From: a virus
IMG/VR virus record: IMGVR_UViG_3300030419_007196
Coordinates: 60,865-124,864 of that record
Length of the DNA stretch: 64,000 nt
Reading direction: 5' to 3' (one strand)
Part shown: one piece after another, positions 1 to 64,000 of the stretch
How the letters are laid out: every line of letters begins with the position of its first letter
How positions within the stretch are numbered: the stretch's first letter is position 1
Notes under the pieces: generated by a model
What the model was told of the DNA's origin: nothing
Databases searched by the model: none
What the model saw: the letters and a program-made list of their open reading frames with translations, nothing else
Position numbers and translations under genes: made by a program

Positions 1-342
1 ATCCTCTTCGCCAACCTGACTTAAATTAAGTCTTCCAACACCCATAGCAGCACATTCCTTTTTTAGAAAGTTTTCAATATTGGTAAAAGTATCCAAAATA
101 TCCTGCTTAATATTTTCTGCTGACTTGCCATGAAAATCTCTAGGTGACATCATGGCATGGTAATTGATAATTAAATGATTTCCATGGAATCTGGCGCTGA
201 AGCCATCCATGACCCTGCTATCAGTAATTGGGTTGCCAGCTTCTCGCTTTAAGCCAATTGCGACACTTGGATCGCCGCTGTCATATCCCTTTTGAGACAT
301 GATGTTTGCAACTGCAGTTGCTAAGTCGTTAATGTTTGCCAT
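1..342 (-). CDS. Unknown phage protein, 3' end cut by window
   Basis: An open frame runs from ATG at 342-340 to the window edge with no stop, giving 114 codons; the stop lies outside. A good ribosome site (GAGGGAA) sits about 6 nt before the ATG. The protein starts MANINDLATAVANIMSQKGY and later has a GNHLIINYHAMMS stretch followed by a helix ending FLKKECAAMGVGRLNL. The layout recalls small phage structural proteins with a hydrophobic strand then a LKKE helix, but this is a memory impression and I assign no function. It is the last gene seen in the transcription direction, downstream of the lysis-like cassette. Only 2 nt separate it from the next gene upstream. Confidence 0.7.
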   Translation of the reverse strand, partial: MANINDLATAVANIMSQKGYDSGDPSVAIGLKREAGNPITDSRVMDGFSARFHGNHLIINYHAMMSPRDFHGKSAENIKQDILDTFTNIENFLKKECAAMGVGRLNLSQVGEED

Positions 343-344
343 GA

Positions 345-683
345 TTATTCCCTCTTTCGGCCCTCATAATAAATTATATAGCACTTTTCGCAGGCGCCAT
401 ATTTATGATAAAAGACTTTATCGTTTAAAGATGTAATTTTTACATCACACTTTTGACAAGTCTTAACCTTTCTCCTATTAATTAGTTTTTCGTCCAATAA
501 AAACCCTGCCTCTTGTTCGATCTTATTTGACGTTACCTGTTGAGCGGCGCTCTTTAGTTGTTCTAAATATTTTTTTTCTTTCTCTGGAGTCCAATATTTA
601 GCCGGGTTTTCAATTGCTTCTTCGCCATATTTTTCTGATATGGCTTTCTCTAAGCCTGCGATATAATTTTGGTCTTTTTTCAT
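345..683 (-). CDS. Small zinc-ribbon protein, function unknown
   Basis: 112 residues. The N-terminal two thirds are charged and helical with no recognisable domain. The C-terminus carries two CxxC knuckles, C76-C79 and C98-C101, separated by 18 residues, which is the pattern of a treble-clef or zinc-ribbon metal site. The start ATG overlaps the stop of the upstream gene by 4 nt (ATGA), which argues for translational coupling with the signal-peptide protein at 680-1117. A role in binding nucleic acid or protein is possible, but nothing in the sequence decides it. Confidence 0.75.
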   Translation of the reverse strand: MKKDQNYIAGLEKAISEKYGEEAIENPAKYWTPEKEKKYLEQLKSAAQQVTSNKIEQEAGFLLDEKLINRRKVKTCQKCDVKITSLNDKVFYHKYGACEKCYIIYYEGRKRE

Positions 684-1117
684 TTACTCGCCTGTGCGGC
701 GGCATAAAAGATTCCGATGGACATTCCAACACCGGCTATAAAGCCACCAACAAACCATAACTTAGTATAGTCTGGTTTTTGTGAATTTTTAAGGGCGGTG
801 TGTAATCTTTTAACCTCGCCATCTTTTATTCTCATAAGCTCATTAAACTTTTTCTTGTTTGTGTCGCGATCGATGACAATAAGTCTTTTTTCAAAATTAC
901 ATTCGGCTTTAATCTTTTTAACTGAATAGTCCATATTCAACTCGCAGATTTTAACAGCACTTTCTCTTTTTGCTGCAATAGTCGCCTCTGCCTTCTTGTC
1001 TAACAGGATGCCATCAAAGGGTGCCTTTTGACCCTTTTTTATTGCCGCTATTTTACCATTAGCAAAACAAAAAACTGGCATAAAAGTTATTAGTAAGATA
1101 ATTGCTGTGGTTTTCAT
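680..1117 (-). CDS. Secreted or membrane-anchored protein, possible inner spanin-like lysis protein
   Basis: 145 residues. Residues 1-19 form a signal peptide (two basic-side residues, a hydrophobic stretch ending CFANG), residues 20-115 are charged and mostly helical, and residues 119-140 (about) form a hydrophobic glycine-rich membrane segment near the C-terminus. The motif KGQKAPFDGILLD follows the signal peptide directly. I recall similar APFDG-LL motifs in unassigned phage proteins near holins, so a spanin-like or lysis-accessory role is inferred. It overlaps both neighbours by 4 nt within a membrane-protein cluster with 1114-1521 and 1521-1715. The family identification is from memory and not secure. 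Confidence 0.65.
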   Translation of the reverse strand: MKTTAIILLITFMPVFCFANGKIAAIKKGQKAPFDGILLDKKAEATIAAKRESAVKICELNMDYSVKKIKAECNFEKRLIVIDRDTNKKKFNELMRIKDGEVKRLHTALKNSQKPDYTKLWFVGGFIAGVGMSIGIFYAAAQASK

Positions 1118-1521
1118 TCTTCAACCTCAACGATCTCCAAACCAAACTCATCAGCTAAAACGTGCAAGCGCAAGTCTTCAGGCATCTCGATAATTTCTTT
1201 GATGCGCTTCTTTTCTTCCCGTTTAATTTTTTTGCCTTGCGCTTTACGCTCTTCCTCTACCGCAGTAACAACTACACTAAAGTCCTCTTGAGCTTTTTTG
1301 ATCTTCTTAACTTCTTCTTCATGGGCGTTATTTACAATTTTAAGCTCTTCTTTGCCTTGCTTTATCTTATCGTGAAACATCTCTTGATAAAGATATTTTG
1401 CTCTCTTCTTAGCAAATCTAGTAAGAATAAAGCCCACGACTAAAATCACACCAGCCCACCAGTGTGTTTTAGTCCAAATCCAAATTTTGTTTAAAATATG
1501 TTTAGCTGTTAGCCAAGTCAT
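1114..1521 (-). CDS. Membrane protein with long coiled coil (lysis cassette, Rz-like topology)
   Basis: 135 residues. One transmembrane segment lies at about residues 20-37 (WWAGVILVVGFILT core), flanked by aromatic residues and followed by Arg/Lys. Residues 40-115 are strongly charged with heptad-like spacing and rich in Lys and Glu, predicting a long coiled coil. This N-terminal anchor plus helical domain resembles Rz-type inner-membrane spanins. The start overlaps the stop of the 64-residue holin-like gene by one base (TAATG). The C-terminus is acidic (EIVEVEE). Position between a holin-like and a signal-peptide protein supports lysis, but no enzymatic endolysin is visible in this window. 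Confidence 0.65.
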   Translation of the reverse strand: MTWLTAKHILNKIWIWTKTHWWAGVILVVGFILTRFAKKRAKYLYQEMFHDKIKQGKEELKIVNNAHEEEVKKIKKAQEDFSVVVTAVEEERKAQGKKIKREEKKRIKEIIEMPEDLRLHVLADEFGLEIVEVEE

Positions 1522-1715
1522 TATTTTCCTTTGAAGCGAGCTACCACGTCAACGAAACCTTGCGTTCCGACGTATGCTGTAGCGATGATGATCCATTGTT
1601 CTGAATCAACTTTCTCCGCTAAGAGAAGCCCTGTTGTTGTTAGCCATACCAAAAGTTTCTTTGATACAAATCTTTCTAAGTGCCTATCGGCAAATGCTTT
1701 TACTGCTGCCACCAT
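1521..1715 (-). CDS. Holin-like small membrane protein
   Basis: 64 residues. A basic N-terminal helix (residues 1-20) is followed by two hydrophobic stretches, about 22-34 (LLVWLTTTGLLLA) and 41-56 (WIIIATAYVGTQGFVDV), ending in a basic RFKGK tail. Length, two short membrane segments and a charged end are typical of phage holins that permeabilise the inner membrane at lysis. A strong GAGAGGG ribosome site lies 4 nt before the ATG. The gene starts a three-gene membrane-protein run with 1 and 4 nt overlaps. No sequence family is certain, so the call rests on size, topology and context. Confidence 0.6.
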   Translation of the reverse strand: MVAAVKAFADRHLERFVSKKLLVWLTTTGLLLAEKVDSEQWIIIATAYVGTQGFVDVVARFKGK

Positions 1716-1736
1716 TTTACCCTCTCTGGTTAGTTA

Positions 1737-1799
1737 TTAACCGCAGCAGCAATCGCAGCCGCAGTCCTTTTCACATTTACAATTATCACATCCACACAT
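1737..1799 (-). CDS. 20-residue metallothionein-like Cys-rich peptide
   Basis: This short frame encodes MCGCDNCKCEKDCGCDCCCG, with nine Cys in 20 residues at positions 2, 4, 7, 9, 13, 15, 17, 18 and 19. The spacing is dominated by CxC and CC pairs with no hydrophobic core, as in metallothioneins that wrap Zn, Cu or Cd in thiolate clusters. Translation looks real: AAGGA lies exactly 7 nt before the ATG and overlaps the stop codon of the Mre11-Rad50 gene, so coupling is likely. The 21 nt after its stop lead directly to the holin ribosome site. It is much shorter than known bacterial metallothioneins (about 50-60 residues), so the function is inferred from composition only. Confidence 0.6.
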   Translation of the reverse strand: MCGCDNCKCEKDCGCDCCCG

Positions 1800-1806
1800 T
1801 TTTTAT

Positions 1807-1811
1807 TCCTT
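1807..1811 (-). promoter_or_regulatory. Ribosome binding site for the Cys-rich micro-gene
   Basis: The minus strand reads TAAGGA here, giving an AAGGA Shine-Dalgarno 7 nt before the ATG at 1799. The TAA inside it is the stop of the Mre11-Rad50 gene, so ribosomes finishing that gene are placed to restart on the micro-gene. This site is what makes the 20-codon frame credible. Confidence 0.6.
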
Positions 1812-4800
1812 ATTGATTAACAAATGCATATCCGTCATCTGTTTTAGAGATTTCAATAGTCATATCGACAATATCTTTTAAACTCTCTATGTGAGTAATT
1901 AGTAAAGTAACATCAAAATATCCCTTTACAAGATCCAAGATTCGAACAAAACCTTCCATATTTTCAGCGTCTAAAGCAGTCCCCGGCTCATCAAGAATAA
2001 ACAGGTTGCTCTTGGGCATATTACTTACATTCAACAGCGCAATTCTAATAGCTATAGCAGCTAAAGTTTTCTCTGCCCCAGATCCATTTTCCAAAGGTCG
2101 GGGGTCATGTTTAGGATGCTTAATCTGAATGTCAAGCTTATTATCGTTGTTTTCAAAAAATACTTGAAAGTCCACCACATTAGAAAGAACTTTTGCGATT
2201 TCATCGTTAATCAGCGGCAGCGCCCTTTTAATGACATCGAAAGCAATTCCGTTGCTATGCATACACGTCAGAAATAAATGATGTGCTGAATACTCAGCGC
2301 TCAACCTATCTCGCTCCTTCCTCAAGTGCTCTAAATTTTCTAGTTTTTGTTCTAGAGCGCCATGTGTTCCAATCAAAGAATACAAACACTCGTTGCATTC
2401 ACCAATTTTCTTTTGCCTCTCTTCAACTTCAGCTTTTTTAGACTCTAATTCTGAATAAAGCTTTTCTGTATTCTCTAAAAGCTCTTTGTTTTCTTCATAG
2501 TAACGAATCTTTTCCGTCAACTCTTGTATTAGTGAAGTACTCTTTACTAAGCTACCCGACATTCTCTCATGTTGAAATTTTAAACTCATCAAGAGAGATT
2601 TTTCATCCCTCCCCTTGCTTGAAAGTTTATTATAGTTTTCTATTCTAGATCTAATCTTTCTAACATCAAACCCGCCTAATTCACGATTTTTAAAGCCTAG
2701 TTGGTCTTCTAAAGTTTTTATTAATTCTGTTTGTTTGCTGATTTCTTTTTCAGCCTTCAGAGCGCCGTCCATGTATTTGTGTATTGGACAGTGTTCGCTA
2801 CACGGAACATCGTGTAAGACGCGAGTTTGTTTATTATAGTTATCAAGATCCTTTTCAGCATGACCTTTTTGCTGTGTTAGTTTAGCAATCTCTTTCTCAA
2901 TCTCACCAACTCGGCTAAGTTCACTATCAAGAGTGTCGATGTCGATCATCGCTAAAAGTTTTTCGCTCTTTTTAAGAAAGTTTTCCTTTTCACCAATTTG
3001 TTGTAGAAGGTCCTCTATTTTTTTAATAAGCTTATCTTCATGGGCCTCTTGTTCAAGTAATTGCTGTCTAATATCATTAATGTCGATTCTTTCATCTGGA
3101 AGTTCGGATAAATTTGCCTCCAAGTCAGTTATTTCTTTCTGAAGTGTGCCTAGCTCTTCTTTCAAATCAGCACATTCATTTTTCTTCTTCGCAACATCAG
3201 CGCCGGCTTCAAAAATTTCTTTTTTAACCCTCTTAATGTCCTCATCATAATCTATGTCCTTGACCCGCTTTAGAACACCTCTTAATTCTGATACCTCTTC
3301 TTTTGCTAATTTAAATTTTCTCTCAAAGAATTCAAGATCTAAGAATTTAGCCAAAATTTCTTTGCGCCTAGTTGAACCTTCGTTAATAAAGTTCATAGCG
3401 CCCATTTGCGAGGCCATAGAGGTGGTTAGGAAGTCCTCTAAGCTTCCAAAGACATTCCGTATCGCCTTGTCGGTTCCGCCGCGCTCAGTCTGGTTTAAAG
3501 AGCCTTTCTCGTCAGACACCTGATCTACAAAATCGAAGTCCGCTTGAGTTCTCGCCTCATTCGTAGTCTTACCCTTAAGTTTCTTAACATACTTCTCCGA
3601 TTTCCTAGAAATCGTGTAAGTCTTATTATTTGCCTCAATCTCCACCACGCCAGAGCCTTGGTCCTTATTTTGGTTGATAATGTTGTAAGTCTTTCGAATA
3701 TTTTTAGAAGTATTATTATAGATTGTGTAGAGCAGTGAATCAATGATGCTAGATTTACCACTAAAGTTTTTTCCAAAGATTCCCACAGTTCCAGCAAGTT
3801 TAGTAAAATCGACAGAATTGCCTTCTCCGTAGTTGAATAGATTGTCCCAGCCGAACTTCTTAATTTTCCAATGAACGTTCCTAGAAACGTCTTCACTTTC
3901 TTCGACAACCTTATTATATCTTGAATTAAGAGCGTAGACTTCATCCAAAGTTTCCTCAGATGGATTAAAGTCCATCAAGTACTCCTTAATTAGCTCTTGT
4001 TGAGTCTTTTCGTCTCTCAGATTTTCAAACAATTCTGCGTCAATTTTACCTTCAACAGATAGGTCGTTTGCACCATGTCGACTCAAGAAAGTAATTGATT
4101 CTGGCTTAAACCTATGCTTCGCGATCTTTACTGCTCTTCGAAGTTTTTCTAGTGGAATGTTAGAATTTGAAACAAGTCTCAACCTTGCCCCATGCTGACA
4201 TTCGAATTTGTTGGGAATCCTGCCCGTTTTTGTAAGGTTGATTGTGACAAATGGCTTTGGGTTATTAAAATTTATCTTCCTTCTTTCGAAATCTGTCTTA
4301 CTTTTAATGTCCCAAATGTATATCCCCTTGTCGTTGGTTTCGCCAAAGTTTTGTTGTATTGTTGAGCCTGCATAGGCGATGGTGCCTTCCTTGTTGAGAT
4401 CTTGTGTCTTGTGGATGTCTCCTAAAAAAGCATAATCAAAATCATCAAAAATTGAAATGTCGTGCTCGCCATGTTCCATAACAAAACCGATATCTGTTCT
4501 AGAATATTTAACTGCGCCATGATAAAGGCCAATATTAATCTTTTCTGGCTTTGTTGGCTGAACCCAATTGTCCTCGTCAAAGACAGACAGAACATTAAGA
4601 CAAAAATCTTTATCTAGATGGGTTTCGCCTGCATTTTTTAACAAATAAAGACTTGGATGATCCAAGGCTTCTACAATAGGAGTAATAGCATCTTGGCGAT
4701 AAGAGTTGCGCAGGTTACCATCATGATTACCCAGAATGACGTAAGTTGGAGCAATGTTTGCCAAGTTCTTCAAAAAATCTGAACACAGTTCAACGAACTC

Positions 4801-4962
4801 CGGGGAGATCTGTGTTTTAGTATGTGCGATATCTCCACAATGGATAATACAGTCTACCTTTTCTTCTTTAAGCGTTTTGTAAAGCTGTCCAAAAACTTCC
4901 CGATATTCCTTGTGGAATTTTAGGTTTTTGATGTGGGTGTCTGCGATGTGCGCGAATTTCAT
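1810..4962 (-). CDS. Single-chain Mre11-Rad50 (SbcD-SbcC, T4 gp47-gp46) fusion
   Basis: 1050 residues combining two enzymes normally made separately. Residues 1-240 are an Mre11/SbcD phosphoesterase: DTH at 8-10, HCGD with D44, GNHD at 78-81, H148 and GDIH at 181-184, which bind two metal ions for nuclease action. Residues 360-1050 are Rad50/SbcC: Walker A GKNFSGKSS at 397-405, long coiled coils at about 545-890 with a hook-like CSEHC at 721-725, signature NGSGAEKT at 959-966, Walker B LFILDE at 986-991 and the switch His at 1024. The hook is CxxxC instead of the usual CxxC. The complex processes DNA ends and drives phage recombination-dependent replication. The start has an AAAGGT site 8 nt upstream and lies inside the 3' end of the primase gene. 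Confidence 0.93.
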   Translation of the reverse strand: MKFAHIADTHIKNLKFHKEYREVFGQLYKTLKEEKVDCIIHCGDIAHTKTQISPEFVELCSDFLKNLANIAPTYVILGNHDGNLRNSYRQDAITPIVEALDHPSLYLLKNAGETHLDKDFCLNVLSVFDEDNWVQPTKPEKINIGLYHGAVKYSRTDIGFVMEHGEHDISIFDDFDYAFLGDIHKTQDLNKEGTIAYAGSTIQQNFGETNDKGIYIWDIKSKTDFERRKINFNNPKPFVTINLTKTGRIPNKFECQHGARLRLVSNSNIPLEKLRRAVKIAKHRFKPESITFLSRHGANDLSVEGKIDAELFENLRDEKTQQELIKEYLMDFNPSEETLDEVYALNSRYNKVVEESEDVSRNVHWKIKKFGWDNLFNYGEGNSVDFTKLAGTVGIFGKNFSGKSSIIDSLLYTIYNNTSKNIRKTYNIINQNKDQGSGVVEIEANNKTYTISRKSEKYVKKLKGKTTNEARTQADFDFVDQVSDEKGSLNQTERGGTDKAIRNVFGSLEDFLTTSMASQMGAMNFINEGSTRRKEILAKFLDLEFFERKFKLAKEEVSELRGVLKRVKDIDYDEDIKRVKKEIFEAGADVAKKKNECADLKEELGTLQKEITDLEANLSELPDERIDINDIRQQLLEQEAHEDKLIKKIEDLLQQIGEKENFLKKSEKLLAMIDIDTLDSELSRVGEIEKEIAKLTQQKGHAEKDLDNYNKQTRVLHDVPCSEHCPIHKYMDGALKAEKEISKQTELIKTLEDQLGFKNRELGGFDVRKIRSRIENYNKLSSKGRDEKSLLMSLKFQHERMSGSLVKSTSLIQELTEKIRYYEENKELLENTEKLYSELESKKAEVEERQKKIGECNECLYSLIGTHGALEQKLENLEHLRKERDRLSAEYSAHHLFLTCMHSNGIAFDVIKRALPLINDEIAKVLSNVVDFQVFFENNDNKLDIQIKHPKHDPRPLENGSGAEKTLAAIAIRIALLNVSNMPKSNLFILDEPGTALDAENMEGFVRILDLVKGYFDVTLLITHIESLKDIVDMTIEISKTDDGYAFVNQ

Positions 4963-5911
4963 ATATGTTACCTTTTAGTTTCTCATTAATAAGAAAGAAA
5001 TCAGAATTAACCTCTGTGGCGTTATTTTTTCGGTCCTCAAAAACGCTTTTTGGCATTTCAGCGATGTCCTCATATCCCTTGGTATCAATAACAAAAATTT
5101 TAATGTTGTCTTTTAATAAATTTTTAATAATTTGATTCTGCTTTTTAACTGCGTCGGCATCCAAAGCAAGATAAACAACTGTATTGTTTTCGACAACCCT
5201 CTTTCTCAGCAGAGATTTTTTGCTCAAAGTAGAGCCTAATAATGGTATTGCATTATTGCCAGCCCTAATAGCATCAAATACGCCTTCAACTATTATAACA
5301 GGTTTTTCAAAGTTAATCAACAATTCGTTAAAAACCATTTTGCTTTTAGCAATCGGAGGATTCTTATACTTATAAGAATCATCATAGTAAGTCCTAGCAA
5401 TAAAAAAATTACAATCCCCTTGTTCATCAAAAGAGGGTATTATAATTCTATTTTCATATTCTCCATAGGGACAAAATCCTATTTTATATTTAAGTATCTC
5501 TTGTGGGCCGATGCCCCGCCTTTTTAAATAATTGATCGCCGCATAAGAGTTTGACAGATCCTTTCTTCCTAGAAACAAATAATCGTTTGGAAGTTCCAAA
5601 GCAACTTTCTTCTCTCCCTTGTTTGAAAACATTTCCAAAATTCTTTGATCGAAATTGTCAATTTTTATAGTTTTGTCTAACTTCAACCATTCAGAGATAT
5701 CTTTTTGATCTCCAAATCGACGGATTAGAGAAAAAATCTTCTTGCCAGATGTGTCACACACCCAGCACTTCCAAGCGTTTTTACTTAAATTAATTGAAAG
5801 TTTCTTTTTATGATGATTACAAAAAGGACAGTGAAAGAGGGTCTCACTTGAGGATTGAGAATAATCGCCCAAAATACCTTTTAAGATGAATTTTTTCTTT
5901 CTTTCTGACAT
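4868..5911 (-). CDS. DnaG-type DNA primase with zinc finger and Toprim domain
   Basis: 347 residues. A CHC2-like zinc finger occupies the N-terminus: C28-C31 (HCPFC) and C49-C52 (CWVC). The Toprim catalytic fold follows, with VIIVEG at 205-210 (E209) and the metal-binding D251-A-D253. This is the size and order of small phage primases such as T4 gp61, which make RNA primers at the fork with the replicative helicase. The last 31 codons overlap the start of the Mre11-Rad50 gene in another frame; they lie beyond the Toprim core and are rich in His, Pro and Arg (AHRRHPHQKPK), so they are probably a dispensable tail. The 5' end overlaps the RuvC-like gene by 31 nt. No helicase domain is attached. 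Confidence 0.88.
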   Translation of the reverse strand: MSERKKKFILKGILGDYSQSSSETLFHCPFCNHHKKKLSINLSKNAWKCWVCDTSGKKIFSLIRRFGDQKDISEWLKLDKTIKIDNFDQRILEMFSNKGEKKVALELPNDYLFLGRKDLSNSYAAINYLKRRGIGPQEILKYKIGFCPYGEYENRIIIPSFDEQGDCNFFIARTYYDDSYKYKNPPIAKSKMVFNELLINFEKPVIIVEGVFDAIRAGNNAIPLLGSTLSKKSLLRKRVVENNTVVYLALDADAVKKQNQIIKNLLKDNIKIFVIDTKGYEDIAEMPKSVFEDRKNNATEVNSDFFLINEKLKGNIYEIRAHRRHPHQKPKIPQGISGSFWTALQNA

Positions 5912-6414
5912 TCTAAGTAACCAGCTTGGGCGATAATATAACTGTCTGCCCGATCATAACTTCCCGGCTTGGGATTATTGTTTCTGGTATATTCTACCTC
6001 AAAACCGCCTACGTTGTCAAGGACAAATTTTAACACGACCGCTTTGGCTTTTTGGCCGCGCTGGATCTTAACACCGCTAGCTTTTCTAGCCGACGAGGCA
6101 GAAACATACTCTGGCTCTCTGGCGAAAACATTATAACACAACCAACTAACAACCCCGTTAAATTTTGAAAGGAGTGTAAGAGTTTTTGCTGACGAAAAGC
6201 CCGCCCTGAACATTTGCAAAGATTGCTCAATCACAATTTTTGTGATTGGAAATTCTATCCTTATATCCATTAATTTATTATTAATAAATGAGGCTTTGTC
6301 AAAAAAGTTTTTTATTTTACGAGCATCCCAAGCTTCACAATAAACTACGTTGCCGCTGAGATCTATTACTGTCGCACCAGTAATACTAGTGGACACATCT
6401 AATCCTAATATCAT
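5881..6414 (-). CDS. RuvC-like Holliday junction resolvase / RNase H-fold nuclease
   Basis: 177 residues. The N-terminal strand ILGLDVSTSITGATVID carries the first catalytic Asp (D6), IVIEQ carries E63, and the C-terminal DRADSY stretch supplies D154 and D157. This acidic quartet and the GLDVSTxxTG opening are typical of the RuvC/YqgF RNase H-like fold, whose members cut four-way DNA junctions. Length matches RuvC (about 170). It directly precedes primase and Mre11-Rad50 in one overlapping run, supporting a role in resolving recombination or branched replication intermediates before packaging. A more diverged RNase H-fold nuclease with another substrate is possible. Confidence 0.85.
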   Translation of the reverse strand: MILGLDVSTSITGATVIDLSGNVVYCEAWDARKIKNFFDKASFINNKLMDIRIEFPITKIVIEQSLQMFRAGFSSAKTLTLLSKFNGVVSWLCYNVFAREPEYVSASSARKASGVKIQRGQKAKAVVLKFVLDNVGGFEVEYTRNNNPKPGSYDRADSYIIAQAGYLECQKERKNSS

Positions 6415-7700
6415 AAATCTAATTTTAACTTAAAAGTGTAATCTTGTTCAGTTGTTTTTTTAATTGGAGTCGCTAAATTTGCAACCGCAATTAAATCACC
6501 GTCTTCATCATAAATCCCTATCTTAGAAATGTGAGTGGTTGGTGAAAACGATTCAGAGTAGTTGCTAAAAGAGCTAGATACAACATTTTTAATAGTAACT
6601 AGAGTGTTCTCTTCATAGTGTTTAGAACCAGAGGAAACAACGTATATTTGATCGTATGTTTTGGCGTCGTGGGTCTGTTTTCTCTCTATGAAGGTTGGAT
6701 TGTTGCTCCAAACTAAGTCATTCTTGTTCGCATGGGCCATCATAGTATAGGTTGGCACTAGTGTTTCCCCTTCAAACTCTATTGTGTATGAGGAGCTAGC
6801 CGGGGCGTATCTAACCATTTCTGACTCTTTGCCAATAAAAGCCTTATAAGACATGAAGTGTGCCCATCTTGGATTGTCAACCCAGCCAGTACTAACAGAC
6901 TGTGAATTTACCGGGCTTAAGTACCCGTCATATTTATCGTCATTTAAAGAATAGCTGGCCGTTATTACAATCAGGCCCTCTGGGTATAAGACAGTACCAA
7001 TTGGTTCGCCGGGTTTGGCACCGGTTGTCTCATATAAAACGCCATTTTTATACAAATCTTGAGCCTCAGCAACCAAAGATCCAGTATAATAGAAAGAAAG
7101 TTTTAAACTACCCTCTTTTATTTTGTTACCACGATATAGCCTCGGCACCTCTATTAGAGAAACATAAGCAGATAAGGGCTGGGCATAAGTTTTACCACCC
7201 GCAGGCAAGCCTTTGTTGGCTGCAACATACTTTTCAAAATCAAAATATGGACTTAAATATTTATAATAGTTGTAGACGTTGTAAAGGCTTCCAAGCTTGT
7301 GCAGGGATGATTCAAAAGAAACACCATCAAGCAACGTTGCCTCTCCGGAACCGCCCTGTACAATATAGTGTTTTTGTAAGCTAGAAGTTATATCTGTATA
7401 ACTGGAGGTGTAAGTTGCGCCCACATCAAGAGCTTCCCACCCAGCATTCTTTTTTAATTGATCATTAAAGAAGCGTATTGGGTTATTCAATCTCTTTTCT
7501 AATTCAGGCTTTATAGTAAAACCGGTATGGGAATAATCATAAACAGAAATAACATCTGTAGTATATTGGTCATGGACATCCAGACCAGAATTGATTTTTG
7601 CCTGATTAAGATAGAAATGAATTTTAAATTTTGGATTAGCTTGAAGATAGCTTAAAAAGACATCATCTTTCTTAAATTTAAAACTTGCTTTATTAAACAT
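6411..7700 (-). CDS. Virion tail structural protein, paralogue of the 7709-8860 product
   Basis: 429 residues, Ser/Thr/Tyr-rich with mostly beta-type composition and no signal peptide. Its C-terminus has IGIYDEDGDLIAVANLATPI followed by KK and a short strand, matching the end of the neighbouring 383-residue protein (GVGLYASDGELMAVGKFSKP plus IKK). Both also share an internal block: PRLYRGNKIKEGSLKLSF here and SRLMMKDEIRKGSFELTI there. These modules recur in phage tail or appendage proteins. The start overlaps the RuvC-like stop by 4 nt, so this is the last virion gene before the replication genes. The exact virion location is unknown. Confidence 0.72.
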   Translation of the reverse strand: MFNKASFKFKKDDVFLSYLQANPKFKIHFYLNQAKINSGLDVHDQYTTDVISVYDYSHTGFTIKPELEKRLNNPIRFFNDQLKKNAGWEALDVGATYTSSYTDITSSLQKHYIVQGGSGEATLLDGVSFESSLHKLGSLYNVYNYYKYLSPYFDFEKYVAANKGLPAGGKTYAQPLSAYVSLIEVPRLYRGNKIKEGSLKLSFYYTGSLVAEAQDLYKNGVLYETTGAKPGEPIGTVLYPEGLIVITASYSLNDDKYDGYLSPVNSQSVSTGWVDNPRWAHFMSYKAFIGKESEMVRYAPASSSYTIEFEGETLVPTYTMMAHANKNDLVWSNNPTFIERKQTHDAKTYDQIYVVSSGSKHYEENTLVTIKNVVSSSFSNYSESFSPTTHISKIGIYDEDGDLIAVANLATPIKKTTEQDYTFKLKLDL

Positions 7701-7708
7701 ATCATTTT

Positions 7709-8860
7709 TTAGTGTGTCAGCTTCACCGAAATTAGTTGTGACTTCGAAGCGTCCTTTTTAATTGGTTTCGAAAATTTACCTACTGCCATCAATTCTCCAT
7801 CAGAGGCGTACAAACCAACGCCAGTTATATACGCATACGCAGGGTTGTTTTTATTAACGCTGCCGTCGCTGTCAAGCCTAACTTGAATTTGACTTGATGT
7901 ATTGACGTAAGATGGGTTGCTGCTATAATTAAAATCGTTTGCGCCTGCTGTACAAAGATAGTTTGCAACATTTAATTGTGTGGCGTTTTTAATAGAAATA
8001 TTTTGAATTCTATGCCTCATCCCCGTAGCACATTCTAGAATAGTACCAGAAATCATCGCGTGGCCAAAAGTGTATTGTTTTGCTTGGGATTGACTAACGA
8101 AAAGTATGGGAAGGTGGCCGACTGTATCGCCGTTGGCACCAAAAATACTATTTGCGCCGAGGTTCGAACTTGATAGTTGAATCGCGGCGATGCCCCTAAA
8201 TCTGTCCAAGATACCGACGTTGCCATTATTTGTGGTTTCTTTAAGTATTCTTAACCCGTTTTCCAAATCAACAGACCCTGAATCGGTTATGATGCGAGTC
8301 CCAACAGCACTACCCGTGCCGCTAGCATTAAAGGGGCGCCCATGTGAGCCGGTACCGATCGTTAATTCGAAAGAACCTTTTCTAATCTCATCCTTCATCA
8401 TGAGTCTAGAAAAGTTAATAAAAATGGGCGTGCGCATGACGGTGGCAGTATTTTGAGTATTAAAATTGCCAGAAACATCAAAAACTCTTAAAGAGCCAGT
8501 TTGATTGTAACCAAGCATGACCGCTGCCATTTGCTTATAGATATTTTGTTTTGCTAAAATATCTGTTGACGTGCCTGAAACCGGGGCGGTGGAGCCGACC
8601 AACAACTCATTTAAATCAACTGGTGACGAATTTGGCAAGTATCCGACCGTGATATCAAACAAGGGATTGGCACTCTGACTTAAATGAGGATAGTCGTGAC
8701 ATGTTTGATACATACCCTGATCGTGGTTTTTAATATTAGAAAGAGTGCTGGCCTGATCTGGGTAAGTTCCTGATAAGACAGAGCCGGTTACGGCAATTGT
8801 TTCCTTTACAAAATCCTTTGTGGTTGTTATTTGTATGTTTGTTGAATATTTGCTAGCCAT
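7709..8860 (-). CDS. Virion tail structural protein, paralogue of the 6411-7700 product
   Basis: 383 residues, rich in Ser, Gly, Asn and Thr, without signal peptide or membrane segment. It shares with its downstream neighbour the block SRLMMKDEIRKGSFELTI and the C-terminal GLYASDGELMAVGKFSKPIK module. Middle regions are unrelated by eye, so the pair looks like a duplicated scaffold with diverged surface parts. Only 8 nt separate the two genes. A GGAGAT ribosome site precedes the ATG. It is likely a tail or baseplate appendage subunit; I cannot assign a T4 equivalent. Confidence 0.72.
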   Translation of the reverse strand: MASKYSTNIQITTTKDFVKETIAVTGSVLSGTYPDQASTLSNIKNHDQGMYQTCHDYPHLSQSANPLFDITVGYLPNSSPVDLNELLVGSTAPVSGTSTDILAKQNIYKQMAAVMLGYNQTGSLRVFDVSGNFNTQNTATVMRTPIFINFSRLMMKDEIRKGSFELTIGTGSHGRPFNASGTGSAVGTRIITDSGSVDLENGLRILKETTNNGNVGILDRFRGIAAIQLSSSNLGANSIFGANGDTVGHLPILFVSQSQAKQYTFGHAMISGTILECATGMRHRIQNISIKNATQLNVANYLCTAGANDFNYSSNPSYVNTSSQIQVRLDSDGSVNKNNPAYAYITGVGLYASDGELMAVGKFSKPIKKDASKSQLISVKLTH

Positions 8861-8889
8861 TTATATCTCCGTTATTCCTTGTTAGCTCT

Positions 8890-9807
8890 CTATACCTTAA
8901 TAAATTTCAACGGTACGCTTATGTTTAGGTTTGTTGTAAGCCCCTCAACAATCATTACGTTAGTAATGTTCTTTGCTGTGGATCCATCAGTAAAGCTGGT
9001 TGTATCCGTTGAACCCAGAGCAGTCCAAATCGCGTCACTTGCAACATTAATGTTTGGGGCTGCAGCAACAGGAATTCTTAATCTGGGACCTCTAGCGCCC
9101 TTAATTGGCGAGGCTGCTTCGTTTTGCTGCAAGTCTTGCCAATAAGGACTTCCATCCTGCGACTCTCTGGTGATTAAATATGTTGCAATAAAATCATCAT
9201 CAACTGAAATTGGATGTAATTCTTGGCCCGGGTCGGTATTCGGTACAAGGACACGGCCCAATCTATAATCCAATTTAACTAAAACTTGGGTCTCTTCAAG
9301 ATCTGCCGGCAGAAGTTGCAGAAAATTATATGGACTATTGGCGCCGTCATCATTAACTCCATGATCTATGTAAATCCAACTATTTGAATTTTTTGATATT
9401 AAAGTTTTATCGTAGCCTTTTAAATATCCGGCCGGCAAATTAGCTGCAGCAAATTTTGAATCGTAAGTTGTCTTGGTGGCAATTATAATGTAGTCATCTG
9501 TACTAGATTTTGCGGTACCGCCCTGTGAGGTGTCAGTAACAAGAAGAGTGCTGTTTAAGTGAGATGAGTCCAGCCTGCTTGACATTAATAGATACTTCAA
9601 AGCTTTTGAGTTCTCTGAGATAGCTTCAAAGATGGGGGTGTTAGCAAATTTGCTGTTAGGTTGTGACTCTAGCGCCTTGTCATAGACAATTTCATCGTCA
9701 CTCAAAGAAAATTTTCTTATATCAAAATTGCCTGCTGCCATACGGCGGCGACCTTCGTCGGTTAGAATAGCGTCTAACACTAATACAGAATCAGTTAAAA
9801 ATGACAT
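8890..9807 (-). CDS. Virion structural protein sharing an N-terminal module with 15292-16065
   Basis: 305 residues. The first 45 residues contain ILTDEGRRRMAAGNFDIRKF then SLSDDEIVYD. The same plan (VMTEKGREKLSKGKFKPHSY, then SFYDNEVIYD) opens the 257-residue protein at 15292-16065, so the two share a docking or folding module. The remainder is beta-rich with many Asn and Asp residues and no enzymatic motif. The ATG has a strong AGGAG site and is preceded by the longest non-coding gap in the window, which holds a candidate late promoter. Function: probably tail or baseplate component. Confidence 0.72.
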   Translation of the reverse strand: MSFLTDSVLVLDAILTDEGRRRMAAGNFDIRKFSLSDDEIVYDKALESQPNSKFANTPIFEAISENSKALKYLLMSSRLDSSHLNSTLLVTDTSQGGTAKSSTDDYIIIATKTTYDSKFAAANLPAGYLKGYDKTLISKNSNSWIYIDHGVNDDGANSPYNFLQLLPADLEETQVLVKLDYRLGRVLVPNTDPGQELHPISVDDDFIATYLITRESQDGSPYWQDLQQNEAASPIKGARGPRLRIPVAAAPNINVASDAIWTALGSTDTTSFTDGSTAKNITNVMIVEGLTTNLNISVPLKFIKV

Positions 9808-9841
9808 TTATTTGCTCCTCTCTTATATAATTAATTAGCTC

Positions 9842-9858
9842 TTATAAATAGTTTATAA
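9842..9858. repeat. Perfect AT-only inverted repeat in the largest intergenic gap
   Basis: TTATAAA, a 3-nt spacer TAG, then TTTATAA form a perfect 7-bp inverted repeat. It lies between a candidate late promoter (9870-9877) and the gene starting at 9807, so it would fall in the 5' untranslated RNA or just after the transcription start. AT-only stems are weak as RNA hairpins; a protein-binding site or chance in AT-rich DNA are both possible. Confidence 0.35.
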
Positions 9859-9869
9859 AAAATTGTTTT

Positions 9870-9877
9870 TATTTATG
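9870..9877 (-). promoter_or_regulatory. Candidate T4-type late promoter (CATAAATA)
   Basis: The minus strand reads CATAAATA, 63 nt before the ATG of the 305-residue virion gene at 9807. T4 late promoters use TATAAATA and relatives use NATAAATA, recognised by gp55-type sigma factors; such a sigma is encoded at 33484-34182. This is the only such octamer I found in an intergenic gap pointing at a gene start. In AT-rich DNA the match could be chance. Confidence 0.4.
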
Positions 9878-9881
9878 TTGT

Positions 9882-12800
9882 CTAGTAAAACTTTCCTTCT
9901 ATGTCGATTATCAATTCTTGAACATTTTTGTCTTTTGAAGATAAGTCTGTTTGATCCTCTCCAACTTCTATGTTTCCTTCGTCTTCCTGAGTGTCCGAAT
10001 CACCTATTGCAAATGGGACATTTCTTTTTAAAATCCTCTCGCACGTTCCGGTTTTTAAGCCAGTATCCTTACATTTATAGCCCTTTGAACAGCCTCCGGG
10101 CTGACCCGACTCAATACCGGGCTTACAATATCTAATCGCATCACCGGATAATTGTTCTGGAGTTGCAACTGGTTTTTCAAAAGTTTGAGTTTTTTCAAAT
10201 TCTTCTAAAAATTCCTCTTCTTCTTTGGTTAGGCCCGGGCCAATCATCTGTATTGGGGTTGGCTCATATTCAAAAACTAACTCTGCATCTTCAGGCACAG
10301 GTTCATCTTGTTTCATTTTCCTATAACTAAAAATTACGTTTAAATCAAATCTTCTGCGGGTCTTTTTAGATGTTATTCTTAGTTTATGTGACGGTAGATA
10401 TGGTTGCCCCGCCGGATCATTATCTTTAAAGACTACCTCAGAGTCTTGAAAAAGTCTATTTCTATAACTCTTTGATGTTCCATCAAAATCTTCCTTAACA
10501 TAGAAGCCCGGGATAAAAATTTCAGGTTTTAAAGCCGATTGTAGAAACGTTGGTGAAACATTTAATATTTTTCTAAAAAGCTTCTCTTTTATTTTTTCCT
10601 CATCTTGTTTGAAAAAATAGACCTCCAACAGCCCAAAAACATGGCTTTGCTCATTAACAATTCTTAACTTTAAGACTTTTGTTGGATCAGACATCACACC
10701 ATCAGAACCAACAGCCACACCATAATAATAATAGTCTACGTTTGGAAGAACATCATCAGTAAAGTTGGAGTATCGGGTGCCTAATATTTTATGTGGTTTT
10801 TTACCAAATGACTCATAATTGTCTGGCTTGGTTGAGGTTCTATAAATACGATATTCTTTTAAAGGAATGGCAAAAGTGGTGGCGAAGTCTCCAAGCTTGA
10901 TAACATTTTCTTGCTCTTGAATGTCGGTGCCGGCCGTAGAAGCTTCGGCGCCAACGATAGTGTTGACAAGAACTAGCGCCTTATTTGTTACACCTTTTTG
11001 AGTATAAATCTGAATGTCGGGAGGGGCCGGCTTAGTTATAACAGTTTCGGTTTCTAGTTTAAGGTCTGGTGAGTTTAACTTGTCTGGCGATGCAACAGGT
11101 GTGTGGACGACTATATCATATTTTGAGTAGTCTATTTTTACATCTACCGAGATTTGTTTGTTGTTGTATATTGGAAGTATCTCATTTTCATCGCTTGAAA
11201 CTAAATTATTTGGAACAGAGGGGAGATTATATATCTCTCCATAATTTTTACCATATTTGCTATTAAGGTCAAACACATCTTGAGAAAACAGTTCTTTTTG
11301 ATTTGGGTCCGGTAGTTGTTTTGGCGAACTATACACCAACTTTGTTCCATACACAAAATTTATTTGCTCAATATTGTAATAGTAAGTCTTTTTCTCCTTA
11401 ATTTGAGAGTCGAAATACTTTAGATAACCAGCAAACCCGGGCTGATCATTCATAACATAAATTCTTTTTATTATAGAGTCATCATAATTGGCGGTTCCCT
11501 TCTTCTGAGTTGATTTTGTTATTATATAACCCAGCACTTCAAATGGAGACAGGGTGCCAGCTTTTATCTTTTCAAAGTCTTTTATTCTTGATTTACTATC
11601 AACAGTAGATCCGGTCCATTTTCCGGCTGGAAATTTGTCGTCATATGAAACATTTGGTAAGTTATCACCATCGCTGAAATTTAAATTAGTGCCGGCGTTA
11701 GCATACAAGTCGACAAAATTTTCTCCCTGATTAAACAATACTGCTTGTAGATTGGTTGGAATGCTTTTTTGGTTATCAATATATTTTTTTAAATACCCGT
11801 ACTTTTTAACACCCAAAGAACTTATTTCATTTACCTTGTTAGAGGAATTATTAGATTTAAAATTAGCATAAAACTCTAAAGATGAGTAGGGTTTGACAAA
11901 TTCAACATACTGATTTGATTTTTCAATCAGGGTTGAGGCAGCCAAGACTTCTGTTTCAAAATTGGCAAATGGCTCGCCTTGATAAATAAAAGTTTTCTCA
12001 TCAAACTTGTTTGGATGACCTAGAGACTGATAATAAAAACTAAAAACGTCGTTTTCATTCGCTTCATCAGGCACGCGTGGCTCATTTTTTGTTTCATAAA
12101 ACGTTTTGAAAAATGTCTGAGGTGCAACTATATTCAAGGAAGGTTTTTGGTTGTTTGAATTCAATTCAAAATTATAAAAATCAAAAAATATGTTACTGGC
12201 CGGCTTTAATAGCAGGGATAAAAATGAAGCCGGGGAAAATGAATTAATACCAGAAACTGACTTGATTGGGTAAAAAGATTCAAACGGCAAGGGGGTTTTA
12301 GGGGCACCGGGCATTTTAGAAGCCGCCAATTCTGCGGCGGATATAAACTTTCTTCCGAATAATTTAAAATCTTTTGATTTTGTATTGTACAAATAATCCA
12401 TCGCAGCAAAGACTTTTGGATTTATAGTGAGGCGATAAAAATCAGGCTTGTTAGGAATTGGTAAAAAAGTGTTTGATGGCACCAATAAGATATTTCCAAA
12501 ACCTAGGTCGACCGCTGTGCTTGTTTTAAGTAGTGTGTAAAGCTCTATATCCTTGTCTGATTTTGCCGTTATGTCATCTGCAACAGCGTTTTGGTACTTT
12601 AACAACTGATTGCCCTTATCAGGCGCAATATTTAAATCTTCCGGTATTTTTGCCGTGTCCGGAATTAAAAGACTAAAAGAGTTATTATAGTAATTGTCGG
12701 CGGTATTATCCTCTTTAACAATATTATTGCTAATACTAAATTTTTGTGGAAACACCTTCTGTAGCTTGCCGCCGGCCTGAGTTGTTAAAACTTGTGCCTC

Positions 12801-13019
12801 TATTTCATTTAAATTGACTAGTTTATAATTTTCTAAAACAATACTTCCTAAAAGCTCTTGTGCGCTGGTTAATAAATAAACAGAATCAGACAACAGCATC
12901 GGCACATTTACATAGTCCGAATCAGGGCCAGACTGTTTTACCTTGAAAGTAATAGAGCCGCCCTGTTTATAAATAACGTTATTAAAAATTACAGCAGATT
13001 GTGGTTTTTGTAATGGCAT
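9882..13019 (-). CDS. Large virion protein with FnIII-like domain and a C-terminal Cys-rich knot
   Basis: 1045 residues. Residues 1-650 are Asn/Ser/Phe-rich and resemble large tail or baseplate proteins without a recognised domain. Around residues 680-790 the pattern KEYRIYRTS then NVDYYYYGVAVGSDGVMSDP matches a fibronectin type III-like beta sandwich. Near residues 962-995 four Cys are spaced C-x11-C-x5-C-x9-C (CKPGIES, GGCSKGYKCK, GTCERIL), an extracellular-type small disulfide or metal knot that is unusual in a cytoplasmically assembled virion protein. The tail end is strongly acidic. It lies within the tail gene run, 2 nt from the next gene. Surface-exposed tail or fibre-associated role inferred. 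Confidence 0.7.
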   Translation of the reverse strand: MPLQKPQSAVIFNNVIYKQGGSITFKVKQSGPDSDYVNVPMLLSDSVYLLTSAQELLGSIVLENYKLVNLNEIEAQVLTTQAGGKLQKVFPQKFSISNNIVKEDNTADNYYNNSFSLLIPDTAKIPEDLNIAPDKGNQLLKYQNAVADDITAKSDKDIELYTLLKTSTAVDLGFGNILLVPSNTFLPIPNKPDFYRLTINPKVFAAMDYLYNTKSKDFKLFGRKFISAAELAASKMPGAPKTPLPFESFYPIKSVSGINSFSPASFLSLLLKPASNIFFDFYNFELNSNNQKPSLNIVAPQTFFKTFYETKNEPRVPDEANENDVFSFYYQSLGHPNKFDEKTFIYQGEPFANFETEVLAASTLIEKSNQYVEFVKPYSSLEFYANFKSNNSSNKVNEISSLGVKKYGYLKKYIDNQKSIPTNLQAVLFNQGENFVDLYANAGTNLNFSDGDNLPNVSYDDKFPAGKWTGSTVDSKSRIKDFEKIKAGTLSPFEVLGYIITKSTQKKGTANYDDSIIKRIYVMNDQPGFAGYLKYFDSQIKEKKTYYYNIEQINFVYGTKLVYSSPKQLPDPNQKELFSQDVFDLNSKYGKNYGEIYNLPSVPNNLVSSDENEILPIYNNKQISVDVKIDYSKYDIVVHTPVASPDKLNSPDLKLETETVITKPAPPDIQIYTQKGVTNKALVLVNTIVGAEASTAGTDIQEQENVIKLGDFATTFAIPLKEYRIYRTSTKPDNYESFGKKPHKILGTRYSNFTDDVLPNVDYYYYGVAVGSDGVMSDPTKVLKLRIVNEQSHVFGLLEVYFFKQDEEKIKEKLFRKILNVSPTFLQSALKPEIFIPGFYVKEDFDGTSKSYRNRLFQDSEVVFKDNDPAGQPYLPSHKLRITSKKTRRRFDLNVIFSYRKMKQDEPVPEDAELVFEYEPTPIQMIGPGLTKEEEEFLEEFEKTQTFEKPVATPEQLSGDAIRYCKPGIESGQPGGCSKGYKCKDTGLKTGTCERILKRNVPFAIGDSDTQEDEGNIEVGEDQTDLSSKDKNVQELIIDIEGKFY

Positions 13020-13020
13020 T

Positions 13021-14220
13021 TTAAGTCTCTAGGATAAAATATTGATTTTCACCATCTATAAAATTAGTTTTGCACAAATAATTAGAATTCGTTGTCAAAA
13101 CTGTTCTAAAATCTGAAAGCAAAACAAAGTTTGGAGATGAAACGGAAGCATATGAATGAGAAAGCAGAATATATATTTCATCCATATCTACGGATTTAAC
13201 GCACCTTATGTTAGACCTAGTAGTATTTTCACTTTTAGAATCAACCAACTCTAAACAGGCAAAATCTATGTTTAGACTGGGCGCTTTAACTTTTAATGTG
13301 GAATCTTCTTTATATTTGTTTATTCTTTTAAAGTTGTTTTCAAGACTTGGTAGTGATTTAATGACTACTGTCGGAATATTTAATGACTTCGTGTAAGTTA
13401 CACTCGTCCTCTCCTCGCGGTTAACAACTAGGCCGTTTTCGATGTTAAGATCACTAGTCATGTTTTCATGCAACAACGGCTCAACAACTATTTTAAAACT
13501 ATGACTGATTTGTCTAACGGGCGCAGCCCGTTTGGATACGGACATTCCAACAGCGGAGCCGTAATTTCTAGTTTTTATTTTAATTTTTTGATCGATAAAA
13601 GATATATCCTGCAACATCTCTCGCTTTAATAAATAATAGGTCCTATCAGTAACCAAAAAATTGTTTTTTGAAGCGCGATTATATATTTCTTTGTTCTGGC
13701 CTGTGATATCCTGAAGGTTATAGCACAAACTGGTCAAATCTGGCAAATCTTGTGACACAATATCTAATTTGGACATCGAATCTACAGTATTAATAAAATT
13801 AATTGCCCTTTCTCGCAAATTAAGCGCCTTATTAACTGATATATCAAGCAAAACCATATTAAAATCGTATTTTCTCTTTCGATGTGGACCAAAAAGCTGG
13901 CTAAAAGCAAAATAAGTAAAATTGCCCTCAACTCCTAAAATGGATAAAAGTTCTGGCTCTATGTGCCTGTCCTCTTCGCGGTATTTTAAGTTTGAATTAA
14001 AATAAGTTGTTAGAAGGCCGCCGTGAGGATCGTTCATATAAGGGACTATTCTAATTGATTGTATATAATCTAACAAATCATTTTTTCTATATAGCGTTGG
14101 AAATTTTAAATTCTCCTGCATTAGGGAAAATATATCCACTCCAAAGTATGCGCGGAGGAGGTGACCTTCATTTGTTTTTTCAAAACTAGTATAGAGATTG
14201 CTGAAGTTCGATATTTTCAT
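13021..14220 (-). CDS. Virion-module protein, function unknown
   Basis: 399 residues with mixed alpha/beta composition, no signal peptide, no membrane segment and no catalytic motif that I recognise. Visible features are an N-terminal MKISNFSNLYTSFEKTNEGH and a FGPHRKRKYDFNMVLLDIS segment near residue 115. It is embedded in the tail gene run: the start overlaps the HxH-rich gene by 35 nt and the stop is 1 nt from the 1045-residue gene start. Context suggests a tail or baseplate part. No homologue is recalled. Confidence 0.6.
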   Translation of the reverse strand: MKISNFSNLYTSFEKTNEGHLLRAYFGVDIFSLMQENLKFPTLYRKNDLLDYIQSIRIVPYMNDPHGGLLTTYFNSNLKYREEDRHIEPELLSILGVEGNFTYFAFSQLFGPHRKRKYDFNMVLLDISVNKALNLRERAINFINTVDSMSKLDIVSQDLPDLTSLCYNLQDITGQNKEIYNRASKNNFLVTDRTYYLLKREMLQDISFIDQKIKIKTRNYGSAVGMSVSKRAAPVRQISHSFKIVVEPLLHENMTSDLNIENGLVVNREERTSVTYTKSLNIPTVVIKSLPSLENNFKRINKYKEDSTLKVKAPSLNIDFACLELVDSKSENTTRSNIRCVKSVDMDEIYILLSHSYASVSSPNFVLLSDFRTVLTTNSNYLCKTNFIDGENQYFILET

Positions 14221-15295
14221 TTGTACTAGCCCTCCTCATGTTAGAATTTGCAGCATTAATTGCGGAAGAGTCAACATCTATATTATGTACATGCGGCGGT
14301 ACCCCAGAAACATCATACAGGTCAACACACTTGGGATAACAATCACTTTGTGCCGGCTGTACAACAAAATTTATTACACGATGCATGTGATTGACTTTTG
14401 AATTTTGTGGGTTTACAGCCAATATTGCGTATCCGTTACCGTTAGTGTCTAAAACATATTTATGATTGTGGCCGGCATTATAAGATGTTTCCCCCTGTAT
14501 ATTTTTTAGTGGCGACGGTTTTACTAATTTGGTTTTTTTGCCTGACTCGGACTTTAAATCTTCAAATGGAAATAATATTTCGTCATTCTCCACCACAATA
14601 GTTGATTGAATTGAATAATCTGCGTTGTTTGACAGCCCAATAAGTATCGGGGCGTTATTTTGTTCTATAAAATCGATCTCAAATTCTTGAGCGGTTGCAA
14701 TATTGCGAACAACTTGACAATTGAACATGCTTGATCTCAAGTCAGTTATGGTGTTTCTAACCATGGCGATAAATCCGCTAGAGTCGCCATAAGAGGCGGG
14801 ATCTTCAGATGGTGGCACCTGTATAAACGAGATTGTCAAAACACTAGCGGGATCGGCAAAAGTAATGTTTAGTTTTGCTTTATTGTTGTCCAACAAGACT
14901 ATCTTGTTTATCTGATAGTTAAAATCAACCAATCTTGAGTTGCTAGAAAAAAGGGCATCAGAAGATGCAGATAACGTGGCCGTGTCAATATTTGTCTCTA
15001 ACACATTTTTTAAATCATCAATACTTACAATATCAAAGTCGTCAACAACGTTTAAAACTTCAATATTTGAAGATGTTTTAAAATAAGAAAAGATAGAAGA
15101 AAATATTTTTGATTTTAATTCTTGTTCATCCAAAGAAAGTTGGCCACTAGTTCTATTTGTAGCGGTTGTGATATAAAAGCTGACTCCTAAAATAGTCTTA
15201 TATAAGATCGATCTATCATTAATAACGCTTGTTGATATGCGGATTGGAGTCCCATCAATAAAAATCTTACTATCTAATTGTTTAAACATGCTCAT
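14186..15295 (-). CDS. Tail protein with three HxH metal-binding motifs
   Basis: 369 residues. Residues 1-260 are a beta-rich region of unknown fold. The C-terminal third has three HxH pairs: H276-H278 (GHNHKY), H303-H305 (NHMHRV) and H335-H337 (PHVHNI), with a VLDTNGNGYAI linker and a Cys pair in DCYPKCVDLYD. HxH motifs line metal sites in trimeric phage fibres such as T4 gp37 and gp12, so a metal-clamped trimer or hub is plausible. It overlaps both neighbours (4 and 35 nt). A role in tail attachment is inferred from motif and place only. Confidence 0.68.
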   Translation of the reverse strand: MSMFKQLDSKIFIDGTPIRISTSVINDRSILYKTILGVSFYITTATNRTSGQLSLDEQELKSKIFSSIFSYFKTSSNIEVLNVVDDFDIVSIDDLKNVLETNIDTATLSASSDALFSSNSRLVDFNYQINKIVLLDNNKAKLNITFADPASVLTISFIQVPPSEDPASYGDSSGFIAMVRNTITDLRSSMFNCQVVRNIATAQEFEIDFIEQNNAPILIGLSNNADYSIQSTIVVENDEILFPFEDLKSESGKKTKLVKPSPLKNIQGETSYNAGHNHKYVLDTNGNGYAILAVNPQNSKVNHMHRVINFVVQPAQSDCYPKCVDLYDVSGVPPHVHNIDVDSSAINAANSNMRRASTNENIELQQSLY

Positions 15296-16065
15296 TCTTT
15301 ACATTCATCCTTTGGAACTTCAATTTCTAACTTCTTCAATTCATCACTATAATTTATATCCAAAACTTCATCCGTGTCAACCGATATATTAAAAAAGTAC
15401 TCTACATGTTCTGAGGACAAAGGCTCATCTTCATCTACAAACTCAAGCTTTTTTAAGCTCTGCATGTCTCCTGAAAATTGAAAAACCTCTAAAATAAAAT
15501 TTTCTTTATCGTCAAAAGCATTTTCTTCCAGTACTGACAGTTTCAGATCATCAGAGGTCCTTTTAATGTAGACTCTGCTTTTCTTTCCGTCCTCTTCAAT
15601 ATAAATTTTATATTCACAAAAAATATTTAATTGAGGAATCTTATCATGAATATAGTCGTCTAAAGTTGCCACCTTGCCGGCCTTCTCCAATTCTATTGGG
15701 AATTGTTTAATTGAGCCGGTAAACTCACCCTCTTGTGAATATATTCTCCAAGCCGGCTTGTTTTGTTGTGTATAATCATAGCCCCCCAACTCAAAATATT
15801 TTGGATATTCTAAATCGCCTTTTTTCTGTGGGAAGGCTACAGAACTATCCCACGTCACTTGCTCTTGAGTTATCGGAACATTTTTAATCCGCTTTTGTGC
15901 GTTGTTTTGGGATTCAGTAATGTACGCGTGCTTGCTGTCGTAAATTACCTCGTTATCATAAAAGGAATATGAATGAGGCTTAAACTTGCCCTTGGAGAGC
16001 TTTTCTCTCCCCTTTTCGGTCATAACCAAATCAAACGTTTCTTCTTTTTTATTAATAAACGTCAT
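15292..16065 (-). CDS. Virion protein sharing an N-terminal module with 8890-9807
   Basis: 257 residues, strongly acidic in the C-terminal half. The first 40 residues hold DLVMTEKGREKLSKGKFKPH then SFYDNEVIYD, the same plan as the 305-residue protein at 8890-9807; the rest differs. A segment KNVPITQEQVTWDSSVAFPQ follows. No enzyme motif. It overlaps neighbours by 1 and 4 nt, indicating one operon with the surrounding tail genes. Probably an assembly or baseplate component using a common N-terminal docking module. Confidence 0.7.
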   Translation of the reverse strand: MTFINKKEETFDLVMTEKGREKLSKGKFKPHSYSFYDNEVIYDSKHAYITESQNNAQKRIKNVPITQEQVTWDSSVAFPQKKGDLEYPKYFELGGYDYTQQNKPAWRIYSQEGEFTGSIKQFPIELEKAGKVATLDDYIHDKIPQLNIFCEYKIYIEEDGKKSRVYIKRTSDDLKLSVLEENAFDDKENFILEVFQFSGDMQSLKKLEFVDEDEPLSSEHVEYFFNISVDTDEVLDINYSDELKKLEIEVPKDECKE

Positions 16066-18080
16066 TATTCATCTTCCCTGCAATACACTTTGGCCGATAT
16101 CTGGCTTAAAGGTAAAATTGTACACTGGTCATATGGCCAGTTGTAAGACCAATCATAATCTAAATTTTTGTCATATTCTTGCCCAGTTTTCTTTTTAGTG
16201 TACACATCATAATTAGTTTCAGCCCTATACTTCGCTTTAAATGTTTGTGCACGAATTGTCTTACCTTCAAATTTAAAATCTGATCCTAAAACCTGTTCGA
16301 TTGGCACCGAAATGGTCTGAATTTGTGGCACCGATGTTGTCAGGCTCCCAGTTAAATTACCCTGCCAAAGTGCCAGCCTTTGATCTCGATTTAAGTTCAA
16401 AGAAAATTGGAATACTGCTGCGAAGTACGGAGCGATAGATTTTCTATTTAAAGATATTTGTCCGCTAGCAATTGTCAACTCGCCGGCCCGGGCCGACTCT
16501 CTAATCGACATAAGCCAGTCTAATTCTGGTGGAAACACATATTTTTCCATGGCTAATATTATATCATCAATAAAATCTGCCCCTTCGAATGTAGAATTTT
16601 CTCTATTAAGAGTTATTGAGTCTAGTTGTGTGTCGGTAAAGTATCTGAATCTTAGTTGGTTGGTTTTTTCTAAAAAGAAAAGACGGTTTAAGACACGGGC
16701 TTCATCAAGCATTATTGGTTCAGCTTTGCAATCTTTGTCATTTATGTATGGTATAACAACTACTGACTCTTCTAGGGGCTTGGTTTCTACGATATCACCA
16801 ATTTTTTGTTTGCCTTCAAAACCAAATAATTTCGCAGCCGAAATGTTTCCATCATTAAAACTTACCCTGTCTGTAATGTTTGGATTACCGAGAGGATCGT
16901 CCTCCGTTAAAATTCTAAGGTATATACCCTTGTTACTTTCATATTTTGGAACGTAAGAAGAGACCGTTGCAACGCTTGGCACATCACTTGAATAAGTGCC
17001 GGATAAAGCGGTAATAGTATAAGAAGATGAGGCGGCGTCCAGCAAGGCTGTTACGTTTTCTCCGTTTGTTGAAACAAACGGGTTTCCGTCCTTAGTTGAT
17101 CCAAAGATTAAATTATGCCTCATATCCATCGGAGTTACATTAGTAAATTCAGCGCCGGTGTCGGCACCATATGTACCGACGCCTTTGTTGTGCATAGAAT
17201 AGCTAGCGCTTGCTAGATACTCTTCAAAGCTCAATTCTTCTAGGGCGTCTGACGCCGGCTGGTATTCTATTTTTAACAATCTTCTATCTGGTACATTTAA
17301 TTTTGATCTTAGCATAGGGTTAGATGAAGTTACCTCAAAGCCCTTGAAGTCTGTTGAACCTTGGTTAAAAACATCCACGGTGTGTTTGCCTAGGCCGCCA
17401 TAAGGTAGTTGTGGATACCATGGCCACGCTCCTATAAAATCAAAATTAGTGGTTGGCATGTAATCATTATCTATAGCAACCCACATAACAACATTACGAA
17501 TTTTGTTATTGCTTCCCAGAACACGCTCACTAATTTTAAATTTACCTGTTACTGGGTCTGGCTTTTTAGTAGACTTAATTATACTTCTTTTAACTCCGTA
17601 AAAGTTTTCTATTTCACAAAAATAATTTTGCATAGCTAAAGAAGAAGCTGGCGAGTAGCCCTTTGTTTTTATTTCTGTATAAGACGCCGTTGTGTTTGTT
17701 GCATAAATTGTATCGAACTCATATACAAAATTCGGCAGCTTGCTAGAGTCCCAAAGAGCATTAACCGGTACATAATCAGACGAAACAAAGTTTCCTGATA
17801 CTGTAGGGACATTCGAAGCGCTATATGCGTTTGGATAACTTCTAGTTGGGTTTGTTCTTACCGCGTAACTTGTGTTTAAGCCAAGCAGGTGTGAGTTATA
17901 CATTAAACGACTGCCAAGGGCCGGCACCGATTGTGAATTCTGAAAATTGGTGTAAATTACAGAGCCGCTTATATCTTCATACCATTTCTTCAAAACAGTA
18001 GTTGATCTTGTTTGCCAATAAAAATCTTTGTACGGCAAAAATTGTAACGCAGAATGACACTCAAATTCTAATTTCTTCAC
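16065..18080 (-). CDS. Large virion structural protein, unknown fold
   Basis: 671 residues, rich in aromatic residues, Ser and Asn, without membrane segments. The start region has SALQFLPYKDFYWQTRST; around residues 560-600 the run ARAGELTIASGQISLNRKSI leads to a beta-rich end with many Tyr and Trp (YDWSYNWPYDQ). No known domain is recognised. It follows the 2148-residue LamG gene after 13 nt and shares 1 nt with the next gene, so it belongs to the same tail or appendage run and may bind or chaperone that long protein. Confidence 0.65.
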   Translation of the reverse strand: MKKLEFECHSALQFLPYKDFYWQTRSTTVLKKWYEDISGSVIYTNFQNSQSVPALGSRLMYNSHLLGLNTSYAVRTNPTRSYPNAYSASNVPTVSGNFVSSDYVPVNALWDSSKLPNFVYEFDTIYATNTTASYTEIKTKGYSPASSLAMQNYFCEIENFYGVKRSIIKSTKKPDPVTGKFKISERVLGSNNKIRNVVMWVAIDNDYMPTTNFDFIGAWPWYPQLPYGGLGKHTVDVFNQGSTDFKGFEVTSSNPMLRSKLNVPDRRLLKIEYQPASDALEELSFEEYLASASYSMHNKGVGTYGADTGAEFTNVTPMDMRHNLIFGSTKDGNPFVSTNGENVTALLDAASSSYTITALSGTYSSDVPSVATVSSYVPKYESNKGIYLRILTEDDPLGNPNITDRVSFNDGNISAAKLFGFEGKQKIGDIVETKPLEESVVVIPYINDKDCKAEPIMLDEARVLNRLFFLEKTNQLRFRYFTDTQLDSITLNRENSTFEGADFIDDIILAMEKYVFPPELDWLMSIRESARAGELTIASGQISLNRKSIAPYFAAVFQFSLNLNRDQRLALWQGNLTGSLTTSVPQIQTISVPIEQVLGSDFKFEGKTIRAQTFKAKYRAETNYDVYTKKKTGQEYDKNLDYDWSYNWPYDQCTILPLSQISAKVYCREDE

Positions 18081-18093
18081 TTATACACCTACC

Positions 18094-21000
18094 TCAAAAC
18101 TTATCAATCTGTCTATGAATATCTTTCAATTCAAAAATTTCTTCTGTATAGCACGCCTCGCCCAACAAGCTCTTTCCCGAAGAGGGGTGGCCAAACAAGG
18201 TGAAGGAGCTTTCTACGTCTTCACCCTTTAAATAATTATCAACTGTATTCTCTCTTCTGTACTCTACAATCGCGCCCTTTGAAGGATTGTCTATTGCATT
18301 AATTGTAACAGTTTCATCAAAATATCTAAATGGTTTTCTATCATTAACAAAATCTGGACTAACTGAATCTGGCCGATTTGCAAAATTAATCTTATAGCCT
18401 AAAGACAGTTGAGCGAAAGTAGCGATCTCAAACGGCCCAGTTGAAATGTTTGCAAAGTGTTTAAACGCCTCATTATGGTTGATTGCCATCAATTCGCCAT
18501 CATGGGTTGTTATTGTCACCCCAAAGTTTTTCTCAATTTCGAAAGTTTCAACTGGCCATGAGGAGAATAAACAATTTAAATATTCGCCACTTATACCTTC
18601 ATAAGGCTGGCCTAGCGAATTGTTGACCAAGGCGATTTTTCTAACAGCGGTTCTCTGATCAAAGCCAACCTCTCGATCGTATTGCGTTAGTGTTTGTAAT
18701 ATTTTTTGGCGCCTCGGATAAATATACTCACCAAAATCAAAGTACTTTAGTTCAAAATTGCTTCTTTCTCTAACATTTTCGTCAAAAATGCAAATGTATC
18801 TATGGTTAGAACTTATATCTAAAATTTTCGTTTTATATTCATTAGGTAGTGCTCTAAAATTAGTCGAACCACTAGTAAAATACTCTGACAATCTTGGATA
18901 TGAAATCTCATAATTTGTAGCATGAAGTGTATCGTCGCTCAAATTTTTGACTATAGCCGTATTTAACAAGCCCTTAGAAAATATTGGCGCTGTTTCGATT
19001 CTTACTGTCCCTTCGTCTTCTCTAGTCTCCGATATTTCTACAGGGATAGAATTTCTATATGTGCTGTTTTTAAGGACTGGCTGGACATGTCGCAATCTAG
19101 CTGCGCCTAGTGAGTGTTTATATGGCCCACTAGAGTTTAAGAAATACATATGAAGTTTTTTGCCTTCGGCTATACCTGCTGTAATATTGGGGTTTGTTGC
19201 CGACCCACTTGTCATGCCATCAATTTCATAACCAGACGCGCCAACGGTAACATCCCTGCCCACAACAATATTTGTGCCATGAAAATCTATGCGTTGAGAG
19301 CCAAACGGAGTTGCTGTGACAACCTCTTCGCTATTTGGAATTGTAATGCTGGCCTCTTCATCATAATAAGAAGCAGTTAAAGGCGCGTAATCTAGAATAT
19401 CAGTCGCTATGGATGAAAAGTGAGAATTCACATATGGTGCATTATTATAGTCGCCTAGGCGAATAATGTTTGTTGCCCTGAACCATCTTTGATCGTAATT
19501 ATTTTGTGAGTTCCTTGTTATGTATGCACTATCGTATTCAACAACATATGACTGTAATTCATCTGTTGTGCGGCGGCGGTCAGCGACCTCCAGCCTCAAG
19601 TGAGGATTTGGATTTCCAGAGTATATTGCGGTGCCAGCCCCTTGACCGATAGAACGATAACTATGTCCATCATTAGCCAGCGGCGTTGAATAAGCTTTTC
19701 TTAAAGCCCTTTTGATATTTAAATTTTTATAATTTAAATTCTGTTGTGGCGAAGCTTGCTCGTTCTCAAGATCATACCTATCTCTAAAAATAGCGCGGTC
19801 GACTGCACGAATCTCTGAGGTACTCGACGTGTTTTCAACCCTACTAATTGCCTTTCTATCATATGCTGCCAAGCCAGATATTTCTTCAACCATTACAGTC
19901 TTGGCTGCAGAGTAAGAAAAAATATTGCCGCTGACAGCAAGTGTTGATATGTCACGATCACTTGGAGTAATTCCAAATATTTCACCGGATGTTCCATCCC
20001 AGTTAAAGCCAGATTTATATTTTGTAATATAGCTTCTCTTAACTTCGTGCACTAAGTTCGTTGGTATGCTAGAGTTTACCTTGAAGGAGCCTGCATTATC
20101 TGATTTTATCTGCGGGCTTTGAATGCGGATATCCGGATTTGCGCCGGCCGAGCCAACCATAATGTTTACAGAATATTTTTCTTTCCTATCAGCTTCATCT
20201 TTTAAAAGTTGAGAATCAAGAGTTTTTATACCGACAGAAGACACAACTGACGGCTTTTGCTGGTATACCTCAAAGCCGATCCCAGAATTAAATGGCCTGT
20301 TTGAAGAAGATAAAATCTGAATTCCCATAGGACCCAAAAGCGTATCAGCCGTATATTCTCCATAGGCTTCAGAGCTAGAATCTCCTACACTTGCTAATGC
20401 GCGGTGAAATCTTTTGCCGTATAGGGCAGTATCCGCGTGATCCTCAATCAAAGGGGCGGAAGAGCTTTGTATGGTTACCAAAATCCCATCTGCACTTGTA
20501 TCTTGAAATCTTCTTGTTTGTAGGAAAATATCATCACTATTAGAAGTGTTTGTACTGAGCGTTTCACCTTTTATGGCGCGAGCCTGACCACGAACAGCAT
20601 ATGGCGTCGATGCGGCCATGGCATTTCTAGTTTTAATTATTATATCAAGCTGAGTACGCAACGTATCGACATCTTTGGTGCCAACAATAATAGGGCTGCC
20701 GTTTCTGTCTTTTTCAGCCCGGTCTTTCATATAAACATATCTTTTAACAAAATTGCCATCTGAATTTGGTAGTCTTGTTACCTCTTTTGACCTCTCAAGT
20801 GATCGATTTGCCTCGTCAAAACCCTCTTCATCCACATAGTTGCCGCCACCCTTATAGCTTAATGTTGGGTCGCCCTTTGTTGTTAAGGTTGTTGCTGATT
20901 TGATGGCCGCTTTAGGATAGTCTGTTGAAACTGTAAATTCAGAATCATCTTGAGTTGCACCAATAGTTAAATCTGGACGGTTATTAACGTTTGTTAGTGT

Positions 21001-24000
21001 GATCCCAGTCAAGTCAACGTTGTCTGTGTTTAATTTCTCAGTCTTTGGAACATGTTTCCCTTCGTTTCCGGGTGGCCCCTCTGTGTTTTTATAATCATTA
21101 TCAAAACTTTGTAACAACAACTCGTAGTGTCTTTTTACTTTGTGCCGATCTAGCACATGATCCTCTACTACAGTCCTAATTTTTTCCGACGTTGCGGCTG
21201 AAGCTGGTACTAGATTTGGAATTACAGAGTCTAAAGCACTATCCAAAAATTTATAAAGATTAACAAATTTGTCCAAATCTTCGACTTTATTAACTCTTGA
21301 AAAATAAAAATGCTTAAAGTGTTCAAGCTGCTTATAGTTGTCTCTGTACGAGTGAACTACTTCACCATACATGTTGTTAAAAGATATGACATCGGCAAAA
21401 AAGTTTAATATGTCTCTTGACAAGACTTCATTCTGGCTAGCTTCAAACGCAAAGAAGTATTTAACAGGCTTCTTGTTCATTTGATGTGCATCGAAATCAT
21501 TATTTAATAGCCTAATCATATTTTTGCCATATAATGAATCTGGCCTATGAATAATTGATCCCTGCATAAAATCTAATTTTGTAAAATCCCCAGATGTGGA
21601 GCCGCTAGCCCATCTAGCAGTAAAATCTCTGCTGTTGTGTTTGCCGAAGCCGCTCATCGGGTATTGTTCGACTAGTTTTAAGGACCCGCTAGCACTATCC
21701 AAAATTTCATCACTAGACGAAACAATAGTATCAAATTCCCAATTTAACGCAAGAGTATCTGCCTTCAATATAAAACTTGCAGATGCCTCAGCCGATTCAT
21801 AAGTGAAAGCTCTTTCCTGTGGGTTTGAAAGACCATAGTTTTTTGGATTTCTGGAATGTTTTGTTATCTCATCATTTGTTAGAAAAGAATTCCAAACCAT
21901 AAATCTAGAAAATTTAACGTCACTCCTGTTAAGCAAAGCACCAGTAATGTTAGTTCGGTGGGCACCCAAGAAAAACCTCTTATTAGAGCCAGTTAAAAAC
22001 TGACTAGCTGAAACATGAGAGATGGATGCGCTGGTTTCAAATTGTGCTAATTTTTCACCTAAGTGTGTCTTTACACCATAAAAATTTAATGTAAAAGTTG
22101 TCGAATCCTTCACATAGCTAGAGAATGGATATTCTTGAGGATAAAGCCTGACTGCCAATTGCCATGGAATGCCATCATATACTAACTTATCTTCATCAGC
22201 AAAGAAGCTAGAGGTCAACATCGGTATAAACCCAGTTGATGATGTTAGTACAAACTGTGCGTGGCCAGAACTGTTCCTTCTGGTTTGCACCTGAAAGTCA
22301 ATATCACCATGGTCGGTGGTGGTGGGTATATGTGTTTGATTGTGAAAAATACTGGCGCTGTGCACACCAAACAAACTAGCTGTAGTCAGATCCTGCAGGC
22401 CCTGTAGTGATGCAATATCTGGCTTTTTTGGGAAAAGTATTTGAGCCTCTATGGTCATCGGTATATTTTCATTTGAAGAAGAAGGGAAATAACCATATGA
22501 ATCCATTTGCTCATCAGAGCCTGAATGGTATTGGAAAATAACACCTTCTCTATCATCAGAATCCTCAAACCCTGAAAAGTCAACTAGCCTCTTTTTTACT
22601 ATTGAATCATAAACTTTATCATCTATTTGGTATTCAACACCATCCGCATAAAGATTAATCTTAAATAATTCATCATCTGTTCCGTAACACCTAAACAGGT
22701 TTCTAAATGCCTTTTCAGTTCCTTTTGATTTTAATATCGATGTTAGGTTTGCGTATATATTCTTGTAAACTTTGTTTTTAAGATTGTATAATTTGTCTTC
22801 AAAAGTTCTTTTTTCATCCTGATCAAAAATAGTTGCCAAAACATCCGGGTCGACAAACATCTCAGGAACATTAAAGCCTGACGCTTGTAATAATCTAGCC
22901 GCATAATCAGTAGTTTTGTTACTTGATGAAATATATTGAGCTTCTTTAAAGTTCTTAACATGCTCAATTTGCGCGTGCATGGTATCAAAATAGGAGCCAA
23001 CAACTTGAAACAACTTCTTTATTTCTTGGCCTTTGAAGTTGTCCAAATCCCTCATCCATTGTGGTATGTTGCTGTAAAGCGCCGTACCATTAGAGACATC
23101 ATAATTGCTTCCAGATGTCAAAAGTGGAGTGAGTGTGTTGTTATAATTTGGGTTATCTTCGAACAACAGCGGGTCTTTTGTTTCTGATTGGGCATAGCCC
23201 CCGGCGACCATAGCCGATTCTTCGCTTCTCATGGATAAAGTCGAATCATACCCAATGAATGTTCCGTTGTTTATTCTTCCAGAATAGTCTACAATTAAGT
23301 TGTCGCCAATTGATGTAGAGGACGTGACCTCGTTACCATCAACATATAGGCCAGATCCAGAAACAGAACTAACGCCCTCATTAAATTTAAAATAAACGCC
23401 TAAATCAACTTTGTTAAAATGGGCACTAGAAGTATAAAAATATTTTGATGTGTCTGTGTTCGTGCCACCATCAACACCTCTAAACCAATTTAAGCCGACT
23501 TGCTTCCCGGTTCTTGCCGTCTTCCAAATTCTAAAATCGTCAAAAGACGCAGATATCGGCTTGCCAAAGCCGGCTTCAGACTCAATCGCAGATGTATCTG
23601 GAGCGGCGGCGCTATGTTTGCCGCCAACACCACCGATGGTTCCCACAACGGAGCCAGTTATCGTATAAATTGGAGAGCCTACACCATGAACATACTCTTT
23701 TGTGTTAGCCATTTTACCGTTAACATAAGCTATGGATTGAATGCTATCCGACTCTTGCTTTTTGAACGTAAACGCAAGGTGCCTCCATGTGTTATCAGCC
23801 ACGGTTGTGACAACACTACTTAAATCAAAAGAGCCTGTATTTAGAGTCTGCCAAGACGAACCATCATAAAATTCTTGATGAAAAGAAACTGCCGATGCTT
23901 CGCTGCCACTCAAGAACAAAGTAAATCTTTGTGTGTCTGTTTCGTTTCTTAAATTAAGTAACGCCTCGTACTCTGTTTGAGTAACCTTATTTGGTGAGCC

Positions 24001-24540
24001 ATTCTTCTTAAGCCAGAATTCAACTGTAAGTCCGTCATTTAGATTAACGTGTAAATTGTTTTCTTGTCCGACATCAGAATCTATGACGTTATCTTGATGT
24101 GGGCCACCATAAAATCTAACATACTGTGGCTTTGTCGTTGTGCCAAAGCCAGATGGTAACTCCTCACCATAAGTGCTTCCAAGTCCAAGAGTGATGTGAC
24201 CGTTGTATTTCGGATATTTTTCATCATAAACATATCTTTCAAACGGAGTTAAATTGTTGTAAAACGATAATTTTTCAGCAGCAGAGCCATCATATGGGTA
24301 TTGAGTGCGAATTCTTTTAAATGCATTATTGTAATACTCATGCGCCAAACCATACCTAACATAGTTTGATAATTTAGAATAATCTATATCTGGTAGTAGA
24401 TAATTTTTCTCCTCAAAATATTCTTCAGCGTGAAAAGGAGATTCAATATCTGCCAAAGACGCTGTTAAGTTTCCTTTTACTGCGCCTTTTTTATTGGCTG
24501 GCAAGCCTGTCTGATTTTTAAAAAAACTTTTTGTACCCAT
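18094..24540 (-). CDS. Giant LamG-domain virion protein, probable host-surface adhesin
   Basis: 2148 residues. A LamG/concanavalin A-like domain is visible at about residues 138-355: LTVEFWLKK (171-179), NTWRHLAFTF (250-259) and ASFDDFRIWKTAR (331-343). A second LamG-like region at about 690-930 shows IPMTIEAQILF and FSRFMVWNSFLTNDE. A helical segment near 500-640 separates them (for example FKGQEIKKLFQVVGSYFDTM). Later parts are Ser/Thr/Asp-rich and beta-type. Near the C-terminus, FGVTITTHDGELMAINHNEA recalls the GELMAV module of the 383-residue protein. LamG domains bind sugars, so glycan binding at the tail is inferred. It sits just after the DNRLRE-type and baseplate genes. It is the longest gene here. 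Confidence 0.78.
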   Translation of the reverse strand: MGTKSFFKNQTGLPANKKGAVKGNLTASLADIESPFHAEEYFEEKNYLLPDIDYSKLSNYVRYGLAHEYYNNAFKRIRTQYPYDGSAAEKLSFYNNLTPFERYVYDEKYPKYNGHITLGLGSTYGEELPSGFGTTTKPQYVRFYGGPHQDNVIDSDVGQENNLHVNLNDGLTVEFWLKKNGSPNKVTQTEYEALLNLRNETDTQRFTLFLSGSEASAVSFHQEFYDGSSWQTLNTGSFDLSSVVTTVADNTWRHLAFTFKKQESDSIQSIAYVNGKMANTKEYVHGVGSPIYTITGSVVGTIGGVGGKHSAAAPDTSAIESEAGFGKPISASFDDFRIWKTARTGKQVGLNWFRGVDGGTNTDTSKYFYTSSAHFNKVDLGVYFKFNEGVSSVSGSGLYVDGNEVTSSTSIGDNLIVDYSGRINNGTFIGYDSTLSMRSEESAMVAGGYAQSETKDPLLFEDNPNYNNTLTPLLTSGSNYDVSNGTALYSNIPQWMRDLDNFKGQEIKKLFQVVGSYFDTMHAQIEHVKNFKEAQYISSSNKTTDYAARLLQASGFNVPEMFVDPDVLATIFDQDEKRTFEDKLYNLKNKVYKNIYANLTSILKSKGTEKAFRNLFRCYGTDDELFKINLYADGVEYQIDDKVYDSIVKKRLVDFSGFEDSDDREGVIFQYHSGSDEQMDSYGYFPSSSNENIPMTIEAQILFPKKPDIASLQGLQDLTTASLFGVHSASIFHNQTHIPTTTDHGDIDFQVQTRRNSSGHAQFVLTSSTGFIPMLTSSFFADEDKLVYDGIPWQLAVRLYPQEYPFSSYVKDSTTFTLNFYGVKTHLGEKLAQFETSASISHVSASQFLTGSNKRFFLGAHRTNITGALLNRSDVKFSRFMVWNSFLTNDEITKHSRNPKNYGLSNPQERAFTYESAEASASFILKADTLALNWEFDTIVSSSDEILDSASGSLKLVEQYPMSGFGKHNSRDFTARWASGSTSGDFTKLDFMQGSIIHRPDSLYGKNMIRLLNNDFDAHQMNKKPVKYFFAFEASQNEVLSRDILNFFADVISFNNMYGEVVHSYRDNYKQLEHFKHFYFSRVNKVEDLDKFVNLYKFLDSALDSVIPNLVPASAATSEKIRTVVEDHVLDRHKVKRHYELLLQSFDNDYKNTEGPPGNEGKHVPKTEKLNTDNVDLTGITLTNVNNRPDLTIGATQDDSEFTVSTDYPKAAIKSATTLTTKGDPTLSYKGGGNYVDEEGFDEANRSLERSKEVTRLPNSDGNFVKRYVYMKDRAEKDRNGSPIIVGTKDVDTLRTQLDIIIKTRNAMAASTPYAVRGQARAIKGETLSTNTSNSDDIFLQTRRFQDTSADGILVTIQSSSAPLIEDHADTALYGKRFHRALASVGDSSSEAYGEYTADTLLGPMGIQILSSSNRPFNSGIGFEVYQQKPSVVSSVGIKTLDSQLLKDEADRKEKYSVNIMVGSAGANPDIRIQSPQIKSDNAGSFKVNSSIPTNLVHEVKRSYITKYKSGFNWDGTSGEIFGITPSDRDISTLAVSGNIFSYSAAKTVMVEEISGLAAYDRKAISRVENTSSTSEIRAVDRAIFRDRYDLENEQASPQQNLNYKNLNIKRALRKAYSTPLANDGHSYRSIGQGAGTAIYSGNPNPHLRLEVADRRRTTDELQSYVVEYDSAYITRNSQNNYDQRWFRATNIIRLGDYNNAPYVNSHFSSIATDILDYAPLTASYYDEEASITIPNSEEVVTATPFGSQRIDFHGTNIVVGRDVTVGASGYEIDGMTSGSATNPNITAGIAEGKKLHMYFLNSSGPYKHSLGAARLRHVQPVLKNSTYRNSIPVEISETREDEGTVRIETAPIFSKGLLNTAIVKNLSDDTLHATNYEISYPRLSEYFTSGSTNFRALPNEYKTKILDISSNHRYICIFDENVRERSNFELKYFDFGEYIYPRRQKILQTLTQYDREVGFDQRTAVRKIALVNNSLGQPYEGISGEYLNCLFSSWPVETFEIEKNFGVTITTHDGELMAINHNEAFKHFANISTGPFEIATFAQLSLGYKINFANRPDSVSPDFVNDRKPFRYFDETVTINAIDNPSKGAIVEYRRENTVDNYLKGEDVESSFTLFGHPSSGKSLLGEACYTEEIFELKDIHRQIDKF

Positions 24541-24553
24541 TACTAGTAACTAT

Positions 24554-25987
24554 TTAACTATTAGATTCTTCAACTCTAAACCTGAATGTATTTTTAATAA
24601 GCTTTTTATTTCCGTTCTCTTCTGCTAGAAAGCTTATTATATACGAATATCCACTCTCCAATAATTTCATATCTAGATCAAAATAATTTCCAGACACATC
24701 ATAACTGGTAGCTGTATATTTAATAGAGCCAGTTCCATAATCTATAACAGTTAAATCATCAGCCTCCCTAGTTATTTTGTAGTAAAGATCGTCGATTGGC
24801 GTGGTCTCAATATCGCTTGAAGCAACACTATAAATGTTCGGATTCCAATTTTTGTTTCTAGCGTAAACGCGGAACCTTGTCTCTTCATCTCTATCATAAG
24901 ATTTTTTAAGATTTGTGATATTGATAATATAAGAATCTGAAGGGTTCATAATCCCCGCTACATGAGTTTCTGGGTCAATTGAACCTGTGCGGAATTGTGT
25001 TGCTCTGGCAAGGTCGCCTGACACATAACTGCCCGTGCTCCAAACATCATAAACGACAGAGGCTGTTGTATTTAAATGAACCGAGGCTGAATATATACCA
25101 GTCTCCACCTTACTTGCTGTATAAGAAGTTGGCGCCGTGTCGGTTAAAGAATCTCTATAGAGCGAGACAATTAGCTTATCGCCGGTTAAATTTGGTATGT
25201 CAGTATATGCGCCCTTATGAACGTTATACAAATACAGTTTATTCAAATTGGCTGCAGCGGGCAACAAAGAACTGGATACTGTAAAGTTTCCTCTATTGTC
25301 CTTTTTAGAACTGTCCCATCTTGCTTCAAGCACCGGACGTTTAAAGAAAAACTCACTAGTTCTGCCAAAAAATTTCTTGGTGTAGTAGGATTTTGTATTT
25401 TCCCCTTGGCTAGATGTTATAAACACTCCAAAACCATAGTTGCCAGTATTCTCGTTAATCCATTCCTCGACCTGACGTGTAACCTTGATCTCGATGTTTT
25501 CTAGGCCAGTAGAAAGTGTCTGAGAATAAAAATTGGCCAGCGAGCCGGTTGCAAAATCGCCGCCAGATCCAGACCATTCATTACCAGCACTACGAAAGAT
25601 CCAATTTGATGCGTCATCCTCAGTATACTCATCCATATCTAATCCAACACCCTCATCCCAAGAAGATGTGATTGGGGCGACAACTACCGTAAGATCACTA
25701 GGAACTGTATGTTGGTGAGGGCAGTTAAACATTCGTAAATAAAAATCAACACTACCAGAGGCCGGAATGTCGCCCTCAGATCGTGATGATGAAATACCAC
25801 TTGTATCAAACTGTATTAAAATTCTTGCTAATTCATTTGAAGAAGTGTAAGCTTGCCCATATATGCTAAAAATCTCCAAAATATCTGAAGCACCCATGTT
25901 AGAGCCAGTTGCTCTTGTTGTAAGATTTGGCTTATAGGCGTTTGTTATTGTATTGTCTTTGGTGGCATAAAACCTCTTAATGCTCAT
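24554..25987 (-). CDS. Virion protein with DNRLRE/CBM-like beta domain
   Basis: 477 residues. The first 230 residues follow the DNRLRE-type plan: MSIKRFYATKDNTITNAYKP, then ARILIQFDTSGIS, then PITSSWDEGVGLD, then VTRQVEEWINENTGNYGFGV and a final strand RPVLEARWD. Such domains are beta sandwiches in carbohydrate-associated surface proteins. The second half resembles Ig-like strands. It lies directly between the gp6-like baseplate gene (1 nt overlap) and the giant LamG gene, which suggests a connector or receptor-binding appendage. No catalytic residues seen. Confidence 0.72.
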   Translation of the reverse strand: MSIKRFYATKDNTITNAYKPNLTTRATGSNMGASDILEIFSIYGQAYTSSNELARILIQFDTSGISSSRSEGDIPASGSVDFYLRMFNCPHQHTVPSDLTVVVAPITSSWDEGVGLDMDEYTEDDASNWIFRSAGNEWSGSGGDFATGSLANFYSQTLSTGLENIEIKVTRQVEEWINENTGNYGFGVFITSSQGENTKSYYTKKFFGRTSEFFFKRPVLEARWDSSKKDNRGNFTVSSSLLPAAANLNKLYLYNVHKGAYTDIPNLTGDKLIVSLYRDSLTDTAPTSYTASKVETGIYSASVHLNTTASVVYDVWSTGSYVSGDLARATQFRTGSIDPETHVAGIMNPSDSYIINITNLKKSYDRDEETRFRVYARNKNWNPNIYSVASSDIETTPIDDLYYKITREADDLTVIDYGTGSIKYTATSYDVSGNYFDLDMKLLESGYSYIISFLAEENGNKKLIKNTFRFRVEESNS

Positions 25988-27783
25988 TAAATTACTACCC
26001 CCACAATATCTACATCCGGATATCTAAGTTCCAACACCGTGTTCTCTGGTACAAAAACAAATCGACCGTCAGCGCTTATGTTTGACTCAATATCATATGA
26101 AGTGTCGCTATAAGCGGTGCCAAACTTGTTAACAATTTTCACAGTTTTTGTATCGACAACCTCAGTTATATCGTTTAAAAGTTTATAAATCTCAGAAATA
26201 TAAAATGGTGTACCCATTAAAAGTTTATTCTCAAAGCGTTTTTTAATAGCTAGAATAGCCTTGTTTAGAACATCAGTAGTATTTGCCTCTGTTTTTGAAA
26301 TTAAACTAAACTCTATGCCAATATTCACCACCTTGCCGTCTATGATATCTATGGTATCATTCATAACTCTGTAGTGGTTTAACCAAGTCTTTAAATTTTC
26401 TTTTACAGTCGAAGGAGTTGATACTAAAAATCCATTTTTATCCTCAGATACGGCAAATATATTTAGATTTCTTTTAAAAGAATCATTATCCCTAACAACA
26501 TTTGCTCTTTTTACGGCACCAAATTTTGATGGCATTCTATAGATTAAAGAAATATAATCGTCTTTGGTTACCGCTCTATTTTGACTTGCAAACGCAGCGA
26601 GTCCTCTAACTCTCAATTCTTCCGCTAGAACAGGCTTGACCTGACCCGTAATTTGTTCCTCGTTCTCCACCTCTAAGGTTGATACCACCTTGTCTTTAAT
26701 GTTTGCGGATACATCGGAATTCTTATAAGCTATAATGGGGCTTGAAACCTTTGAAACAGACCCAACTGGGACATTTACATTATCGGCGGTATTTTTTCTG
26801 TATTTAATCGTTATATCGCCAACGGGTGGTAAAACACCCAGCTTGTCCGAATCTAAAATTTTATTTGGATCAAATGTGTCGTCTGTATAATATTCCTTTG
26901 CTTTCTTTTCTATTATGACGCTAGCTGGGTCTGGAAACTCGTTATTGCTTATCGATGTCTCTGACCCTGAGCCAAACTTAATCTTGGTCCCACCATCGAA
27001 AGTGTGTTCTACAACAAACCTCCTAGCAGCTAATTTGGGCTTAATAATGTAGGGAGCTTCCTCCACACTATTCTGATCGAAGTTTCTTAATGTTTCAAAA
27101 ACTATATTTTGTGATAAATATTGAACTTCAAAATATTCGTTGCCGTCTTTATCTATAACTGAAATGATCTCTGTCACATTCGTATCGTCAATTTCAATTT
27201 CTAAAAATTTAGAAAGAGATGTTATTGTTGATGTTTGGGTTTCGATAAGCCCAGAGACAACATCTCCATAAGCCTTATATGCGTATGTTACTGGCTTTTT
27301 GCCGTCATCTTCGCCAACGACTATCTGAGTATCTTCTCTTGAAAAATCAACATCCTCGACCAGAGTAAAGGCTGCGCCACCGTCTGAAGTTACAATAGTG
27401 TTCTTCTTCAGCATGGGTAAATTAGATGCGATAGGCTGTGAGCCGGCCTCGTCTGATTGTGCTGGCACTTCGACATAAAAAGCACACTTGCCGGTCGAAG
27501 TTGAGGCACCGGGATACTTATAGCCAAGTTGCTTGGCCAGTTTGGCAATATTTTCTGCTTCGATGGCGCTATCGATCAACATTTCGTTTGTTTGGTAGTC
27601 CACATAAAAAGAAAGCATGTCTCCAACATATGATACCATGTCAAATACCATAGCACCAAAACTTGACTGATTAAAATCTTGATATGTTTCCGGGTAATAT
27701 ACCTTTGCATAGTTAACAAGATCTTGCTTAATAGATTCAAAATCTCTACTGGTTAAATTTATCGGTGGTCGTTTATTAGTCAT
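25987..27783 (-). CDS. Baseplate wedge protein, gp6/J-like
   Basis: 598 residues. The N-terminus PPINLTSRDFESIKQDLVNY then FGAMVFDMVSYVGDMLSFYV and QTNEMLIDSAIEAENIAKLA is the characteristic opening of T4 gp6-like and phage Mu/P2 J-like wedge proteins. The middle has a long beta region and the C-terminal part contains VTKDDYISLIYRMPSKFGAV, also typical. T4 gp6 is slightly longer (660). The protein forms the ring of the contractile-tail baseplate. It is 1 nt from the gp25-like gene, the same adjacency as in T4, which makes the assignment firm. Confidence 0.9.
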   Translation of the reverse strand: MTNKRPPINLTSRDFESIKQDLVNYAKVYYPETYQDFNQSSFGAMVFDMVSYVGDMLSFYVDYQTNEMLIDSAIEAENIAKLAKQLGYKYPGASTSTGKCAFYVEVPAQSDEAGSQPIASNLPMLKKNTIVTSDGGAAFTLVEDVDFSREDTQIVVGEDDGKKPVTYAYKAYGDVVSGLIETQTSTITSLSKFLEIEIDDTNVTEIISVIDKDGNEYFEVQYLSQNIVFETLRNFDQNSVEEAPYIIKPKLAARRFVVEHTFDGGTKIKFGSGSETSISNNEFPDPASVIIEKKAKEYYTDDTFDPNKILDSDKLGVLPPVGDITIKYRKNTADNVNVPVGSVSKVSSPIIAYKNSDVSANIKDKVVSTLEVENEEQITGQVKPVLAEELRVRGLAAFASQNRAVTKDDYISLIYRMPSKFGAVKRANVVRDNDSFKRNLNIFAVSEDKNGFLVSTPSTVKENLKTWLNHYRVMNDTIDIIDGKVVNIGIEFSLISKTEANTTDVLNKAILAIKKRFENKLLMGTPFYISEIYKLLNDITEVVDTKTVKIVNKFGTAYSDTSYDIESNISADGRFVFVPENTVLELRYPDVDIVGVVI

Positions 27784-27784
27784 T

Positions 27785-28195
27785 TTATAAGCTCGCTAAT
27801 GTATTGTCTATATTTAGGTCCACTAAATCGTTGATCCCCAAAGCTGGTATAAAGTATTCGACTCTAACATATAATTGATTTTTTGCCTCATCAAACGCAC
27901 AATCAGCAGAAATTATACTTACTGCAGGTAAATACTTTGCTGCTTGACTATAGATCCTTTCTGATATTTCCTCTTTTGTTTGCGTCGTAAAATTTTCGAA
28001 CAAATATCTGCTTAGTCCAACGCCAAAATCCGAGTTCATGACTCTCTCGCCGGGATTAGTAAGCATTAAATTTTTAAAATTTTGTTTTATTTCTTCTGTT
28101 GGGTCTACAATTAAAGCATAAGGGCCGTTGACTTTATCATAAGCCAGCGGTAATCTTGGTCCAATACCTATATAATCTTGTTTTATAATAGCCAT
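27785..28195 (-). CDS. Baseplate wedge protein gp25-like
   Basis: 136 residues. The segment KQNFKNLMLTNPGERVMNSD then FGVGLSRYLFENFT is the signature of the gp25/GPW family: a TxxGER motif followed by F-G and a helix ending LFE. The end, LYVRVEYFIPALGINDLVDL, forms the final strands. gp25 joins wedges and contacts the sheath in contractile tails. Length matches T4 gp25 (132). It lies directly upstream (in transcription) of the gp6-like gene. Confidence 0.92.
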   Translation of the reverse strand: MAIIKQDYIGIGPRLPLAYDKVNGPYALIVDPTEEIKQNFKNLMLTNPGERVMNSDFGVGLSRYLFENFTTQTKEEISERIYSQAAKYLPAVSIISADCAFDEAKNQLYVRVEYFIPALGINDLVDLNIDNTLASL

Positions 28196-28196
28196 A

Positions 28197-28766
28197 TTAT
28201 AGTAAATAGCTCTTAATTGTTTCTGCTAGTATTATATCGCAAAGATTTTTAAAAGCATCCGTTTTTGTTGATAGTGACGGCATCGTCTGTGCCTGTGTTA
28301 CTTGGTCTCCGCTTAGGCCCAAGAAAATAGTAGCAAATCCCCCATATTTTGCCTGAGCATAATTGTCTATCACCTTTATATCTTTAAGGCTTATATCTTT
28401 AGTAAAGACTGGGCCGTTGACTATCTTTAAACTTTCATCAATCGCGATGACGCCGATAAATTCTCCGCTGACGCCGCCTTTTAACACGGCGGTTGCTGAA
28501 TTTGGTAGATTTTTCAAGTCAAACTGCCCACTTAAATCCCAAATTCCATACAATTTTGCACTAGAATTGTTGTATTTGTAAAATGTTGCACCCTCTAGAC
28601 CCGGGGCTTTGCCATCAATTTTCCAAGATAGTGGCCCGCTAACTTCGCCCTTTGGCTGTTTTTCTGTTTTAACCCACGATATTTTATTTAAAAAAGATAA
28701 GTCAACCGAATTGTTAATCTGTTGGTCCGCTACACTACCATTTAAAATATATGTCTTTATAGCCAT
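28197..28766 (-). CDS. Baseplate-region protein, function unknown
   Basis: 189 residues, beta-rich with a helical end. Visible segments are MAIKTYILNGSVADQQINNS, a Gly-rich LKGGVSGEFIGVIAID strand pair near residue 95 and a C-terminal helix KNLCDIILAETIKSYLL. No domain is recognised. It is 1 nt from the gp25-like gene and shares 1 nt with the 149-residue gene, so it is probably a wedge or tail-completion component. Confidence 0.6.
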   Translation of the reverse strand: MAIKTYILNGSVADQQINNSVDLSFLNKISWVKTEKQPKGEVSGPLSWKIDGKAPGLEGATFYKYNNSSAKLYGIWDLSGQFDLKNLPNSATAVLKGGVSGEFIGVIAIDESLKIVNGPVFTKDISLKDIKVIDNYAQAKYGGFATIFLGLSGDQVTQAQTMPSLSTKTDAFKNLCDIILAETIKSYLL

Positions 28767-29215
28767 TATAGACCCCTCTCAATTAGTTCGGCCATAGCTT
28801 CTACAAAAATTTGTTGCAGGTAATAGTCGCCAATTTCGCTGGTACTATAACCCAAAGATACACCGCCAATAGAATAGGAGGCGCCCTTTTTTGCCTCCGC
28901 TATGGACTTAAGTTCGCTGTCTATTTTTCTAGCTATGAACTTATCGTCCTTAATTGTTTTAGATAGGAATGCGCCAAGTCTGTAGAGTTTTCTAAAATTA
29001 ACATCAATTTCTTTGACAAACTCTTCGTACCAGTTAGTATTCTTCAAATATGCGACTGCCCTTGCTTCATAGTTGGATTGTGGTCCGGGCGCTTTAGCAA
29101 TATTATTTAAGATATTTGGAAAATCACCCAGCACTTTATCAACAATAAAAATTTTTGCCCTCTCGTGGCAAACAGAACCTAAAACAAATTTTACATATTC
29201 AGCTTTACCTAACAT
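28766..29215 (-). CDS. Small baseplate-region protein, function unknown
   Basis: 149 residues, mostly helical, with a GASYSIGGVSLGYSTSEIGD hairpin-like stretch near residues 110-130 and a final helix QQIFVEAMAELIERGL. The glycine-serine loop between helices recalls short phage tail-completion proteins, but I cannot name the family. Neighbours are tail genes on both sides with 1 and 11 nt spacing. Confidence 0.6.
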   Translation of the reverse strand: MLGKAEYVKFVLGSVCHERAKIFIVDKVLGDFPNILNNIAKAPGPQSNYEARAVAYLKNTNWYEEFVKEIDVNFRKLYRLGAFLSKTIKDDKFIARKIDSELKSIAEAKKGASYSIGGVSLGYSTSEIGDYYLQQIFVEAMAELIERGL

Positions 29216-29226
29216 TCTCTAATCCT

Positions 29227-31692
29227 TTATTTTTTTGACAACAATTTTTTTACAAAAGCTTTTCTAACAAGCCCTTTTGCATAAAGATCTTTGAGCGATT
29301 TTTCGCCGGCCTCATCTTTCTTGGAATCTAAAGTTACAACAAATCCCGGCTCATATACAAAACAATTCTCTTTATTATAAACTCCAAATATGACACGAAT
29401 TGGCTTGTCTGGAATTGTATTATAAAAATCAACGTCGAACTTTTCTTTTTTACCCGGCTTACATAAGGAGCCGCCGGCACCCTTTATTATATTTTCTACT
29501 TCGCTTTTGGTATAGTACCCTTTCAAATATGCATCCCGAAGAGTAAGCTCCTTCCCGCTTTTAAACTCCTCAGAATCTTCAGGCGGTATAACAACATAAT
29601 ACAGCGATATCTGCTGTGCAAATTCTTGATCGGTGGGCGCAGGCGCTTGGTCATCTCTAGCGGCAAAAATTTCTTTTATACTAGCTTCGAAAGATTTTTC
29701 ATATGCGCCCTTTTTCTTCTCTGTCTCTGCAGCAATTTTGGCCATGTTAATATCAAATATATCTAAAACTGCATGGCTATATGTAGTTTCAAAAAGCTCT
29801 GCTTCTCCGCAAATATCTGCCAAAGTTGAATTTTCCAGATTCTTTGAAATATCAGAGTTATCGTAAACCCATTTGAGCGGTGGGCCACCATTCATCAGAT
29901 AATCTGTGAAAAACTTAGTTGATGAGGTTCCATTTATTGTTTTATTCCACACGTCATAATCTGTGTTCGCGCCCGTTTCATTAGGTAAAACTGGATTTAT
30001 ATCTTGTATTTCTGGGTAGTTTTGCAAAGAAGGAAAACCTAGATAAATTTGATATTCGTTTTTTAATTGATCAAATTGAGCTTTAACACCTTGATTAAAC
30101 AAGTTGTTCAAGCCAAGAGTGTTCAGAACATTATTGATAGGAATTGCAGGCACCCTGTTGTTTATATTTAAAATCTGGCATATTTCTGCCAAATAAGCCT
30201 GCGCATCTTCCTTCATTTTGCTATCTACTTTTTGACATGGTTCCGCTGGGCAATCTTTTGGACTTGCGTCCTCAACAAGCTGAAAAACGTTGACATTCTC
30301 TCTTAAGAATTTAAAAAATTTCAAAATCCTTTTTTCTGTATCTAACTTTAGCACTATAAACTGTTTTCTATTGCCAATTTCTATCATGTCCGCTATAGTA
30401 AAGCAATTATACTCACCCAACATGAGATAAACTAGTTCTTTTGTGCCCAATTCCCTTGTTGCATCGACCATTTCATACTTTTTTGTTGCAACATTAAACT
30501 GCTTTCTCTTATAAACTTCACTTTTAAAGTCGTAAATAGCAGTAAAATATTTTCGAATAACAACAATTAGGCTGGCAATCGCCATAGAATTTTCCTCTTT
30601 AGAGGGGGTTTTCCATAATCCAAGTTTATTTTTAGTGGTTCCCTCTGGGGGTGGTCCAATTGAGGCTTTTTGAGCCTCTAATAGGCCATGTACTCTTGCT
30701 TCTTTTATACCCTCTGTAAGCACAGAATCAGAAATACTTTCATTAAGATTGAGCTTTTCTAGCGAATTATCTATAAATTCTGACAGGCTACCTATTGATT
30801 CGTCCTCAAACGATTCAACCAATCCGTCTGTGAGACGAAGCATGATCTTTGACAGTTTTCTGATTAAAGGTGTGAGTGCAACACATGTAGCGTAACAAAG
30901 AGCCTCTATCAATAATTTTCTTAAGATTAAATGAATATTCACATTTGGAATTAAAGGTACTGGTGGCAGTTTAAACAAAGGTAAAACGTCTGGAAATTCT
31001 GGCAGATCTTTTCTTATAATTGTTGTAAGTTCTGCGCCGCATGGCTCGATTTCTCTGGTAATTTGCTCTATTTCTTCCTGCGATAGAGCGCCGACAATCT
31101 TCTTCAAAAGTTCTCTTATATAAAATGACATCAAAAACTGAAGGGGTATTGCATTAAAAAACTGTTCAAAGTATGGATTGACACATGCGGTGGGGTCTGT
31201 TGGCCTAGTTAATTGATCTAGTACAGAAAGTAAATTTGTAATAGTGTCAAACCCCAAGCCATCTTCTGCTATATCCTTTACAAACTCTTCCGATTCTGCA
31301 TACAAGGGAGATTTTAGTAAACACCCATATGCCGTTTCTCCAAGCGCCTCTTTACTAAAAGGGTCTGTTTCTTCTTGAGGTTCTTGAAAAGCTACATTCA
31401 AAATATCATCAGGTGCGCTTTTACCATTTAATTTTTTCCCCTTACAAAAAGAAGTTGATTGATTGGCAGACTGATTTAATTCAACGAGCAAATCATTAAG
31501 TTTTTCTATATTAGTAAAAGAAGATCCATACGCGAGCGCGGCGTTAAATAACGGGCCGGCGGATACATCAAAAAAGGCACTATATAAGCCGTCTTCCAGC
31601 CCGCCCGGGTTTACACCGGAATCTTCCGATTGATTTTCGATCCTTTTTTTATCTAAAGTATCGTTTTTAATTTGTTGTTTTTTCTCAGTCAT
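29227..31692 (-). CDS. Large mainly helical virion protein of the baseplate region
   Basis: 821 residues. The N-terminus is highly charged (MTEKKQQIKNDTLDKKRIEN); the body is largely amphipathic helices with a hydrophobic stretch ILRKLLIEALCYATCVALTP near residue 255 that is not flanked like a membrane anchor. A Lys-rich end (RKAFVKKLLSKK) and two similar short segments, SGKELTLRDAYLKGYYTKSE and AGEKSLKDLYAKGLVRKAFV, look like a repeated helical-hairpin motif near the C-terminus. It sits between baseplate genes, 1 nt from the next. Likely a structural or tape-like internal component; no family recognised. Confidence 0.65.
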   Translation of the reverse strand: MTEKKQQIKNDTLDKKRIENQSEDSGVNPGGLEDGLYSAFFDVSAGPLFNAALAYGSSFTNIEKLNDLLVELNQSANQSTSFCKGKKLNGKSAPDDILNVAFQEPQEETDPFSKEALGETAYGCLLKSPLYAESEEFVKDIAEDGLGFDTITNLLSVLDQLTRPTDPTACVNPYFEQFFNAIPLQFLMSFYIRELLKKIVGALSQEEIEQITREIEPCGAELTTIIRKDLPEFPDVLPLFKLPPVPLIPNVNIHLILRKLLIEALCYATCVALTPLIRKLSKIMLRLTDGLVESFEDESIGSLSEFIDNSLEKLNLNESISDSVLTEGIKEARVHGLLEAQKASIGPPPEGTTKNKLGLWKTPSKEENSMAIASLIVVIRKYFTAIYDFKSEVYKRKQFNVATKKYEMVDATRELGTKELVYLMLGEYNCFTIADMIEIGNRKQFIVLKLDTEKRILKFFKFLRENVNVFQLVEDASPKDCPAEPCQKVDSKMKEDAQAYLAEICQILNINNRVPAIPINNVLNTLGLNNLFNQGVKAQFDQLKNEYQIYLGFPSLQNYPEIQDINPVLPNETGANTDYDVWNKTINGTSSTKFFTDYLMNGGPPLKWVYDNSDISKNLENSTLADICGEAELFETTYSHAVLDIFDINMAKIAAETEKKKGAYEKSFEASIKEIFAARDDQAPAPTDQEFAQQISLYYVVIPPEDSEEFKSGKELTLRDAYLKGYYTKSEVENIIKGAGGSLCKPGKKEKFDVDFYNTIPDKPIRVIFGVYNKENCFVYEPGFVVTLDSKKDEAGEKSLKDLYAKGLVRKAFVKKLLSKK

Positions 31693-31693
31693 T

Positions 31694-32509
31694 TTAATTC
31701 AATTTGTGATGGTCACTAAGATAATTACCTTCGACTGCTGGACTTTGGTTCCAAGCGTTTAATATCGAGTTTAATTCAGTAATAACGTTGTCAACCTGAC
31801 CTTTAATTTCTGAAGGGGTAACTAAAACACCGTGAACGATGGCAGCAATTGATGGCGCTGATGGTAAAACGCCGGCTGGTACCTGTGGCACAAAATGGAA
31901 ATGGCCGGCGAATATTTTGGTCAAAGCTATCATGCGGAAAGCCAAATCAAATTGATTGTTATTAATATTACTTATAACCGTTTCTAGGTTGTGTATTGTC
32001 TTTCTAAGGCTTTTTCCCTTCACCATGGGTTCTAACGTGTCGGCGCTTTTTCCGTGGATTAGAGACACCCCAGCGCCCGTATTAAGCGACTTTTTATCCC
32101 TTACCAAACCCGTGTGCATATTGATGCCGCCCTTGCCGAACGCAACGTATCGATGATCATCTGCAAAAATTGTCACGTTAGAGAGTCCTTTTTCTGTTTC
32201 TGTGGTCGCTTGATTTTTCACCGGCTGAGGCAGTACAATACCATTAGGATTTCTATCTGGATTGAGAACATAACTTGTAGAGGCGGCTTGGTTAATGAAT
32301 ATTCCTGCTGCGCTCAACGATGCCTTAACCTCAGAAACTAATTTATCAGAATCGTCATTATTTATTGTGTTTGCGCCGGCCACTAATATTACTCGATCTG
32401 GCGCACGAATATTTTCTACTTTTCCATGCCTGTCTAATTGATAATTTTCATCAATAATGATCGCAGCGGATCCGTTTGACTCAACAATTTTTGCCTCTTT
32501 ATTGTTCAT
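31694..32509 (-). CDS. Probable baseplate hub or spike-region protein
   Basis: 271 residues. The first half has short beta strands and loops (DRVILVAGANTI, GKGGINMHTGLVRDKKS), and the second half has helices ending AVEGNYLSDHHKLN. The GKGGINMHTGL loop and beta composition would suit a spike or hub protein, but no PAAR, lysozyme or VgrG motif is visible. It shares 1 nt with 32509-33159 and is 1 nt from the 821-residue gene, so it is in the baseplate operon. Function is inferred from context. Confidence 0.55.
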   Translation of the reverse strand: MNNKEAKIVESNGSAAIIIDENYQLDRHGKVENIRAPDRVILVAGANTINNDDSDKLVSEVKASLSAAGIFINQAASTSYVLNPDRNPNGIVLPQPVKNQATTETEKGLSNVTIFADDHRYVAFGKGGINMHTGLVRDKKSLNTGAGVSLIHGKSADTLEPMVKGKSLRKTIHNLETVISNINNNQFDLAFRMIALTKIFAGHFHFVPQVPAGVLPSAPSIAAIVHGVLVTPSEIKGQVDNVITELNSILNAWNQSPAVEGNYLSDHHKLN

Positions 32510-33159
32510 TAGCTTCTCTTCTCTTTTGTTCCTGCCTGTGATGTTCTTGGTATGTGTTTAACCAATTCAGGCTCTCTAAGATTATCTCTATCATTAAATT
32601 TAAATATAAATTTTTGTTTTTTGTTACTGTTAATGCCACCATACTGGCTCTTATCAAAATTAACCCTCAGAAGAAAACTGGCTATGATTTCCTCTTCCAA
32701 AATTTGTATTTCTGCTATGTCCTTAACTATCTTTTTTCTAGGGAATAATACATGATAGAGTCCCTCTGAATAAAGAAAAAGAGAGACTCTATCTTGAATT
32801 TGAGAATAATCTAGTTTGCCACGGCCGCTGACTCGGTTTTCATCTATGTTTCTGTCATAGAAGGGGTCTGCGACAATATAATTTATATCTAAGCCCGGGC
32901 GGAAAGCGTTTTTAACTCTGCCAACTTTAGAAGTGGCAGATGGGTCGGCAGTTTCTAGGGCCTCTTTGGTGGTAACAGTTGTTGTGGTTCCAACAACGCG
33001 ATATTCGATCACGCCGACATATTCGTTTTGTCTTTTTCCTTCAGAAGTTGGTTCTTCTTTTTCAATTGCCCTTTCAAGAAGTTTTATAAAGTTTGTATCC
33101 GGATTTAAAAAATTTAAAGATGGATCTCTCTTAACAGATGGTCTAGCAGGCTTTGTCAT
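32509..33159 (-). CDS. Virion-module protein, function unknown
   Basis: 216 residues. Basic N-terminus (MTKPARPSVKRDPSLNFLNP), a beta-rich middle with EYVGVIEYRVVGTTTTVTT and a basic C-terminus (RTSQAGTKEKRS). No known domain. It is placed at the start of the tail gene run, overlapping the 102-residue gene by 4 nt. It may be a tail tube, terminator or baseplate component; the sequence does not say which. Confidence 0.6.
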   Translation of the reverse strand: MTKPARPSVKRDPSLNFLNPDTNFIKLLERAIEKEEPTSEGKRQNEYVGVIEYRVVGTTTTVTTKEALETADPSATSKVGRVKNAFRPGLDINYIVADPFYDRNIDENRVSGRGKLDYSQIQDRVSLFLYSEGLYHVLFPRKKIVKDIAEIQILEEEIIASFLLRVNFDKSQYGGINSNKKQKFIFKFNDRDNLREPELVKHIPRTSQAGTKEKRS

Positions 33160-33464
33160 TTTTCAGCCGCCTTGTTACCTTCACCCTGTATCACTTCAAA
33201 AATATTGTTTGTCTCTTCATCAGTTAAAGTTAAGTCCTCTTCAACCTGTTGCTGTTTTGCCAACATGTTTGCAAGTTTAACCAATTGTTCGTTAGATCTT
33301 TGAAGCGTCTCAACGTATTTGGCAGCTATTACACCAGACCTGCTATGGTTTGTTTCACCACTCTGTATTTCACCGCGCAACTCATTAAGCAGATCAACGG
33401 TAAGTTTTCTATCATCTTGTATGTTTTGTATACTATCTTGAATTAATTTTTTTGCATCAGCCAT
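33156..33464 (-). CDS. Small helical phage protein, function unknown
   Basis: 102 residues, almost entirely helical with two predicted coiled-coil helices: KKLIQDSIQNIQDDRKLTVD and YVETLQRSNEQLVKLANMLA. The C-terminus is acidic and Glu-rich. It starts 19 nt after the sigma factor stop and precedes virion genes. This type of short two-helix protein is frequent near packaging and tail genes in T4-like phages, but I cannot distinguish a terminase small subunit from a tail chaperone. Confidence 0.6.
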   Translation of the reverse strand: MADAKKLIQDSIQNIQDDRKLTVDLLNELRGEIQSGETNHSRSGVIAAKYVETLQRSNEQLVKLANMLAKQQQVEEDLTLTDEETNNIFEVIQGEGNKAAEK

Positions 33465-33483
33465 ACAATAAATATTATTAACG

Positions 33484-34182
33484 TTAAAATTCTGCCTTAT
33501 TCCACTGATGTTTAAAAGTCCTGTATCTCTCTCTGTATTTTTTCAAACTAGTGGCGATTTGTTTTGTATTGAGACCAGTTAATTCTCTTAAATAAAGAAA
33601 AATAGCTTTTTTATTTAAAATTTCAACATCATCCGGATTTTCAAGTATTGTTTTAATAGCGTGCAATACCCTTGCGTCATTTGTTATATGCTCTGTTTTT
33701 TGTTCCGCAGAGAGCCACCCATCTATATTTATTAAAAGATGTTGCCAAAACTCTGCAGCCTCTCTTTGTTCATTTAAACGATTTATTGTGACGAGCTTTT
33801 CCTCTTCCATGTTACCATGAACGTCATTAATGTCAATCTCGCGGCTAGCCCTCTTAGCATTTTTTTTCGCCTGTTGGATAAACCAATTTTTTGTTACAAC
33901 TGAAAAATAAGAAAATGCCTTGTGGCCACGCGATGCGTCATATTTTTCCAAAATTGTGACGAGCCAAAGCTTGCAATCATCCCTTAAATAATCTGAGTTG
34001 GGTAACGAGGTAAACTTATAAGTGTAGCAAATCTTATCAACCATTTCATTAAACGCGGGCTGAATCCATTTTTCGTACAATTTTTCTTTTTTATATCTAT
34101 CTTTAGTTGTTGCGTATTCTACTATTGCCAGTTCGTGTTCTTTTGTAAAATAGTGATTTTTTTTCCTCTTTCTTCTAGCCAT
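33484..34182 (-). CDS. T4 gp55-like late sigma factor
   Basis: 232 residues. Region 2-like helices include DDCKLWLVTILEKYDASRGH then KAFSYFSVVTKNWFIQQAKK, the sigma-70 region 2 pattern (short acidic helix, aromatic-rich promoter-melting helix). A C-terminal TGLNTKQIATSLKKYRERYR resembles a helix-turn-helix. T4 gp55 directs RNA polymerase to TATAAATA late promoters when joined by gp33 and the sliding clamp; this protein is longer than gp55 (185) owing to the C-terminal helices. It is encoded just before the virion genes. One NATAAATA candidate lies at 9870-9877. Confidence 0.82.
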   Translation of the reverse strand: MARRKRKKNHYFTKEHELAIVEYATTKDRYKKEKLYEKWIQPAFNEMVDKICYTYKFTSLPNSDYLRDDCKLWLVTILEKYDASRGHKAFSYFSVVTKNWFIQQAKKNAKRASREIDINDVHGNMEEEKLVTINRLNEQREAAEFWQHLLINIDGWLSAEQKTEHITNDARVLHAIKTILENPDDVEILNKKAIFLYLRELTGLNTKQIATSLKKYRERYRTFKHQWNKAEF

Positions 34183-34448
34183 TATTGTTCCTCATCAGAA
34201 AACCCAGCTAAAAAAGATTCAATATCATCTATAACATCTTTGCTGTGTAGAATTAGTTTCTCTATCGTGGGTTCACCAACATAAATTTCTGAATTGTTTA
34301 GTTGATTTAAATGTTCCCTAAAGACTTCTATTGATGACATTACGTTATCATAGTTGTCGTTAACAAACATCAACCTGTTAAACAGTTTATAGTTTACCCA
34401 CAAAGATACAACTGTAACTACCAACACCATTATTTCAAAAACGATCAT
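34182..34448 (-). CDS. Small single-pass membrane protein
   Basis: 88 residues. Residues 2-20 are hydrophobic (IVFEIMVLVVTVVSLWVNY), giving an N-terminal membrane anchor with the rest in the cytoplasm as charged helices. No signal-peptidase site is clear. It overlaps the sigma gene by 1 nt and the zinc-ribbon gene by 14 nt, so it is co-translated with the transcription-control genes. Function unknown. Confidence 0.62.
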   Translation of the reverse strand: MIVFEIMVLVVTVVSLWVNYKLFNRLMFVNDNYDNVMSSIEVFREHLNQLNNSEIYVGEPTIEKLILHSKDVIDDIESFLAGFSDEEQ

Positions 34449-34701
34449 CGTCTTTCTCCTTGTAATCTTCTATGTGTTTTTTTAAATCTTGTTTTGCGCG
34501 CACAATTGCATCTTCGACAACCTCTCCGACCTCTTTATCATTTTTAAGATCGTTTTTTTTATATGTCAAAAAACTTGGAGGGATTTTATATGGTGCACCC
34601 TCAAGACAATGTGGGCAAATGTCCGGAGTGGGAGCAGAAATAGACGCCCACTCTGACCATTCCTTATCGCAGCCGTCGCACCTATACAGGTACTTAGGCA
34701 T
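34435..34701 (-). CDS. FmdB-type zinc-ribbon protein
   Basis: 88 residues. The first 40 residues, MPKYLYRCDGCDKEWSEWAS then CPHC, hold two CxxC knuckles (C8-C11, C33-C36) in the order of FmdB-family zinc ribbons (start M-P-x-Y-x-Y-x-C-x-x-C). The rest is charged and helical. FmdB-like proteins are small putative regulators of unknown mechanism. In the sigma operon it may contact RNA polymerase or nucleic acid. Overlaps on both sides (8 and 14 nt). Confidence 0.75.
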   Translation of the reverse strand: MPKYLYRCDGCDKEWSEWASISAPTPDICPHCLEGAPYKIPPSFLTYKKNDLKNDKEVGEVVEDAIVRAKQDLKKHIEDYKEKDDDRF

Positions 34702-34876
34702 TTGCTTCCGACTTAAGTTCGAATGTTGGTGGGTTTAACACAACCAACTCGTCAGGCGCTGTATCTTCAGCGATAAAGTCCATTCCCTTTAGAACTGGAA
34801 CAATATCCGACTCTTCCAGTAGTGATTTTTGCAGGGCCATCATAATAGCCCCAAGTGCTTGATCTGATAATTTCAT
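34694..34876 (-). CDS. Small conserved-looking phage protein, possible gp33-position co-activator
   Basis: 60 residues: MKLSDQALGAIMMALQKSLL forms an amphipathic helix, followed by ESDIVPVLKGMDFIAEDTAP and a C-terminal LVVLNPPTFELK stretch. Short proteins of this form, beginning MKLSxxALGxxMMALQ and containing a NPPTF-type motif, recur in T4-like and cyanophage-type genomes in my memory, but their role is not established. Being first in the operon with the gp55-like sigma raises the idea of a gp33-like late co-activator; no motif proves it. A GGAG site precedes the start. Confidence 0.6.
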   Translation of the reverse strand: MKLSDQALGAIMMALQKSLLEESDIVPVLKGMDFIAEDTAPDELVVLNPPTFELKSEANA

Positions 34877-34888
34877 TTAAATTCTCCA

Positions 34889-35809
34889 TTAAATATAAGC
34901 AGCATTCCTTAATAAGGATCTGCCTTGTCCATTCTTAAATTTTTTTAAATTCATAAAGCAACTATTAATCCCCTCTTGTATGGAGATAGATGCCTTCCAA
35001 CCAATTTGTTCTAATCCTGTTATATCTGCCTTTGTTAGAAGCACATCGCCCTTTCTTGGTGGCCGTGATTCAAACTCAATATTTGGAAAATGTTGCCTAA
35101 TGATCTGTATTACTTCGTTTAATGATATGTTACTGCCCGTGCCGACATCAAACACTTTGCCTCTCAGCAAGTTAGAGTGGTTCATCATGAACACGTTCGC
35201 AGAAACCACGTCATCGACATGCACCATATCCCTTCTATTGTTGCCATCACCATTTAAAAACGGTACCTTATCCTCTCTAATATGATGCATCCAATTGGCT
35301 ATAGCTGTCGCATAACTATCGTTTGCTTTTTGATCCTCTGAATAAACATTAAAGTATCTAAGACTAACTGTGTCTATACCATATATTTTAGACCACAACG
35401 AGCATTCCAACTCTGAATATAATTTTTGTAAAGCATAGGGGCTTACCGGGCCTGAGCCATCGCCAACAACCGATGATGAACTAGAGAAAATAACCCTTTT
35501 TGCGCCTACAGAACGGGCAAAATTCAAAACATTTGTTGTCGCAAGAATGTTGTTCTTGGTGGTCTCAACTGGATTTTCAACGCTGTAGAGAACCCTTGGA
35601 ATACACGCCATATGAAAAATATACTCGGGCTTAAAGTTGTAATACTTTGGATGAAATGATTTTTTATCTAGACCATGATGCAGGTCAGAATTTATATCAT
35701 GACCTTCTAATAGATCGATCCCAATAACTTCATGGCCCAAGTCTCTTAGCCTTTCAAACAGTTTTGTTCCTATGTAGCCTCTATAGCCAGTTACCATACA
35801 TCTAGACAT
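34889..35809 (-). CDS. NAD-dependent sugar epimerase (extended SDR)
   Basis: 306 residues. The Rossmann motif GYRGYIG (8-14) binds NAD, and the catalytic Y125-x3-K129 (YALQK) with SSSSSV (109-114) fits UDP-glucose 4-epimerase-type enzymes. The C-terminal RRDMVHVDDVVSANVFM segment is the usual sugar-binding helix of this family. The substrate cannot be read from sequence. It is the last gene of the glycan island in transcription order and overlaps the HAD phosphatase stop/start by 1 nt. Confidence 0.85.
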   Translation of the reverse strand: MSRCMVTGYRGYIGTKLFERLRDLGHEVIGIDLLEGHDINSDLHHGLDKKSFHPKYYNFKPEYIFHMACIPRVLYSVENPVETTKNNILATTNVLNFARSVGAKRVIFSSSSSVVGDGSGPVSPYALQKLYSELECSLWSKIYGIDTVSLRYFNVYSEDQKANDSYATAIANWMHHIREDKVPFLNGDGNNRRDMVHVDDVVSANVFMMNHSNLLRGKVFDVGTGSNISLNEVIQIIRQHFPNIEFESRPPRKGDVLLTKADITGLEQIGWKASISIQEGINSCFMNLKKFKNGQGRSLLRNAAYI

Positions 35810-36111
35810 TATACACCCTCAAAAAAACTTTCAGAATTTATAGCCTTATCGCATATAAATAAATCATACATAGGCTTACCAACTTTAACTTCATGGTGTT
35901 TAGCGCCCCACTCAGCCAGTTGTTTTGCTGTGGTGTCATACCAATTTAAGCCGCTGCCCGAACCTCGTGCCGTCCAATAAACAATTGTATTGCCAGCATC
36001 ATATAGTTTATTAATTTTTTTTATATTTTTTGTTATTGGGACAGATTTTGTATAATCTCTACTTTCTGGTGTTTCACAAATTGTCTCATCAATATCAACG
36101 TAAATTATCAT
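35809..36111 (-). CDS. HAD-family sugar phosphatase
   Basis: 100 residues. The catalytic DIDET motif is at residues 6-10 (D6 nucleophile, D8 acid), motif II is in YWTARGSG (T47), and the KPMYDLFICDKAI end supplies a Lys and Asp for motifs III and IV. The size and DIDETIC start match small capsule/LPS-associated HAD phosphatases that remove phosphate from sugar phosphates. It overlaps the next gene upstream by 17 nt and fits a nucleotide-sugar pathway. Confidence 0.82.
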   Translation of the reverse strand: MIIYVDIDETICETPESRDYTKSVPITKNIKKINKLYDAGNTIVYWTARGSGSGLNWYDTTAKQLAEWGAKHHEVKVGKPMYDLFICDKAINSESFFEGV

Positions 36112-37246
36112 TCAACATTTCCTTTATCTGTTCCGATAGAATTTGTATTGAAGTTTTTTTCCTATCTGCTAATATGATATCATGGATCTCATCTAAATTT
36201 TCAATTTTATTTTTGTACTGTTTGTTTTTTATATAAGAATCCATTTCACCCAAACTTACTTTATCAGCAAATTTAAAAAATATGTTTGACCATGGTATGA
36301 ATGGTGGGTGGATGTAAAGACAGGGAGTGTCATACAGCGACATCTCAATTGATATCGAAGACTGGTTAGTCATGGCCAGATCTGCATATTTGTATGCCCA
36401 GTGGGTGTCCAGAGGATCTAGAATCGGAGTGTTCTCAATACCACATATTTCGTGCGACCATCGATGATTCAGTCTGCCTGATGCAAGTCGACAATACTCT
36501 TTAGGATGTAATTTGATAACAACATTATCAAGCTCTGATGCCTTTATGTATGCCTTTTTAGCTGTGCCGTGAACAACCGCCGAGGGAGAAGAGGGTAGAT
36601 ATAAAAATATATCTTTTGATGCGTCTAGGCCGTATTTTGTACAAAACTGCTCCTTTGACATAGGTGGAAGACAATCATCAACATTATCCCACAGCAAACA
36701 ATTTGAATATATGTATTTTGGCTCAGGCTTGGCATCAAATGGTCGCCACTGGTACATATGGTGAGTGCCATAATAGTTCGGCTCTACATGAAGCCTCCTC
36801 ATCGATGGGCTAGTAAGGCTGGCTACATCTGCGCCGGCGTAGTAAAAATCAGTTATCATTTCACTAATTTGTACTGTTACAGCACCTTTATCCTTGGCAA
36901 TTTGAATGTCCTTGCCAATACCGGGAGACCTTGAACCTAAAGCTGGTGGCTCTTTTCCATCGGGATCAACAAACCCTTTTCTACCATTTGAACTAAAAAT
37001 TGCGATCTTGTAATCAATATTCTTGAGGGTTTCTAAAGCCTCCTGCATAGGCTGCAACACAACATCATCCTTGTACTTGGCTTCGAAAAAATTAAATTGC
37101 TCGCTTGTTATGCCAAACTCTCCCTCTCCAATAATTGTCAGTACATTACAGAATTTCTTTAAAGTGTTGTGAAAGCACAAATATTTGTGTATCGCCTGCG
37201 GTGGTGCCCAATAAAAATAAGCAACCACATCATATTGTTTTTTCAT
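36095..37246 (-). CDS. CDP-glycerol glycerophosphotransferase-like or GT-B transferase
   Basis: 383 residues. The C-terminal half shows the GT-B pattern: SDDVVIKLHPKEY-like LDNVVIKLHPKEYCRLASGR, then ILDPLDTHWAYKYADLAMTN with QSSISIEMSLYDTPCLYI, i.e. an acceptor-activating HPK and an N/Q-S-S switch loop. This recalls CDP-glycerol/teichoic and surface carbohydrate transferases that use a nucleotide donor. The N-terminal half is a less conserved acceptor domain. The donor is uncertain. It shares 1 nt with the cupin gene. Confidence 0.7.
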   Translation of the reverse strand: MKKQYDVVAYFYWAPPQAIHKYLCFHNTLKKFCNVLTIIGEGEFGITSEQFNFFEAKYKDDVVLQPMQEALETLKNIDYKIAIFSSNGRKGFVDPDGKEPPALGSRSPGIGKDIQIAKDKGAVTVQISEMITDFYYAGADVASLTSPSMRRLHVEPNYYGTHHMYQWRPFDAKPEPKYIYSNCLLWDNVDDCLPPMSKEQFCTKYGLDASKDIFLYLPSSPSAVVHGTAKKAYIKASELDNVVIKLHPKEYCRLASGRLNHRWSHEICGIENTPILDPLDTHWAYKYADLAMTNQSSISIEMSLYDTPCLYIHPPFIPWSNIFFKFADKVSLGEMDSYIKNKQYKNKIENLDEIHDIILADRKKTSIQILSEQIKEMLNDNLR

Positions 37247-37596
37247 TAGTCGCCCTTCTTTATTCTGTAAGAATCACTATCAAAATGTTGAGTTGAAAAC
37301 TCAAATAATTCTGTGTCCTCTAAAGCCAACATTTGGTGGCGTAGCCCACGATAAACGTGAAAATTATCCCCCTTTTCTAAAATTATAGTTTCTGCAAGCT
37401 CCAAATCGTCTTGCTCGGAAAATTTTACTAACATTTTACCAGACTGAACGTAAAACACTTCGTCTTTTAACTTGTGATAGTGCCAAGAACACCTCTTGTC
37501 TTTATTAAAGAACAGCAGTTTACCACAATATTCCTCACAATTTACAATCCACTTTTCGTATCCCCAACCTTTTGGGACGTGCTTTATTTTGACCAT
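37246..37596 (-). CDS. Cupin-domain protein (phosphomannose isomerase-like)
   Basis: 116 residues. Cupin metal ligands are visible as H39, H41 and E46 (SWHYHKLKDEVFYV) and H87 (YRGLRHQM), with a conserved GKxLVxF strand between them. Small cupins of this kind occur in sugar operons as C-terminal isomerase-like or epimerase modules acting on nucleotide sugars or mannose derivatives. The WGYEKWIVN opening fits the sugar-isomerase subgroup. It overlaps the methyltransferase gene by 13 nt. Substrate unknown. Confidence 0.8.
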   Translation of the reverse strand: MVKIKHVPKGWGYEKWIVNCEEYCGKLLFFNKDKRCSWHYHKLKDEVFYVQSGKMLVKFSEQDDLELAETIILEKGDNFHVYRGLRHQMLALEDTELFEFSTQHFDSDSYRIKKGD

Positions 37597-38168
37597 TTTT
37601 TTATCTCATCTTCTTGCTTGAAATTTAACCATTTTTCTCTATTTTTCTTTAAGTCTTCCCACTCTAAACTTTTCAATTTTGCAATAAGCAAATTAGAATT
37701 TTTACGAATTTTTAAAAACCCAACAGATTCTGTTATCTCTCTTAGAGGATATACACAAGAATCTAAATCTTTCCTTGTCCTTAGTTTGACAAAAGATCTC
37801 CAACATGTATCAGTATCGCAGCTTGTCTTGTTTGGAGGATCAATATCGTGAAAGAGAATAATTCCTTTTGGGGCTAAATGTTTTAATGCGTTTTCAGCAT
37901 CCTTTGTGCATTGTTCTTCTGTGTGCAACCCATCAATAAAAATAATATCATATTTATAATCAGGGTCTAATGTTTCGAAAAATTTATCCGATGTTACTTT
38001 ATGCGTAGCAGATGTCCATGGCGCTGGATCAACCGAGTGCTTTATTTCACATTTTATTTTGTTGAAAGTTTGCCCTTGAAAGCAGCCAATCTCTAAGAAA
38101 CTTTTATAATTATTATCATCTATTAACCACTGAATCCAATCAAATCTTTCAAATTTTTCATTATACAT
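37584..38168 (-). CDS. Class I SAM methyltransferase (Methyltransf_24-like)
   Basis: Starting at ATG 38168 gives 194 residues (MYNEKFERFDWIQWLI...). The longer frame begins 12 codons earlier, but an AAAGGGA site lies 8 nt before 38168 and the upstream SDR stop (TAA) is 1 nt ahead, so 38168 is preferred. Motif I FLEIGCFQG and the DIIFIDGLHTEEQCTKDAEN and GIILFHDI strands fit a Methyltransf_24-type Rossmann fold. A methyl group on a sugar or small acceptor is the likely product. Next to SDR and cupin genes. Confidence 0.82.
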   Translation of the reverse strand: MYNEKFERFDWIQWLIDDNNYKSFLEIGCFQGQTFNKIKCEIKHSVDPAPWTSATHKVTSDKFFETLDPDYKYDIIFIDGLHTEEQCTKDAENALKHLAPKGIILFHDIDPPNKTSCDTDTCWRSFVKLRTRKDLDSCVYPLREITESVGFLKIRKNSNLLIAKLKSLEWEDLKKNREKWLNFKQEDEIKKWSK

Positions 38169-38169
38169 T

Positions 38170-38934
38170 TTAAAGTCCCTTTGTAAGCCAGCCACCATCA
38201 ACATATATGTCTTGGCCTGTTATATAAGACGAGCAATCTGAGCACAAGAAAACAGCCAGCCCTGAAATGTCGTCTGGCTCGCCCCATCTGCCCAGCAGAG
38301 TTTTGTCTGAACGTTCTTTTAAGATGGCCCTGTCCTCCCAATTTAGTTTTTGTAGGCGGCCATCCTGCTTATGAAATTCTGTTTTAAAATAGCCCGGGCC
38401 AATATTATTAACCCTAATATTGTGTTTTCCTAGTTCATAAGCAAATGATTTTGTTAACATTTTTAAACCACCTTTAGTAGCTGGGTATGCCGGGTTGTTG
38501 GGAAATGCCATTTCGGAATTTAAACTTGTTATATTTACGATCGAGCCTTTCTTATTTTTGATCATAAGTGGTGCTAGACCCTGTGTTAAAAGAAATGGTG
38601 CCAGCAAATTAACTTTATATGTTTTTTCCCAGTCTTCTAAAGGATATTCTAGAAAATTGTGGCCGAATCCAACGCCGGCGTTATTAACCAAAATGTCCAC
38701 AACATCATATTTGTCTTTACAGTATTGTACCAACCCTTGTATATCTTTTTGATTTTCAATATTACAGTTATAACTGTCATATGGCTGTTGTACAATATCC
38801 AACTTGTCTACTGCTAGAACCTGCGCTCCTGCATTATGAAAAGCATCTGCAATTGCTTTTCCAATACCCCTCTTTGCACCGGTTACGATCGCTGTTTTAC
38901 CGTCCAGAGAAAACATTTTTTCAAGATATGTCAT
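38170..38934 (-). CDS. Short-chain dehydrogenase/reductase
   Basis: 254 residues. The classical SDR set is present: TGAKRGIG (18-25) for NAD(P), NNAG (84-87), S137 in VNITSLNS, and catalytic Y150-x3-K154 (YPATK). The end QDIYVDGGWL is the usual C-terminal motif. The tightest match by eye is gluconate 5-dehydrogenase-like sugar or ketone reductases, but ptmA-type legionaminic enzymes are also SDRs. Placed between a methyltransferase and a VOC protein. Substrate unknown. Confidence 0.87.
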   Translation of the reverse strand: MTYLEKMFSLDGKTAIVTGAKRGIGKAIADAFHNAGAQVLAVDKLDIVQQPYDSYNCNIENQKDIQGLVQYCKDKYDVVDILVNNAGVGFGHNFLEYPLEDWEKTYKVNLLAPFLLTQGLAPLMIKNKKGSIVNITSLNSEMAFPNNPAYPATKGGLKMLTKSFAYELGKHNIRVNNIGPGYFKTEFHKQDGRLQKLNWEDRAILKERSDKTLLGRWGEPDDISGLAVFLCSDCSSYITGQDIYVDGGWLTKGL

Positions 38935-39363
38935 TTATAGCTCCTCAACCAACTCAATAAGAGTTCCATCCGGGTCACGGCAAAAGGCAATCTTAACTTT
39001 ACCATCTGGTGAGATTTGAACTGGGTAATTAAACTCAATCCCTTCTTCTAAAAGCTGTTCGTACAAGCTGTCTAGATCATCAACCGTCATAGCAAAATGA
39101 GAACAGCCAATCTCTGTTATTCTTCGCACCTTGTTGTTGTGCGGCTTTTCTGGGTGTGACCTATACCTTAAAAGCTCTAACATGTTTTTATTCTTATCGA
39201 CCATTTTTACTGTTGTAACATCAATATTTTTTATTCCCGAAAAATTGTCTATACAGTCACCAGACTCTTCCGCCTGTTTTAGAACCTTGAATCCCAAAAT
39301 TTCCGTATAAAATCTTAAAGATGTATCTAAATTACTAACTGTTATACCCACATGCCTAATCAT
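38935..39363 (-). CDS. Glyoxalase/VOC superfamily protein
   Basis: 142 residues. The MIRHVGITVSNLDTSLRFYT opening, EILGFKVLKQ, a central SHFAMTVDDLDSLY strand-helix and the end FCRDPDGTLIELVEEL give the two beta-alpha-beta-beta-beta modules of the VOC fold. Metal ligands would be H4, E-rich end and H in the second module. The fold includes lactoylglutathione lyase, epimerases and dioxygenases, so the reaction is not fixed. It lies 9 nt from the aminotransferase and probably acts in the same sugar path. Confidence 0.82.
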   Translation of the reverse strand: MIRHVGITVSNLDTSLRFYTEILGFKVLKQAEESGDCIDNFSGIKNIDVTTVKMVDKNKNMLELLRYRSHPEKPHNNKVRRITEIGCSHFAMTVDDLDSLYEQLLEEGIEFNYPVQISPDGKVKIAFCRDPDGTLIELVEEL

Positions 39364-39372
39364 TTTATCCTC

Positions 39373-40629
39373 CTAACAAACCTTTTTAATACATTCTTCC
39401 ATAACGTCAGCAGCTTCATTAATAGCGTCAATAGTAATAGTAAGTGGTGGTCCAAGCTTAATAGAGGTCGACCATGTATTTACTGGCATGACGCCATTTT
39501 TAACCGAATTGATAACGACATCATTTGCCTTTGAGGGGTCATGAAAAATTATTCCTGCCACCATGCCCTTAATATTGACCGTATCAATTGCATCATACTT
39601 AACTAAATCACCAAAGCGCCTTTCAAAAACTTTAACCTTTTCACTCAGAGACTCTTGAAATTGTGAATTTGTCAAGAAGTCTAAATTTGCCATCGTGGCT
39701 GCGCAACAAAGAGGGTTTCCCGCATGAGTACCTCCAATTTTTGTTGTGTTATCAACTAACTCTTTAGTGCTTAACACAGCAGACATCGGCATCGGTGAAG
39801 ATAGGCCCTTACCAAGACATATAATATCTGGTTTAATGTATTCTCCGTAGGCCATATATCCATATAACTGGCCCATCCGATATAGGCCGGCCTGTATTTC
39901 GTCAAAACAAACTAGGGCACCATGTTTCCTTGCGAAGCTGTACAAATTTTTAATATAATTCTCTGGGTACATCCAAGCACCCCAGCCTTGATAGGTTTCT
40001 AAGAAAACTGCTGCAATTTTGTCTGGTTCAACCCACGAAGGCAAGTCATTTGGATCAAAATCTTCCCCTCGATAGGGGAATTTAAGAAAAATAACGTCAT
40101 CATCTTTTAAATTTGACCAATTGGTGCTATCGGCATTACCACAAATGAAATCAGAACTTAGAACTCTGCCATGATAACTGCCCTCAAAGCAGATAATATA
40201 TTTTTTGTTATTACGGCTAGCCCACATTTTAATCATTTTATAGGCCATATCTGTTGCTTCGGAGCCAGTATTTAATAAAATAACCTTTTCAAAATAATCT
40301 GGAGATACGTCCAAGATTTTTTTAGCCAGTTGCTTTCTAATTTCAGTAGGGTAAAAAAATGAAAAGCTTAAATCTGAATCTAATTGATTCTTGATCGCGT
40401 CGTTTACAACAGGGTTTGAATGGCCGGCATTAGTTGCAAAAATTCCAGATGTCATGTCTATCCATTTATTTCCCGATTCATCATAAACAGAAAAATCTTT
40501 TGCGCGGTGCCACTTGACAGGTAGCTGGGATCTCAAGTTTATAGATTCGTGTTCACAAGGATTAATTTTTGCCAAATCCTCATTTATCTTAAAATCATCT
40601 TTTATTATTATATTTTTTGTATTTATCAT
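39373..40629 (-). CDS. PLP-dependent class III aminotransferase
   Basis: 418 residues. PLP-binding residues are clear: GSEA at 122-125, E-x-YHG in FEGSYHGRVL (148-157), D243 in CFDEIQAG (pyridine nitrogen), and the Schiff-base K274 in ICLGKGLSSPMP. This is the class III family (acetylornithine/GSA aminomutase type), not the DegT family usual for PseC/LegC, so the amino-sugar role is inferred from its place beside NeuA-, SDR- and VOC-type genes. Length is normal. TAA then a 1-nt gap leads to the NeuA gene. Confidence 0.85.
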   Translation of the reverse strand: MINTKNIIIKDDFKINEDLAKINPCEHESINLRSQLPVKWHRAKDFSVYDESGNKWIDMTSGIFATNAGHSNPVVNDAIKNQLDSDLSFSFFYPTEIRKQLAKKILDVSPDYFEKVILLNTGSEATDMAYKMIKMWASRNNKKYIICFEGSYHGRVLSSDFICGNADSTNWSNLKDDDVIFLKFPYRGEDFDPNDLPSWVEPDKIAAVFLETYQGWGAWMYPENYIKNLYSFARKHGALVCFDEIQAGLYRMGQLYGYMAYGEYIKPDIICLGKGLSSPMPMSAVLSTKELVDNTTKIGGTHAGNPLCCAATMANLDFLTNSQFQESLSEKVKVFERRFGDLVKYDAIDTVNIKGMVAGIIFHDPSKANDVVINSVKNGVMPVNTWSTSIKLGPPLTITIDAINEAADVMEECIKKVC

Positions 40630-40630
40630 T

Positions 40631-41353
40631 TTAAAATTGTCTCTGTAGTGTTTCTAAAAGTGGGCTGCCGTTTAACGATAATTGGAATTCTAGAAGTTTA
40701 AATTCATATTCCATGTCTACCTCTGTCACATTTTCTGTGATGGCCGGCATAATTTTTGTGCCGAAAGCACTTTCGCTAGAATAAACCTGTTCTCTTTTAC
40801 AGATATCAATATATCCATTTGGTTGATACCCTTTTGGGAAGGTTTGCCTAGGAAGGTTTGTATAATCTTTGATACCTTTATAATCTTTGAAAAATCCTTT
40901 ACAAAAGCCATTTTCAATTTTAAAAACTTTGTACGGCGGCTCTGGTAATTCATGCATCGACCGAAGACCAGACATTTTCTCTCGATTATGAAAAAAGAAA
41001 TTTATATGTTCGGAAAGTTGATTTGGGTTTCTTAGCGGCGTTGTTGGTCTCATATAAGCTACCTCTTCAACGTCGACTAAATCAAAAAAATGTTTTAGAA
41101 CATCATAGTCCTTAGAGTTGTCCTGCGCGTATTTTGATGGCCTCATAAATGGAACGTCTGCTCCGTAGTACTTGGCGACATCTGCTATTTCTTTACTGTC
41201 TGTTGAAACAACCACACGGTCTATCTGATCGCACAACTTACACGCGACAATAGAATATGCTATCAGCGGAAAGCCATTTAAATTTTTTATGTTTTTTCCC
41301 GGCACACCTTTGCTACCGCCGCGTGCTGGAATAACAGCCGTTATTCTATTCAT
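40631..41353 (-). CDS. neuA: CMP-nonulosonate (NeuA-like) cytidylyltransferase
   Basis: Starting at ATG 41353 gives 240 residues: MNRITAVIPARGGSKG; the opening AVIPARGGSKGVPGKN is the CTP-binding motif of CMP-NeuAc/CMP-Leg/CMP-Pse synthetases. STDSKEIADVAKYYGADVPF and YMRPTTPLRNPNQL are the conserved following strands. A GTG start at 41368 adds five residues and overlaps the upstream stop by 4 nt, but no ribosome site is apparent there, while TTGGA lies near 41353; family members usually begin just before this strand. It activates the nonulosonic acid for transfer. Paired with NeuB-like 44064-44909. Confidence 0.88.
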   Translation of the reverse strand: MNRITAVIPARGGSKGVPGKNIKNLNGFPLIAYSIVACKLCDQIDRVVVSTDSKEIADVAKYYGADVPFMRPSKYAQDNSKDYDVLKHFFDLVDVEEVAYMRPTTPLRNPNQLSEHINFFFHNREKMSGLRSMHELPEPPYKVFKIENGFCKGFFKDYKGIKDYTNLPRQTFPKGYQPNGYIDICKREQVYSSESAFGTKIMPAITENVTEVDMEYEFKLLEFQLSLNGSPLLETLQRQF

Positions 41354-41364
41354 AATAATCCAAG

Positions 41365-43101
41365 TCACATTTCGAGTATTTTTTCAATTTGATCGTTATC
41401 AATATACTCTCTTGCTTGTAAAAACGTGTCCATGGGCATACTACCAAAATTCACCGGTGCGCCGTGCTTGTTATTAAGCACTTTTGTGGCGTCATCTAGT
41501 TCTAATACATACTTGTGGAAATTTTCGTCACAAATTGGCTCAACCATATTATCAAACTTAATGTCAAAATGCTTTTGCAAATCGTCTTTAACTACCTTCC
41601 ACATAGAGGTCCCGGGATACGCTGTGGCCGTAAACATTTTTCTATTTACGGCGTCTTTACATATATTATACTCTTTTGTGCCAAAAGTCAAGCCTTCTGT
41701 TAAATATTGTTGTTGCCAAAGTATAAAAGCAACACTTGTTTTTAAGTGTTTTAGCTCTTCGCCCGGGTAGGCCATGATCCATGTGCAATTTCCATGAATT
41801 CCAGATTTCCTGCAGTTTTTAATAGCGTTCACCATAGTTGTTGGAAAGTTGTATGTATTACCATTAATTTTTGTAGAAGTTGTGCCATTCTTTAAAATAA
41901 AGCCACCCTTTTGCATTTGAGTCAAGGTGTGAGGATCTGCCGATTCTGCACCAAAACCAATATAGACGCAGCCTGCCTCAGCCATGTGAAAAGCGCGCTC
42001 ATCTGCCTCGTCCATACGAGTGTGAGTGCCCCAGCGGATCTTATCAAGGCCATAACTACCAAACACCTCTTTAATTTTTTTAATTCTTCTTTTGCTTACA
42101 GCAAAATTATCATCCGGAAAACCAATAAAATCTAAATTATACTTTTTAACATATCCTAAAACTTGTTCTGCGATATGTTCTAAAGAGCGCATCCCATAGT
42201 TTTTCTCACCCTGTGCACCTCTGTAACAAAAAGCACAAGAATAAGGGCACCCTCTACTACTAACTGTCGTTAAACTTCTCTTCATCTCAAACGGAGCAGC
42301 AGAACTATTATTAGCTGCAACGCCCCAGACTGGCACCTTGATATAATCTTCTAACAAATTGTGCCCATATGGGTCACGCTCCAATAAATCCCATGCTGGA
42401 TATGGTATGATATCCAAATTTCTTGGTCGATTACCCTCATAAATAAACCTATGCCTGCCTTGATGCTCCCCGACATAGTATGGACTAATTTTAGTAGACC
42501 TGACAGCTTTTGACCAACCCATTTCTTTGATTGTTTTAACATCTCTAGCAATCAGTAAGATAATGTCGTCGCCCTCTGATCTTCCAATACCATCCAACTC
42601 TGGAATCCAGTTAAACAAGCCAGACTTAATCTCTGTTGCCAAGCCACCACCTGTGACTAAAAAACAATCTGGCTGGTGTTTTTTAACAATCTTTGCCATG
42701 TCCTCTTGCCATCTCAGCGTGGTAATTTTACCAGAAAAAGCAATTAAATCTTGATCACCATGATTTTGCAAATGCTGGACAAACATATCCTCTGCCTCTT
42801 GCAAGGTCAAATGACGGCCGTTAATGAGGTTTCTTCTCTTGGAATCCTCGTCATGCACTCTGTATCCATTTAGATCAATAATGTGTGGCTCGGCACCATA
42901 TTGTCTTAGAATTGAGGCTAGCAGGGCCGGCCCCTCTGGAGGGGTGTTCGGCTTTGCGCTTTCTCGCAAGGGCATGTTGATAAATGTTGCTTTTATACCC
43001 TTTAATTCGTTATATTTGTATTCACCTATGAGTTCTTTAGGGTGTAAAGGTACGATCTTTTGAACATCGCCCAGCTTGATTAATTTTGAATATCTGTCCA
43101 T
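41365..43101 (-). CDS. B12-binding radical SAM enzyme
   Basis: 578 residues. Residues 35-200 form a cobalamin-binding Rossmann domain (KATFINMPLRESAKPNTPPE, LDGIGRSEGDDIILLI). The radical SAM cluster motif is C285-x3-C289-x2-C292 (RGCPYSCAFCYRG). Class B enzymes of this plan often C-methylate or rearrange unreactive carbons, including sugars. A long C-terminal region follows. It sits between a methyltransferase and the NeuA gene and overlaps the methyltransferase by 22 nt, so sugar modification is the best inference. Presence of a B12 enzyme on a phage is unusual. Confidence 0.85.
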   Translation of the reverse strand: MDRYSKLIKLGDVQKIVPLHPKELIGEYKYNELKGIKATFINMPLRESAKPNTPPEGPALLASILRQYGAEPHIIDLNGYRVHDEDSKRRNLINGRHLTLQEAEDMFVQHLQNHGDQDLIAFSGKITTLRWQEDMAKIVKKHQPDCFLVTGGGLATEIKSGLFNWIPELDGIGRSEGDDIILLIARDVKTIKEMGWSKAVRSTKISPYYVGEHQGRHRFIYEGNRPRNLDIIPYPAWDLLERDPYGHNLLEDYIKVPVWGVAANNSSAAPFEMKRSLTTVSSRGCPYSCAFCYRGAQGEKNYGMRSLEHIAEQVLGYVKKYNLDFIGFPDDNFAVSKRRIKKIKEVFGSYGLDKIRWGTHTRMDEADERAFHMAEAGCVYIGFGAESADPHTLTQMQKGGFILKNGTTSTKINGNTYNFPTTMVNAIKNCRKSGIHGNCTWIMAYPGEELKHLKTSVAFILWQQQYLTEGLTFGTKEYNICKDAVNRKMFTATAYPGTSMWKVVKDDLQKHFDIKFDNMVEPICDENFHKYVLELDDATKVLNNKHGAPVNFGSMPMDTFLQAREYIDNDQIEKILEM

Positions 43102-44063
43102 TCTTTCCTACCCTTAAAAACTAAGCAATCGCCAACCATTTTAGAGTTAATTAACTTTTCGTATTCTCTCTCTACATTATCATAAAAAGAGTTTATTTCT
43201 TTTTGTGTATCAGTTTCTCCCGATGTGGGGATGGGAAGAGACAGCGCTGCGTTCGCTGTAGGCTGTGGACCATGATTTTGTGCCCAATATACATGATTGA
43301 AGAATGGATACATTAAAAAACTAGAAACTTCACCGTCAAAACCACACTCACGACACATATCCTGCAGGGATTTTGCTGTAAAATAGTGAATGTGCGCTTT
43401 GTGGTAATAAAAATCTCTATAAGTAATGTCCTTATTATAACAACTCAACAGTACATCATCGTGATTAGGGACCTCTAAAACCAGCGCTGCGCCTTTTTTC
43501 ATACATGTGTTTAAATTTTTGAGAAATGTTTTTGGAGATAAGGTGTGCTCCAACACCTCAAAAGAAACCACCATGTCGTAACAATCCTTTTCTAAGTCTG
43601 TTTTCTCTAATAAAGAGTTGTATACGCGGGATTTTGGATATTTTTCTCGTATATAAGCAGCATCCTCCGTGTTAGGCTCTACCACATGATAACATTTAAC
43701 ACCGGCCCTAGAGACATGATCTATGATGCCGCCGTGTGATGGACCCACCTCTAGAAAATTTGTATTTGGACCTAGGTCGGCAGAAAATAAATTAAATTGC
43801 TTTTTGTTTATTTTTTTAAAAATTTGAAAATGCTTATCTGTTTGTACTTTCTTCCCATCAGAGTTAGCGCTGAACTCTTCTCTATATTGTTCTTTATAAT
43901 ATGATTCGTCTGGCCACTCAACAGGGTCGAGCAGGCCATGGCCAGATTGGCGATGAACCCAGATAACTGTTTCCACCCCCTTTCTTAGGCGCACTCTTTT
44001 AGCAAAAAAATCATCCGCATTATAGTGAGAAAGACCTGATTGTTCTAAAATTTTGCTGTTCAT
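43080..44063 (-). CDS. Class I SAM methyltransferase (Methyltransf_23-like)
   Basis: 327 residues. An N-terminal 90-residue segment has no clear domain (begins MNSKILEQSGLSHYNADDFF), then motif I FLEVGPSHGG, post-I CYHVVEPN, motif II MVVSFEVLEHTLSPKTFLKN and III LVLEVPNHDDV. The extra N-terminal part recalls sugar C-methyltransferases, in which a substrate domain precedes the SAM fold, but no zinc Cys set is present. It touches the NeuB gene with no gap, so methylated nonulosonate or a co-occurring sugar is plausible. Confidence 0.8.
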   Translation of the reverse strand: MNSKILEQSGLSHYNADDFFAKRVRLRKGVETVIWVHRQSGHGLLDPVEWPDESYYKEQYREEFSANSDGKKVQTDKHFQIFKKINKKQFNLFSADLGPNTNFLEVGPSHGGIIDHVSRAGVKCYHVVEPNTEDAAYIREKYPKSRVYNSLLEKTDLEKDCYDMVVSFEVLEHTLSPKTFLKNLNTCMKKGAALVLEVPNHDDVLLSCYNKDITYRDFYYHKAHIHYFTAKSLQDMCRECGFDGEVSSFLMYPFFNHVYWAQNHGPQPTANAALSLPIPTSGETDTQKEINSFYDNVEREYEKLINSKMVGDCLVFKGRKEWTDIQN

Positions 44064-44909
44064 TTATAGTGTGTCAACCCTTCGAAGCTTCTTGGCAATT
44101 TGTTTTTCCTTTTCAGAGACATGCTTAAAGCCATCGCCCATGGCGACTTCAATACTGCGGATGTAGTCAACTAACCTACGCAATCCGGCCAGTTCCACAG
44201 AAGCGGATTGATCAGAACCATACATCGATCGATCTAAAGTTATATGTCTTTCAATAGATGAGGCACCCATCGCAACGGCGGCACAGCTTACAATCAAGCC
44301 TGTTTCATGGCCGCTGTAACCAACTTTGATGGCACCGCCGAAAGTCTTTTTTAGGGTTACCATCGCATTTAAATTAGCCTCTTCAAGCGGCATCGGGTAA
44401 GTGCTGTTACAGTACATTAGTTCAAATGGGCAGCCCTTGTCTTGAAATATCTTTACTGCTTTTTGAATTTGTGTTAGGGTGCTCATACCAGTAGAAATAA
44501 ATGTATAGCGACCCTCTTCTGCTATAGTTTCCAATAACTCAGCGTGAGTTAACATAGCAGAGGCTACCTTATTATATTTTAAATTGTATTGTCTTAGGAA
44601 GATTTGACTTTGTATGTCCCATGCGGAAGCTAGCCACTCGATTCCCTTCTCTTTGCAATATCGATCAATTTCATCATATTGTTCTTTGTTGAATTCAAGA
44701 CCTTCTTTTTGCTGTCTGTTTGTAGTCCCCCATGGACTTTCGCGAGGACGATCTAGGTCTTCCTTGGCGTATACGATATCAATCGATCTCTTCTGAAATT
44801 TAACTGCATCGCAGCCGGCGTCAACTGCGCCATCAATCAACTTTTTTGCAATCTCCATATCGCCGTTGTGATTGATTCCAATTTCAGCGATAATAAAAAC
44901 ACTACTCAT
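44064..44909 (-). CDS. neuB: NeuB-like nonulosonic acid synthase lacking the SAF domain
   Basis: 281 residues. AEIGINHNGD (8-17), DAVKFQK (34-40), STGM (near 140), a Y-SGHETG stretch and IERHITLDRSMYGSDQSASV mark the NeuB TIM barrel that condenses PEP with N-acetylmannosamine or related hexosamines. Full NeuB/PseI/LegI are about 340-360 residues with a C-terminal SAF (antifreeze-like) domain; this protein ends at RRVDTL, right after the barrel. In known NeuB dimers the SAF domain of one chain caps the other's active site, so this is a short form. The next gene upstream is 46 nt away. Nonulosonate identity (Neu, Leg or Pse) is not readable. Confidence 0.87.
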   Translation of the reverse strand: MSSVFIIAEIGINHNGDMEIAKKLIDGAVDAGCDAVKFQKRSIDIVYAKEDLDRPRESPWGTTNRQQKEGLEFNKEQYDEIDRYCKEKGIEWLASAWDIQSQIFLRQYNLKYNKVASAMLTHAELLETIAEEGRYTFISTGMSTLTQIQKAVKIFQDKGCPFELMYCNSTYPMPLEEANLNAMVTLKKTFGGAIKVGYSGHETGLIVSCAAVAMGASSIERHITLDRSMYGSDQSASVELAGLRRLVDYIRSIEVAMGDGFKHVSEKEKQIAKKLRRVDTL

Positions 44910-44955
44910 TTGTGCCCCCTTTGTATGATACTATTTTATCACTTTTTCGTTTTTT

Positions 44956-45696
44956 TTAAAACAAAATATGTGTTTTTACAAAAATAATCCACTCTTTCAG
45001 GGTCACTCTATTAGTTTTCCAGTATGATCCCAAGGTCTTAGGGGCACCTCTGCCTAAATGAAGAAAAATAACATTATTATCAAAATCAAAAGCTCGATCT
45101 ACGAATTGAAGCGATTTATATGGCTCTTTACAAACCTCAAGTAACGACTTGTCATTATGGGTGTTGTTACAAGAAAAATATTTTAAATTGTTGTCTCTAC
45201 AATATTGTGTAATACTGTCTCCAACATCCAATATTTGAGTGCCACGATCATATACTGGCATCATATTTACAGATTTGGCCACATCTGTTTTTACTAAAAT
45301 TGCAGAAATGTGAAGGGCCTTTATCCTAGAATTGTCTAAAACATATCCGGCAGCGGGTGTCTCAGAGTCTAGCTGTTCTAATAAAAAATCTAACCAGTTT
45401 TCGCGACAGGCAACAACATCATTATGACAAATAAAAACATAGTCACTTTGAACATAGGGAAGCCCTTTTTCAATCGCAATTGCATTTGCTTCAGAGTTTT
45501 TTAATGTTGTTGGGTTCTGTACCCACCTTATGTTTTCAGATATCGACAATATGTCGTCCTTATAAGAGTCATCTGCAGAGTTCTCTACCACAATATAATT
45601 GAAATCGTGCTCCCCTTTGTATTTTTCAAAGGACATTAAACATAGAGCGGTCAACTCCCTAGAGTGGTAAGAAGGTATAATAAAGTCAAGTTTCAT
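44956..45696 (-). CDS. GT-A glycosyltransferase (family 2-like)
   Basis: 246 residues. MKLDFIIPSYHSRELTALCL opens the nucleotide-binding strand, YIVVENSADDS is the ribose-side strand, and CHNDV (the DxD-like N-D position) precedes the acceptor part. These three elements define GT2-type sugar transfer with an inverting mechanism. No membrane segment is present, so a cytoplasmic face is likely. It neighbours the NeuB gene and methyltransferases, and a short 46-nt gap separates it from NeuB. Confidence 0.8.
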   Translation of the reverse strand: MKLDFIIPSYHSRELTALCLMSFEKYKGEHDFNYIVVENSADDSYKDDILSISENIRWVQNPTTLKNSEANAIAIEKGLPYVQSDYVFICHNDVVACRENWLDFLLEQLDSETPAAGYVLDNSRIKALHISAILVKTDVAKSVNMMPVYDRGTQILDVGDSITQYCRDNNLKYFSCNNTHNDKSLLEVCKEPYKSLQFVDRAFDFDNNVIFLHLGRGAPKTLGSYWKTNRVTLKEWIIFVKTHILF

Positions 45697-45698
45697 TT

Positions 45699-46556
45699 TT
45701 AATCACAAAGGTCCCCTTTTTTTTGTACCACTAAACCTAATTGTAAGCCTTGCGAGAAAGAACATATACAATCCTTTACCAAAAATTTGTGATAATCTTC
45801 TTTTGTGTATAGACACTCTAATATGTGCCCAAGAGAAACATTTTGATAATATCCATTCTCACTAGTATAGTGAATATTATGAGATAATACGAGATTTGAA
45901 GAAATGGCATAATGAGTCGTCTCGCCCGGGTTTGGCATAATGGGCTTTGAAAATTCAAATGGGAGCGGGGTGTTGGGCGTTTTGAGAAACAAATCAGTTT
46001 TTCGAAATTCTCTAGACTCTAACGGGACATGCCTTGTTTCAGAAAAATAACTATTAATTGTGCGTTCTGGACTATCAGGCCAGCTATTATTAAAAAATGC
46101 ATTAACAGGGTCAATTTTATTTTTATCTATAAGTGAAGCATAATGTTCTTCAGAATTTCTTTCTTGTTCTCCTAAAAGTTTTGGGAAGCGCCAATATGTA
46201 GCCGTTGAAACTTGAGTTGGTACAAATATTAACATATAACCATTATTTTTTAACAAGTTCAGAGCGGCACAAAAAGTCTCTCTCCACGCAATATCATGTT
46301 CAAAACAGTTTAGAGAGAGAATTAAATCAAATTTCTTATCCTTAAAATCCACATCTAACAAGTGGCCATTAATATCAACGCCCGGGCCGTCATCAATATC
46401 TACTCCAACGTATTCTTTGGATTTTGAGAACATGCCTCTAGCCGCCCCGTTGACATCCAGCGAGCCTATTTCTAAAATATTGCCGGTAATCGCATGTTCT
46501 CCAATTATCTCTTCATCGATGGTTCTTGTGATATAATCTCTCGTGGCTTGGTCCAT
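45699..46556 (-). CDS. Class I SAM methyltransferase
   Basis: 285 residues. Motif I ILEIGSLDVNGAARGMF, motif post-I EYVGVDIDDG and motif II KKFDLILSLNCFEHDIAWRE lead to MLIFVPTQ, the SAM-binding Rossmann core at about residues 25-140. The C-terminal half has no recognised domain (SYFSETRHVPLESREF). Probably methylates a sugar or a nonulosonate side chain in this pathway. It is 2 nt from the glycosyltransferase and 12 nt from the dehydratase. Confidence 0.8.
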   Translation of the reverse strand: MDQATRDYITRTIDEEIIGEHAITGNILEIGSLDVNGAARGMFSKSKEYVGVDIDDGPGVDINGHLLDVDFKDKKFDLILSLNCFEHDIAWRETFCAALNLLKNNGYMLIFVPTQVSTATYWRFPKLLGEQERNSEEHYASLIDKNKIDPVNAFFNNSWPDSPERTINSYFSETRHVPLESREFRKTDLFLKTPNTPLPFEFSKPIMPNPGETTHYAISSNLVLSHNIHYTSENGYYQNVSLGHILECLYTKEDYHKFLVKDCICSFSQGLQLGLVVQKKGDLCD

Positions 46557-46568
46557 TTTTTAACCTCC

Positions 46569-47567
46569 TTAAAGCAGCCAATGATCATTTTCTAAAGTCC
46601 ATTCAACGACTTCTTTAAGTCTTTCGCGAACATTTTTCTTAGGATCCCAGCCTAGATTTTTCATCTTCTCGGAAGAAAGAGCATATCTTAAATCGTGCCC
46701 GGGCCTTGATGAGTGAAAATCAACCAATTCGTAATCTGCGGTTGAGTCCATTATTTCAGCGATCATTTTAACAAGATTCTCATTGTCAATTTCCTCTCGG
46801 CCGGCCACATTATATTTCTCTCCGGGCTTACCATTTTTAAGCAAGAATAAAACAGCATCCGCTACGTCTGACGCATGGATATAGTGTCTAGAACCCGCTA
46901 CTGTACAAGAGCTATTTGCATGAACAAATATTTTTTCCCCGTCGCGAACCCTCTTGATGATTAACGGAATAAACTTTTCCGGATGTTGTCTGAAGCCGAA
47001 GACATTCATCGTGTGAGTTACAATTATTGGCATCTTGTAAGTGTTTTCATAAGCAATTGCCAATTCCTCCGCGCCAGCTTTAGTGGCCGCATAGGGATTT
47101 CCTGATCGGTACCTGTCGTCTTCTTCATAGAACACACCTTCTGGGGCTGGACCGAAGACCTCATCCGTGCTAAAATATAGAAACAGCTTTAGAGTCTTCT
47201 TTAAATGTAGTCTGGCAAAGTCTAGAATGTTAGTTGTTCCAACCACGTTATCCATGACAAATTCCATGGGATATTCTATGCTTCTATCAACGTGAGAGCC
47301 GGCAGCCAAATGCAAAACATAATTTATAGGCCCTATCTTTTTAGCAACAATATCATTAATTGGTGCCTTTAGATCATGCCAGACAACCTTTAGGCGCTTT
47401 TTCCATAGCGGGTTTTTTTCTAGTAATTCTCCTAGACGGTTTAAGTTTCCGGACACGTCCAAGCGGTCCAAGGAGACCACCTCATAATCTGTCTGTTTTA
47501 ACAAATCCTCGATAACATGGTGTCCGATAAAACCCGCCCCTCCAGTAACCAATATTCTCTCAGTCAT
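46569..47567 (-). CDS. dTDP-glucose 4,6-dehydratase-like (RmlB/UDP-sugar dehydratase)
   Basis: 332 residues. TGGAGFIG (8-15) binds NAD. The catalytic T134-D135-E136 in YFSTDEVFG is the RmlB-type dehydratase signature, with Y159-x3-K163 (YAATK) and the FGFRQHPEKFIPLIIKR motif. It makes a 4-keto-6-deoxy sugar nucleotide, the entry step for many unusual sugars. Distinguishing dTDP from UDP or CDP substrates is not possible here. Length matches RmlB (about 340). Located between two methyltransferase-like genes. Confidence 0.87.
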   Translation of the reverse strand: MTERILVTGGAGFIGHHVIEDLLKQTDYEVVSLDRLDVSGNLNRLGELLEKNPLWKKRLKVVWHDLKAPINDIVAKKIGPINYVLHLAAGSHVDRSIEYPMEFVMDNVVGTTNILDFARLHLKKTLKLFLYFSTDEVFGPAPEGVFYEEDDRYRSGNPYAATKAGAEELAIAYENTYKMPIIVTHTMNVFGFRQHPEKFIPLIIKRVRDGEKIFVHANSSCTVAGSRHYIHASDVADAVLFLLKNGKPGEKYNVAGREEIDNENLVKMIAEIMDSTADYELVDFHSSRPGHDLRYALSSEKMKNLGWDPKKNVRERLKEVVEWTLENDHWLL

Positions 47568-48165
47568 TTTTTACTCCCTTAATAAAAAAATATATTTGCG
47601 GTTTATCCACCCATAGTGTTAATATATTATATTCTATATTAAAATATTCTTTAATATGTTTTAAGTCATACACGACTGGCACCTCATCGTAAATTGCTTG
47701 CCGAACATCGCTGTATCCAAACTTTTTTACCCTTTCTTGAAACAACTTAAATTGAGGATGATTTAAAAAAGAATCGTGCCAAACAGTAGACCAAAGATAA
47801 TTATTTTTGTCATATGCATACTCATGTTCCCCATCTTTAACCCACCCAATCTTGTAGTTTTCAAATCTCCAGTGGTCTCCAAGGCCCCAATCTAAAAAAA
47901 TTTCTCCTCCATTTTTTAGATTTTCGTGACATTTTTTTATAAAATCGTGAGGATTTTTTGAAAAATAAGGGCACCTAGTTGAAATAATTGAATCATATTT
48001 CTTTGTCAATTTCCAATCAGAGTTTATGTCCCAGTTGTTGGCTCTTAAATCGTATAAGTCGCCGGGTGACCAATCGTTATTTGTAAACCCCAGAAGAGCA
48101 ATATCTCCCTTTGTTGGGAACATCGTAGAATACGTTGGTCGTAAAAGTGGATCGCTTCTTCCCAT
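47560..48165 (-). CDS. Degenerate SAM methyltransferase-like protein
   Basis: 201 residues. An SAM-fold-like second half shows YDSIISTRCPYFSKNPHDFI, then LKNGGEIFLDWGLGDHWRFE, corresponding to motif II and III strands of class I methyltransferases, but the glycine-rich motif I is weak (DIALLGFTNNDW). It may bind SAM poorly or act as a partner subunit for the 285- or 327-residue methyltransferases. It overlaps RmlB-like by 8 nt. The start ATG (MGRSDPLLRPTYSTM) is reasonable. Confidence 0.62.
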   Translation of the reverse strand: MGRSDPLLRPTYSTMFPTKGDIALLGFTNNDWSPGDLYDLRANNWDINSDWKLTKKYDSIISTRCPYFSKNPHDFIKKCHENLKNGGEIFLDWGLGDHWRFENYKIGWVKDGEHEYAYDKNNYLWSTVWHDSFLNHPQFKLFQERVKKFGYSDVRQAIYDEVPVVYDLKHIKEYFNIEYNILTLWVDKPQIYFFIKGVKND

Positions 48166-48166
48166 C

Positions 48167-48892
48167 TTATTCTAACAACTCCGATATGTAACAAAACTCT
48201 ATTTCATCTTTATTTTTTTCAATAAAGTTTGAAAGTTCTTCTATTTTTTCTTCGCCCAAATGGTTTCTATCCCATTCGCAAGCATGATATACCATCTCTG
48301 TCTTCTCAAACAACTTTAGTTCTTTAAATGGCGGATTGACATTATAATAAACAACATCTTTAAATGTCTTCTGTTCACCCTGATAAGTTTTTAACGCGTA
48401 TTCATCTGGAGATAATGCTAAAACCTGAATTCCTACATGCTTGGCTGCCTTAATGGCGTCTGGCGACATTCTCCATGCCGGCGGTCTAAATATTTTTTTA
48501 AATTTATTAAACAAATTTGCTTTTTTTGTTATATCAAACATTAGATCAAATTTTTCTCTAGCCTCTTCAAAATTTAAATACTGAAATTCGTCATTATTGC
48601 TTTTAAACGGTATCCCATGGTATAAGCCGTGATAACAAAGTTCAAAATTTTTCTCTGGTAGTTTATCCAAATATTTGCAAAACTTTTCGTATTTGTCAAT
48701 ATTCAAAGGCTTGGGGGTACTCGTTAATATTCCAGACCTAGGCATGGTTTGCCAATATGCTATTGGGACAAATAAAGTGAACTTTATATCAGGGTACAAG
48801 TTTATCAATTTCTTGCAACGCTCAACGACTAAAATTGAAGCCCTAGGGTGGGGAGAGACATCATCAATACTGATATTTACTTTAAAGGACAT
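48167..48892 (-). CDS. Polysaccharide deacetylase-like protein
   Basis: From ATG 48892 (MSFKVNISIDDV) the protein is 241 residues; the longer frame starts with TTG at 48910, but the ATG is just past the upstream stop and fits an AGGT site. The catalytic features of the CE4-like NodB fold are visible: D10-D11 (SIDDVS), the metal-binding H88-x3-H92 (YHGLYHG) and the RPPAWR arginine motif near residue 136. It probably removes N-acetyl groups from a sugar. Neighbours are a glycosyltransferase and a methyltransferase-like gene. Confidence 0.8.
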   Translation of the reverse strand: MSFKVNISIDDVSPHPRASILVVERCKKLINLYPDIKFTLFVPIAYWQTMPRSGILTSTPKPLNIDKYEKFCKYLDKLPEKNFELCYHGLYHGIPFKSNNDEFQYLNFEEAREKFDLMFDITKKANLFNKFKKIFRPPAWRMSPDAIKAAKHVGIQVLALSPDEYALKTYQGEQKTFKDVVYYNVNPPFKELKLFEKTEMVYHACEWDRNHLGEEKIEELSNFIEKNKDEIEFCYISELLE

Positions 48893-48893
48893 G

Positions 48894-49796
48894 CTAAAGA
48901 ACCTGCTCAAACACCTTCAAATATTTTTCCGCGACCTCTTTGGGGGTCTGGACGTGAATCTTGCCCTTATATAACTCCAAATTGTTGGAGACTTTTTCAA
49001 TTGCATCGGCTGCGCCTTGAGCAGTTTCAAACAGGAGGCCAGCTTGCTGTACAACCTCTGGACTTCCGCCACTATCTAGAGCCACGGCTGGCAAACCACA
49101 CGACATAGCCTCAACAAGCGAATTAGAACAAGCATCATATTTAGTGGCTGTGACAAAAATATCGTGCTGTTGTAAGCTATTAGCAACCTCGTCAACCGGG
49201 AGAGGGCCGATCCTTTTTATATTTTTAAATTCGATACCGGGGTCTCGACCAATATAAGTAAATTCATATTTTGAAAAATCTAAGTTGTCGTCTAGAAACT
49301 TATAAACATCAATACCCTTGTTTTTATTTACAGACCAAGACGTACAGACAAGTCTAATTTTCTCACTTTTTCGTTTTATATAATCTGTGTTGAAAAATCT
49401 ATCATCTGCTGCGTTTAAAATAACGTTATTATTTTGTGACTTCAAACCATAATCAAAATATGAGTTCATGGTCCAATCTGAAATAAAAATACTAGCGTCT
49501 GCGCACTCTGCATTTAAGTGAAATGCTATGTCCTGCCTAACATCGTCTTTGTGATTATACAATTTATATACACCCGCTATTCTGTGAACAAATTTTTTAT
49601 TTGGTAGGTGCCTCTTTAATAACATCACCTCTTTTGGGTGGTGATGAGCATTAAATAATATAACATCAGATGTGCTTGGCTTTTCAGAATAATTGCCACT
49701 TTTTCTGAATTCATTTCTCAATAAACGCAAGAACTGGCGAGCACCGCCGCTAGCGCTGCGTTCTTCCGGAATTGGATATGCTATAAAGACCTTCAT
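48894..49796 (-). CDS. GT4-type glycosyltransferase
   Basis: 300 residues. The C-terminal nucleotide-binding half has RLVCTSWSVNKNKGIDVYKF and ACSNSLVEAMSCGLPAVALD SGG, the GT4 E-x7-E pattern for the retaining mechanism. The N-terminal half includes ASGGARQFLRLL, a glycine-loop typical of GT-B. No membrane anchor. Fits one step of surface polymer assembly. Length is at the short end of GT4. Confidence 0.85.
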   Translation of the reverse strand: MKVFIAYPIPEERSASGGARQFLRLLRNEFRKSGNYSEKPSTSDVILFNAHHHPKEVMLLKRHLPNKKFVHRIAGVYKLYNHKDDVRQDIAFHLNAECADASIFISDWTMNSYFDYGLKSQNNNVILNAADDRFFNTDYIKRKSEKIRLVCTSWSVNKNKGIDVYKFLDDNLDFSKYEFTYIGRDPGIEFKNIKRIGPLPVDEVANSLQQHDIFVTATKYDACSNSLVEAMSCGLPAVALDSGGSPEVVQQAGLLFETAQGAADAIEKVSNNLELYKGKIHVQTPKEVAEKYLKVFEQVL

Positions 49797-49798
49797 TA

Positions 49799-50731
49799 TC
49801 AGGTATAATGCTTTTCGAACATTTTTTCGTAGTATTTGATCGTTTCAACCAAGCCCTTTTGAAGGTCCCACTCCAATTCATAATCTAAGAGCCTCTTCAG
49901 ATTTGATGGGTCAAGAGCAATTTCAATGTGTACCTCGCCCGGGCGCATGTCAACATATTCAACATCAATTTTTCGTCCCCATGCCTTTTCAACAGCTTCA
50001 ATAATCTCTAATACAGAGTTGTTTGTACCCCGGCCAATATGAATAATTTCGCCACCTAGATTCTTTTCCGATGTCAAAGCACGAGAAAAAGACTCGACAA
50101 CATCGTCGACATAAATGTATTCTGATTTTTGATTTCCGTTACCAAAAATCTGAAACTTGTTGCCCTTCATGTTTTCCATCAAAATAGTTGGAACGATTTT
50201 TTGGTAATTAAAAGGAGCTTCTTTGGGGCCATCGAGCCAGCGCTCTCTGGCTCCGTAAATATTTCCTAGCTTCATAGCGACAACTTCTAGGCCAAATTCT
50301 TTTGAAAACAACTGACCAAACTTCTCGACGGCAGCCTTTGTAATCTTATAGGGATTGATCCATGGAACATCAGGAGTAGTTGGAACAAGGACTCTTTTAA
50401 CGCCGTGCTTCTTGCAGTGCTTGAACATTTTTACTGTTCCAACCACATTTGTCATGGCGACATTTTCCACGTCATACGTTGTAATTGTTTCGCTAGTTCC
50501 CAAAACTGCTGCCATGTGAATAACACGATCTTTGCCGGCAACAACGCTATCCATAGCCTCATCATCTAACACACTTGCTTTAACAAAATTAAAGTTTGGA
50601 TTATCGGCATGAACTTTAATCTCGTCACTTTCCCATAAATCTACAACTGTAACTTCGTGGCCATCGTTTAAAAGCCGATCTGCGACATGACTACCAATAA
50701 AGCCGGCCCCACCGGTCAACAATACTTTCAT
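49799..50731 (-). CDS. NAD-dependent nucleotide-sugar epimerase
   Basis: 310 residues. TGGAGFIG (6-13) binds NAD, and the catalytic S/T is in VLVPTTPD with Y128-x3-K132 (YKITK). The later MKLGNIYGARERW stretch is typical of GalE/WbpP-type epimerases and decarboxylases. A glycosyltransferase gene lies 2 nt away. The specific sugar cannot be read. A strong AAAGGAG site precedes the ATG and 57 nt of non-coding DNA precedes that. Confidence 0.85.
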   Translation of the reverse strand: MKVLLTGGAGFIGSHVADRLLNDGHEVTVVDLWESDEIKVHADNPNFNFVKASVLDDEAMDSVVAGKDRVIHMAAVLGTSETITTYDVENVAMTNVVGTVKMFKHCKKHGVKRVLVPTTPDVPWINPYKITKAAVEKFGQLFSKEFGLEVVAMKLGNIYGARERWLDGPKEAPFNYQKIVPTILMENMKGNKFQIFGNGNQKSEYIYVDDVVESFSRALTSEKNLGGEIIHIGRGTNNSVLEIIEAVEKAWGRKIDVEYVDMRPGEVHIEIALDPSNLKRLLDYELEWDLQKGLVETIKYYEKMFEKHYT

Positions 50732-50788
50732 TTTCTTCTCCTTTGTTTAAAAAAATAATAACACACTAAGCCCTAAATTTAAATTATT
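50732..50788. other. 57-nt intergenic gap inside the glycan island
   Basis: On the minus strand this gap has a T-rich run (TTATTATTTTTTT) followed by AAAGGAGAAG, the ribosome site of the epimerase gene. I see no clear hairpin or NATAAATA promoter. It is one of only two gaps over 40 nt in the island (the other is 44910-44955) and might separate transcription or processing units. Confidence 0.4.
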
Positions 50789-51823
50789 TTATTGGTTTTG
50801 TCCATAAAATAATTTCATATCCTCATAAAAATCGCCAACATCATAGATTACCGGGCTGTCGTTCTCTATGTGTTGTAACATGGAATCAATATGGTACATT
50901 ATACCAATTTGAAATTCGCTCAAATTCATATCTGTGTATGGGTTGTCCCACCTTATTTCATTTTGATTTATTGTGCACGATAGACATTTTAGTTTGTCGT
51001 TTTCATATTTTTTATTCATTTCAATATTAGTTTTAACACCACTCTTGTCTATCGATTGCATTTCAAAATTGCTATTTGTAAGACAACCAGAGATTATGGA
51101 CCCTCTCGTGCCGTATATTCTAAGAGACTTAAAACCTCTAAAAGCTACCTTTTTGTATAAAGAGGAATATTTGTTAATAAATAAAGACCCGTTACTCATT
51201 CGTGCGGTAGTTATTTTCCATGCATCCACTTCATTTTCTATAAATGAGGAAAGATCGTTATTTTGTGATCTTTTTATCGGATATCCGGCTTCAATCTGTT
51301 TTATATCAACTGGCACCGCATTTTTTGGCAAATAAGATCTTAGCTGGGCGATACCATGATAATCATAGGTTCTATAATCATTCTCGACTGTAAAAATATC
51401 ACCCAATACGCCACTTTTTATTATCTCGTGCTTCAAACACTCCATCGGCAATCTAATCCAATCCTCAACCACGGCTATAGTTGTGTCATAATTCATGGAC
51501 TCCATTTTGATCTTTAAAATTTCATTTGGGTTAAAGCTGATAGGAGTATCAACAAGGATTGGCGTCTCAAAATCAACTATCCTTGATATAATTGTGGACG
51601 TTTGGCTGTGTGGTGTCGACATATAAATCAAATCAGGGTCTTGTTCCTCGCACATCTTAACAGGGCAGTTATATACAGGACAGTTCATATCGTGTCCCGA
51701 TGCTATTTTGCCGGATTTTGTCGTGATACCAACAATTTCAATTTGGCTATTTAACTGTTTTAAGACAGGAAGATTATAATTTATCATCCTTTTTCCAAAG
51801 CCAATTAGGCATAATTTAACCAT
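50789..51823 (-). CDS. Gfo/Idh/MocA-family oxidoreductase
   Basis: 344 residues. N-terminal NAD-binding Rossmann: CLIGFGKRMINYNLPVL then IEIVGITTKSGKIASGHD, and the DLIYMSTPHSQTSTII and VDTPISFNPNEI strands correspond to the family's S/TP-H and the lysine-position EKP-like region (here DTP in place of EKP). C-terminal half is beta-rich and binds the sugar. These enzymes reduce or oxidise keto sugars, including WlbA/Pse-type steps. The usual EKP Lys is missing, so activity or use needs caution. Neighbours are a dioxygenase and epimerases. Confidence 0.72.
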   Translation of the reverse strand: MVKLCLIGFGKRMINYNLPVLKQLNSQIEIVGITTKSGKIASGHDMNCPVYNCPVKMCEEQDPDLIYMSTPHSQTSTIISRIVDFETPILVDTPISFNPNEILKIKMESMNYDTTIAVVEDWIRLPMECLKHEIIKSGVLGDIFTVENDYRTYDYHGIAQLRSYLPKNAVPVDIKQIEAGYPIKRSQNNDLSSFIENEVDAWKITTARMSNGSLFINKYSSLYKKVAFRGFKSLRIYGTRGSIISGCLTNSNFEMQSIDKSGVKTNIEMNKKYENDKLKCLSCTINQNEIRWDNPYTDMNLSEFQIGIMYHIDSMLQHIENDSPVIYDVGDFYEDMKLFYGQNQ

Positions 51824-52511
51824 TTACACACCTCTCCAAATATTTTTTATGTAATTTAGTGTTTTCTCTATAATTTGTTAATTGTTGCGGCAGGCAAAAA
51901 TTATAAATGACTCTTATTGTTCCATTCTTATGAGACGGCAGCGTTGAGTGAAATAAAGCTGTATTCAAGAAAATATAACTGCCAGTTTTTACTTTTTTGA
52001 TTTTAACTTCATTTATCTGCTCGTAATCTCTCTGCTTGTCTTTTAAAATTGATAAATGGGTTGTAGGCGCTAGCATTAAGGGTGTTTCCTGAATGTTATT
52101 TAGTTCAGGATAATATATCAACTTGTAAATTGGAGGCGTGTTGCCGCTCAGTTTATTATTATAAAAATGAGTGTCTCTGTGCCATTCCATATAACTTGCT
52201 TCTGGAGCTTCTTCAAATGGGTACGCCACTCTTAACTGAATGTGTCCCAAACAAAGGTTGTAACCTAAAGAGCTTTTTATAATTTTTGGGATATCATTGT
52301 CAAAAAGTATATCTAAAAACACATCATCGTATTCATATACATTTGGTCTTAGGTCTTCACTATAATGATACTTTTGTTTAAAAGCAAACCCAGGTTTTAA
52401 ATTTTTATTGTGTATGTTTTTTAAACACTCATCTATCCTAGATAAAACAGCATTTTTCTTAAATGTGCCGATTGAGTAGCCATTAAAATAAAAATCTTTT
52501 AAATTATTCAT
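51816..52511 (-). CDS. Phytanoyl-CoA dioxygenase-like Fe(II)/2-oxoglutarate enzyme
   Basis: From ATG 52511 (MNNLKDFYFNGYSI) this is 231 residues; a longer frame begins 7 codons earlier, but the AAAGGTGA site only fits 52511. Iron ligands appear as H111-x-D113 (WHRDTHF) and H188 (LFHSTLPSH), with R200 for 2-oxoglutarate. PhyH-like members hydroxylate or oxidise small molecules or sugars; in this cluster a sugar or lipid head-group modification is the natural inference. It overlaps the epimerase by 8 nt and the oxidoreductase by 8 nt. Confidence 0.8.
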   Translation of the reverse strand: MNNLKDFYFNGYSIGTFKKNAVLSRIDECLKNIHNKNLKPGFAFKQKYHYSEDLRPNVYEYDDVFLDILFDNDIPKIIKSSLGYNLCLGHIQLRVAYPFEEAPEASYMEWHRDTHFYNNKLSGNTPPIYKLIYYPELNNIQETPLMLAPTTHLSILKDKQRDYEQINEVKIKKVKTGSYIFLNTALFHSTLPSHKNGTIRVIYNFCLPQQLTNYRENTKLHKKYLERCVNG

Positions 52512-53463
52512 TTTTATCACCTTTTGTTTCATACCATTCTATAGTTTTTAGCAGCCCCTCTTCAAGCGTTTTAAATTCATAATTTGGAACATGTTTAGTC
52601 AGCTTGGTGATATCAGGGTGCCTTCTTTTTGTATCGTTAGGACGATCAGGCGTATGTGTAGGATCGTAGTCGCGTTTCATAAGACGATGTATGGTTTTAG
52701 CCAAAAAATTAATACTTATTTCGTTGCCGGCACCAATATTAAAAATTTCATTTTGCGCCGATGAACATAGTTCTACAACTGTTTTACAGTGGTCTTCAAC
52801 ATGGCAAAAACTCCTAGTTTGTTTTCCAGAACCTATAATAGCAAAATCTTTATCACTCTTTATTTTTTTAATAAATTCTGGTACAACTTGACCATACTCT
52901 GTATTGTCCATTCTTGGTCCGTATGTATTGAACGGTCTAATGATCAAAAAATCAATATTATTTTTTTTACAAAAATTCATAACATAAAATTCACCAATGG
53001 CTTTTGAAGAGGCATAACTATCCCTATCTGCCATAGCATTGAGGATAATAAACTCAGTCTCAGGTGTTGGAATTATAGGGTTGTGACCATAGACCTCTGA
53101 ACTTGAAGCATACACTATTTTATTTACTGTAGTGTTACTTGTTGCGTTTAATAAATTTTGCGTCATTCTCACATTATCATCTAAAACTTTAAATGGAATA
53201 TCATAAAAATATTTTGTCCCATTAATTGCAGCGTAATGATAAATTGTATCTGGTCTTTCTTTTAAAATTATTGTCGATAGTTTTTCATAATCAGTTACTA
53301 AATCAACCTCATAAAATACAAAATTCTCATGTGTTGGTAGATTTTCTTTTTTCCCACGAAAAAAATTATCCATACCGACAACTTTTTGACCGCGAGCTAA
53401 TAACTCCTCCACTAGAAAGCTTCCAAGAAACCCAGCGGCGCCAGTCACTAAAACCTTTTTCAT
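52504..53463 (-). CDS. NAD-dependent nucleotide-sugar epimerase/decarboxylase
   Basis: 319 residues from ATG 53463 (a GTG one codon earlier is also in frame). TGAAGFLG (7-14 region) binds NAD; S/SSEVYG and Y150-x3-K154 (YASSK) are catalytic. RPFNTYGPRMD and RSFCHVEDHCKTVVELC are typical of UDP-glucuronate decarboxylase/UXS and GDP-mannose-type epimerases. It overlaps the UDP-sugar dehydrogenase stop (TGATG), so dehydrogenase and decarboxylase may act in series from a UDP-hexose to a UDP-pentose. Confidence 0.85.
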   Translation of the reverse strand: MKKVLVTGAAGFLGSFLVEELLARGQKVVGMDNFFRGKKENLPTHENFVFYEVDLVTDYEKLSTIILKERPDTIYHYAAINGTKYFYDIPFKVLDDNVRMTQNLLNATSNTTVNKIVYASSSEVYGHNPIIPTPETEFIILNAMADRDSYASSKAIGEFYVMNFCKKNNIDFLIIRPFNTYGPRMDNTEYGQVVPEFIKKIKSDKDFAIIGSGKQTRSFCHVEDHCKTVVELCSSAQNEIFNIGAGNEISINFLAKTIHRLMKRDYDPTHTPDRPNDTKRRHPDITKLTKHVPNYEFKTLEEGLLKTIEWYETKGDKNE

Positions 53464-54257
53464 CACTTCCTCATGCCCTTAAAAACGGTTGTTTTGTATT
53501 TGTTGTTTTCTTCTATTAGATGTTTAAAAAAATCAACGTTAAGATCGTTTTTTAAACACAGAAAAGCTAAACTTTTTGTATCTTTAGGTAGGCACATTCC
53601 TCCAAACCCTCGCAGATCCTTATTGCAATTCAAATATACGTCATTAATGTGCTCTCTTTTAACAGCGGCATTTTTTACATTCGTATAATCCGCTTCCAAA
53701 CTCTCGCACAGTTCATAAAAACTATTGGCAAATGTTATTAATGTAGCATTATACACATTGTTAAAATATTTAACCAATTCTGCTTCTGTTTCATCAGTTC
53801 TTATCACTTTTTTTGGTAAGCTGCCATGGCAATTAAATATTTTTTCATATATATTGGGACAAGATGTTCCCACAACACACAAATCGTGATTTTCAATAAA
53901 GTCCTCGGTGGCGCACCTCTCTCTTAAGAATTCTGGCACAAAACACAGTTTTAATTTTGGGTATTTTAATTGAAGGTTTTTTGTTGTACCGGGGGTGACG
54001 GTAGACTTAATTGCAATGATGCCCTGATATCGAAGATCATTGAGATCTTCAACCACACTCTCTACTATACTTGTATTGCAAGACCCATCATGAGCAGATG
54101 GGGTGGGGACACAAATATAACAAATTTCAGTATTCAAAACATTTTCGATTTTAGTGTTGTTTTTTATATCGTGAAAGAAGACTGTGTGTTTGAGACTTTC
54201 GAACCCTTCTTTAACAGCGGTGCCAACAACGCCGAGACCAATAATTCCTATTTTCAA
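53463..54257 (-). CDS. UDP-glucose/GDP-mannose dehydrogenase, truncated at the C-terminus
   Basis: 264 residues starting at TTG 54257, with a clear AGGAGAA site about 6 nt upstream and no in-frame ATG nearby. GLGVVGT (7-13) binds NAD, KSTVTPGTT (84-92) and PEFLRE (108-113) are family strands, K163 lies in LVKYFNN, and the catalytic C222 is in GFGGMCLPKD (217-226). Full enzymes are about 400-450 residues with a C-terminal NAD/UDP-sugar domain after this; it is absent here. It oxidises UDP-hexose to a uronate. Either a minimal form or an inactive remnant. Confidence 0.8.
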   Translation of the reverse strand: MKIGIIGLGVVGTAVKEGFESLKHTVFFHDIKNNTKIENVLNTEICYICVPTPSAHDGSCNTSIVESVVEDLNDLRYQGIIAIKSTVTPGTTKNLQLKYPKLKLCFVPEFLRERCATEDFIENHDLCVVGTSCPNIYEKIFNCHGSLPKKVIRTDETEAELVKYFNNVYNATLITFANSFYELCESLEADYTNVKNAAVKREHINDVYLNCNKDLRGFGGMCLPKDTKSLAFLCLKNDLNVDFFKHLIEENNKYKTTVFKGMRK

Positions 54258-54258
54258 A

Positions 54259-55179
54259 TCATTCTCCTAAAACGTTTAGAAAAAAATTAACGTATTCTTT
54301 AATGTATTTGTGCATTTCATACTTTTTAACTTTCTCATAACAACATTCTACATCATTAGGGCTGGGAATGTAAATATTATTAGGCATATTAATAATACAA
54401 TTATCACTTAGAGTATCTCTAGCCATGCCCACATCGGTGGAAATAATTGGTATCTTCATAGCCGATGCTTCTAAAACTGCTTGAGGTCCGCCCTCCGTTC
54501 TAGAAGAGACCACATAGAGGTCACAACAGGCGTACATATCTCTTAAAGTTTCCATTGGTGCCATTTCTATAAATTTATAATCAATGGATTCTTCTTTAAG
54601 TCTTTGTATTATGTATTGTCTGCGCCACCCTCCAAGCAGCACTAATAATTTCTTTTTATCAATCTTTTTAATTGTGTCAACAAAAATATCAGGACCCTTT
54701 TCAAGCTTGGGGCTTTTTAAATCATGCCCTTCTGTATCTCTTTGAAAACTACCAACAACATATTTGTCATCAGGAATTTGTATTTTACTTCTAGCATACT
54801 TTTTTTCAAGAGGGTGCCATATTTTTGAGTTGTACCAATATCCAATAACTTTAATTGGCTTTTTTGTTATCTGGCAAATAAAATCTTTAGTTTTTTGGCA
54901 AGGGACATGATAAACATTAACATATTGATCTCTCGCTAAAAATTCTGCTAATGAGTTTCTGGTAAATTTTTCTTTAACGACATGGTGTATTGTCGCGACA
55001 ACTTTTTTTTCTCGTAGAAATACATCTGGTATTGATCGCCACTGATAAGAACTTATGAGCCATATTACATCTGCTTCCGCTATATTCTCAGTAGTAAGAT
55101 CAGGTTTTAGTTTCTTCCATTCAGCAGCGATACGATCTAATATCCAACCCTCATTTGGCGATAATACAAATACTTTCAT
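54259..55179 (-). CDS. GT4-type glycosyltransferase
   Basis: 306 residues. GT-B features: VVGSFQRDTEGHDLKSPKLE, DIFVDTIKKIDKKKLLVLLG then TEGGPQAVLEASAMKIPIIS, the E-x7-E donor-binding motif of retaining GT4 enzymes. The N-terminal half starts MKVFVLSPNEGWILDRIAAE. It precedes the UDP-sugar dehydrogenase by 1 nt and shares 4 nt with the next glycosyltransferase. Donor and acceptor not readable. Confidence 0.85.
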   Translation of the reverse strand: MKVFVLSPNEGWILDRIAAEWKKLKPDLTTENIAEADVIWLISSYQWRSIPDVFLREKKVVATIHHVVKEKFTRNSLAEFLARDQYVNVYHVPCQKTKDFICQITKKPIKVIGYWYNSKIWHPLEKKYARSKIQIPDDKYVVGSFQRDTEGHDLKSPKLEKGPDIFVDTIKKIDKKKLLVLLGGWRRQYIIQRLKEESIDYKFIEMAPMETLRDMYACCDLYVVSSRTEGGPQAVLEASAMKIPIISTDVGMARDTLSDNCIINMPNNIYIPSPNDVECCYEKVKKYEMHKYIKEYVNFFLNVLGE

Positions 55180-56057
55180 TTAATAAAGCTCACATATTTT
55201 TCAGCTACTTTTTCCATATCATAACAAGAATCATAGATATTTTTAATTTTTCTTTTAAAGTTCATTTCGGGTGGACTATAAAGTCTTGTTGGCTTGTAAT
55301 CCCACTCGTCTTCCATAATAATTATGGCATCGAGACCAGCTATTTCTCTCGTGCCGCCGGCTGAGGAGCATATGATTTGACAGCCACTTGCCCTAGCGTC
55401 AATAACGACGTTTGGGCAATGATCTAGCCAAGCTAAATGTAAAAAGTATTTACTTCGCTTGTATAGCGACAAAAGCTTTTCATAGCTCAACTCACCAACG
55501 TAAAAAATGTTTGGGTCTTTAATATGATAATCAGGATTGCCAGCCACCACTAAACAATCGTTCTGTTCTTTATGTTCTAAGAAGTATCTAATATTGTCCT
55601 TTAATCTTTTGTGTGGGCGCCAAGAAGCTGCACAAGACCACACATTCTCATACTCATTAATAATTTTATTATCTAATGGCTCTATTTTATCAATTAAAGA
55701 AATATCAGCGCCGTTATGTATGACAATACTGTTATCATGGCCACCAAAATATTCCTTGGTTAACCTTTTATTAAACTCTGATTGAAAAATAACGCCATGT
55801 GCTTTTTTGTAGGTTGCCAGTATGTTTTGGTTTTGCCTATTAAAATCAAAGTCCGTATTAAAATATATTCCATCTAGTCTTTGAAAAAGTCTGTCTGATG
55901 AGTGGTTGCTACCATCCTCTATGAAACAAAGGATGGCATCATAGTCGTGATCAGTTACCTTATCGCCATTTAGATGCAAATATTTATGTAGTTTTTTGCC
56001 AAAAGAATTTGGCCCCGAATTGCTTCTAAAGTTCACATTTTCAAATTTAATTTTCAA
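55176..56057 (-). CDS. GT4-like glycosyltransferase with TTG start
   Basis: 293 residues from TTG at 56057: an in-frame stop lies just upstream, and AGGAT is placed about 9 nt before, so TTG is the only sensible start. GT-B donor half: ENVWSCAASWRPHKRLKDNI then CPNVVIDARASGCQIICSSA GG, a divergent E-x7-E with Asp in the first position (VVIDARASG). The first residues MKIKFENVNFRSNSGPNSFG lead to the acceptor domain. Overlaps neighbours by 4 and 11 nt. Confidence 0.75.
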   Translation of the reverse strand: MKIKFENVNFRSNSGPNSFGKKLHKYLHLNGDKVTDHDYDAILCFIEDGSNHSSDRLFQRLDGIYFNTDFDFNRQNQNILATYKKAHGVIFQSEFNKRLTKEYFGGHDNSIVIHNGADISLIDKIEPLDNKIINEYENVWSCAASWRPHKRLKDNIRYFLEHKEQNDCLVVAGNPDYHIKDPNIFYVGELSYEKLLSLYKRSKYFLHLAWLDHCPNVVIDARASGCQIICSSAGGTREIAGLDAIIIMEDEWDYKPTRLYSPPEMNFKRKIKNIYDSCYDMEKVAEKYVSFIK

Positions 56058-57660
56058 AATCTATCCTACTATATTTCTTTTTTCGCCTAATTCGCTGCTT
56101 AGTAGTATATTGTTGAGCTTGTTTTATTTTATCAACATTTAAGGGGTTGGAACGGTTATAAACATGTAGAACTTCTGGTACATATCTTGCTAATGGGCCA
56201 ACCATTTCCAACATCGGCAACATCATGGCCTGATCATATGTCATTTTATAGTATTCACCGTCGTCATCCATCAGATCTTTTTTGTCAATTTTGTCCCACA
56301 GTAGAGCCTTAAACGTTCGTAGGTGAGAGGCTCTCCATTCATCATTACGATAATCATTATTGTCTATTACGCTTTTCGGATATTCCGATGGTTCAACTCC
56401 CTTTGTCCCCATGGGGTAATATTGATAGCTTCCATATGTTAAGAATACTTTCTCCTCCACATAGATTTTGTTTAACAAATTAAGGACATCTTCCGATGAC
56501 AGCCAATCATCGCCATCTAAAACAATAATAACATCATCGGGGTTTGAATTTATGCTTTGAATAGCAATATCAATATTTTTAAGAGCATAGTTTTTTTCTT
56601 TATTATTTATGATTTTGTATCTTTCATCACCCTTAAAGTGTTTATCAAAAACATTCGCCGTGTTGTCCGTTGAAACATCGTTCACAACAGTTACTGTGTA
56701 ATTATCATATGTTTGCTTCTTGATGCTCGCGAGGCAGCGATACAGCCAACTCTGGACATTATAACATGGAACAACAAAATGAAATTTTGTTTTCTCCGCT
56801 ATCTTTTGTTCAACTAATTTTTCTTTCAAACATTTATCGTAGAAAATCTCTTTGTTTGTGTTTACATATTCTACAATAGACTCTCTGCTTTTAAACCACG
56901 GCTCATCTTTATGTTGAACATTATCATTTAAAACAAGCTCGCAGTTCAATAACCTTGCTTCGATTGTTATCCTCGGGCAAGTATCTAAACCGGCGGCGAG
57001 GAAGATAAGACCCTTTGAGGCTGCTAATTTTCGCAAAAGATCTTTGTGTTCTAGGCCCGATACCACTTCATATTTTAAATTGTGTTCGGTCGCGTATTTA
57101 ATTCCATCCTTTGTACCCTTAACCCAAGAATCAGATCCAAGAATAATATATTTATCGTTTTTATTTTTAGTATCTAGCGACTCTATAAACTTTAATGTTT
57201 CTTTTTTGAAAGAGGAACTTAAAACAGAACTAGACTTTGATAAAAAGGGAAAGATTGATTCATATTCATCCTTTTGCCCCTGTGACATAAAAAATAAGTT
57301 TTTTGCTTTTGCCAAAAATAGAGCAACCACCTTGCCCCTTCTCGATGTAGGACAATTGCACTCTCCTTCGGCGTTAATATGTTTATTTTTTAGTCTATAC
57401 TTACAATATTTATAATCATATTCAATAACACTATAGTCTTTTACCTTTTTAACAATCTCTAAAATGAGTTTATCGCTCAAAAAGGAAAAATTACCAAAAA
57501 TCCATTTTTCGTTTTTTAAAAGATCTATTGTTAAAGAATTTAAGTCGCGAGAATGTATTTTCTTATAATTGTAAAAGCCTCTCTCTAAGAAGGCATCTGT
57601 GGTTAATTCTGCGCCGCCGGTATAAGTATCTGAAAAGGCGTCTGCTACGACTACTATCAT
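56047..57660 (-). CDS. Two-domain glycosyltransferase (GT-B-like half plus GT-A family 2)
   Basis: 537 residues. Residues 1-290 look like a GT-B donor-half protein (MIVVVADAFSDTYTGGAELT; RITIEARLLNCELVLNDNV). Residues 292-537 are a GT-A family 2 transferase: VPCYNVQSWLYRCLASIKKQ, VTVVNDVSTDN and the D382-G-D384-D385 motif with W386, then a long acceptor tail. The joined architecture suggests two sequential sugar transfers on one protein. The GT-B half lacks a clear E-x7-E; R-I-T-I-E-A-R-L may serve. It overlaps GT4 genes on both sides by 4 and 11 nt. Confidence 0.75.
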   Translation of the reverse strand: MIVVVADAFSDTYTGGAELTTDAFLERGFYNYKKIHSRDLNSLTIDLLKNEKWIFGNFSFLSDKLILEIVKKVKDYSVIEYDYKYCKYRLKNKHINAEGECNCPTSRRGKVVALFLAKAKNLFFMSQGQKDEYESIFPFLSKSSSVLSSSFKKETLKFIESLDTKNKNDKYIILGSDSWVKGTKDGIKYATEHNLKYEVVSGLEHKDLLRKLAASKGLIFLAAGLDTCPRITIEARLLNCELVLNDNVQHKDEPWFKSRESIVEYVNTNKEIFYDKCLKEKLVEQKIAEKTKFHFVVPCYNVQSWLYRCLASIKKQTYDNYTVTVVNDVSTDNTANVFDKHFKGDERYKIINNKEKNYALKNIDIAIQSINSNPDDVIIVLDGDDWLSSEDVLNLLNKIYVEEKVFLTYGSYQYYPMGTKGVEPSEYPKSVIDNNDYRNDEWRASHLRTFKALLWDKIDKKDLMDDDGEYYKMTYDQAMMLPMLEMVGPLARYVPEVLHVYNRSNPLNVDKIKQAQQYTTKQRIRRKKKYSRIDFEN

Positions 57661-58946
57661 AGTTCTAGTTTATTAAAAAGATCATCAATTTCTTCTTCAA
57701 TTTTTAATTCTTCTTCAAATATTGTTTCAATAATTTCGCTATTCTTATCTTTTTCGGCAAAATTTTCTTCCACCCAAGATTTTAATTTCTTGGAATGACC
57801 CAAATACATACCATGATTGTTTAGGCCGGCTCGCATGGCCACTTTACAAGAACTAAAGTTTGGATATGCCCACGCGGCGTCTCGTTCAATAACATCAGCC
57901 CACACAGCTTCGTTTTGTACTTGCCTTACATTATAAACGATCTTGTTGAAATGTGGACGCATCTTTGAAGCGCCCTTTTTATTTTTCTTTGGAGCGTAAA
58001 GGAAATCCTTTTGACCACCAAAATCGTGTGCAATTATTGGCAGACCACAATAAGCTGCTTCAAATAGTGGCAGACCGTAGCCTTCGCCATGGCCAAAATT
58101 CAACATAAATTTAACTTTTGGATGATTATACAGGCTATGAATCTCATCATTTGTCATCGATCCATGCAACAAATACATTTTACATTTAGCATCCGGATAG
58201 TCGGCCTTAACAGCCTGAAGTTTTTTCGTTGATACAAACCTATCCGGCAAACAATTTCTAGCCGTGTTTGTCTTTACTATTAGGCCGACGCCCTCGTCAT
58301 CTTTAAATTCTTCGAAGAATGCTCTTACAGTTTCTTCCATGTTCTTTCTTCTAGTCCACTGTGCAACCAAAAGAAAGTTAAAATCTGTTTCTAGTTCCAG
58401 ATCTAAATCTACTAGATCATATTTTTTAACTGGGTAGTTAACGACCGTTATTTTGTCTTCTAAATTTTCTCTAAGCTCTTCTAGGCTGTTTCTTGTATTT
58501 TCATCGAAAGCGTGAGAATACTTGTCGATTGCGTTAACAATACCCTCTTTTGAAAATTTAGAAGGTACAATAATTTTTTCCACATTCACCAAGCATGGTT
58601 GCAGCCAGCTAGGACAAACTGCATCTGCCTCGATGCCGGCAGTTACTCCAATCATCATCGGCGCAACACGATTCCAAGCAGTTGGAAGATCAACATGAAT
58701 ACACACATCAAAAAAATTAGGGATTTTTTCCCTCATGACATGGTGAAACTTAGATATACACAAATCAATCTTCTTTCTTTCTTCCGAAGTTTCCCATTGC
58801 CAGCTAGTTGTCCCCCAATTAAGAGGTTCCACAAATATGTCAAACATGTCTTCCTTTTCAAGAAGTGCTCTAAAAATAAATCTGGAATGTTCACCATAGC
58901 CCGATTGTGTTAAAATAGGTGCTTTTAATAATACTTTTCTTTTCAT
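57657..58946 (-). CDS. GT4-type glycosyltransferase
   Basis: 429 residues from ATG 58946 (MKRKVLLKAPILTQSGYGEH); a longer frame starts at 59012, but 58946 has an AAGAGAT site and begins just past the upstream stop. GT4 features: SGYGEHSRFIFRALL glycine loop, LVAQWTRRKNMEETVRAFFE, and HGEGYGLPLFEAAYCGLPII, the E-x7-E motif. The C-terminus is acidic and coiled. This is a full-length GT4. It overlaps the next gene by 4 nt and is placed among the polymer-building transferases. Confidence 0.87.
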   Translation of the reverse strand: MKRKVLLKAPILTQSGYGEHSRFIFRALLEKEDMFDIFVEPLNWGTTSWQWETSEERKKIDLCISKFHHVMREKIPNFFDVCIHVDLPTAWNRVAPMMIGVTAGIEADAVCPSWLQPCLVNVEKIIVPSKFSKEGIVNAIDKYSHAFDENTRNSLEELRENLEDKITVVNYPVKKYDLVDLDLELETDFNFLLVAQWTRRKNMEETVRAFFEEFKDDEGVGLIVKTNTARNCLPDRFVSTKKLQAVKADYPDAKCKMYLLHGSMTNDEIHSLYNHPKVKFMLNFGHGEGYGLPLFEAAYCGLPIIAHDFGGQKDFLYAPKKNKKGASKMRPHFNKIVYNVRQVQNEAVWADVIERDAAWAYPNFSSCKVAMRAGLNNHGMYLGHSKKLKSWVEENFAEKDKNSEIIETIFEEELKIEEEIDDLFNKLEL

Positions 58947-58947
58947 T

Positions 58948-60207
58948 TTATATCTCTTTAAATGACCATCGTGTGTAATTTTTTCTGGTTTCCCAAGAAC
59001 CATACTTTTCATGAATTTCTTTCATCATTTCTGGCCAACGATCTTGAAACTTTTTCCATGAATAATTTTTTACTACATGTTCTCGACCTTTGGTTGCCAT
59101 GTTTTTCAATTCTTCTTCTGAAGAGTTAAATATTTTTTCTAAGGCAGAGACAAATTGTTCCTCTGAAATCCTGTCCTCAAAAATATATGGCACATTTTGA
59201 CTACCAACAATAATTTTTGATACAGGTTCTAGACCGACACCAAACCAATCCTTTCCATCGGTAACTTGTTCTTGAAGTCCGCCGGTCATATTAACTATGA
59301 TCGGTGTACCACATGATAAAGATTCTAGAGTCGCCAAGCCGAAGCCCTCTGCGTCCGATACATTAATTGTACAATCTGCCATGTTGTACATGGCGGATAA
59401 ATCAGATTCAGTAACCTTGTTTGTAGAGAACAGAACCTCTCCATTATCCAATCCGAACTCAGCTATTACTGCCTCTAAATTTGGACCATTAGGGTCGTTG
59501 GGCGCAGTATGCATTAAGAGGATCGCCTTATCCTTGCCAACCTTTTCCAAAAACTTACCAAACCAATAAATTACGGTAGCGGAAAGTTTTCTTTTTGCGT
59601 TTCTATTATTCCAGAAAAATATGAATTTATCCTTCGCCTCTGCAAAATTATCTTCTCTGATTTTGTCAATCATATCTGGATCAAGCGGCTTAAAAATTTC
59701 CTCATGTACTGAGTGTGGCAGATATTCACAATCAACTTCTGGCGCAACGTTTCTAACTACCTCATCTGTTAGTTTGGAAATGGTTACAATCTTATCGTTG
59801 GAATCATACCAAGCTTTGTTGAACTTTGGATACGGCTTATTGTCCCATACATGATAATATACTAATGGAACTAGTGACCTGATTTCATCCTCCATCGACC
59901 AAAGCCACTCAAAAAAACGCGGGTCTGTCATGATCCACATTATGTCTGGCTTTTCATTTCTTAAAATAGAGCGGATTGTACCTTCATTACCAAAGCCGTC
60001 GACTGGATAAACAACGAAATCATCTCCAAATTCTTTAGTTCTTATCGGCTCATAGCTTTGATGTTTAATTGAACCACCGAGCGATACAACTTTAAATTCA
60101 CCGGTGTTTAGAAGAGATTGAATAAAGTTTTTAGTCTGCAATCCAACCCCGGAGGTACCTAGTGGAATATCACTAATGGTCAATACTTTAATTTTTTCTT
60201 TTTTCAT
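58948..60207 (-). CDS. GT4-type glycosyltransferase
   Basis: 419 residues from ATG 60207 (MKKEKIKVLTISDIPLGTSG); a TTG at 60213 would add two residues. It overlaps the RecB-like stop by 4 nt (ATGA). GT-B elements: GTSGVGLQTKNFIQSLL, FFWNNRNAKRKLSATVIYWF and DAEGFGLATLESLSCGTPII with the E-x7-E motif. Full length for GT4. It is the first glycan gene transcribed after the nuclease module. Confidence 0.87.
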   Translation of the reverse strand: MKKEKIKVLTISDIPLGTSGVGLQTKNFIQSLLNTGEFKVVSLGGSIKHQSYEPIRTKEFGDDFVVYPVDGFGNEGTIRSILRNEKPDIMWIMTDPRFFEWLWSMEDEIRSLVPLVYYHVWDNKPYPKFNKAWYDSNDKIVTISKLTDEVVRNVAPEVDCEYLPHSVHEEIFKPLDPDMIDKIREDNFAEAKDKFIFFWNNRNAKRKLSATVIYWFGKFLEKVGKDKAILLMHTAPNDPNGPNLEAVIAEFGLDNGEVLFSTNKVTESDLSAMYNMADCTINVSDAEGFGLATLESLSCGTPIIVNMTGGLQEQVTDGKDWFGVGLEPVSKIIVGSQNVPYIFEDRISEEQFVSALEKIFNSSEEELKNMATKGREHVVKNYSWKKFQDRWPEMMKEIHEKYGSWETRKNYTRWSFKEI

Positions 60208-60971
60208 GGACAATACTCAGTTTTTTTGAATTCGCAATAATTGCACGATAGGCGGTTCTTGATATTTACACCATTTTCAATATTGGTAATAGCATTTTTA
60301 AGTAGCTTCGCAGAATTATCCAACCTTTTTTGGCCATTTGTAACTCTAAAAAGCTCTACAATATTCTTTTTCGCCGTTCTTTTAAGCAGTATAAAATAAG
60401 TTTCAACATTTTTTAAGGGGATATTGTGCTTTTTAGCAAAGAAGTTTTTGTAATAACTTAGTTGATATACCGTCATTTTATCGGATTTTCGCCGTGCGTC
60501 CCACCCCCAAGAGCATGTTTTCCAGTCAATTAGTATGTATTTGTCGCCTTTTTTTAAAATAAGGTCAACTATTCCTTTGAAATTGTATTTTTTTTGCTCA
60601 ATTGGTTGATAAATCATTTCTTCCGCTGAAAAGACTTCCCAATCATGAAAATGTTGCTTCGTGATATCGACTGCCTCGACTGATAACAACAAGCCCTGCT
60701 TGTAAAAGGCGTCCCAGTTTTTATCTCTTTCTAATTGTAATCTATTCGATTCTTCTATAAAACACTCTCTAAAAACGTCTTGTCGTTGTTGCGGCTCTAA
60801 GCCATCAGTAAACCCCTTCTCACAAGCCAAGTGAACGGCTGTGCCAAAAGCAGTATAAATATTTCCTTGGAAGCCCTTTACTTTATCTTCATAAATTAAT
60901 TTTCTTTTATGCGGGCAATCTTTCCAAATTTTTAATTCGGAAAAACTAATGTGTTGTCTCAAGTTGTTCAT
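60204..60971 (-). CDS. Cas4/RecB-like PD-(D/E)XK nuclease with Fe-S cysteines
   Basis: 255 residues. Nuclease residues: H47 in GTAVH, D136 in GIVDLIL, D149 and K151 in LIDWKT, then QLSYY for DNA contact. The cysteine set C19 (KDCP), C243 and C246 (CNYC), C254 (EYCP) is the one-plus-three pattern of 4Fe-4S clusters in Cas4 and AddB/RecB-type enzymes. The product is probably a 5'-3' or processing exonuclease. It overlaps the SAP-like gene by 26 nt and precedes the glycan island. Distinct from Cas4 proper because no cas gene is near. Confidence 0.85.
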   Translation of the reverse strand: MNNLRQHISFSELKIWKDCPHKRKLIYEDKVKGFQGNIYTAFGTAVHLACEKGFTDGLEPQQRQDVFRECFIEESNRLQLERDKNWDAFYKQGLLLSVEAVDITKQHFHDWEVFSAEEMIYQPIEQKKYNFKGIVDLILKKGDKYILIDWKTCSWGWDARRKSDKMTVYQLSYYKNFFAKKHNIPLKNVETYFILLKRTAKKNIVELFRVTNGQKRLDNSAKLLKNAITNIENGVNIKNRLSCNYCEFKKTEYCP

Positions 60972-61254
60972 AATGTAGCCTTAAATCTTGTATAATTTCT
61001 AGCCTTTTTCGTTTGTATATAGAAATATTCAAACTTGCGGCCAATTTTCTAGCTTCATTATAACTCATTTCGTCCAAACTTGCAAGTAATGTATCTTTTT
61101 TTTCTTTAGCAAGCCTTTCTTCTTCTTTTTTTATAATGGCTTGTTGTCTTGCATGGTTTTTTTCTTCAACAATTTTGTTAATTTTTTTCAACTTCTCTGA
61201 AGTTTTTTGAGTCGACCTTTTTATTCTCAAACTGTTATTTCTGGTCTTCTTCAT
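60946..61254 (-). CDS. Small SAP-like, helical protein
   Basis: 102 residues. Residues 1-55 are very basic and helical (RNNSLRIKRSTQKTSEKLKK). Residues about 62-96, EMSYNEARKLAASLNISIYK then RLEIIQDLRLHY, follow the SAP helix-turn-helix spacing (helix, Ala-rich turn, second helix), a module that binds DNA. It overlaps the nuclease by 26 nt and the metallopeptidase by 20 nt. A DNA-binding partner for the Cas4-like nuclease is inferred. Confidence 0.6.
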   Translation of the reverse strand: MKKTRNNSLRIKRSTQKTSEKLKKINKIVEEKNHARQQAIIKKEEERLAKEKKDTLLASLDEMSYNEARKLAASLNISIYKRKRLEIIQDLRLHYEQLETTH

Positions 61255-61924
61255 CTATCATCCCCATCAGCAATTTTATTTTTTCAAAAAGAACAGGATT
61301 ATTCTTTTTCATCTTGGCGTGACTGTGGTAATCTATCAAATACTTTTCAAACCCCACTCCATAATATTCCCTTAATGAAGTGGCTGAATATTCATTTAGG
61401 AAAAGGCCGCCTAAAAAGTTAAACAGCTTAACGCCAACTTTATTGTACAAATAGTTGTCTATTTTTTTACTGTATTGAAAATCAGTACTTAAATCTCCCG
61501 GCGGATCAAGCTTATTGGCGGCTAAAAGATCATGTAAGACTTTCCTCTTCTTTATAAATTCTGCTTGCAAGCGCCCGTCACCGTAAATTGTGTCGCCATA
61601 TTGTTTTTCTATGTGGTGAGACATTTCATGAATTATGTCATCAACCGCATCCATGATGCCCTCTTGTTTGTTGTTTATGAATAATCTTTTGTTGATATAA
61701 TACGCGTTGAATGGAAGATTGCTACCAGCGGAACCCATATCTCTTATTTTTATTACCACCAATCCTTTGAATATTTTTCTAGGTAATATTGATTCAACTT
61801 TTTTTAAAACCTTGGAAATATCAAAATTTATTTCATCTTCAACTTTTACAGGAACGCCATATAATTTATAGCCGCCAAGCTTGGCTTTTACCATCTTCTG
61901 TTTTTCTAAGATATAATCCCTCAT
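61235..61924 (-). CDS. HExxH zinc metallopeptidase-like protein
   Basis: 229 residues. The active-site HEMSH at 99-103 (IIHEMSHHIEK) gives the zinc-binding HExxH of gluzincin-like peptidases; a third ligand is not obvious. The flanking region FNAYYINKRLFINNKQEGIM and the C-terminal NEYSATSLREYYGVGFEKYL resemble small phage proteins of this kind. It could process virion or host proteins. The stop overlaps the SAP-like gene by 20 nt and the start overlaps PhoH by 4 nt. Confidence 0.72.
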   Translation of the reverse strand: MRDYILEKQKMVKAKLGGYKLYGVPVKVEDEINFDISKVLKKVESILPRKIFKGLVVIKIRDMGSAGSNLPFNAYYINKRLFINNKQEGIMDAVDDIIHEMSHHIEKQYGDTIYGDGRLQAEFIKKRKVLHDLLAANKLDPPGDLSTDFQYSKKIDNYLYNKVGVKLFNFLGGLFLNEYSATSLREYYGVGFEKYLIDYHSHAKMKKNNPVLFEKIKLLMGMIDEEDQK

Positions 61925-63255
61925 AATACTTTTGCTGCCAAAGTCGCCACCTTTGAGCGTTCACCTCTGGTTAAAGTAACATGGCCGGCTAAATCATGCT
62001 CTTTGAATTTTTCAACTGCATGAGTTAAACCATTTGTCGTCTCGTCGATATAAACATTATCAATTTGTTCAATATCGCCCATCAAAACAATCTTTGAGTT
62101 ATCCCCCACACGAGTAACAACCGTTTTAAGTTCGTGGGCAGTCATGTTCTGAATTTCGTCAACCACAATAAAGGCATTATTGATGCTTCTACCACGGATG
62201 TAGGTGAGTGCTTCAATCTCAATAATACCCTCGCTAACGTATTCTTTTAAACTATCTTTGCCGTTTCCTAAAAGATACTGTAAATTATCATTAATCGGGG
62301 CTAGCCAAGGAGACATTTTCTCCTCTAAGCTGCCGGGAAGATAGCCGATGTCCTTACCCATAGGTTGTATCGGTCTAGAGACGATAAGGCGGTTGTAACG
62401 CGCTTGTTTTGGAATTACGGTGTGCCAGTCGTCTACAGCCTGACAAAGGCCAGCAAACAGGGCTATCATCGTTTTGCCGGTACCCGCTGGTCCGACAAGA
62501 GTTACAACCTTAACGTCCGGATCCATCAAAAGATTCAAAGCAAAATCCTGCTCTTTATTTCTGGACTTTATATTCCATTTCTTATTTGAATAATCTAATA
62601 CTTTGCCCAGATGTTTGTTGTAATCATAAAATCTGGCTAGTGCTGTTTTCTTTTCATTACCCACAGAAACGAGCAGGACGAACTGATTTGGAAAAAGTTT
62701 AACCTCATCTTTGTCTAGGAAGATGTTTTCGCCGGCATAAAACTGATCAATTATTTGATCGTCAACTAAATGTTTAGTTACTCCCGTAAAAATTTCTGAT
62801 CTACTTTTGACTACCTTCTCAGTTTCGTAGTCTTCCCCTAGAATGTTAAGAGCGTCACACTTAACACGCATATTGATGTCTCGGGACACAACAACAACTT
62901 TTCTTCTAGGATTATCTTTCTTTTCACTTAGCGCTGTTGCCAAGATCTGGTTGTCGGGGTCTTTGTCATCGAATCCCGGCGGGAGCAGGCCTAACTCAAA
63001 ACTTCTTGCTCTTAATAGGCCCGCTCCACGCCGAATTCTCACTCCCTTGGATAAGTTACCCTTTGCACGCAATTCGTCCAATATACGAATTATACGACGG
63101 GCATTAGAACCTACACTATCTTGACGTTTTTTGTGTTTATCTATTTCTTCAAGCACTTTAATAGGAACAACAATGTCGTTGTTCCCGAATGAATAAATTG
63201 AATTTGAATCTGTTAAATAAACGTTTGTATCTAAAATGTAAGTTTTCTTAGCCAT
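61921..63255 (-). CDS. phoH: PhoH ATPase with N-terminal PIN nuclease domain
   Basis: 444 residues. A PIN domain (residues 1-130) carries D9 (LDTNVY), E36 (EEID), D101 in DNQILATAL and D126 (SRDINM), the acidic RNase site. The PhoH ATPase follows: Walker A GPAGTGKT at 255-262, SRPIQPMGKDIGYLPGSL at 293-310, and Walker B VVDEIQNMT (364-372). PIN-PhoH proteins (PhoH2 type) are RNA-unwinding ribonucleases found in bacteria and phages; phage PhoH is common but the PIN fusion is less so. It probably remodels RNA in the infected cell. Confidence 0.9.
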   Translation of the reverse strand: MAKKTYILDTNVYLTDSNSIYSFGNNDIVVPIKVLEEIDKHKKRQDSVGSNARRIIRILDELRAKGNLSKGVRIRRGAGLLRARSFELGLLPPGFDDKDPDNQILATALSEKKDNPRRKVVVVSRDINMRVKCDALNILGEDYETEKVVKSRSEIFTGVTKHLVDDQIIDQFYAGENIFLDKDEVKLFPNQFVLLVSVGNEKKTALARFYDYNKHLGKVLDYSNKKWNIKSRNKEQDFALNLLMDPDVKVVTLVGPAGTGKTMIALFAGLCQAVDDWHTVIPKQARYNRLIVSRPIQPMGKDIGYLPGSLEEKMSPWLAPINDNLQYLLGNGKDSLKEYVSEGIIEIEALTYIRGRSINNAFIVVDEIQNMTAHELKTVVTRVGDNSKIVLMGDIEQIDNVYIDETTNGLTHAVEKFKEHDLAGHVTLTRGERSKVATLAAKVL

Positions 63256-63265
63256 AAATTACCCT

Positions 63266-63712
63266 TTACTTAGTTGATGTTACGTCATCTGGCGTATCTA
63301 CTACATCGTTAGCGCCAGCATCGGCTTCTTTGGGTGTAGAACCCGCATCAACATCGACAGGTTTAGTCTTGTCAGAACAGCAGCCAACTTTGCAATCGGC
63401 TTCTTTCTTTCCTGCCTTTACACATTTTTCATAGCAATTTTTGCATTTATCTTCCTTTGACCAATCGCCATAACAAGCTTTCTTGCAATCTTCCTTGGAC
63501 ATATCAGACCCTAAACACCCACTATAACAAGCTTCTTTCTTCTCCTTGTCTGTGAGAGTTGCTGCGTCTGCCAAGTCGGCTGCATCTCCACTTTTATCTG
63601 CGTCTGTGCAAGCTGCGGCGCTTGCGTCCTTGTCAGACTTTGCCTCTTTTTCTCCGCAGGCTGCTGAAAATGCTATAATAATAGCAAATAAAAGCATGGT
63701 TAGATTTCTCAT
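63266..63712 (-). CDS. Cys-rich lipoprotein with two CX3CX9CX3C hairpin modules
   Basis: From ATG 63712 the protein is 148 residues; the AAGGAG site 7 nt upstream fixes this start over the longer frame at 63745. A lipobox LLFAIIIAFSAAC puts the lipidated Cys at 19. Two copies of a helical-hairpin pattern follow: C62-x3-C66-x9-C76-x3-C80 and C93-x3-C97-x9-C107-x3-C111, with extra C90 and C112. The tail is Asp/Ala-rich (DAGSTPKEADAGAND). CX3C pairs of this spacing form alpha-hairpinin-like disulfide folds. Surface attachment or superinfection defence is inferred from lipoprotein nature only. Confidence 0.8.
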   Translation of the reverse strand: MRNLTMLLFAIIIAFSAACGEKEAKSDKDASAAACTDADKSGDAADLADAATLTDKEKKEACYSGCLGSDMSKEDCKKACYGDWSKEDKCKNCYEKCVKAGKKEADCKVGCCSDKTKPVDVDAGSTPKEADAGANDVVDTPDDVTSTK

Positions 63713-63722
63713 TTTATTCTCC

Positions 63723-64000
63723 TTATTCGCTTTCAACGATTTCATCTACCAAACCGAGTTCAAGACATTTTTCTGCCTCAAACCATTTGTCTCTTTTAAG
63801 TATCTCTGTGATTTGTCTAGCACTCATATTTGTGTGCTCTTTATAAATTTTTTTGATTTTGCTCATGATGAGATCTAAATTCTCCATCTCATCCTTCATT
63901 GCCTCATAATTTCCCCACATAGAAGAGCTTAACTGATGAATAAGCATAAATGAATTAGGAAAAATGAATCTTTTCTTAGCAACCACGCTGATTAGAGTGG
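63723..64000 (-). CDS. clpP: ClpP-like protease, 5' end cut by window
   Basis: The frame is open to the window edge, so the start is outside. Visible residues read TLISVVAKKRFIFPNSFMLI then HQLSSSMWGNYEAM, the ClpP region with catalytic His in MLIHQ, then helix SARQITEILKRDKWFEAEKC and LGLVDEIVESE, the usual ClpP end. The catalytic Ser lies in the missing part. ClpP homologues in phages may act on host proteins or as head-maturation-like proteases. It is 10 nt before the lipoprotein start. Confidence 0.85.
   Translation of the reverse strand, partial: TLISVVAKKRFIFPNSFMLIHQLSSSMWGNYEAMKDEMENLDLIMSKIKKIYKEHTNMSARQITEILKRDKWFEAEKCLELGLVDEIVESE

Follow-up and report, generated by a model that had tools for sequence, protein, structure and literature searches.

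The locus and its genes

The window, the whole 64,000-nucleotide stretch of viral DNA analysed here, is the end part of its IMG/VR virus contig of 124,864 bases. It carries a micro-gene of 20 codons between a gene for a fused Mre11-Rad50 protein of the SbcD-SbcC type and P0004, which encodes a small membrane protein (Table 1). The original prediction had placed a nine-Cys frame here, with an AAGGA site overlapping the upstream stop codon, and had left its strand unstated. Both the frame and the overlap are confirmed.

Table 1. Features of the micro-gene locus in the window
Feature	Positions	Strand	Description	Basis
Fused Mre11-Rad50 (SbcD-SbcC type)	1810..4962	minus	1050 aa; upstream gene	Pfam and PHROG
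TAAGGAATAAAAA	1800..1812	minus	Mre11-Rad50 stop (1812-1810) overlaps AAGGA of micro-gene (1811-1807); spacer 7 nt	
Micro-gene	1737..1799	minus	20 aa, MCGCDNCKCEKDCGCDCCCG, 9 Cys; ATG start, TAA stop	
Putative RNA stem	1703..1752	minus	Micro-gene 3' half TTGCTGCTGC with P0004 start GGCAGCAG	Predicted pairing
P0004	1521..1715	minus	64 aa, small membrane protein; downstream gene	Relatives

The Cys residues of MCGCDNCKCEKDCGCDCCCG occupy positions 2, 4, 7, 9, 13, 15, 17, 18, and 19. The spacer residues are polar, and the peptide contains neither His nor an aromatic residue. The sequence 5' of the frame reads CAA-TAAGGAATAAAAA-ATG, and a TAAGGA or TGAGGA is retained where relatives have the micro-gene. 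The stop codon is followed by 21 nt and then by the ATG of P0004 at 1715. With a Cys fraction of 0.45, the peptide ranks first among the 783 ATG-started window ORFs of at least 10 aa; the second-highest fraction, 0.33, belongs to a 12-mer. No ORF of at most 25 aa with at least nine Cys arose in 60 windows simulated with a second-order Markov model. When the micro-gene's own contig was searched for the N-terminal five-Cys pattern, no further copy appeared.

The predicted identity of the upstream gene is borne out by Pfam matches to Metallophos (residues 1-184, 4.6e-13) and SMC_N (residues 374-1042, 4.8e-9), and by matches to the SbcC/SbcD-like PHROGs 77 and 100. Its nearest annotated full-length relative, at 30% identity, is from Microcystis phage Mel-JY01, and fused Mre11-Rad50 proteins also occur in uncultured huge phages. 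P0004 adjoins the micro-gene throughout the window clade and in the more distant relative L321. It is possibly holin-like; a single relative gave a weak match to a holin PHROG (E 0.059). Three small minus-strand genes follow P0004, at 1114-1521, 680-1117, and 345-683. One has an N-terminal hydrophobic stretch and a coiled-coil-like tail, another a signal-peptide-like start, and another two CxxC pairs. Together with P0004, they possibly form a candidate lysis group.

Conservation in close relatives

Close relatives were collected via the neighbour P0004 only, and not via the peptide. The micro-gene precedes P0004 in 12 of them, and all nine Cys are kept in 12 of 12. Across these loci, pairwise comparison of the Cys codons gives 48 synonymous differences and not a single nonsynonymous one; in the window clade, TGT predominates at the first four Cys codons and TGC at the last five. 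The non-Cys spacer positions vary far more freely, with a pN of 0.163, and the micro-ORF as a whole has a pN/pS of 0.27. All Cys are also retained in the diverged relatives MCGCENCNCQELCSCSCCCGTK, MCGCEQCDCEYNCDCTCCCMQSDQTGG (L321), and MCGCDVCVCTQDCNCGCCCWEE. Aromatic residues are absent from the window clade, while L318-L320 possess a single Trp and L321 a Tyr.

Several relatives cleanly lack the entire micro-gene. The gap from Rad50 to P0004 measures 96-97 nt with the micro-gene and 17 nt without it, indicating that a unit of about 80 nt, composed of the ribosome-binding site and the ORF, is gained or lost as a compact whole. The original prediction had staked itself on the frame and the Cys pattern persisting in close relatives. 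This is borne out wherever the gene is present, but the gene itself is missing from those several relatives. Judged from these alignments, the micro-gene is a real gene under purifying selection that spares no Cys change.

The proposed coupling to Mre11-Rad50 holds in the window, where the AAGGA site and the stop codon overlap, but it is not specific. Two of the 12 relatives (L038 and L041), as well as L321, contain an extra gene between Rad50 and the micro-gene, and the micro-gene still precedes P0004 in all three. The link to Mre11-Rad50 is thus not essential. It is further weakened by L318-L320, a separate virus group in which MCGCDVCVCTQDCNCGCCCWEE or a near variant lies in unrelated viral neighbourhoods, and by the wider family described below, which has other neighbours. 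The adjacency to Mre11-Rad50 is incidental, as most relatives lie beside other genes.

A wider family in viruses

The family pattern is C-x-C-x2-C-x-C-x3-C-x-C-x-C-C, to which the DNA search form adds -x-C-stop. A looser DNA pattern also picked up low-complexity TGC repeats; these were removed by demanding the stop codon and, at most spacer codons, a first base other than T. The spacing occurs in at least 120 IMG/VR stretches. Nearly every match is a standalone, ATG-started ORF of 20-23 aa, such as MKCDCQVCKCGTKCECTCCDC, and the window micro-gene fits this definition, being a lone ORF of that size with the same Cys spacing. The reversed Cys spacing gave no match, even though the control pattern is less demanding. 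The family alignment contains nine invariant Cys columns, which are partly built in, since the pattern searches demanded most of the Cys; the P0004-based set did not.

The viral copies sit in tightly packed operons: in 87 of 102 viral loci a same-strand gene ends -10 to 40 nt from the first Cys codon. Their contexts are several and unrelated. In some, the micro-gene follows a three-TM holin or a small protein of 87-95 aa; in others, it precedes an FAD/NAD dehydrogenase, adjoins a treble-clef protein, or lies near a primase. A dehydrogenase-like gene follows it in 32 viral loci (for example, L252 and L205), and a treble-clef-like zinc protein follows in 11. Distant relatives of this conserved dehydrogenase-like gene occur in Campylobacter phages, CPX among them. 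A thioredoxin gene (PF00085, 5e-28) starts about 40 nt past the micro-gene in L318 and L319; L320 reaches the edge of its sequence stretch. L180 encodes a head-to-tail double peptide, MRNRQNCNCENCKCQKACNCMKCNCSKSCDCACCDC, on the reverse strand at about 13230. Near the micro-gene in L278, L220, L161, and other stretches lie genes for large viral proteins that open with a Cys motif such as MCKCGCNSCETK or MCNCGCNTCDTK.

A tblastn search of annotated phages with two family members gave no match, which is not evidence of absence because the low-complexity filter probably masks such queries. Searches with the dehydrogenase, treble-clef, and Mre11-Rad50 neighbours for cultured relatives returned distant phages only. 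A phage peptide of this kind had been expected to be an oddity; instead, it belongs to a large family present in marine viruses. By its sequence features, this is a previously unlabelled family of metal-binding-type micro-peptides.

The window type and the large family differ at the C terminus, where the former ends in CCCG and the latter in CCxC; eight Cys are common to both, with identical spacing. They also differ in translation signals: the window type has a Shine-Dalgarno site and occurs in viruses where such sites are frequent (48% of window ORFs), and the CCxC type lacks one and occurs where they are rare (6% at the viral and the bacterial loci alike). The two types could be homologous or convergent, with the Cys spacing as the only basis for comparison, since in 20 residues descent looks the same as convergence. 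Whichever their origin, different virus groups carry the same kind of peptide.

A bacterial counterpart

A scan of 84,980 bacterial and archaeal species returned 20 matching contigs, all from marine Bacteroidota. Seventeen of the 20 share one conserved chromosomal locus in small-genome marine Flavobacteria, located between glutamine synthetase / Na-Ca exchanger and lipoprotein / pirin genes. One of the 17, the L287 copy, lies inside a contig of 1.1 Mb and is thus a cellular gene. In the MAG contig L295, the neighbours are viral. Bacterial loci collected via the lipoprotein neighbour have a pN/pS of 0.22 and no nonsynonymous Cys change. Within the order and the family of the MED-G11 genome, a prevalence search returned that genome alone. 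At the genus level, the lipoprotein neighbour was present in 12 of 25 genomes, and the micro-gene lay beside it in eight of those 12. One further bacterial copy (L289 / L328) has ATA in place of the usual ATG with its Cys frame intact. This may reflect a lost start, an unusual start, or an assembly error.

A probable metallothionein-like peptide

High Cys density, polar spacers, and the lack of His are typical of metallothioneins. The micro-peptides display the sequence traits of this class: a high Cys content in CxC and CC arrangements, few or no aromatic residues, and strict selection on the Cys. Sixteen aligned family members had no match to Pfam or NCBIfam profiles at E values up to 10, and the window peptide had none in PHROG. 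A family profile searched against the PDB returned only wheat Ec metallothionein (2kak), at a non-significant E value of 9.3. Neither the viral nor the bacterial loci showed a conserved neighbour for metal transport or metal resistance.

We favour the reading that the micro-gene encodes a virus-borne metallothionein-like peptide, acting as a Zn/Cu buffer or sink and as a thiol reserve, and assign it a probability of roughly 0.7. Translation would take place from the viral operon while the cell is infected. If nine-Cys metallothionein domains are a guide, the nine thiolates of the peptide would wrap one small metal cluster of about three Zn or about six Cu(I). In the cytoplasm, the peptide may then buffer or sequester Zn/Cu and hold thiols in reserve. 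The time of need would be the breakdown of host metalloproteins, or metal or redox stress in the cell. For the viruses, the micro-gene would be auxiliary, strengthening a host function or standing in for it. The metal-binding part of the original prediction thus stands as the best reading of the sequence, whereas its more specific suggestion, that the peptide supplies metal to Mre11 or the primase, finds no support; the metal of Mre11 nucleases is Mn.

A different possibility is that the ORF acts as a Cys-sensing leader peptide. A shortage of Cys-tRNA would slow the ribosome at the Cys codons, and a stem masking the start of P0004 would set the output of that gene. Mycobacteria are known to attenuate operons through polycysteine leader ORFs. 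The putative stem is what speaks for this mechanism in the window: the 3' half of the micro-ORF can pair with the P0004 start (z -3.8 over 141 nt), the folding z is negative in 12 of 12 clade members, and the stem is found in most of the clade. It might couple translation of the micro-gene and P0004, a tentative suggestion at best. However, the stem is absent in L321 (z 0.54), which has the same order of micro-gene and P0004, and in L318/L319, and a coupling hairpin as a general feature was rejected on this ground. The 21-nt gap between the two genes contains no terminator-like site. TGT/TGC swaps at the Cys codons are about as frequent as other synonymous changes, and it is the spacing of the Cys that is conserved, not merely their number. 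The genes that a leader would control are also inconstant, as the viral neighbours vary and the next same-strand gene in the bacterial locus, where seen, is 223-437 nt away. The tandem copy in L180 fits a binding module, not a leader. A leader function is the main rival reading, and an unlikely one.

The peptide may instead serve as a thiol-redox or zinc donor, delivering Zn or reducing power to a zinc-ribbon primase, a thioredoxin, or an FAD dehydrogenase, and not as a detoxifier. The thioredoxin gene of L318/L319 and the dehydrogenase-like and treble-clef-like genes of the 32 and 11 viral loci would suit such a role. Each of these pairings nevertheless resembles one gene order conserved within a virus lineage, not a partnership formed repeatedly and independently, and no such pairing exists in the window or in bacteria. 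A dedicated donor role is quite unlikely.

A chance ORF is highly improbable: the frame has only 20 codons, and ORFs filling short intergenic gaps are common, but the simulated windows gave nothing similar, the pN/pS is low with every Cys unchanged, the gene is cleanly present or absent with its own ribosome-binding site, and its spacing recurs in the viral stretches and never in reverse.

Returning to the metallothionein-like reading, its broader form is somewhat less secure. Marine viruses and small-genome marine Flavobacteria would share uncatalogued micro-metallothioneins of 20-22 aa, possibly the shortest natural ones, and viruses of several lineages, probably infecting different host groups, would keep them for metal or thiol control in infection. 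This is rather probable.

Comparison with known systems

The micro-peptides resemble wheat Ec metallothionein, the nine-Cys vertebrate β-domain, and Neurospora copper metallothionein in being very short, in a Cys content of 45-50% with CxC and CC arrangements, and in having polar spacers with few or no aromatic residues. They differ in their size of 20-22 aa, their viral occurrence, and the lack of detectable homology, and their metal binding is putative. To our knowledge, they are shorter than known metallothioneins, the Neurospora protein having 25 aa.

With the bacterial metallothioneins SmtA and BmtA, the micro-peptides share a prokaryotic setting, an abundance of Cys, and a presumed role in Zn buffering. 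A GATA-type zinc-finger fold and His residues are common among bacterial metallothioneins (PMC10612145). The window peptide lacks His and, at 20 aa, is too short for such a fold, which places it outside the SmtA/BmtA group.

Searches of the open-access literature, with incomplete coverage, turned up no description of a metallothionein from a virus or phage. The micro-gene falls below the usual gene-calling length and so is not catalogued by name. A global small-protein catalogue predicts ORFs from 30 nt and does not mention metallothionein in its text (PMC11364881); it may contain family members unnamed.

The mycobacterial cysteine-responsive leaders are likewise short Cys-rich ORFs ahead of another gene. 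The micro-peptide differs from them in its conserved Cys spacing, its varied neighbours, and the lack of a terminator.

Viral auxiliary metabolic genes offer a further parallel. Like them, the micro-gene is gained and lost in viruses, and it has a counterpart with a near-identical Cys pattern in marine Bacteroidota. Unlike them, it is shorter than gene callers usually accept, and transfer from host to virus is only conjectural. The family is large and is defined by a simple pattern. If its members bind metal, they would be among the smallest natural metallothioneins, and viral ones, and marine viruses would be managing zinc or copper in the cells they infect with genes that go unreported by standard gene finders.

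Follow-up and report, generated by a model that had tools for sequence, protein, structure and literature searches.

A conserved phage lipoprotein family with an optional double cysteine hairpin and a tentative link to murein-cutting enzymes

The 64,000-nucleotide stretch of viral DNA analysed here (the window), taken from a virus record of 124,864 bases, encodes a protein belonging to a real and moderately novel conserved lipoprotein family, seen in phage contigs alone in the present searches and equipped only optionally with a double cysteine hairpin. Judged by comparison of the family sequences, the hairpin is an accessory module, while the lipid anchor and the acidic tail stay. The strongest functional clue for the lipoprotein is its linkage to an SLT transglycosylase gene, and we tentatively suggest that, anchored in the envelope, it may partner or restrain enzymes that cut murein, much as T4 Spackle does.

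The gene lies at window positions 63266..63712 on the minus strand, as do all features of this region given below, and its translation bore out the 148-amino-acid lipoprotein frame with two exactly spaced CX3CX9CX3C units described in the earlier note. The pattern count agreed, since the whole window holds two occurrences of the corresponding DNA pattern and both fall within this gene, against 0.10 matches expected from shuffles, only 1 in 100 of which reached two. The ATG at 63712 was favoured over the longer start given by the ORF finder (63745) because a Shine-Dalgarno (SD) sequence, AAGGAG (63719..63724), sits just before it; an SD-type site precedes the start in all nine hairpin-bearing family genes. 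The signal peptide (residues 1-18; 63659..63712) ends in the lipobox residues S-A-A before C19 (63656..63658), the predicted lipidated cysteine, which is invariant in 9/9 hairpin-bearing members. This S-A-A-C departs from the canonical lipobox consensus, which has [LVI] at -3 (PMC6139136). Weak NCBIfam matches, in the N-terminal part of family members, were to many unrelated lipoproteins, the best (E 8.9e-5, for the protein of locus L102) being to a model not named as a lipoprotein, and were taken as support for a lipoprotein-type N-terminus only. Overall, the assignment of the window protein as a lipoprotein is supported at the level of sequence.

The mature protein begins with an acidic linker of low model confidence (residues 20-61, including C35; 63530..63655; net -5 counting C19), followed by hairpin unit 1 (C62-x3-C66-x9-C76-x3-C80; 63473..63529), a 12-residue link with W84 and C90 conserved in the family alignment (63437..63472), and unit 2 (C93-x3-C97-x9-C107-x3-C111, running into C112; 63377..63436, of which the motif occupies 63380-63436). 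The C-terminal tail (residues 113-148; 63269..63376; net -5) is the disordered Asp/Ala-rich segment noticed earlier, with pLDDT below 50 from residue 115. Besides C19 there are 11 cysteines in total, and the sole CXXC is C90-K-N-C93. The cysteines outside the motifs (C35, C90 and C112), the acidic linker that precedes the hairpins in addition to the tail behind them, a second copy of the gene and the hairpin-less relatives were all absent from the earlier note.

Unit 1 and unit 2 are alike beyond their cysteines at the family level, the observed score being reached by 51 of 20,000 column permutations; alignment of the two units in relatives, on which the earlier note had staked its reading, thus held family-wide. 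In single proteins the likeness gave P values of 0.002 to 0.13 and was weak for some members, such as those of L003 (P=0.13) and L046 (P=0.066). Both units are retained in eight of the nine hairpin-bearing members, and all 10 hairpin cysteines are likewise present in 8/9; the L094 protein keeps the first unit but has lost most of the second. Structure prediction of the trimmed hairpin domain, built on a shallow alignment of nine sequences, yielded four helices (4-16, 22-29, 35-48 and 53-61 in trimmed numbering; 55-67, 73-80, 86-99 and 104-112 in the protein) with pLDDT 82.9 and pTM 0.50, consistent with the helical hairpins envisaged earlier. The full-length model was poor (pLDDT 49.7, with values below 50 at residues 6-53 and from 115) and gave no Z of 2 or more against nine PDB chains. 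For the trimmed model, no PDB or viral fold match at E 0.001 or better was obtained among the families listed; the best VIA-align 2 hit, to a reductase (Z 3.2, 44 aligned residues, 6.0 A rmsd), was taken as chance.

The earlier note had called the hairpins alpha-hairpinin- or CHCH-like. In CHCH (twin CX9C) proteins, the CX9C spacing lies within each helix. The predicted model places the CX3C pairs inside helices and makes the CX9C gap span the loop, and because of this the module is not CHCH-like; the alpha-hairpinin part of the comparison stood, in both cysteine spacing and helix placement. Alpha-hairpinins are described by the motif CX3CX4-20CX3C, a helix-loop-helix fold and tandem modules, a CC directly before or after the motif being an exclusion criterion (PMC11591084). 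The window protein has two such units with n = 9 and, in the prediction, one CX3C per helix of each helix-loop-helix, but its second unit runs into C112 to give precisely such a CC.

The profile search of the hairpin proteins proposed earlier came back empty, with nothing significant in Pfam, PHROGs or NCBIfam. For the hairpin-less relatives PHROGs did give matches (best E 0.00024), but to entries with no assigned function and mainly over signal peptide and low-complexity tail, and these were set aside. Neither a sequence nor a fold match to known inhibitors was found in the Pfam, PHROGs, NCBIfam and PDB searches. A literature search for phage cysteine-rich lipoproteins with an alpha-helical hairpin or twin CX3C found no such phage lipoprotein, and one joining phage lipoprotein, superinfection exclusion and lysozyme inhibitor found nothing.

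Among the named phages, plasmids, bacterial genomes and IMG/VR contigs searched, relatives were found in IMG/VR contigs only. There were none in 50,697 phage records or 72,556 plasmids, and the delta-proteobacterial link suggested earlier gained no support from two scans of bacterial genomes, which were based on a few short peptide patterns that could miss distant relatives. Hairpin-bearing relatives occur on seven other IMG/VR contigs, making nine genes when the two on the own scaffold are counted. The 22 distinct family proteins comprise eight with both hairpins, one with a single hairpin and 13 with none, and in these 13 both the lipid anchor and the acidic tail rich in Asp and Ala persist; the earlier view of the hairpins as the essence of the protein therefore gave way to that of an accessory module. 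The C-terminal end DVTPQ[GD] is common to 11 of the 22; in several loci tRNA genes are near it, and it may be constrained at the DNA level. The family thus provides a natural set of variants with, half with and without the hairpins for testing what the module contributes.

Both kinds of protein occupy the same genomic places. The hairpin gene begins 1 nt after the SLT gene in L008, L089, L090, L092 and L094, lies upstream of thyX and SLT in L003 and in the second copy, and precedes phoH in L046 and the window; hairpin-less lipoproteins are found beside SLT (L100-L105, L107, L120, L122, L124), upstream of thyX (L109, L110) and before phoH (L036, L037, L039, L040). A profile of the hairpin proteins, searched against 19 records, matched in six. 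Within model positions 1-56 it picked up some hairpin-less relatives, with E 2.6e-8 and 5.3e-8 for the L104 and L050/L102 records and 0.0017 to 0.003 for the L036, L039 and L040 records; the matched part is mostly signal and low-complexity linker. For the most divergent proteins, those of L109, L110, L120, L122 and L124, we infer homology from position and architecture. In the SLT tree, hairpin-bearing and hairpin-less kinds each fall in more than one clade, a spread that would fit a module lost or exchanged several times. In L009-L011, the three nearest phoH relatives, the phoH slot holds no lipoprotein, and the records examined gave no profile match. The slot before phoH is a lipoprotein hot spot: among 80 phoH loci (L009-L088), reduced to 78 by dropping two with less than 400 nt upstream, 20 have a lipoprotein ORF with a preceding SD there, and these ORFs are of several types that seem unrelated to one another. 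A trypsin-like lipoprotein beside SLT (L003 5145-5909; PF13365, E 2.6e-18, a domain match from L003 alone) and its look-alikes before phoH (L060 5181-5987 and L063 1072-1887) thereby sit where the hairpin family does, in both of its places.

In the window, the gene is flanked upstream, 10 nt away, by a clpP-like gene that the contig end truncates to its 3' part (63723..63998; PF00574, E 1.3e-18) and downstream, again after 10 nt, by a gene for a PIN-PhoH protein (61921..63255; PF02562, E 6e-51, and PF13638, E 2.5e-30). Matches to T4-type portal, major head and tail-sheath proteins supported the phage origin assumed earlier and make the contig T4-like; a T4-type terminase is also present, the nearest named one, 42% identical, being that of a Flavobacterium phage. 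By these matches, the virus is taken to be a T4-like myovirus. An SD core precedes 53 of the 110 coding-strand genes of 100 aa or more, versus 20.0 expected from shuffles. As a rule, SD use is linked with non-Bacteroidota hosts, and this frequency argues mildly against a Bacteroidota host. Several other features of the contig were recorded in passing. Judged by eye and only from the starts of the sequences, a long run of genes at window 34889-60213 resembles nucleotide-sugar, epimerase and glycosyltransferase genes and suggests phage-encoded remodelling of surface polysaccharide. The protein of window 61235-61924 has a sub-threshold PF07737 match (E 0.0077) and contains HEMSH, which we take to be a zinc-metallopeptidase-type motif. 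The own contig also holds a GroEL-like ORF, again by eye (3142-4710), and a tmRNA gene with the tag ANDNVAFDYALAA (15236-15594).

The second copy lies on the same scaffold (contig 18011-18457), is 82-85% identical to the window copy, and neighbours tRNA genes, thyX (by tblastn matches) and an SLT transglycosylase gene (contig 16309-16773). The segment that carries it is bounded by two 10-N scaffold gaps (16038-16047 and 20282-20291), and the presence of both copies in one genome rests on this scaffolding; gene order in relatives agrees with the placement. Comparison of the two copies gave dN 0.112, dS 1.083 and dN/dS of about 0.10, in a table where some dS values were saturated (reported as -1), and both are therefore constrained proteins under purifying selection. 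A recent in-genome duplication was rejected in view of the synonymous divergence of about 1.08.

The linkage to SLT was examined at 45 loci (L095-L139), five weak matches (L140-L144) of the 50 listed having been left out. A family lipoprotein lies directly downstream of SLT in 15 of them, with gaps of -25 to +1 nt, and upstream of thyX in three; the remaining 27 have no family lipoprotein within the flank examined. The mature lipoproteins carry net charges of -6 to -22 (22/22), and the SLT proteins +5 to +29 (34/34 examined). Six cysteines are invariant in all 46 SLT sequences, a count made on 34 rows (33 of the 45 loci and the own copy) to which 12 loci (duplicates, truncated or with no called start) were then added. 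This invariance suggests an oxidising compartment. One of the six lies inside a short hydrophobic N-terminal segment, where a signal-anchor enzyme that is switched through disulfide exchange, the type represented by P1 Lyz, would be expected to have one; the SLT is possibly such an enzyme under thiol control, or the cysteine is simply a buried structural one.

On the tentatively favoured reading, the exported lipoprotein would sit in the infected cell's outer membrane, where its acidic tail, together with the rigid hairpin head where present, would bind and restrain a basic murein-cutting enzyme. That enzyme would be either the SLT of the phage itself, held back until the cell lyses, or the one with which a superinfecting phage enters. 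The action would resemble that of Spackle but be lipid-anchored; the core function would not lie in the hairpins, whose contribution would be a binding face resistant to proteases. This reading is preferred because of the SLT linkage (15/45 plus 3), the basic SLT facing an acidic lipoprotein, the SLT cysteines and the Spackle precedent; conservation of the hairpin cysteines and the low dN/dS also speak for it. Charge complementarity is weak evidence, since lysozymes are commonly basic and lipoprotein tails commonly acidic. Against it stand the 27 of 45 SLT loci that have no lipoprotein, the window copy being beside phoH and not SLT, the absence of hairpins from 13 of 22 members and of any known-inhibitor match, and the SLT proteins themselves, some of whose N-termini have no basic residues and whose named homologues, all weak, carry the annotation of lytic tail proteins. 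No Spackle chain was among the matches in PDB sequence searches, which remote homology could escape. The family makes it possible to test whether an envelope lipoprotein of a phage is linked to an enzyme that cuts murein. A stricter version, in which the acidic lipoprotein with its stapled double hairpin would hold a disulfide-switched signal-anchor SLT at the outer membrane and gate its activation, forming a redox-linked pair for lysis timing or exclusion, is very improbable; if true, it would be a form of lysis control not described in the literature examined.

Other roles were weighed against restraint of an enzyme. The main alternative, itself somewhat doubtful but close in probability to the favoured reading, is superinfection exclusion of the Llp/Cor type, in which a lipoprotein at the periplasmic face of the outer membrane jams a phage receptor. 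The earlier note had suggested a receptor block from the outer leaflet; the best precedent for such a block, T5 Llp, a small phage lipoprotein with an intramolecular disulfide, binds FhuA from the periplasmic side and not the outer leaflet (PMC9586334), and because it has this disulfide, such phage lipoproteins are not unheard of. The place of our gene among clpP, phoH, thyX, tRNA and polymerase-type genes, not structural ones, and the unrelated lipoproteins in the slot before phoH (20/78 loci), as for exchangeable exclusion genes, would suit this role. However, no receptor-binding gene was recognised adjoining it in the loci read, while T5 llp adjoins pb5 (PMC9586334); the long acidic tails, the many more cysteines and the lack of a match in PDB sequence searches also differ, and the tight SLT linkage would be left unexplained. 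Two alternative genomic places, occurrence in some relatives but not others, widely differing lengths and the other lipoproteins found in that slot could mark an exchangeable lipoprotein for surface conversion (moron), which would shield or mask the infected cell and would have neither an enzyme nor a receptor as its specific partner. This is unlikely, as purifying selection and the DVTPQ[GD] end in 11/22 suggest a specific contact.

That the protein is an o-spanin, the outer-membrane subunit of the lysis machinery, is quite unlikely, even though it has a lipoprotein signal, is encoded beside a lytic enzyme with an endolysin bearing a peptidoglycan-binding domain in the same region, and has disordered mature tails that in the family go down to 51 aa. 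A spanin role is less likely because of the cysteine number and the lack of a regular partner: the excerpted o-spanin survey gives at most 4 periplasmic cysteines (PMC6139136), against 11 besides C19 here, and no i-spanin-like partner gene consistently adjoins; two copies on one scaffold would also be odd. Window 1114-1521 and L003 3201-3440 each encode a candidate with a TM segment and coiled coil, and for neither was a spanin match significant. The former overlaps another small membrane-protein gene (680-1117) near the terminase, has weak Rz-like matches (E about 0.2), and with it could be the real spanin region. Least probable is a toxin-like or redox-active hairpin protein, as also raised in the earlier note, at which a Pfam Hefutoxin match in the second copy (E 0.25) and a kappa-KTx chain (E 0.094-0.2) faintly hint; none of these matches reaches significance and all track the spacing of the cysteines, the CXXC is a lone one, and the hairpins are dispensable in the family.

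Among known systems, the acidic lipoprotein LytA of Bacillus subtilis (NCBIfam NF058647) is encoded with a basic murein hydrolase. It is like the present family in being an acidic lipoprotein, but the match reached only 15.4-17.8 bits against a cut-off of 110 and covered the N-terminal part only. Plant alpha-hairpinins share the CX3CXnCX3C motif, the helix-loop-helix and the tandem modules, but are plant antimicrobial peptides with no detectable homology, and the phage unit 2 is followed by CC. T5 Llp and Cor are likewise small phage lipoproteins with a disulfide, for which the present protein has the potential, but differ in gene context and give no sequence match; receptor binding, as by Llp, would be a candidate action of the present protein. 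O-spanins such as T4 PseT.2 are also phage outer-membrane lipoproteins with cysteines, but the present protein has far more of these and no i-spanin was recognised beside it, and the hairpin module is not described for spanins in the excerpted survey (PMC6139136). Finally, T4 Spackle (gp61.3) is shorter (75 aa mature), has one disulfide, no tandem hairpins or acidic tails, and no lipid anchor described in the excerpted paper (PMC7677548). It nonetheless resembles our protein as a small helical envelope protein with disulfide bonding from a T4-type phage, and it binds, in the periplasm, the basic patch around the cleft of the gp5 lysozyme (PMC7677548).
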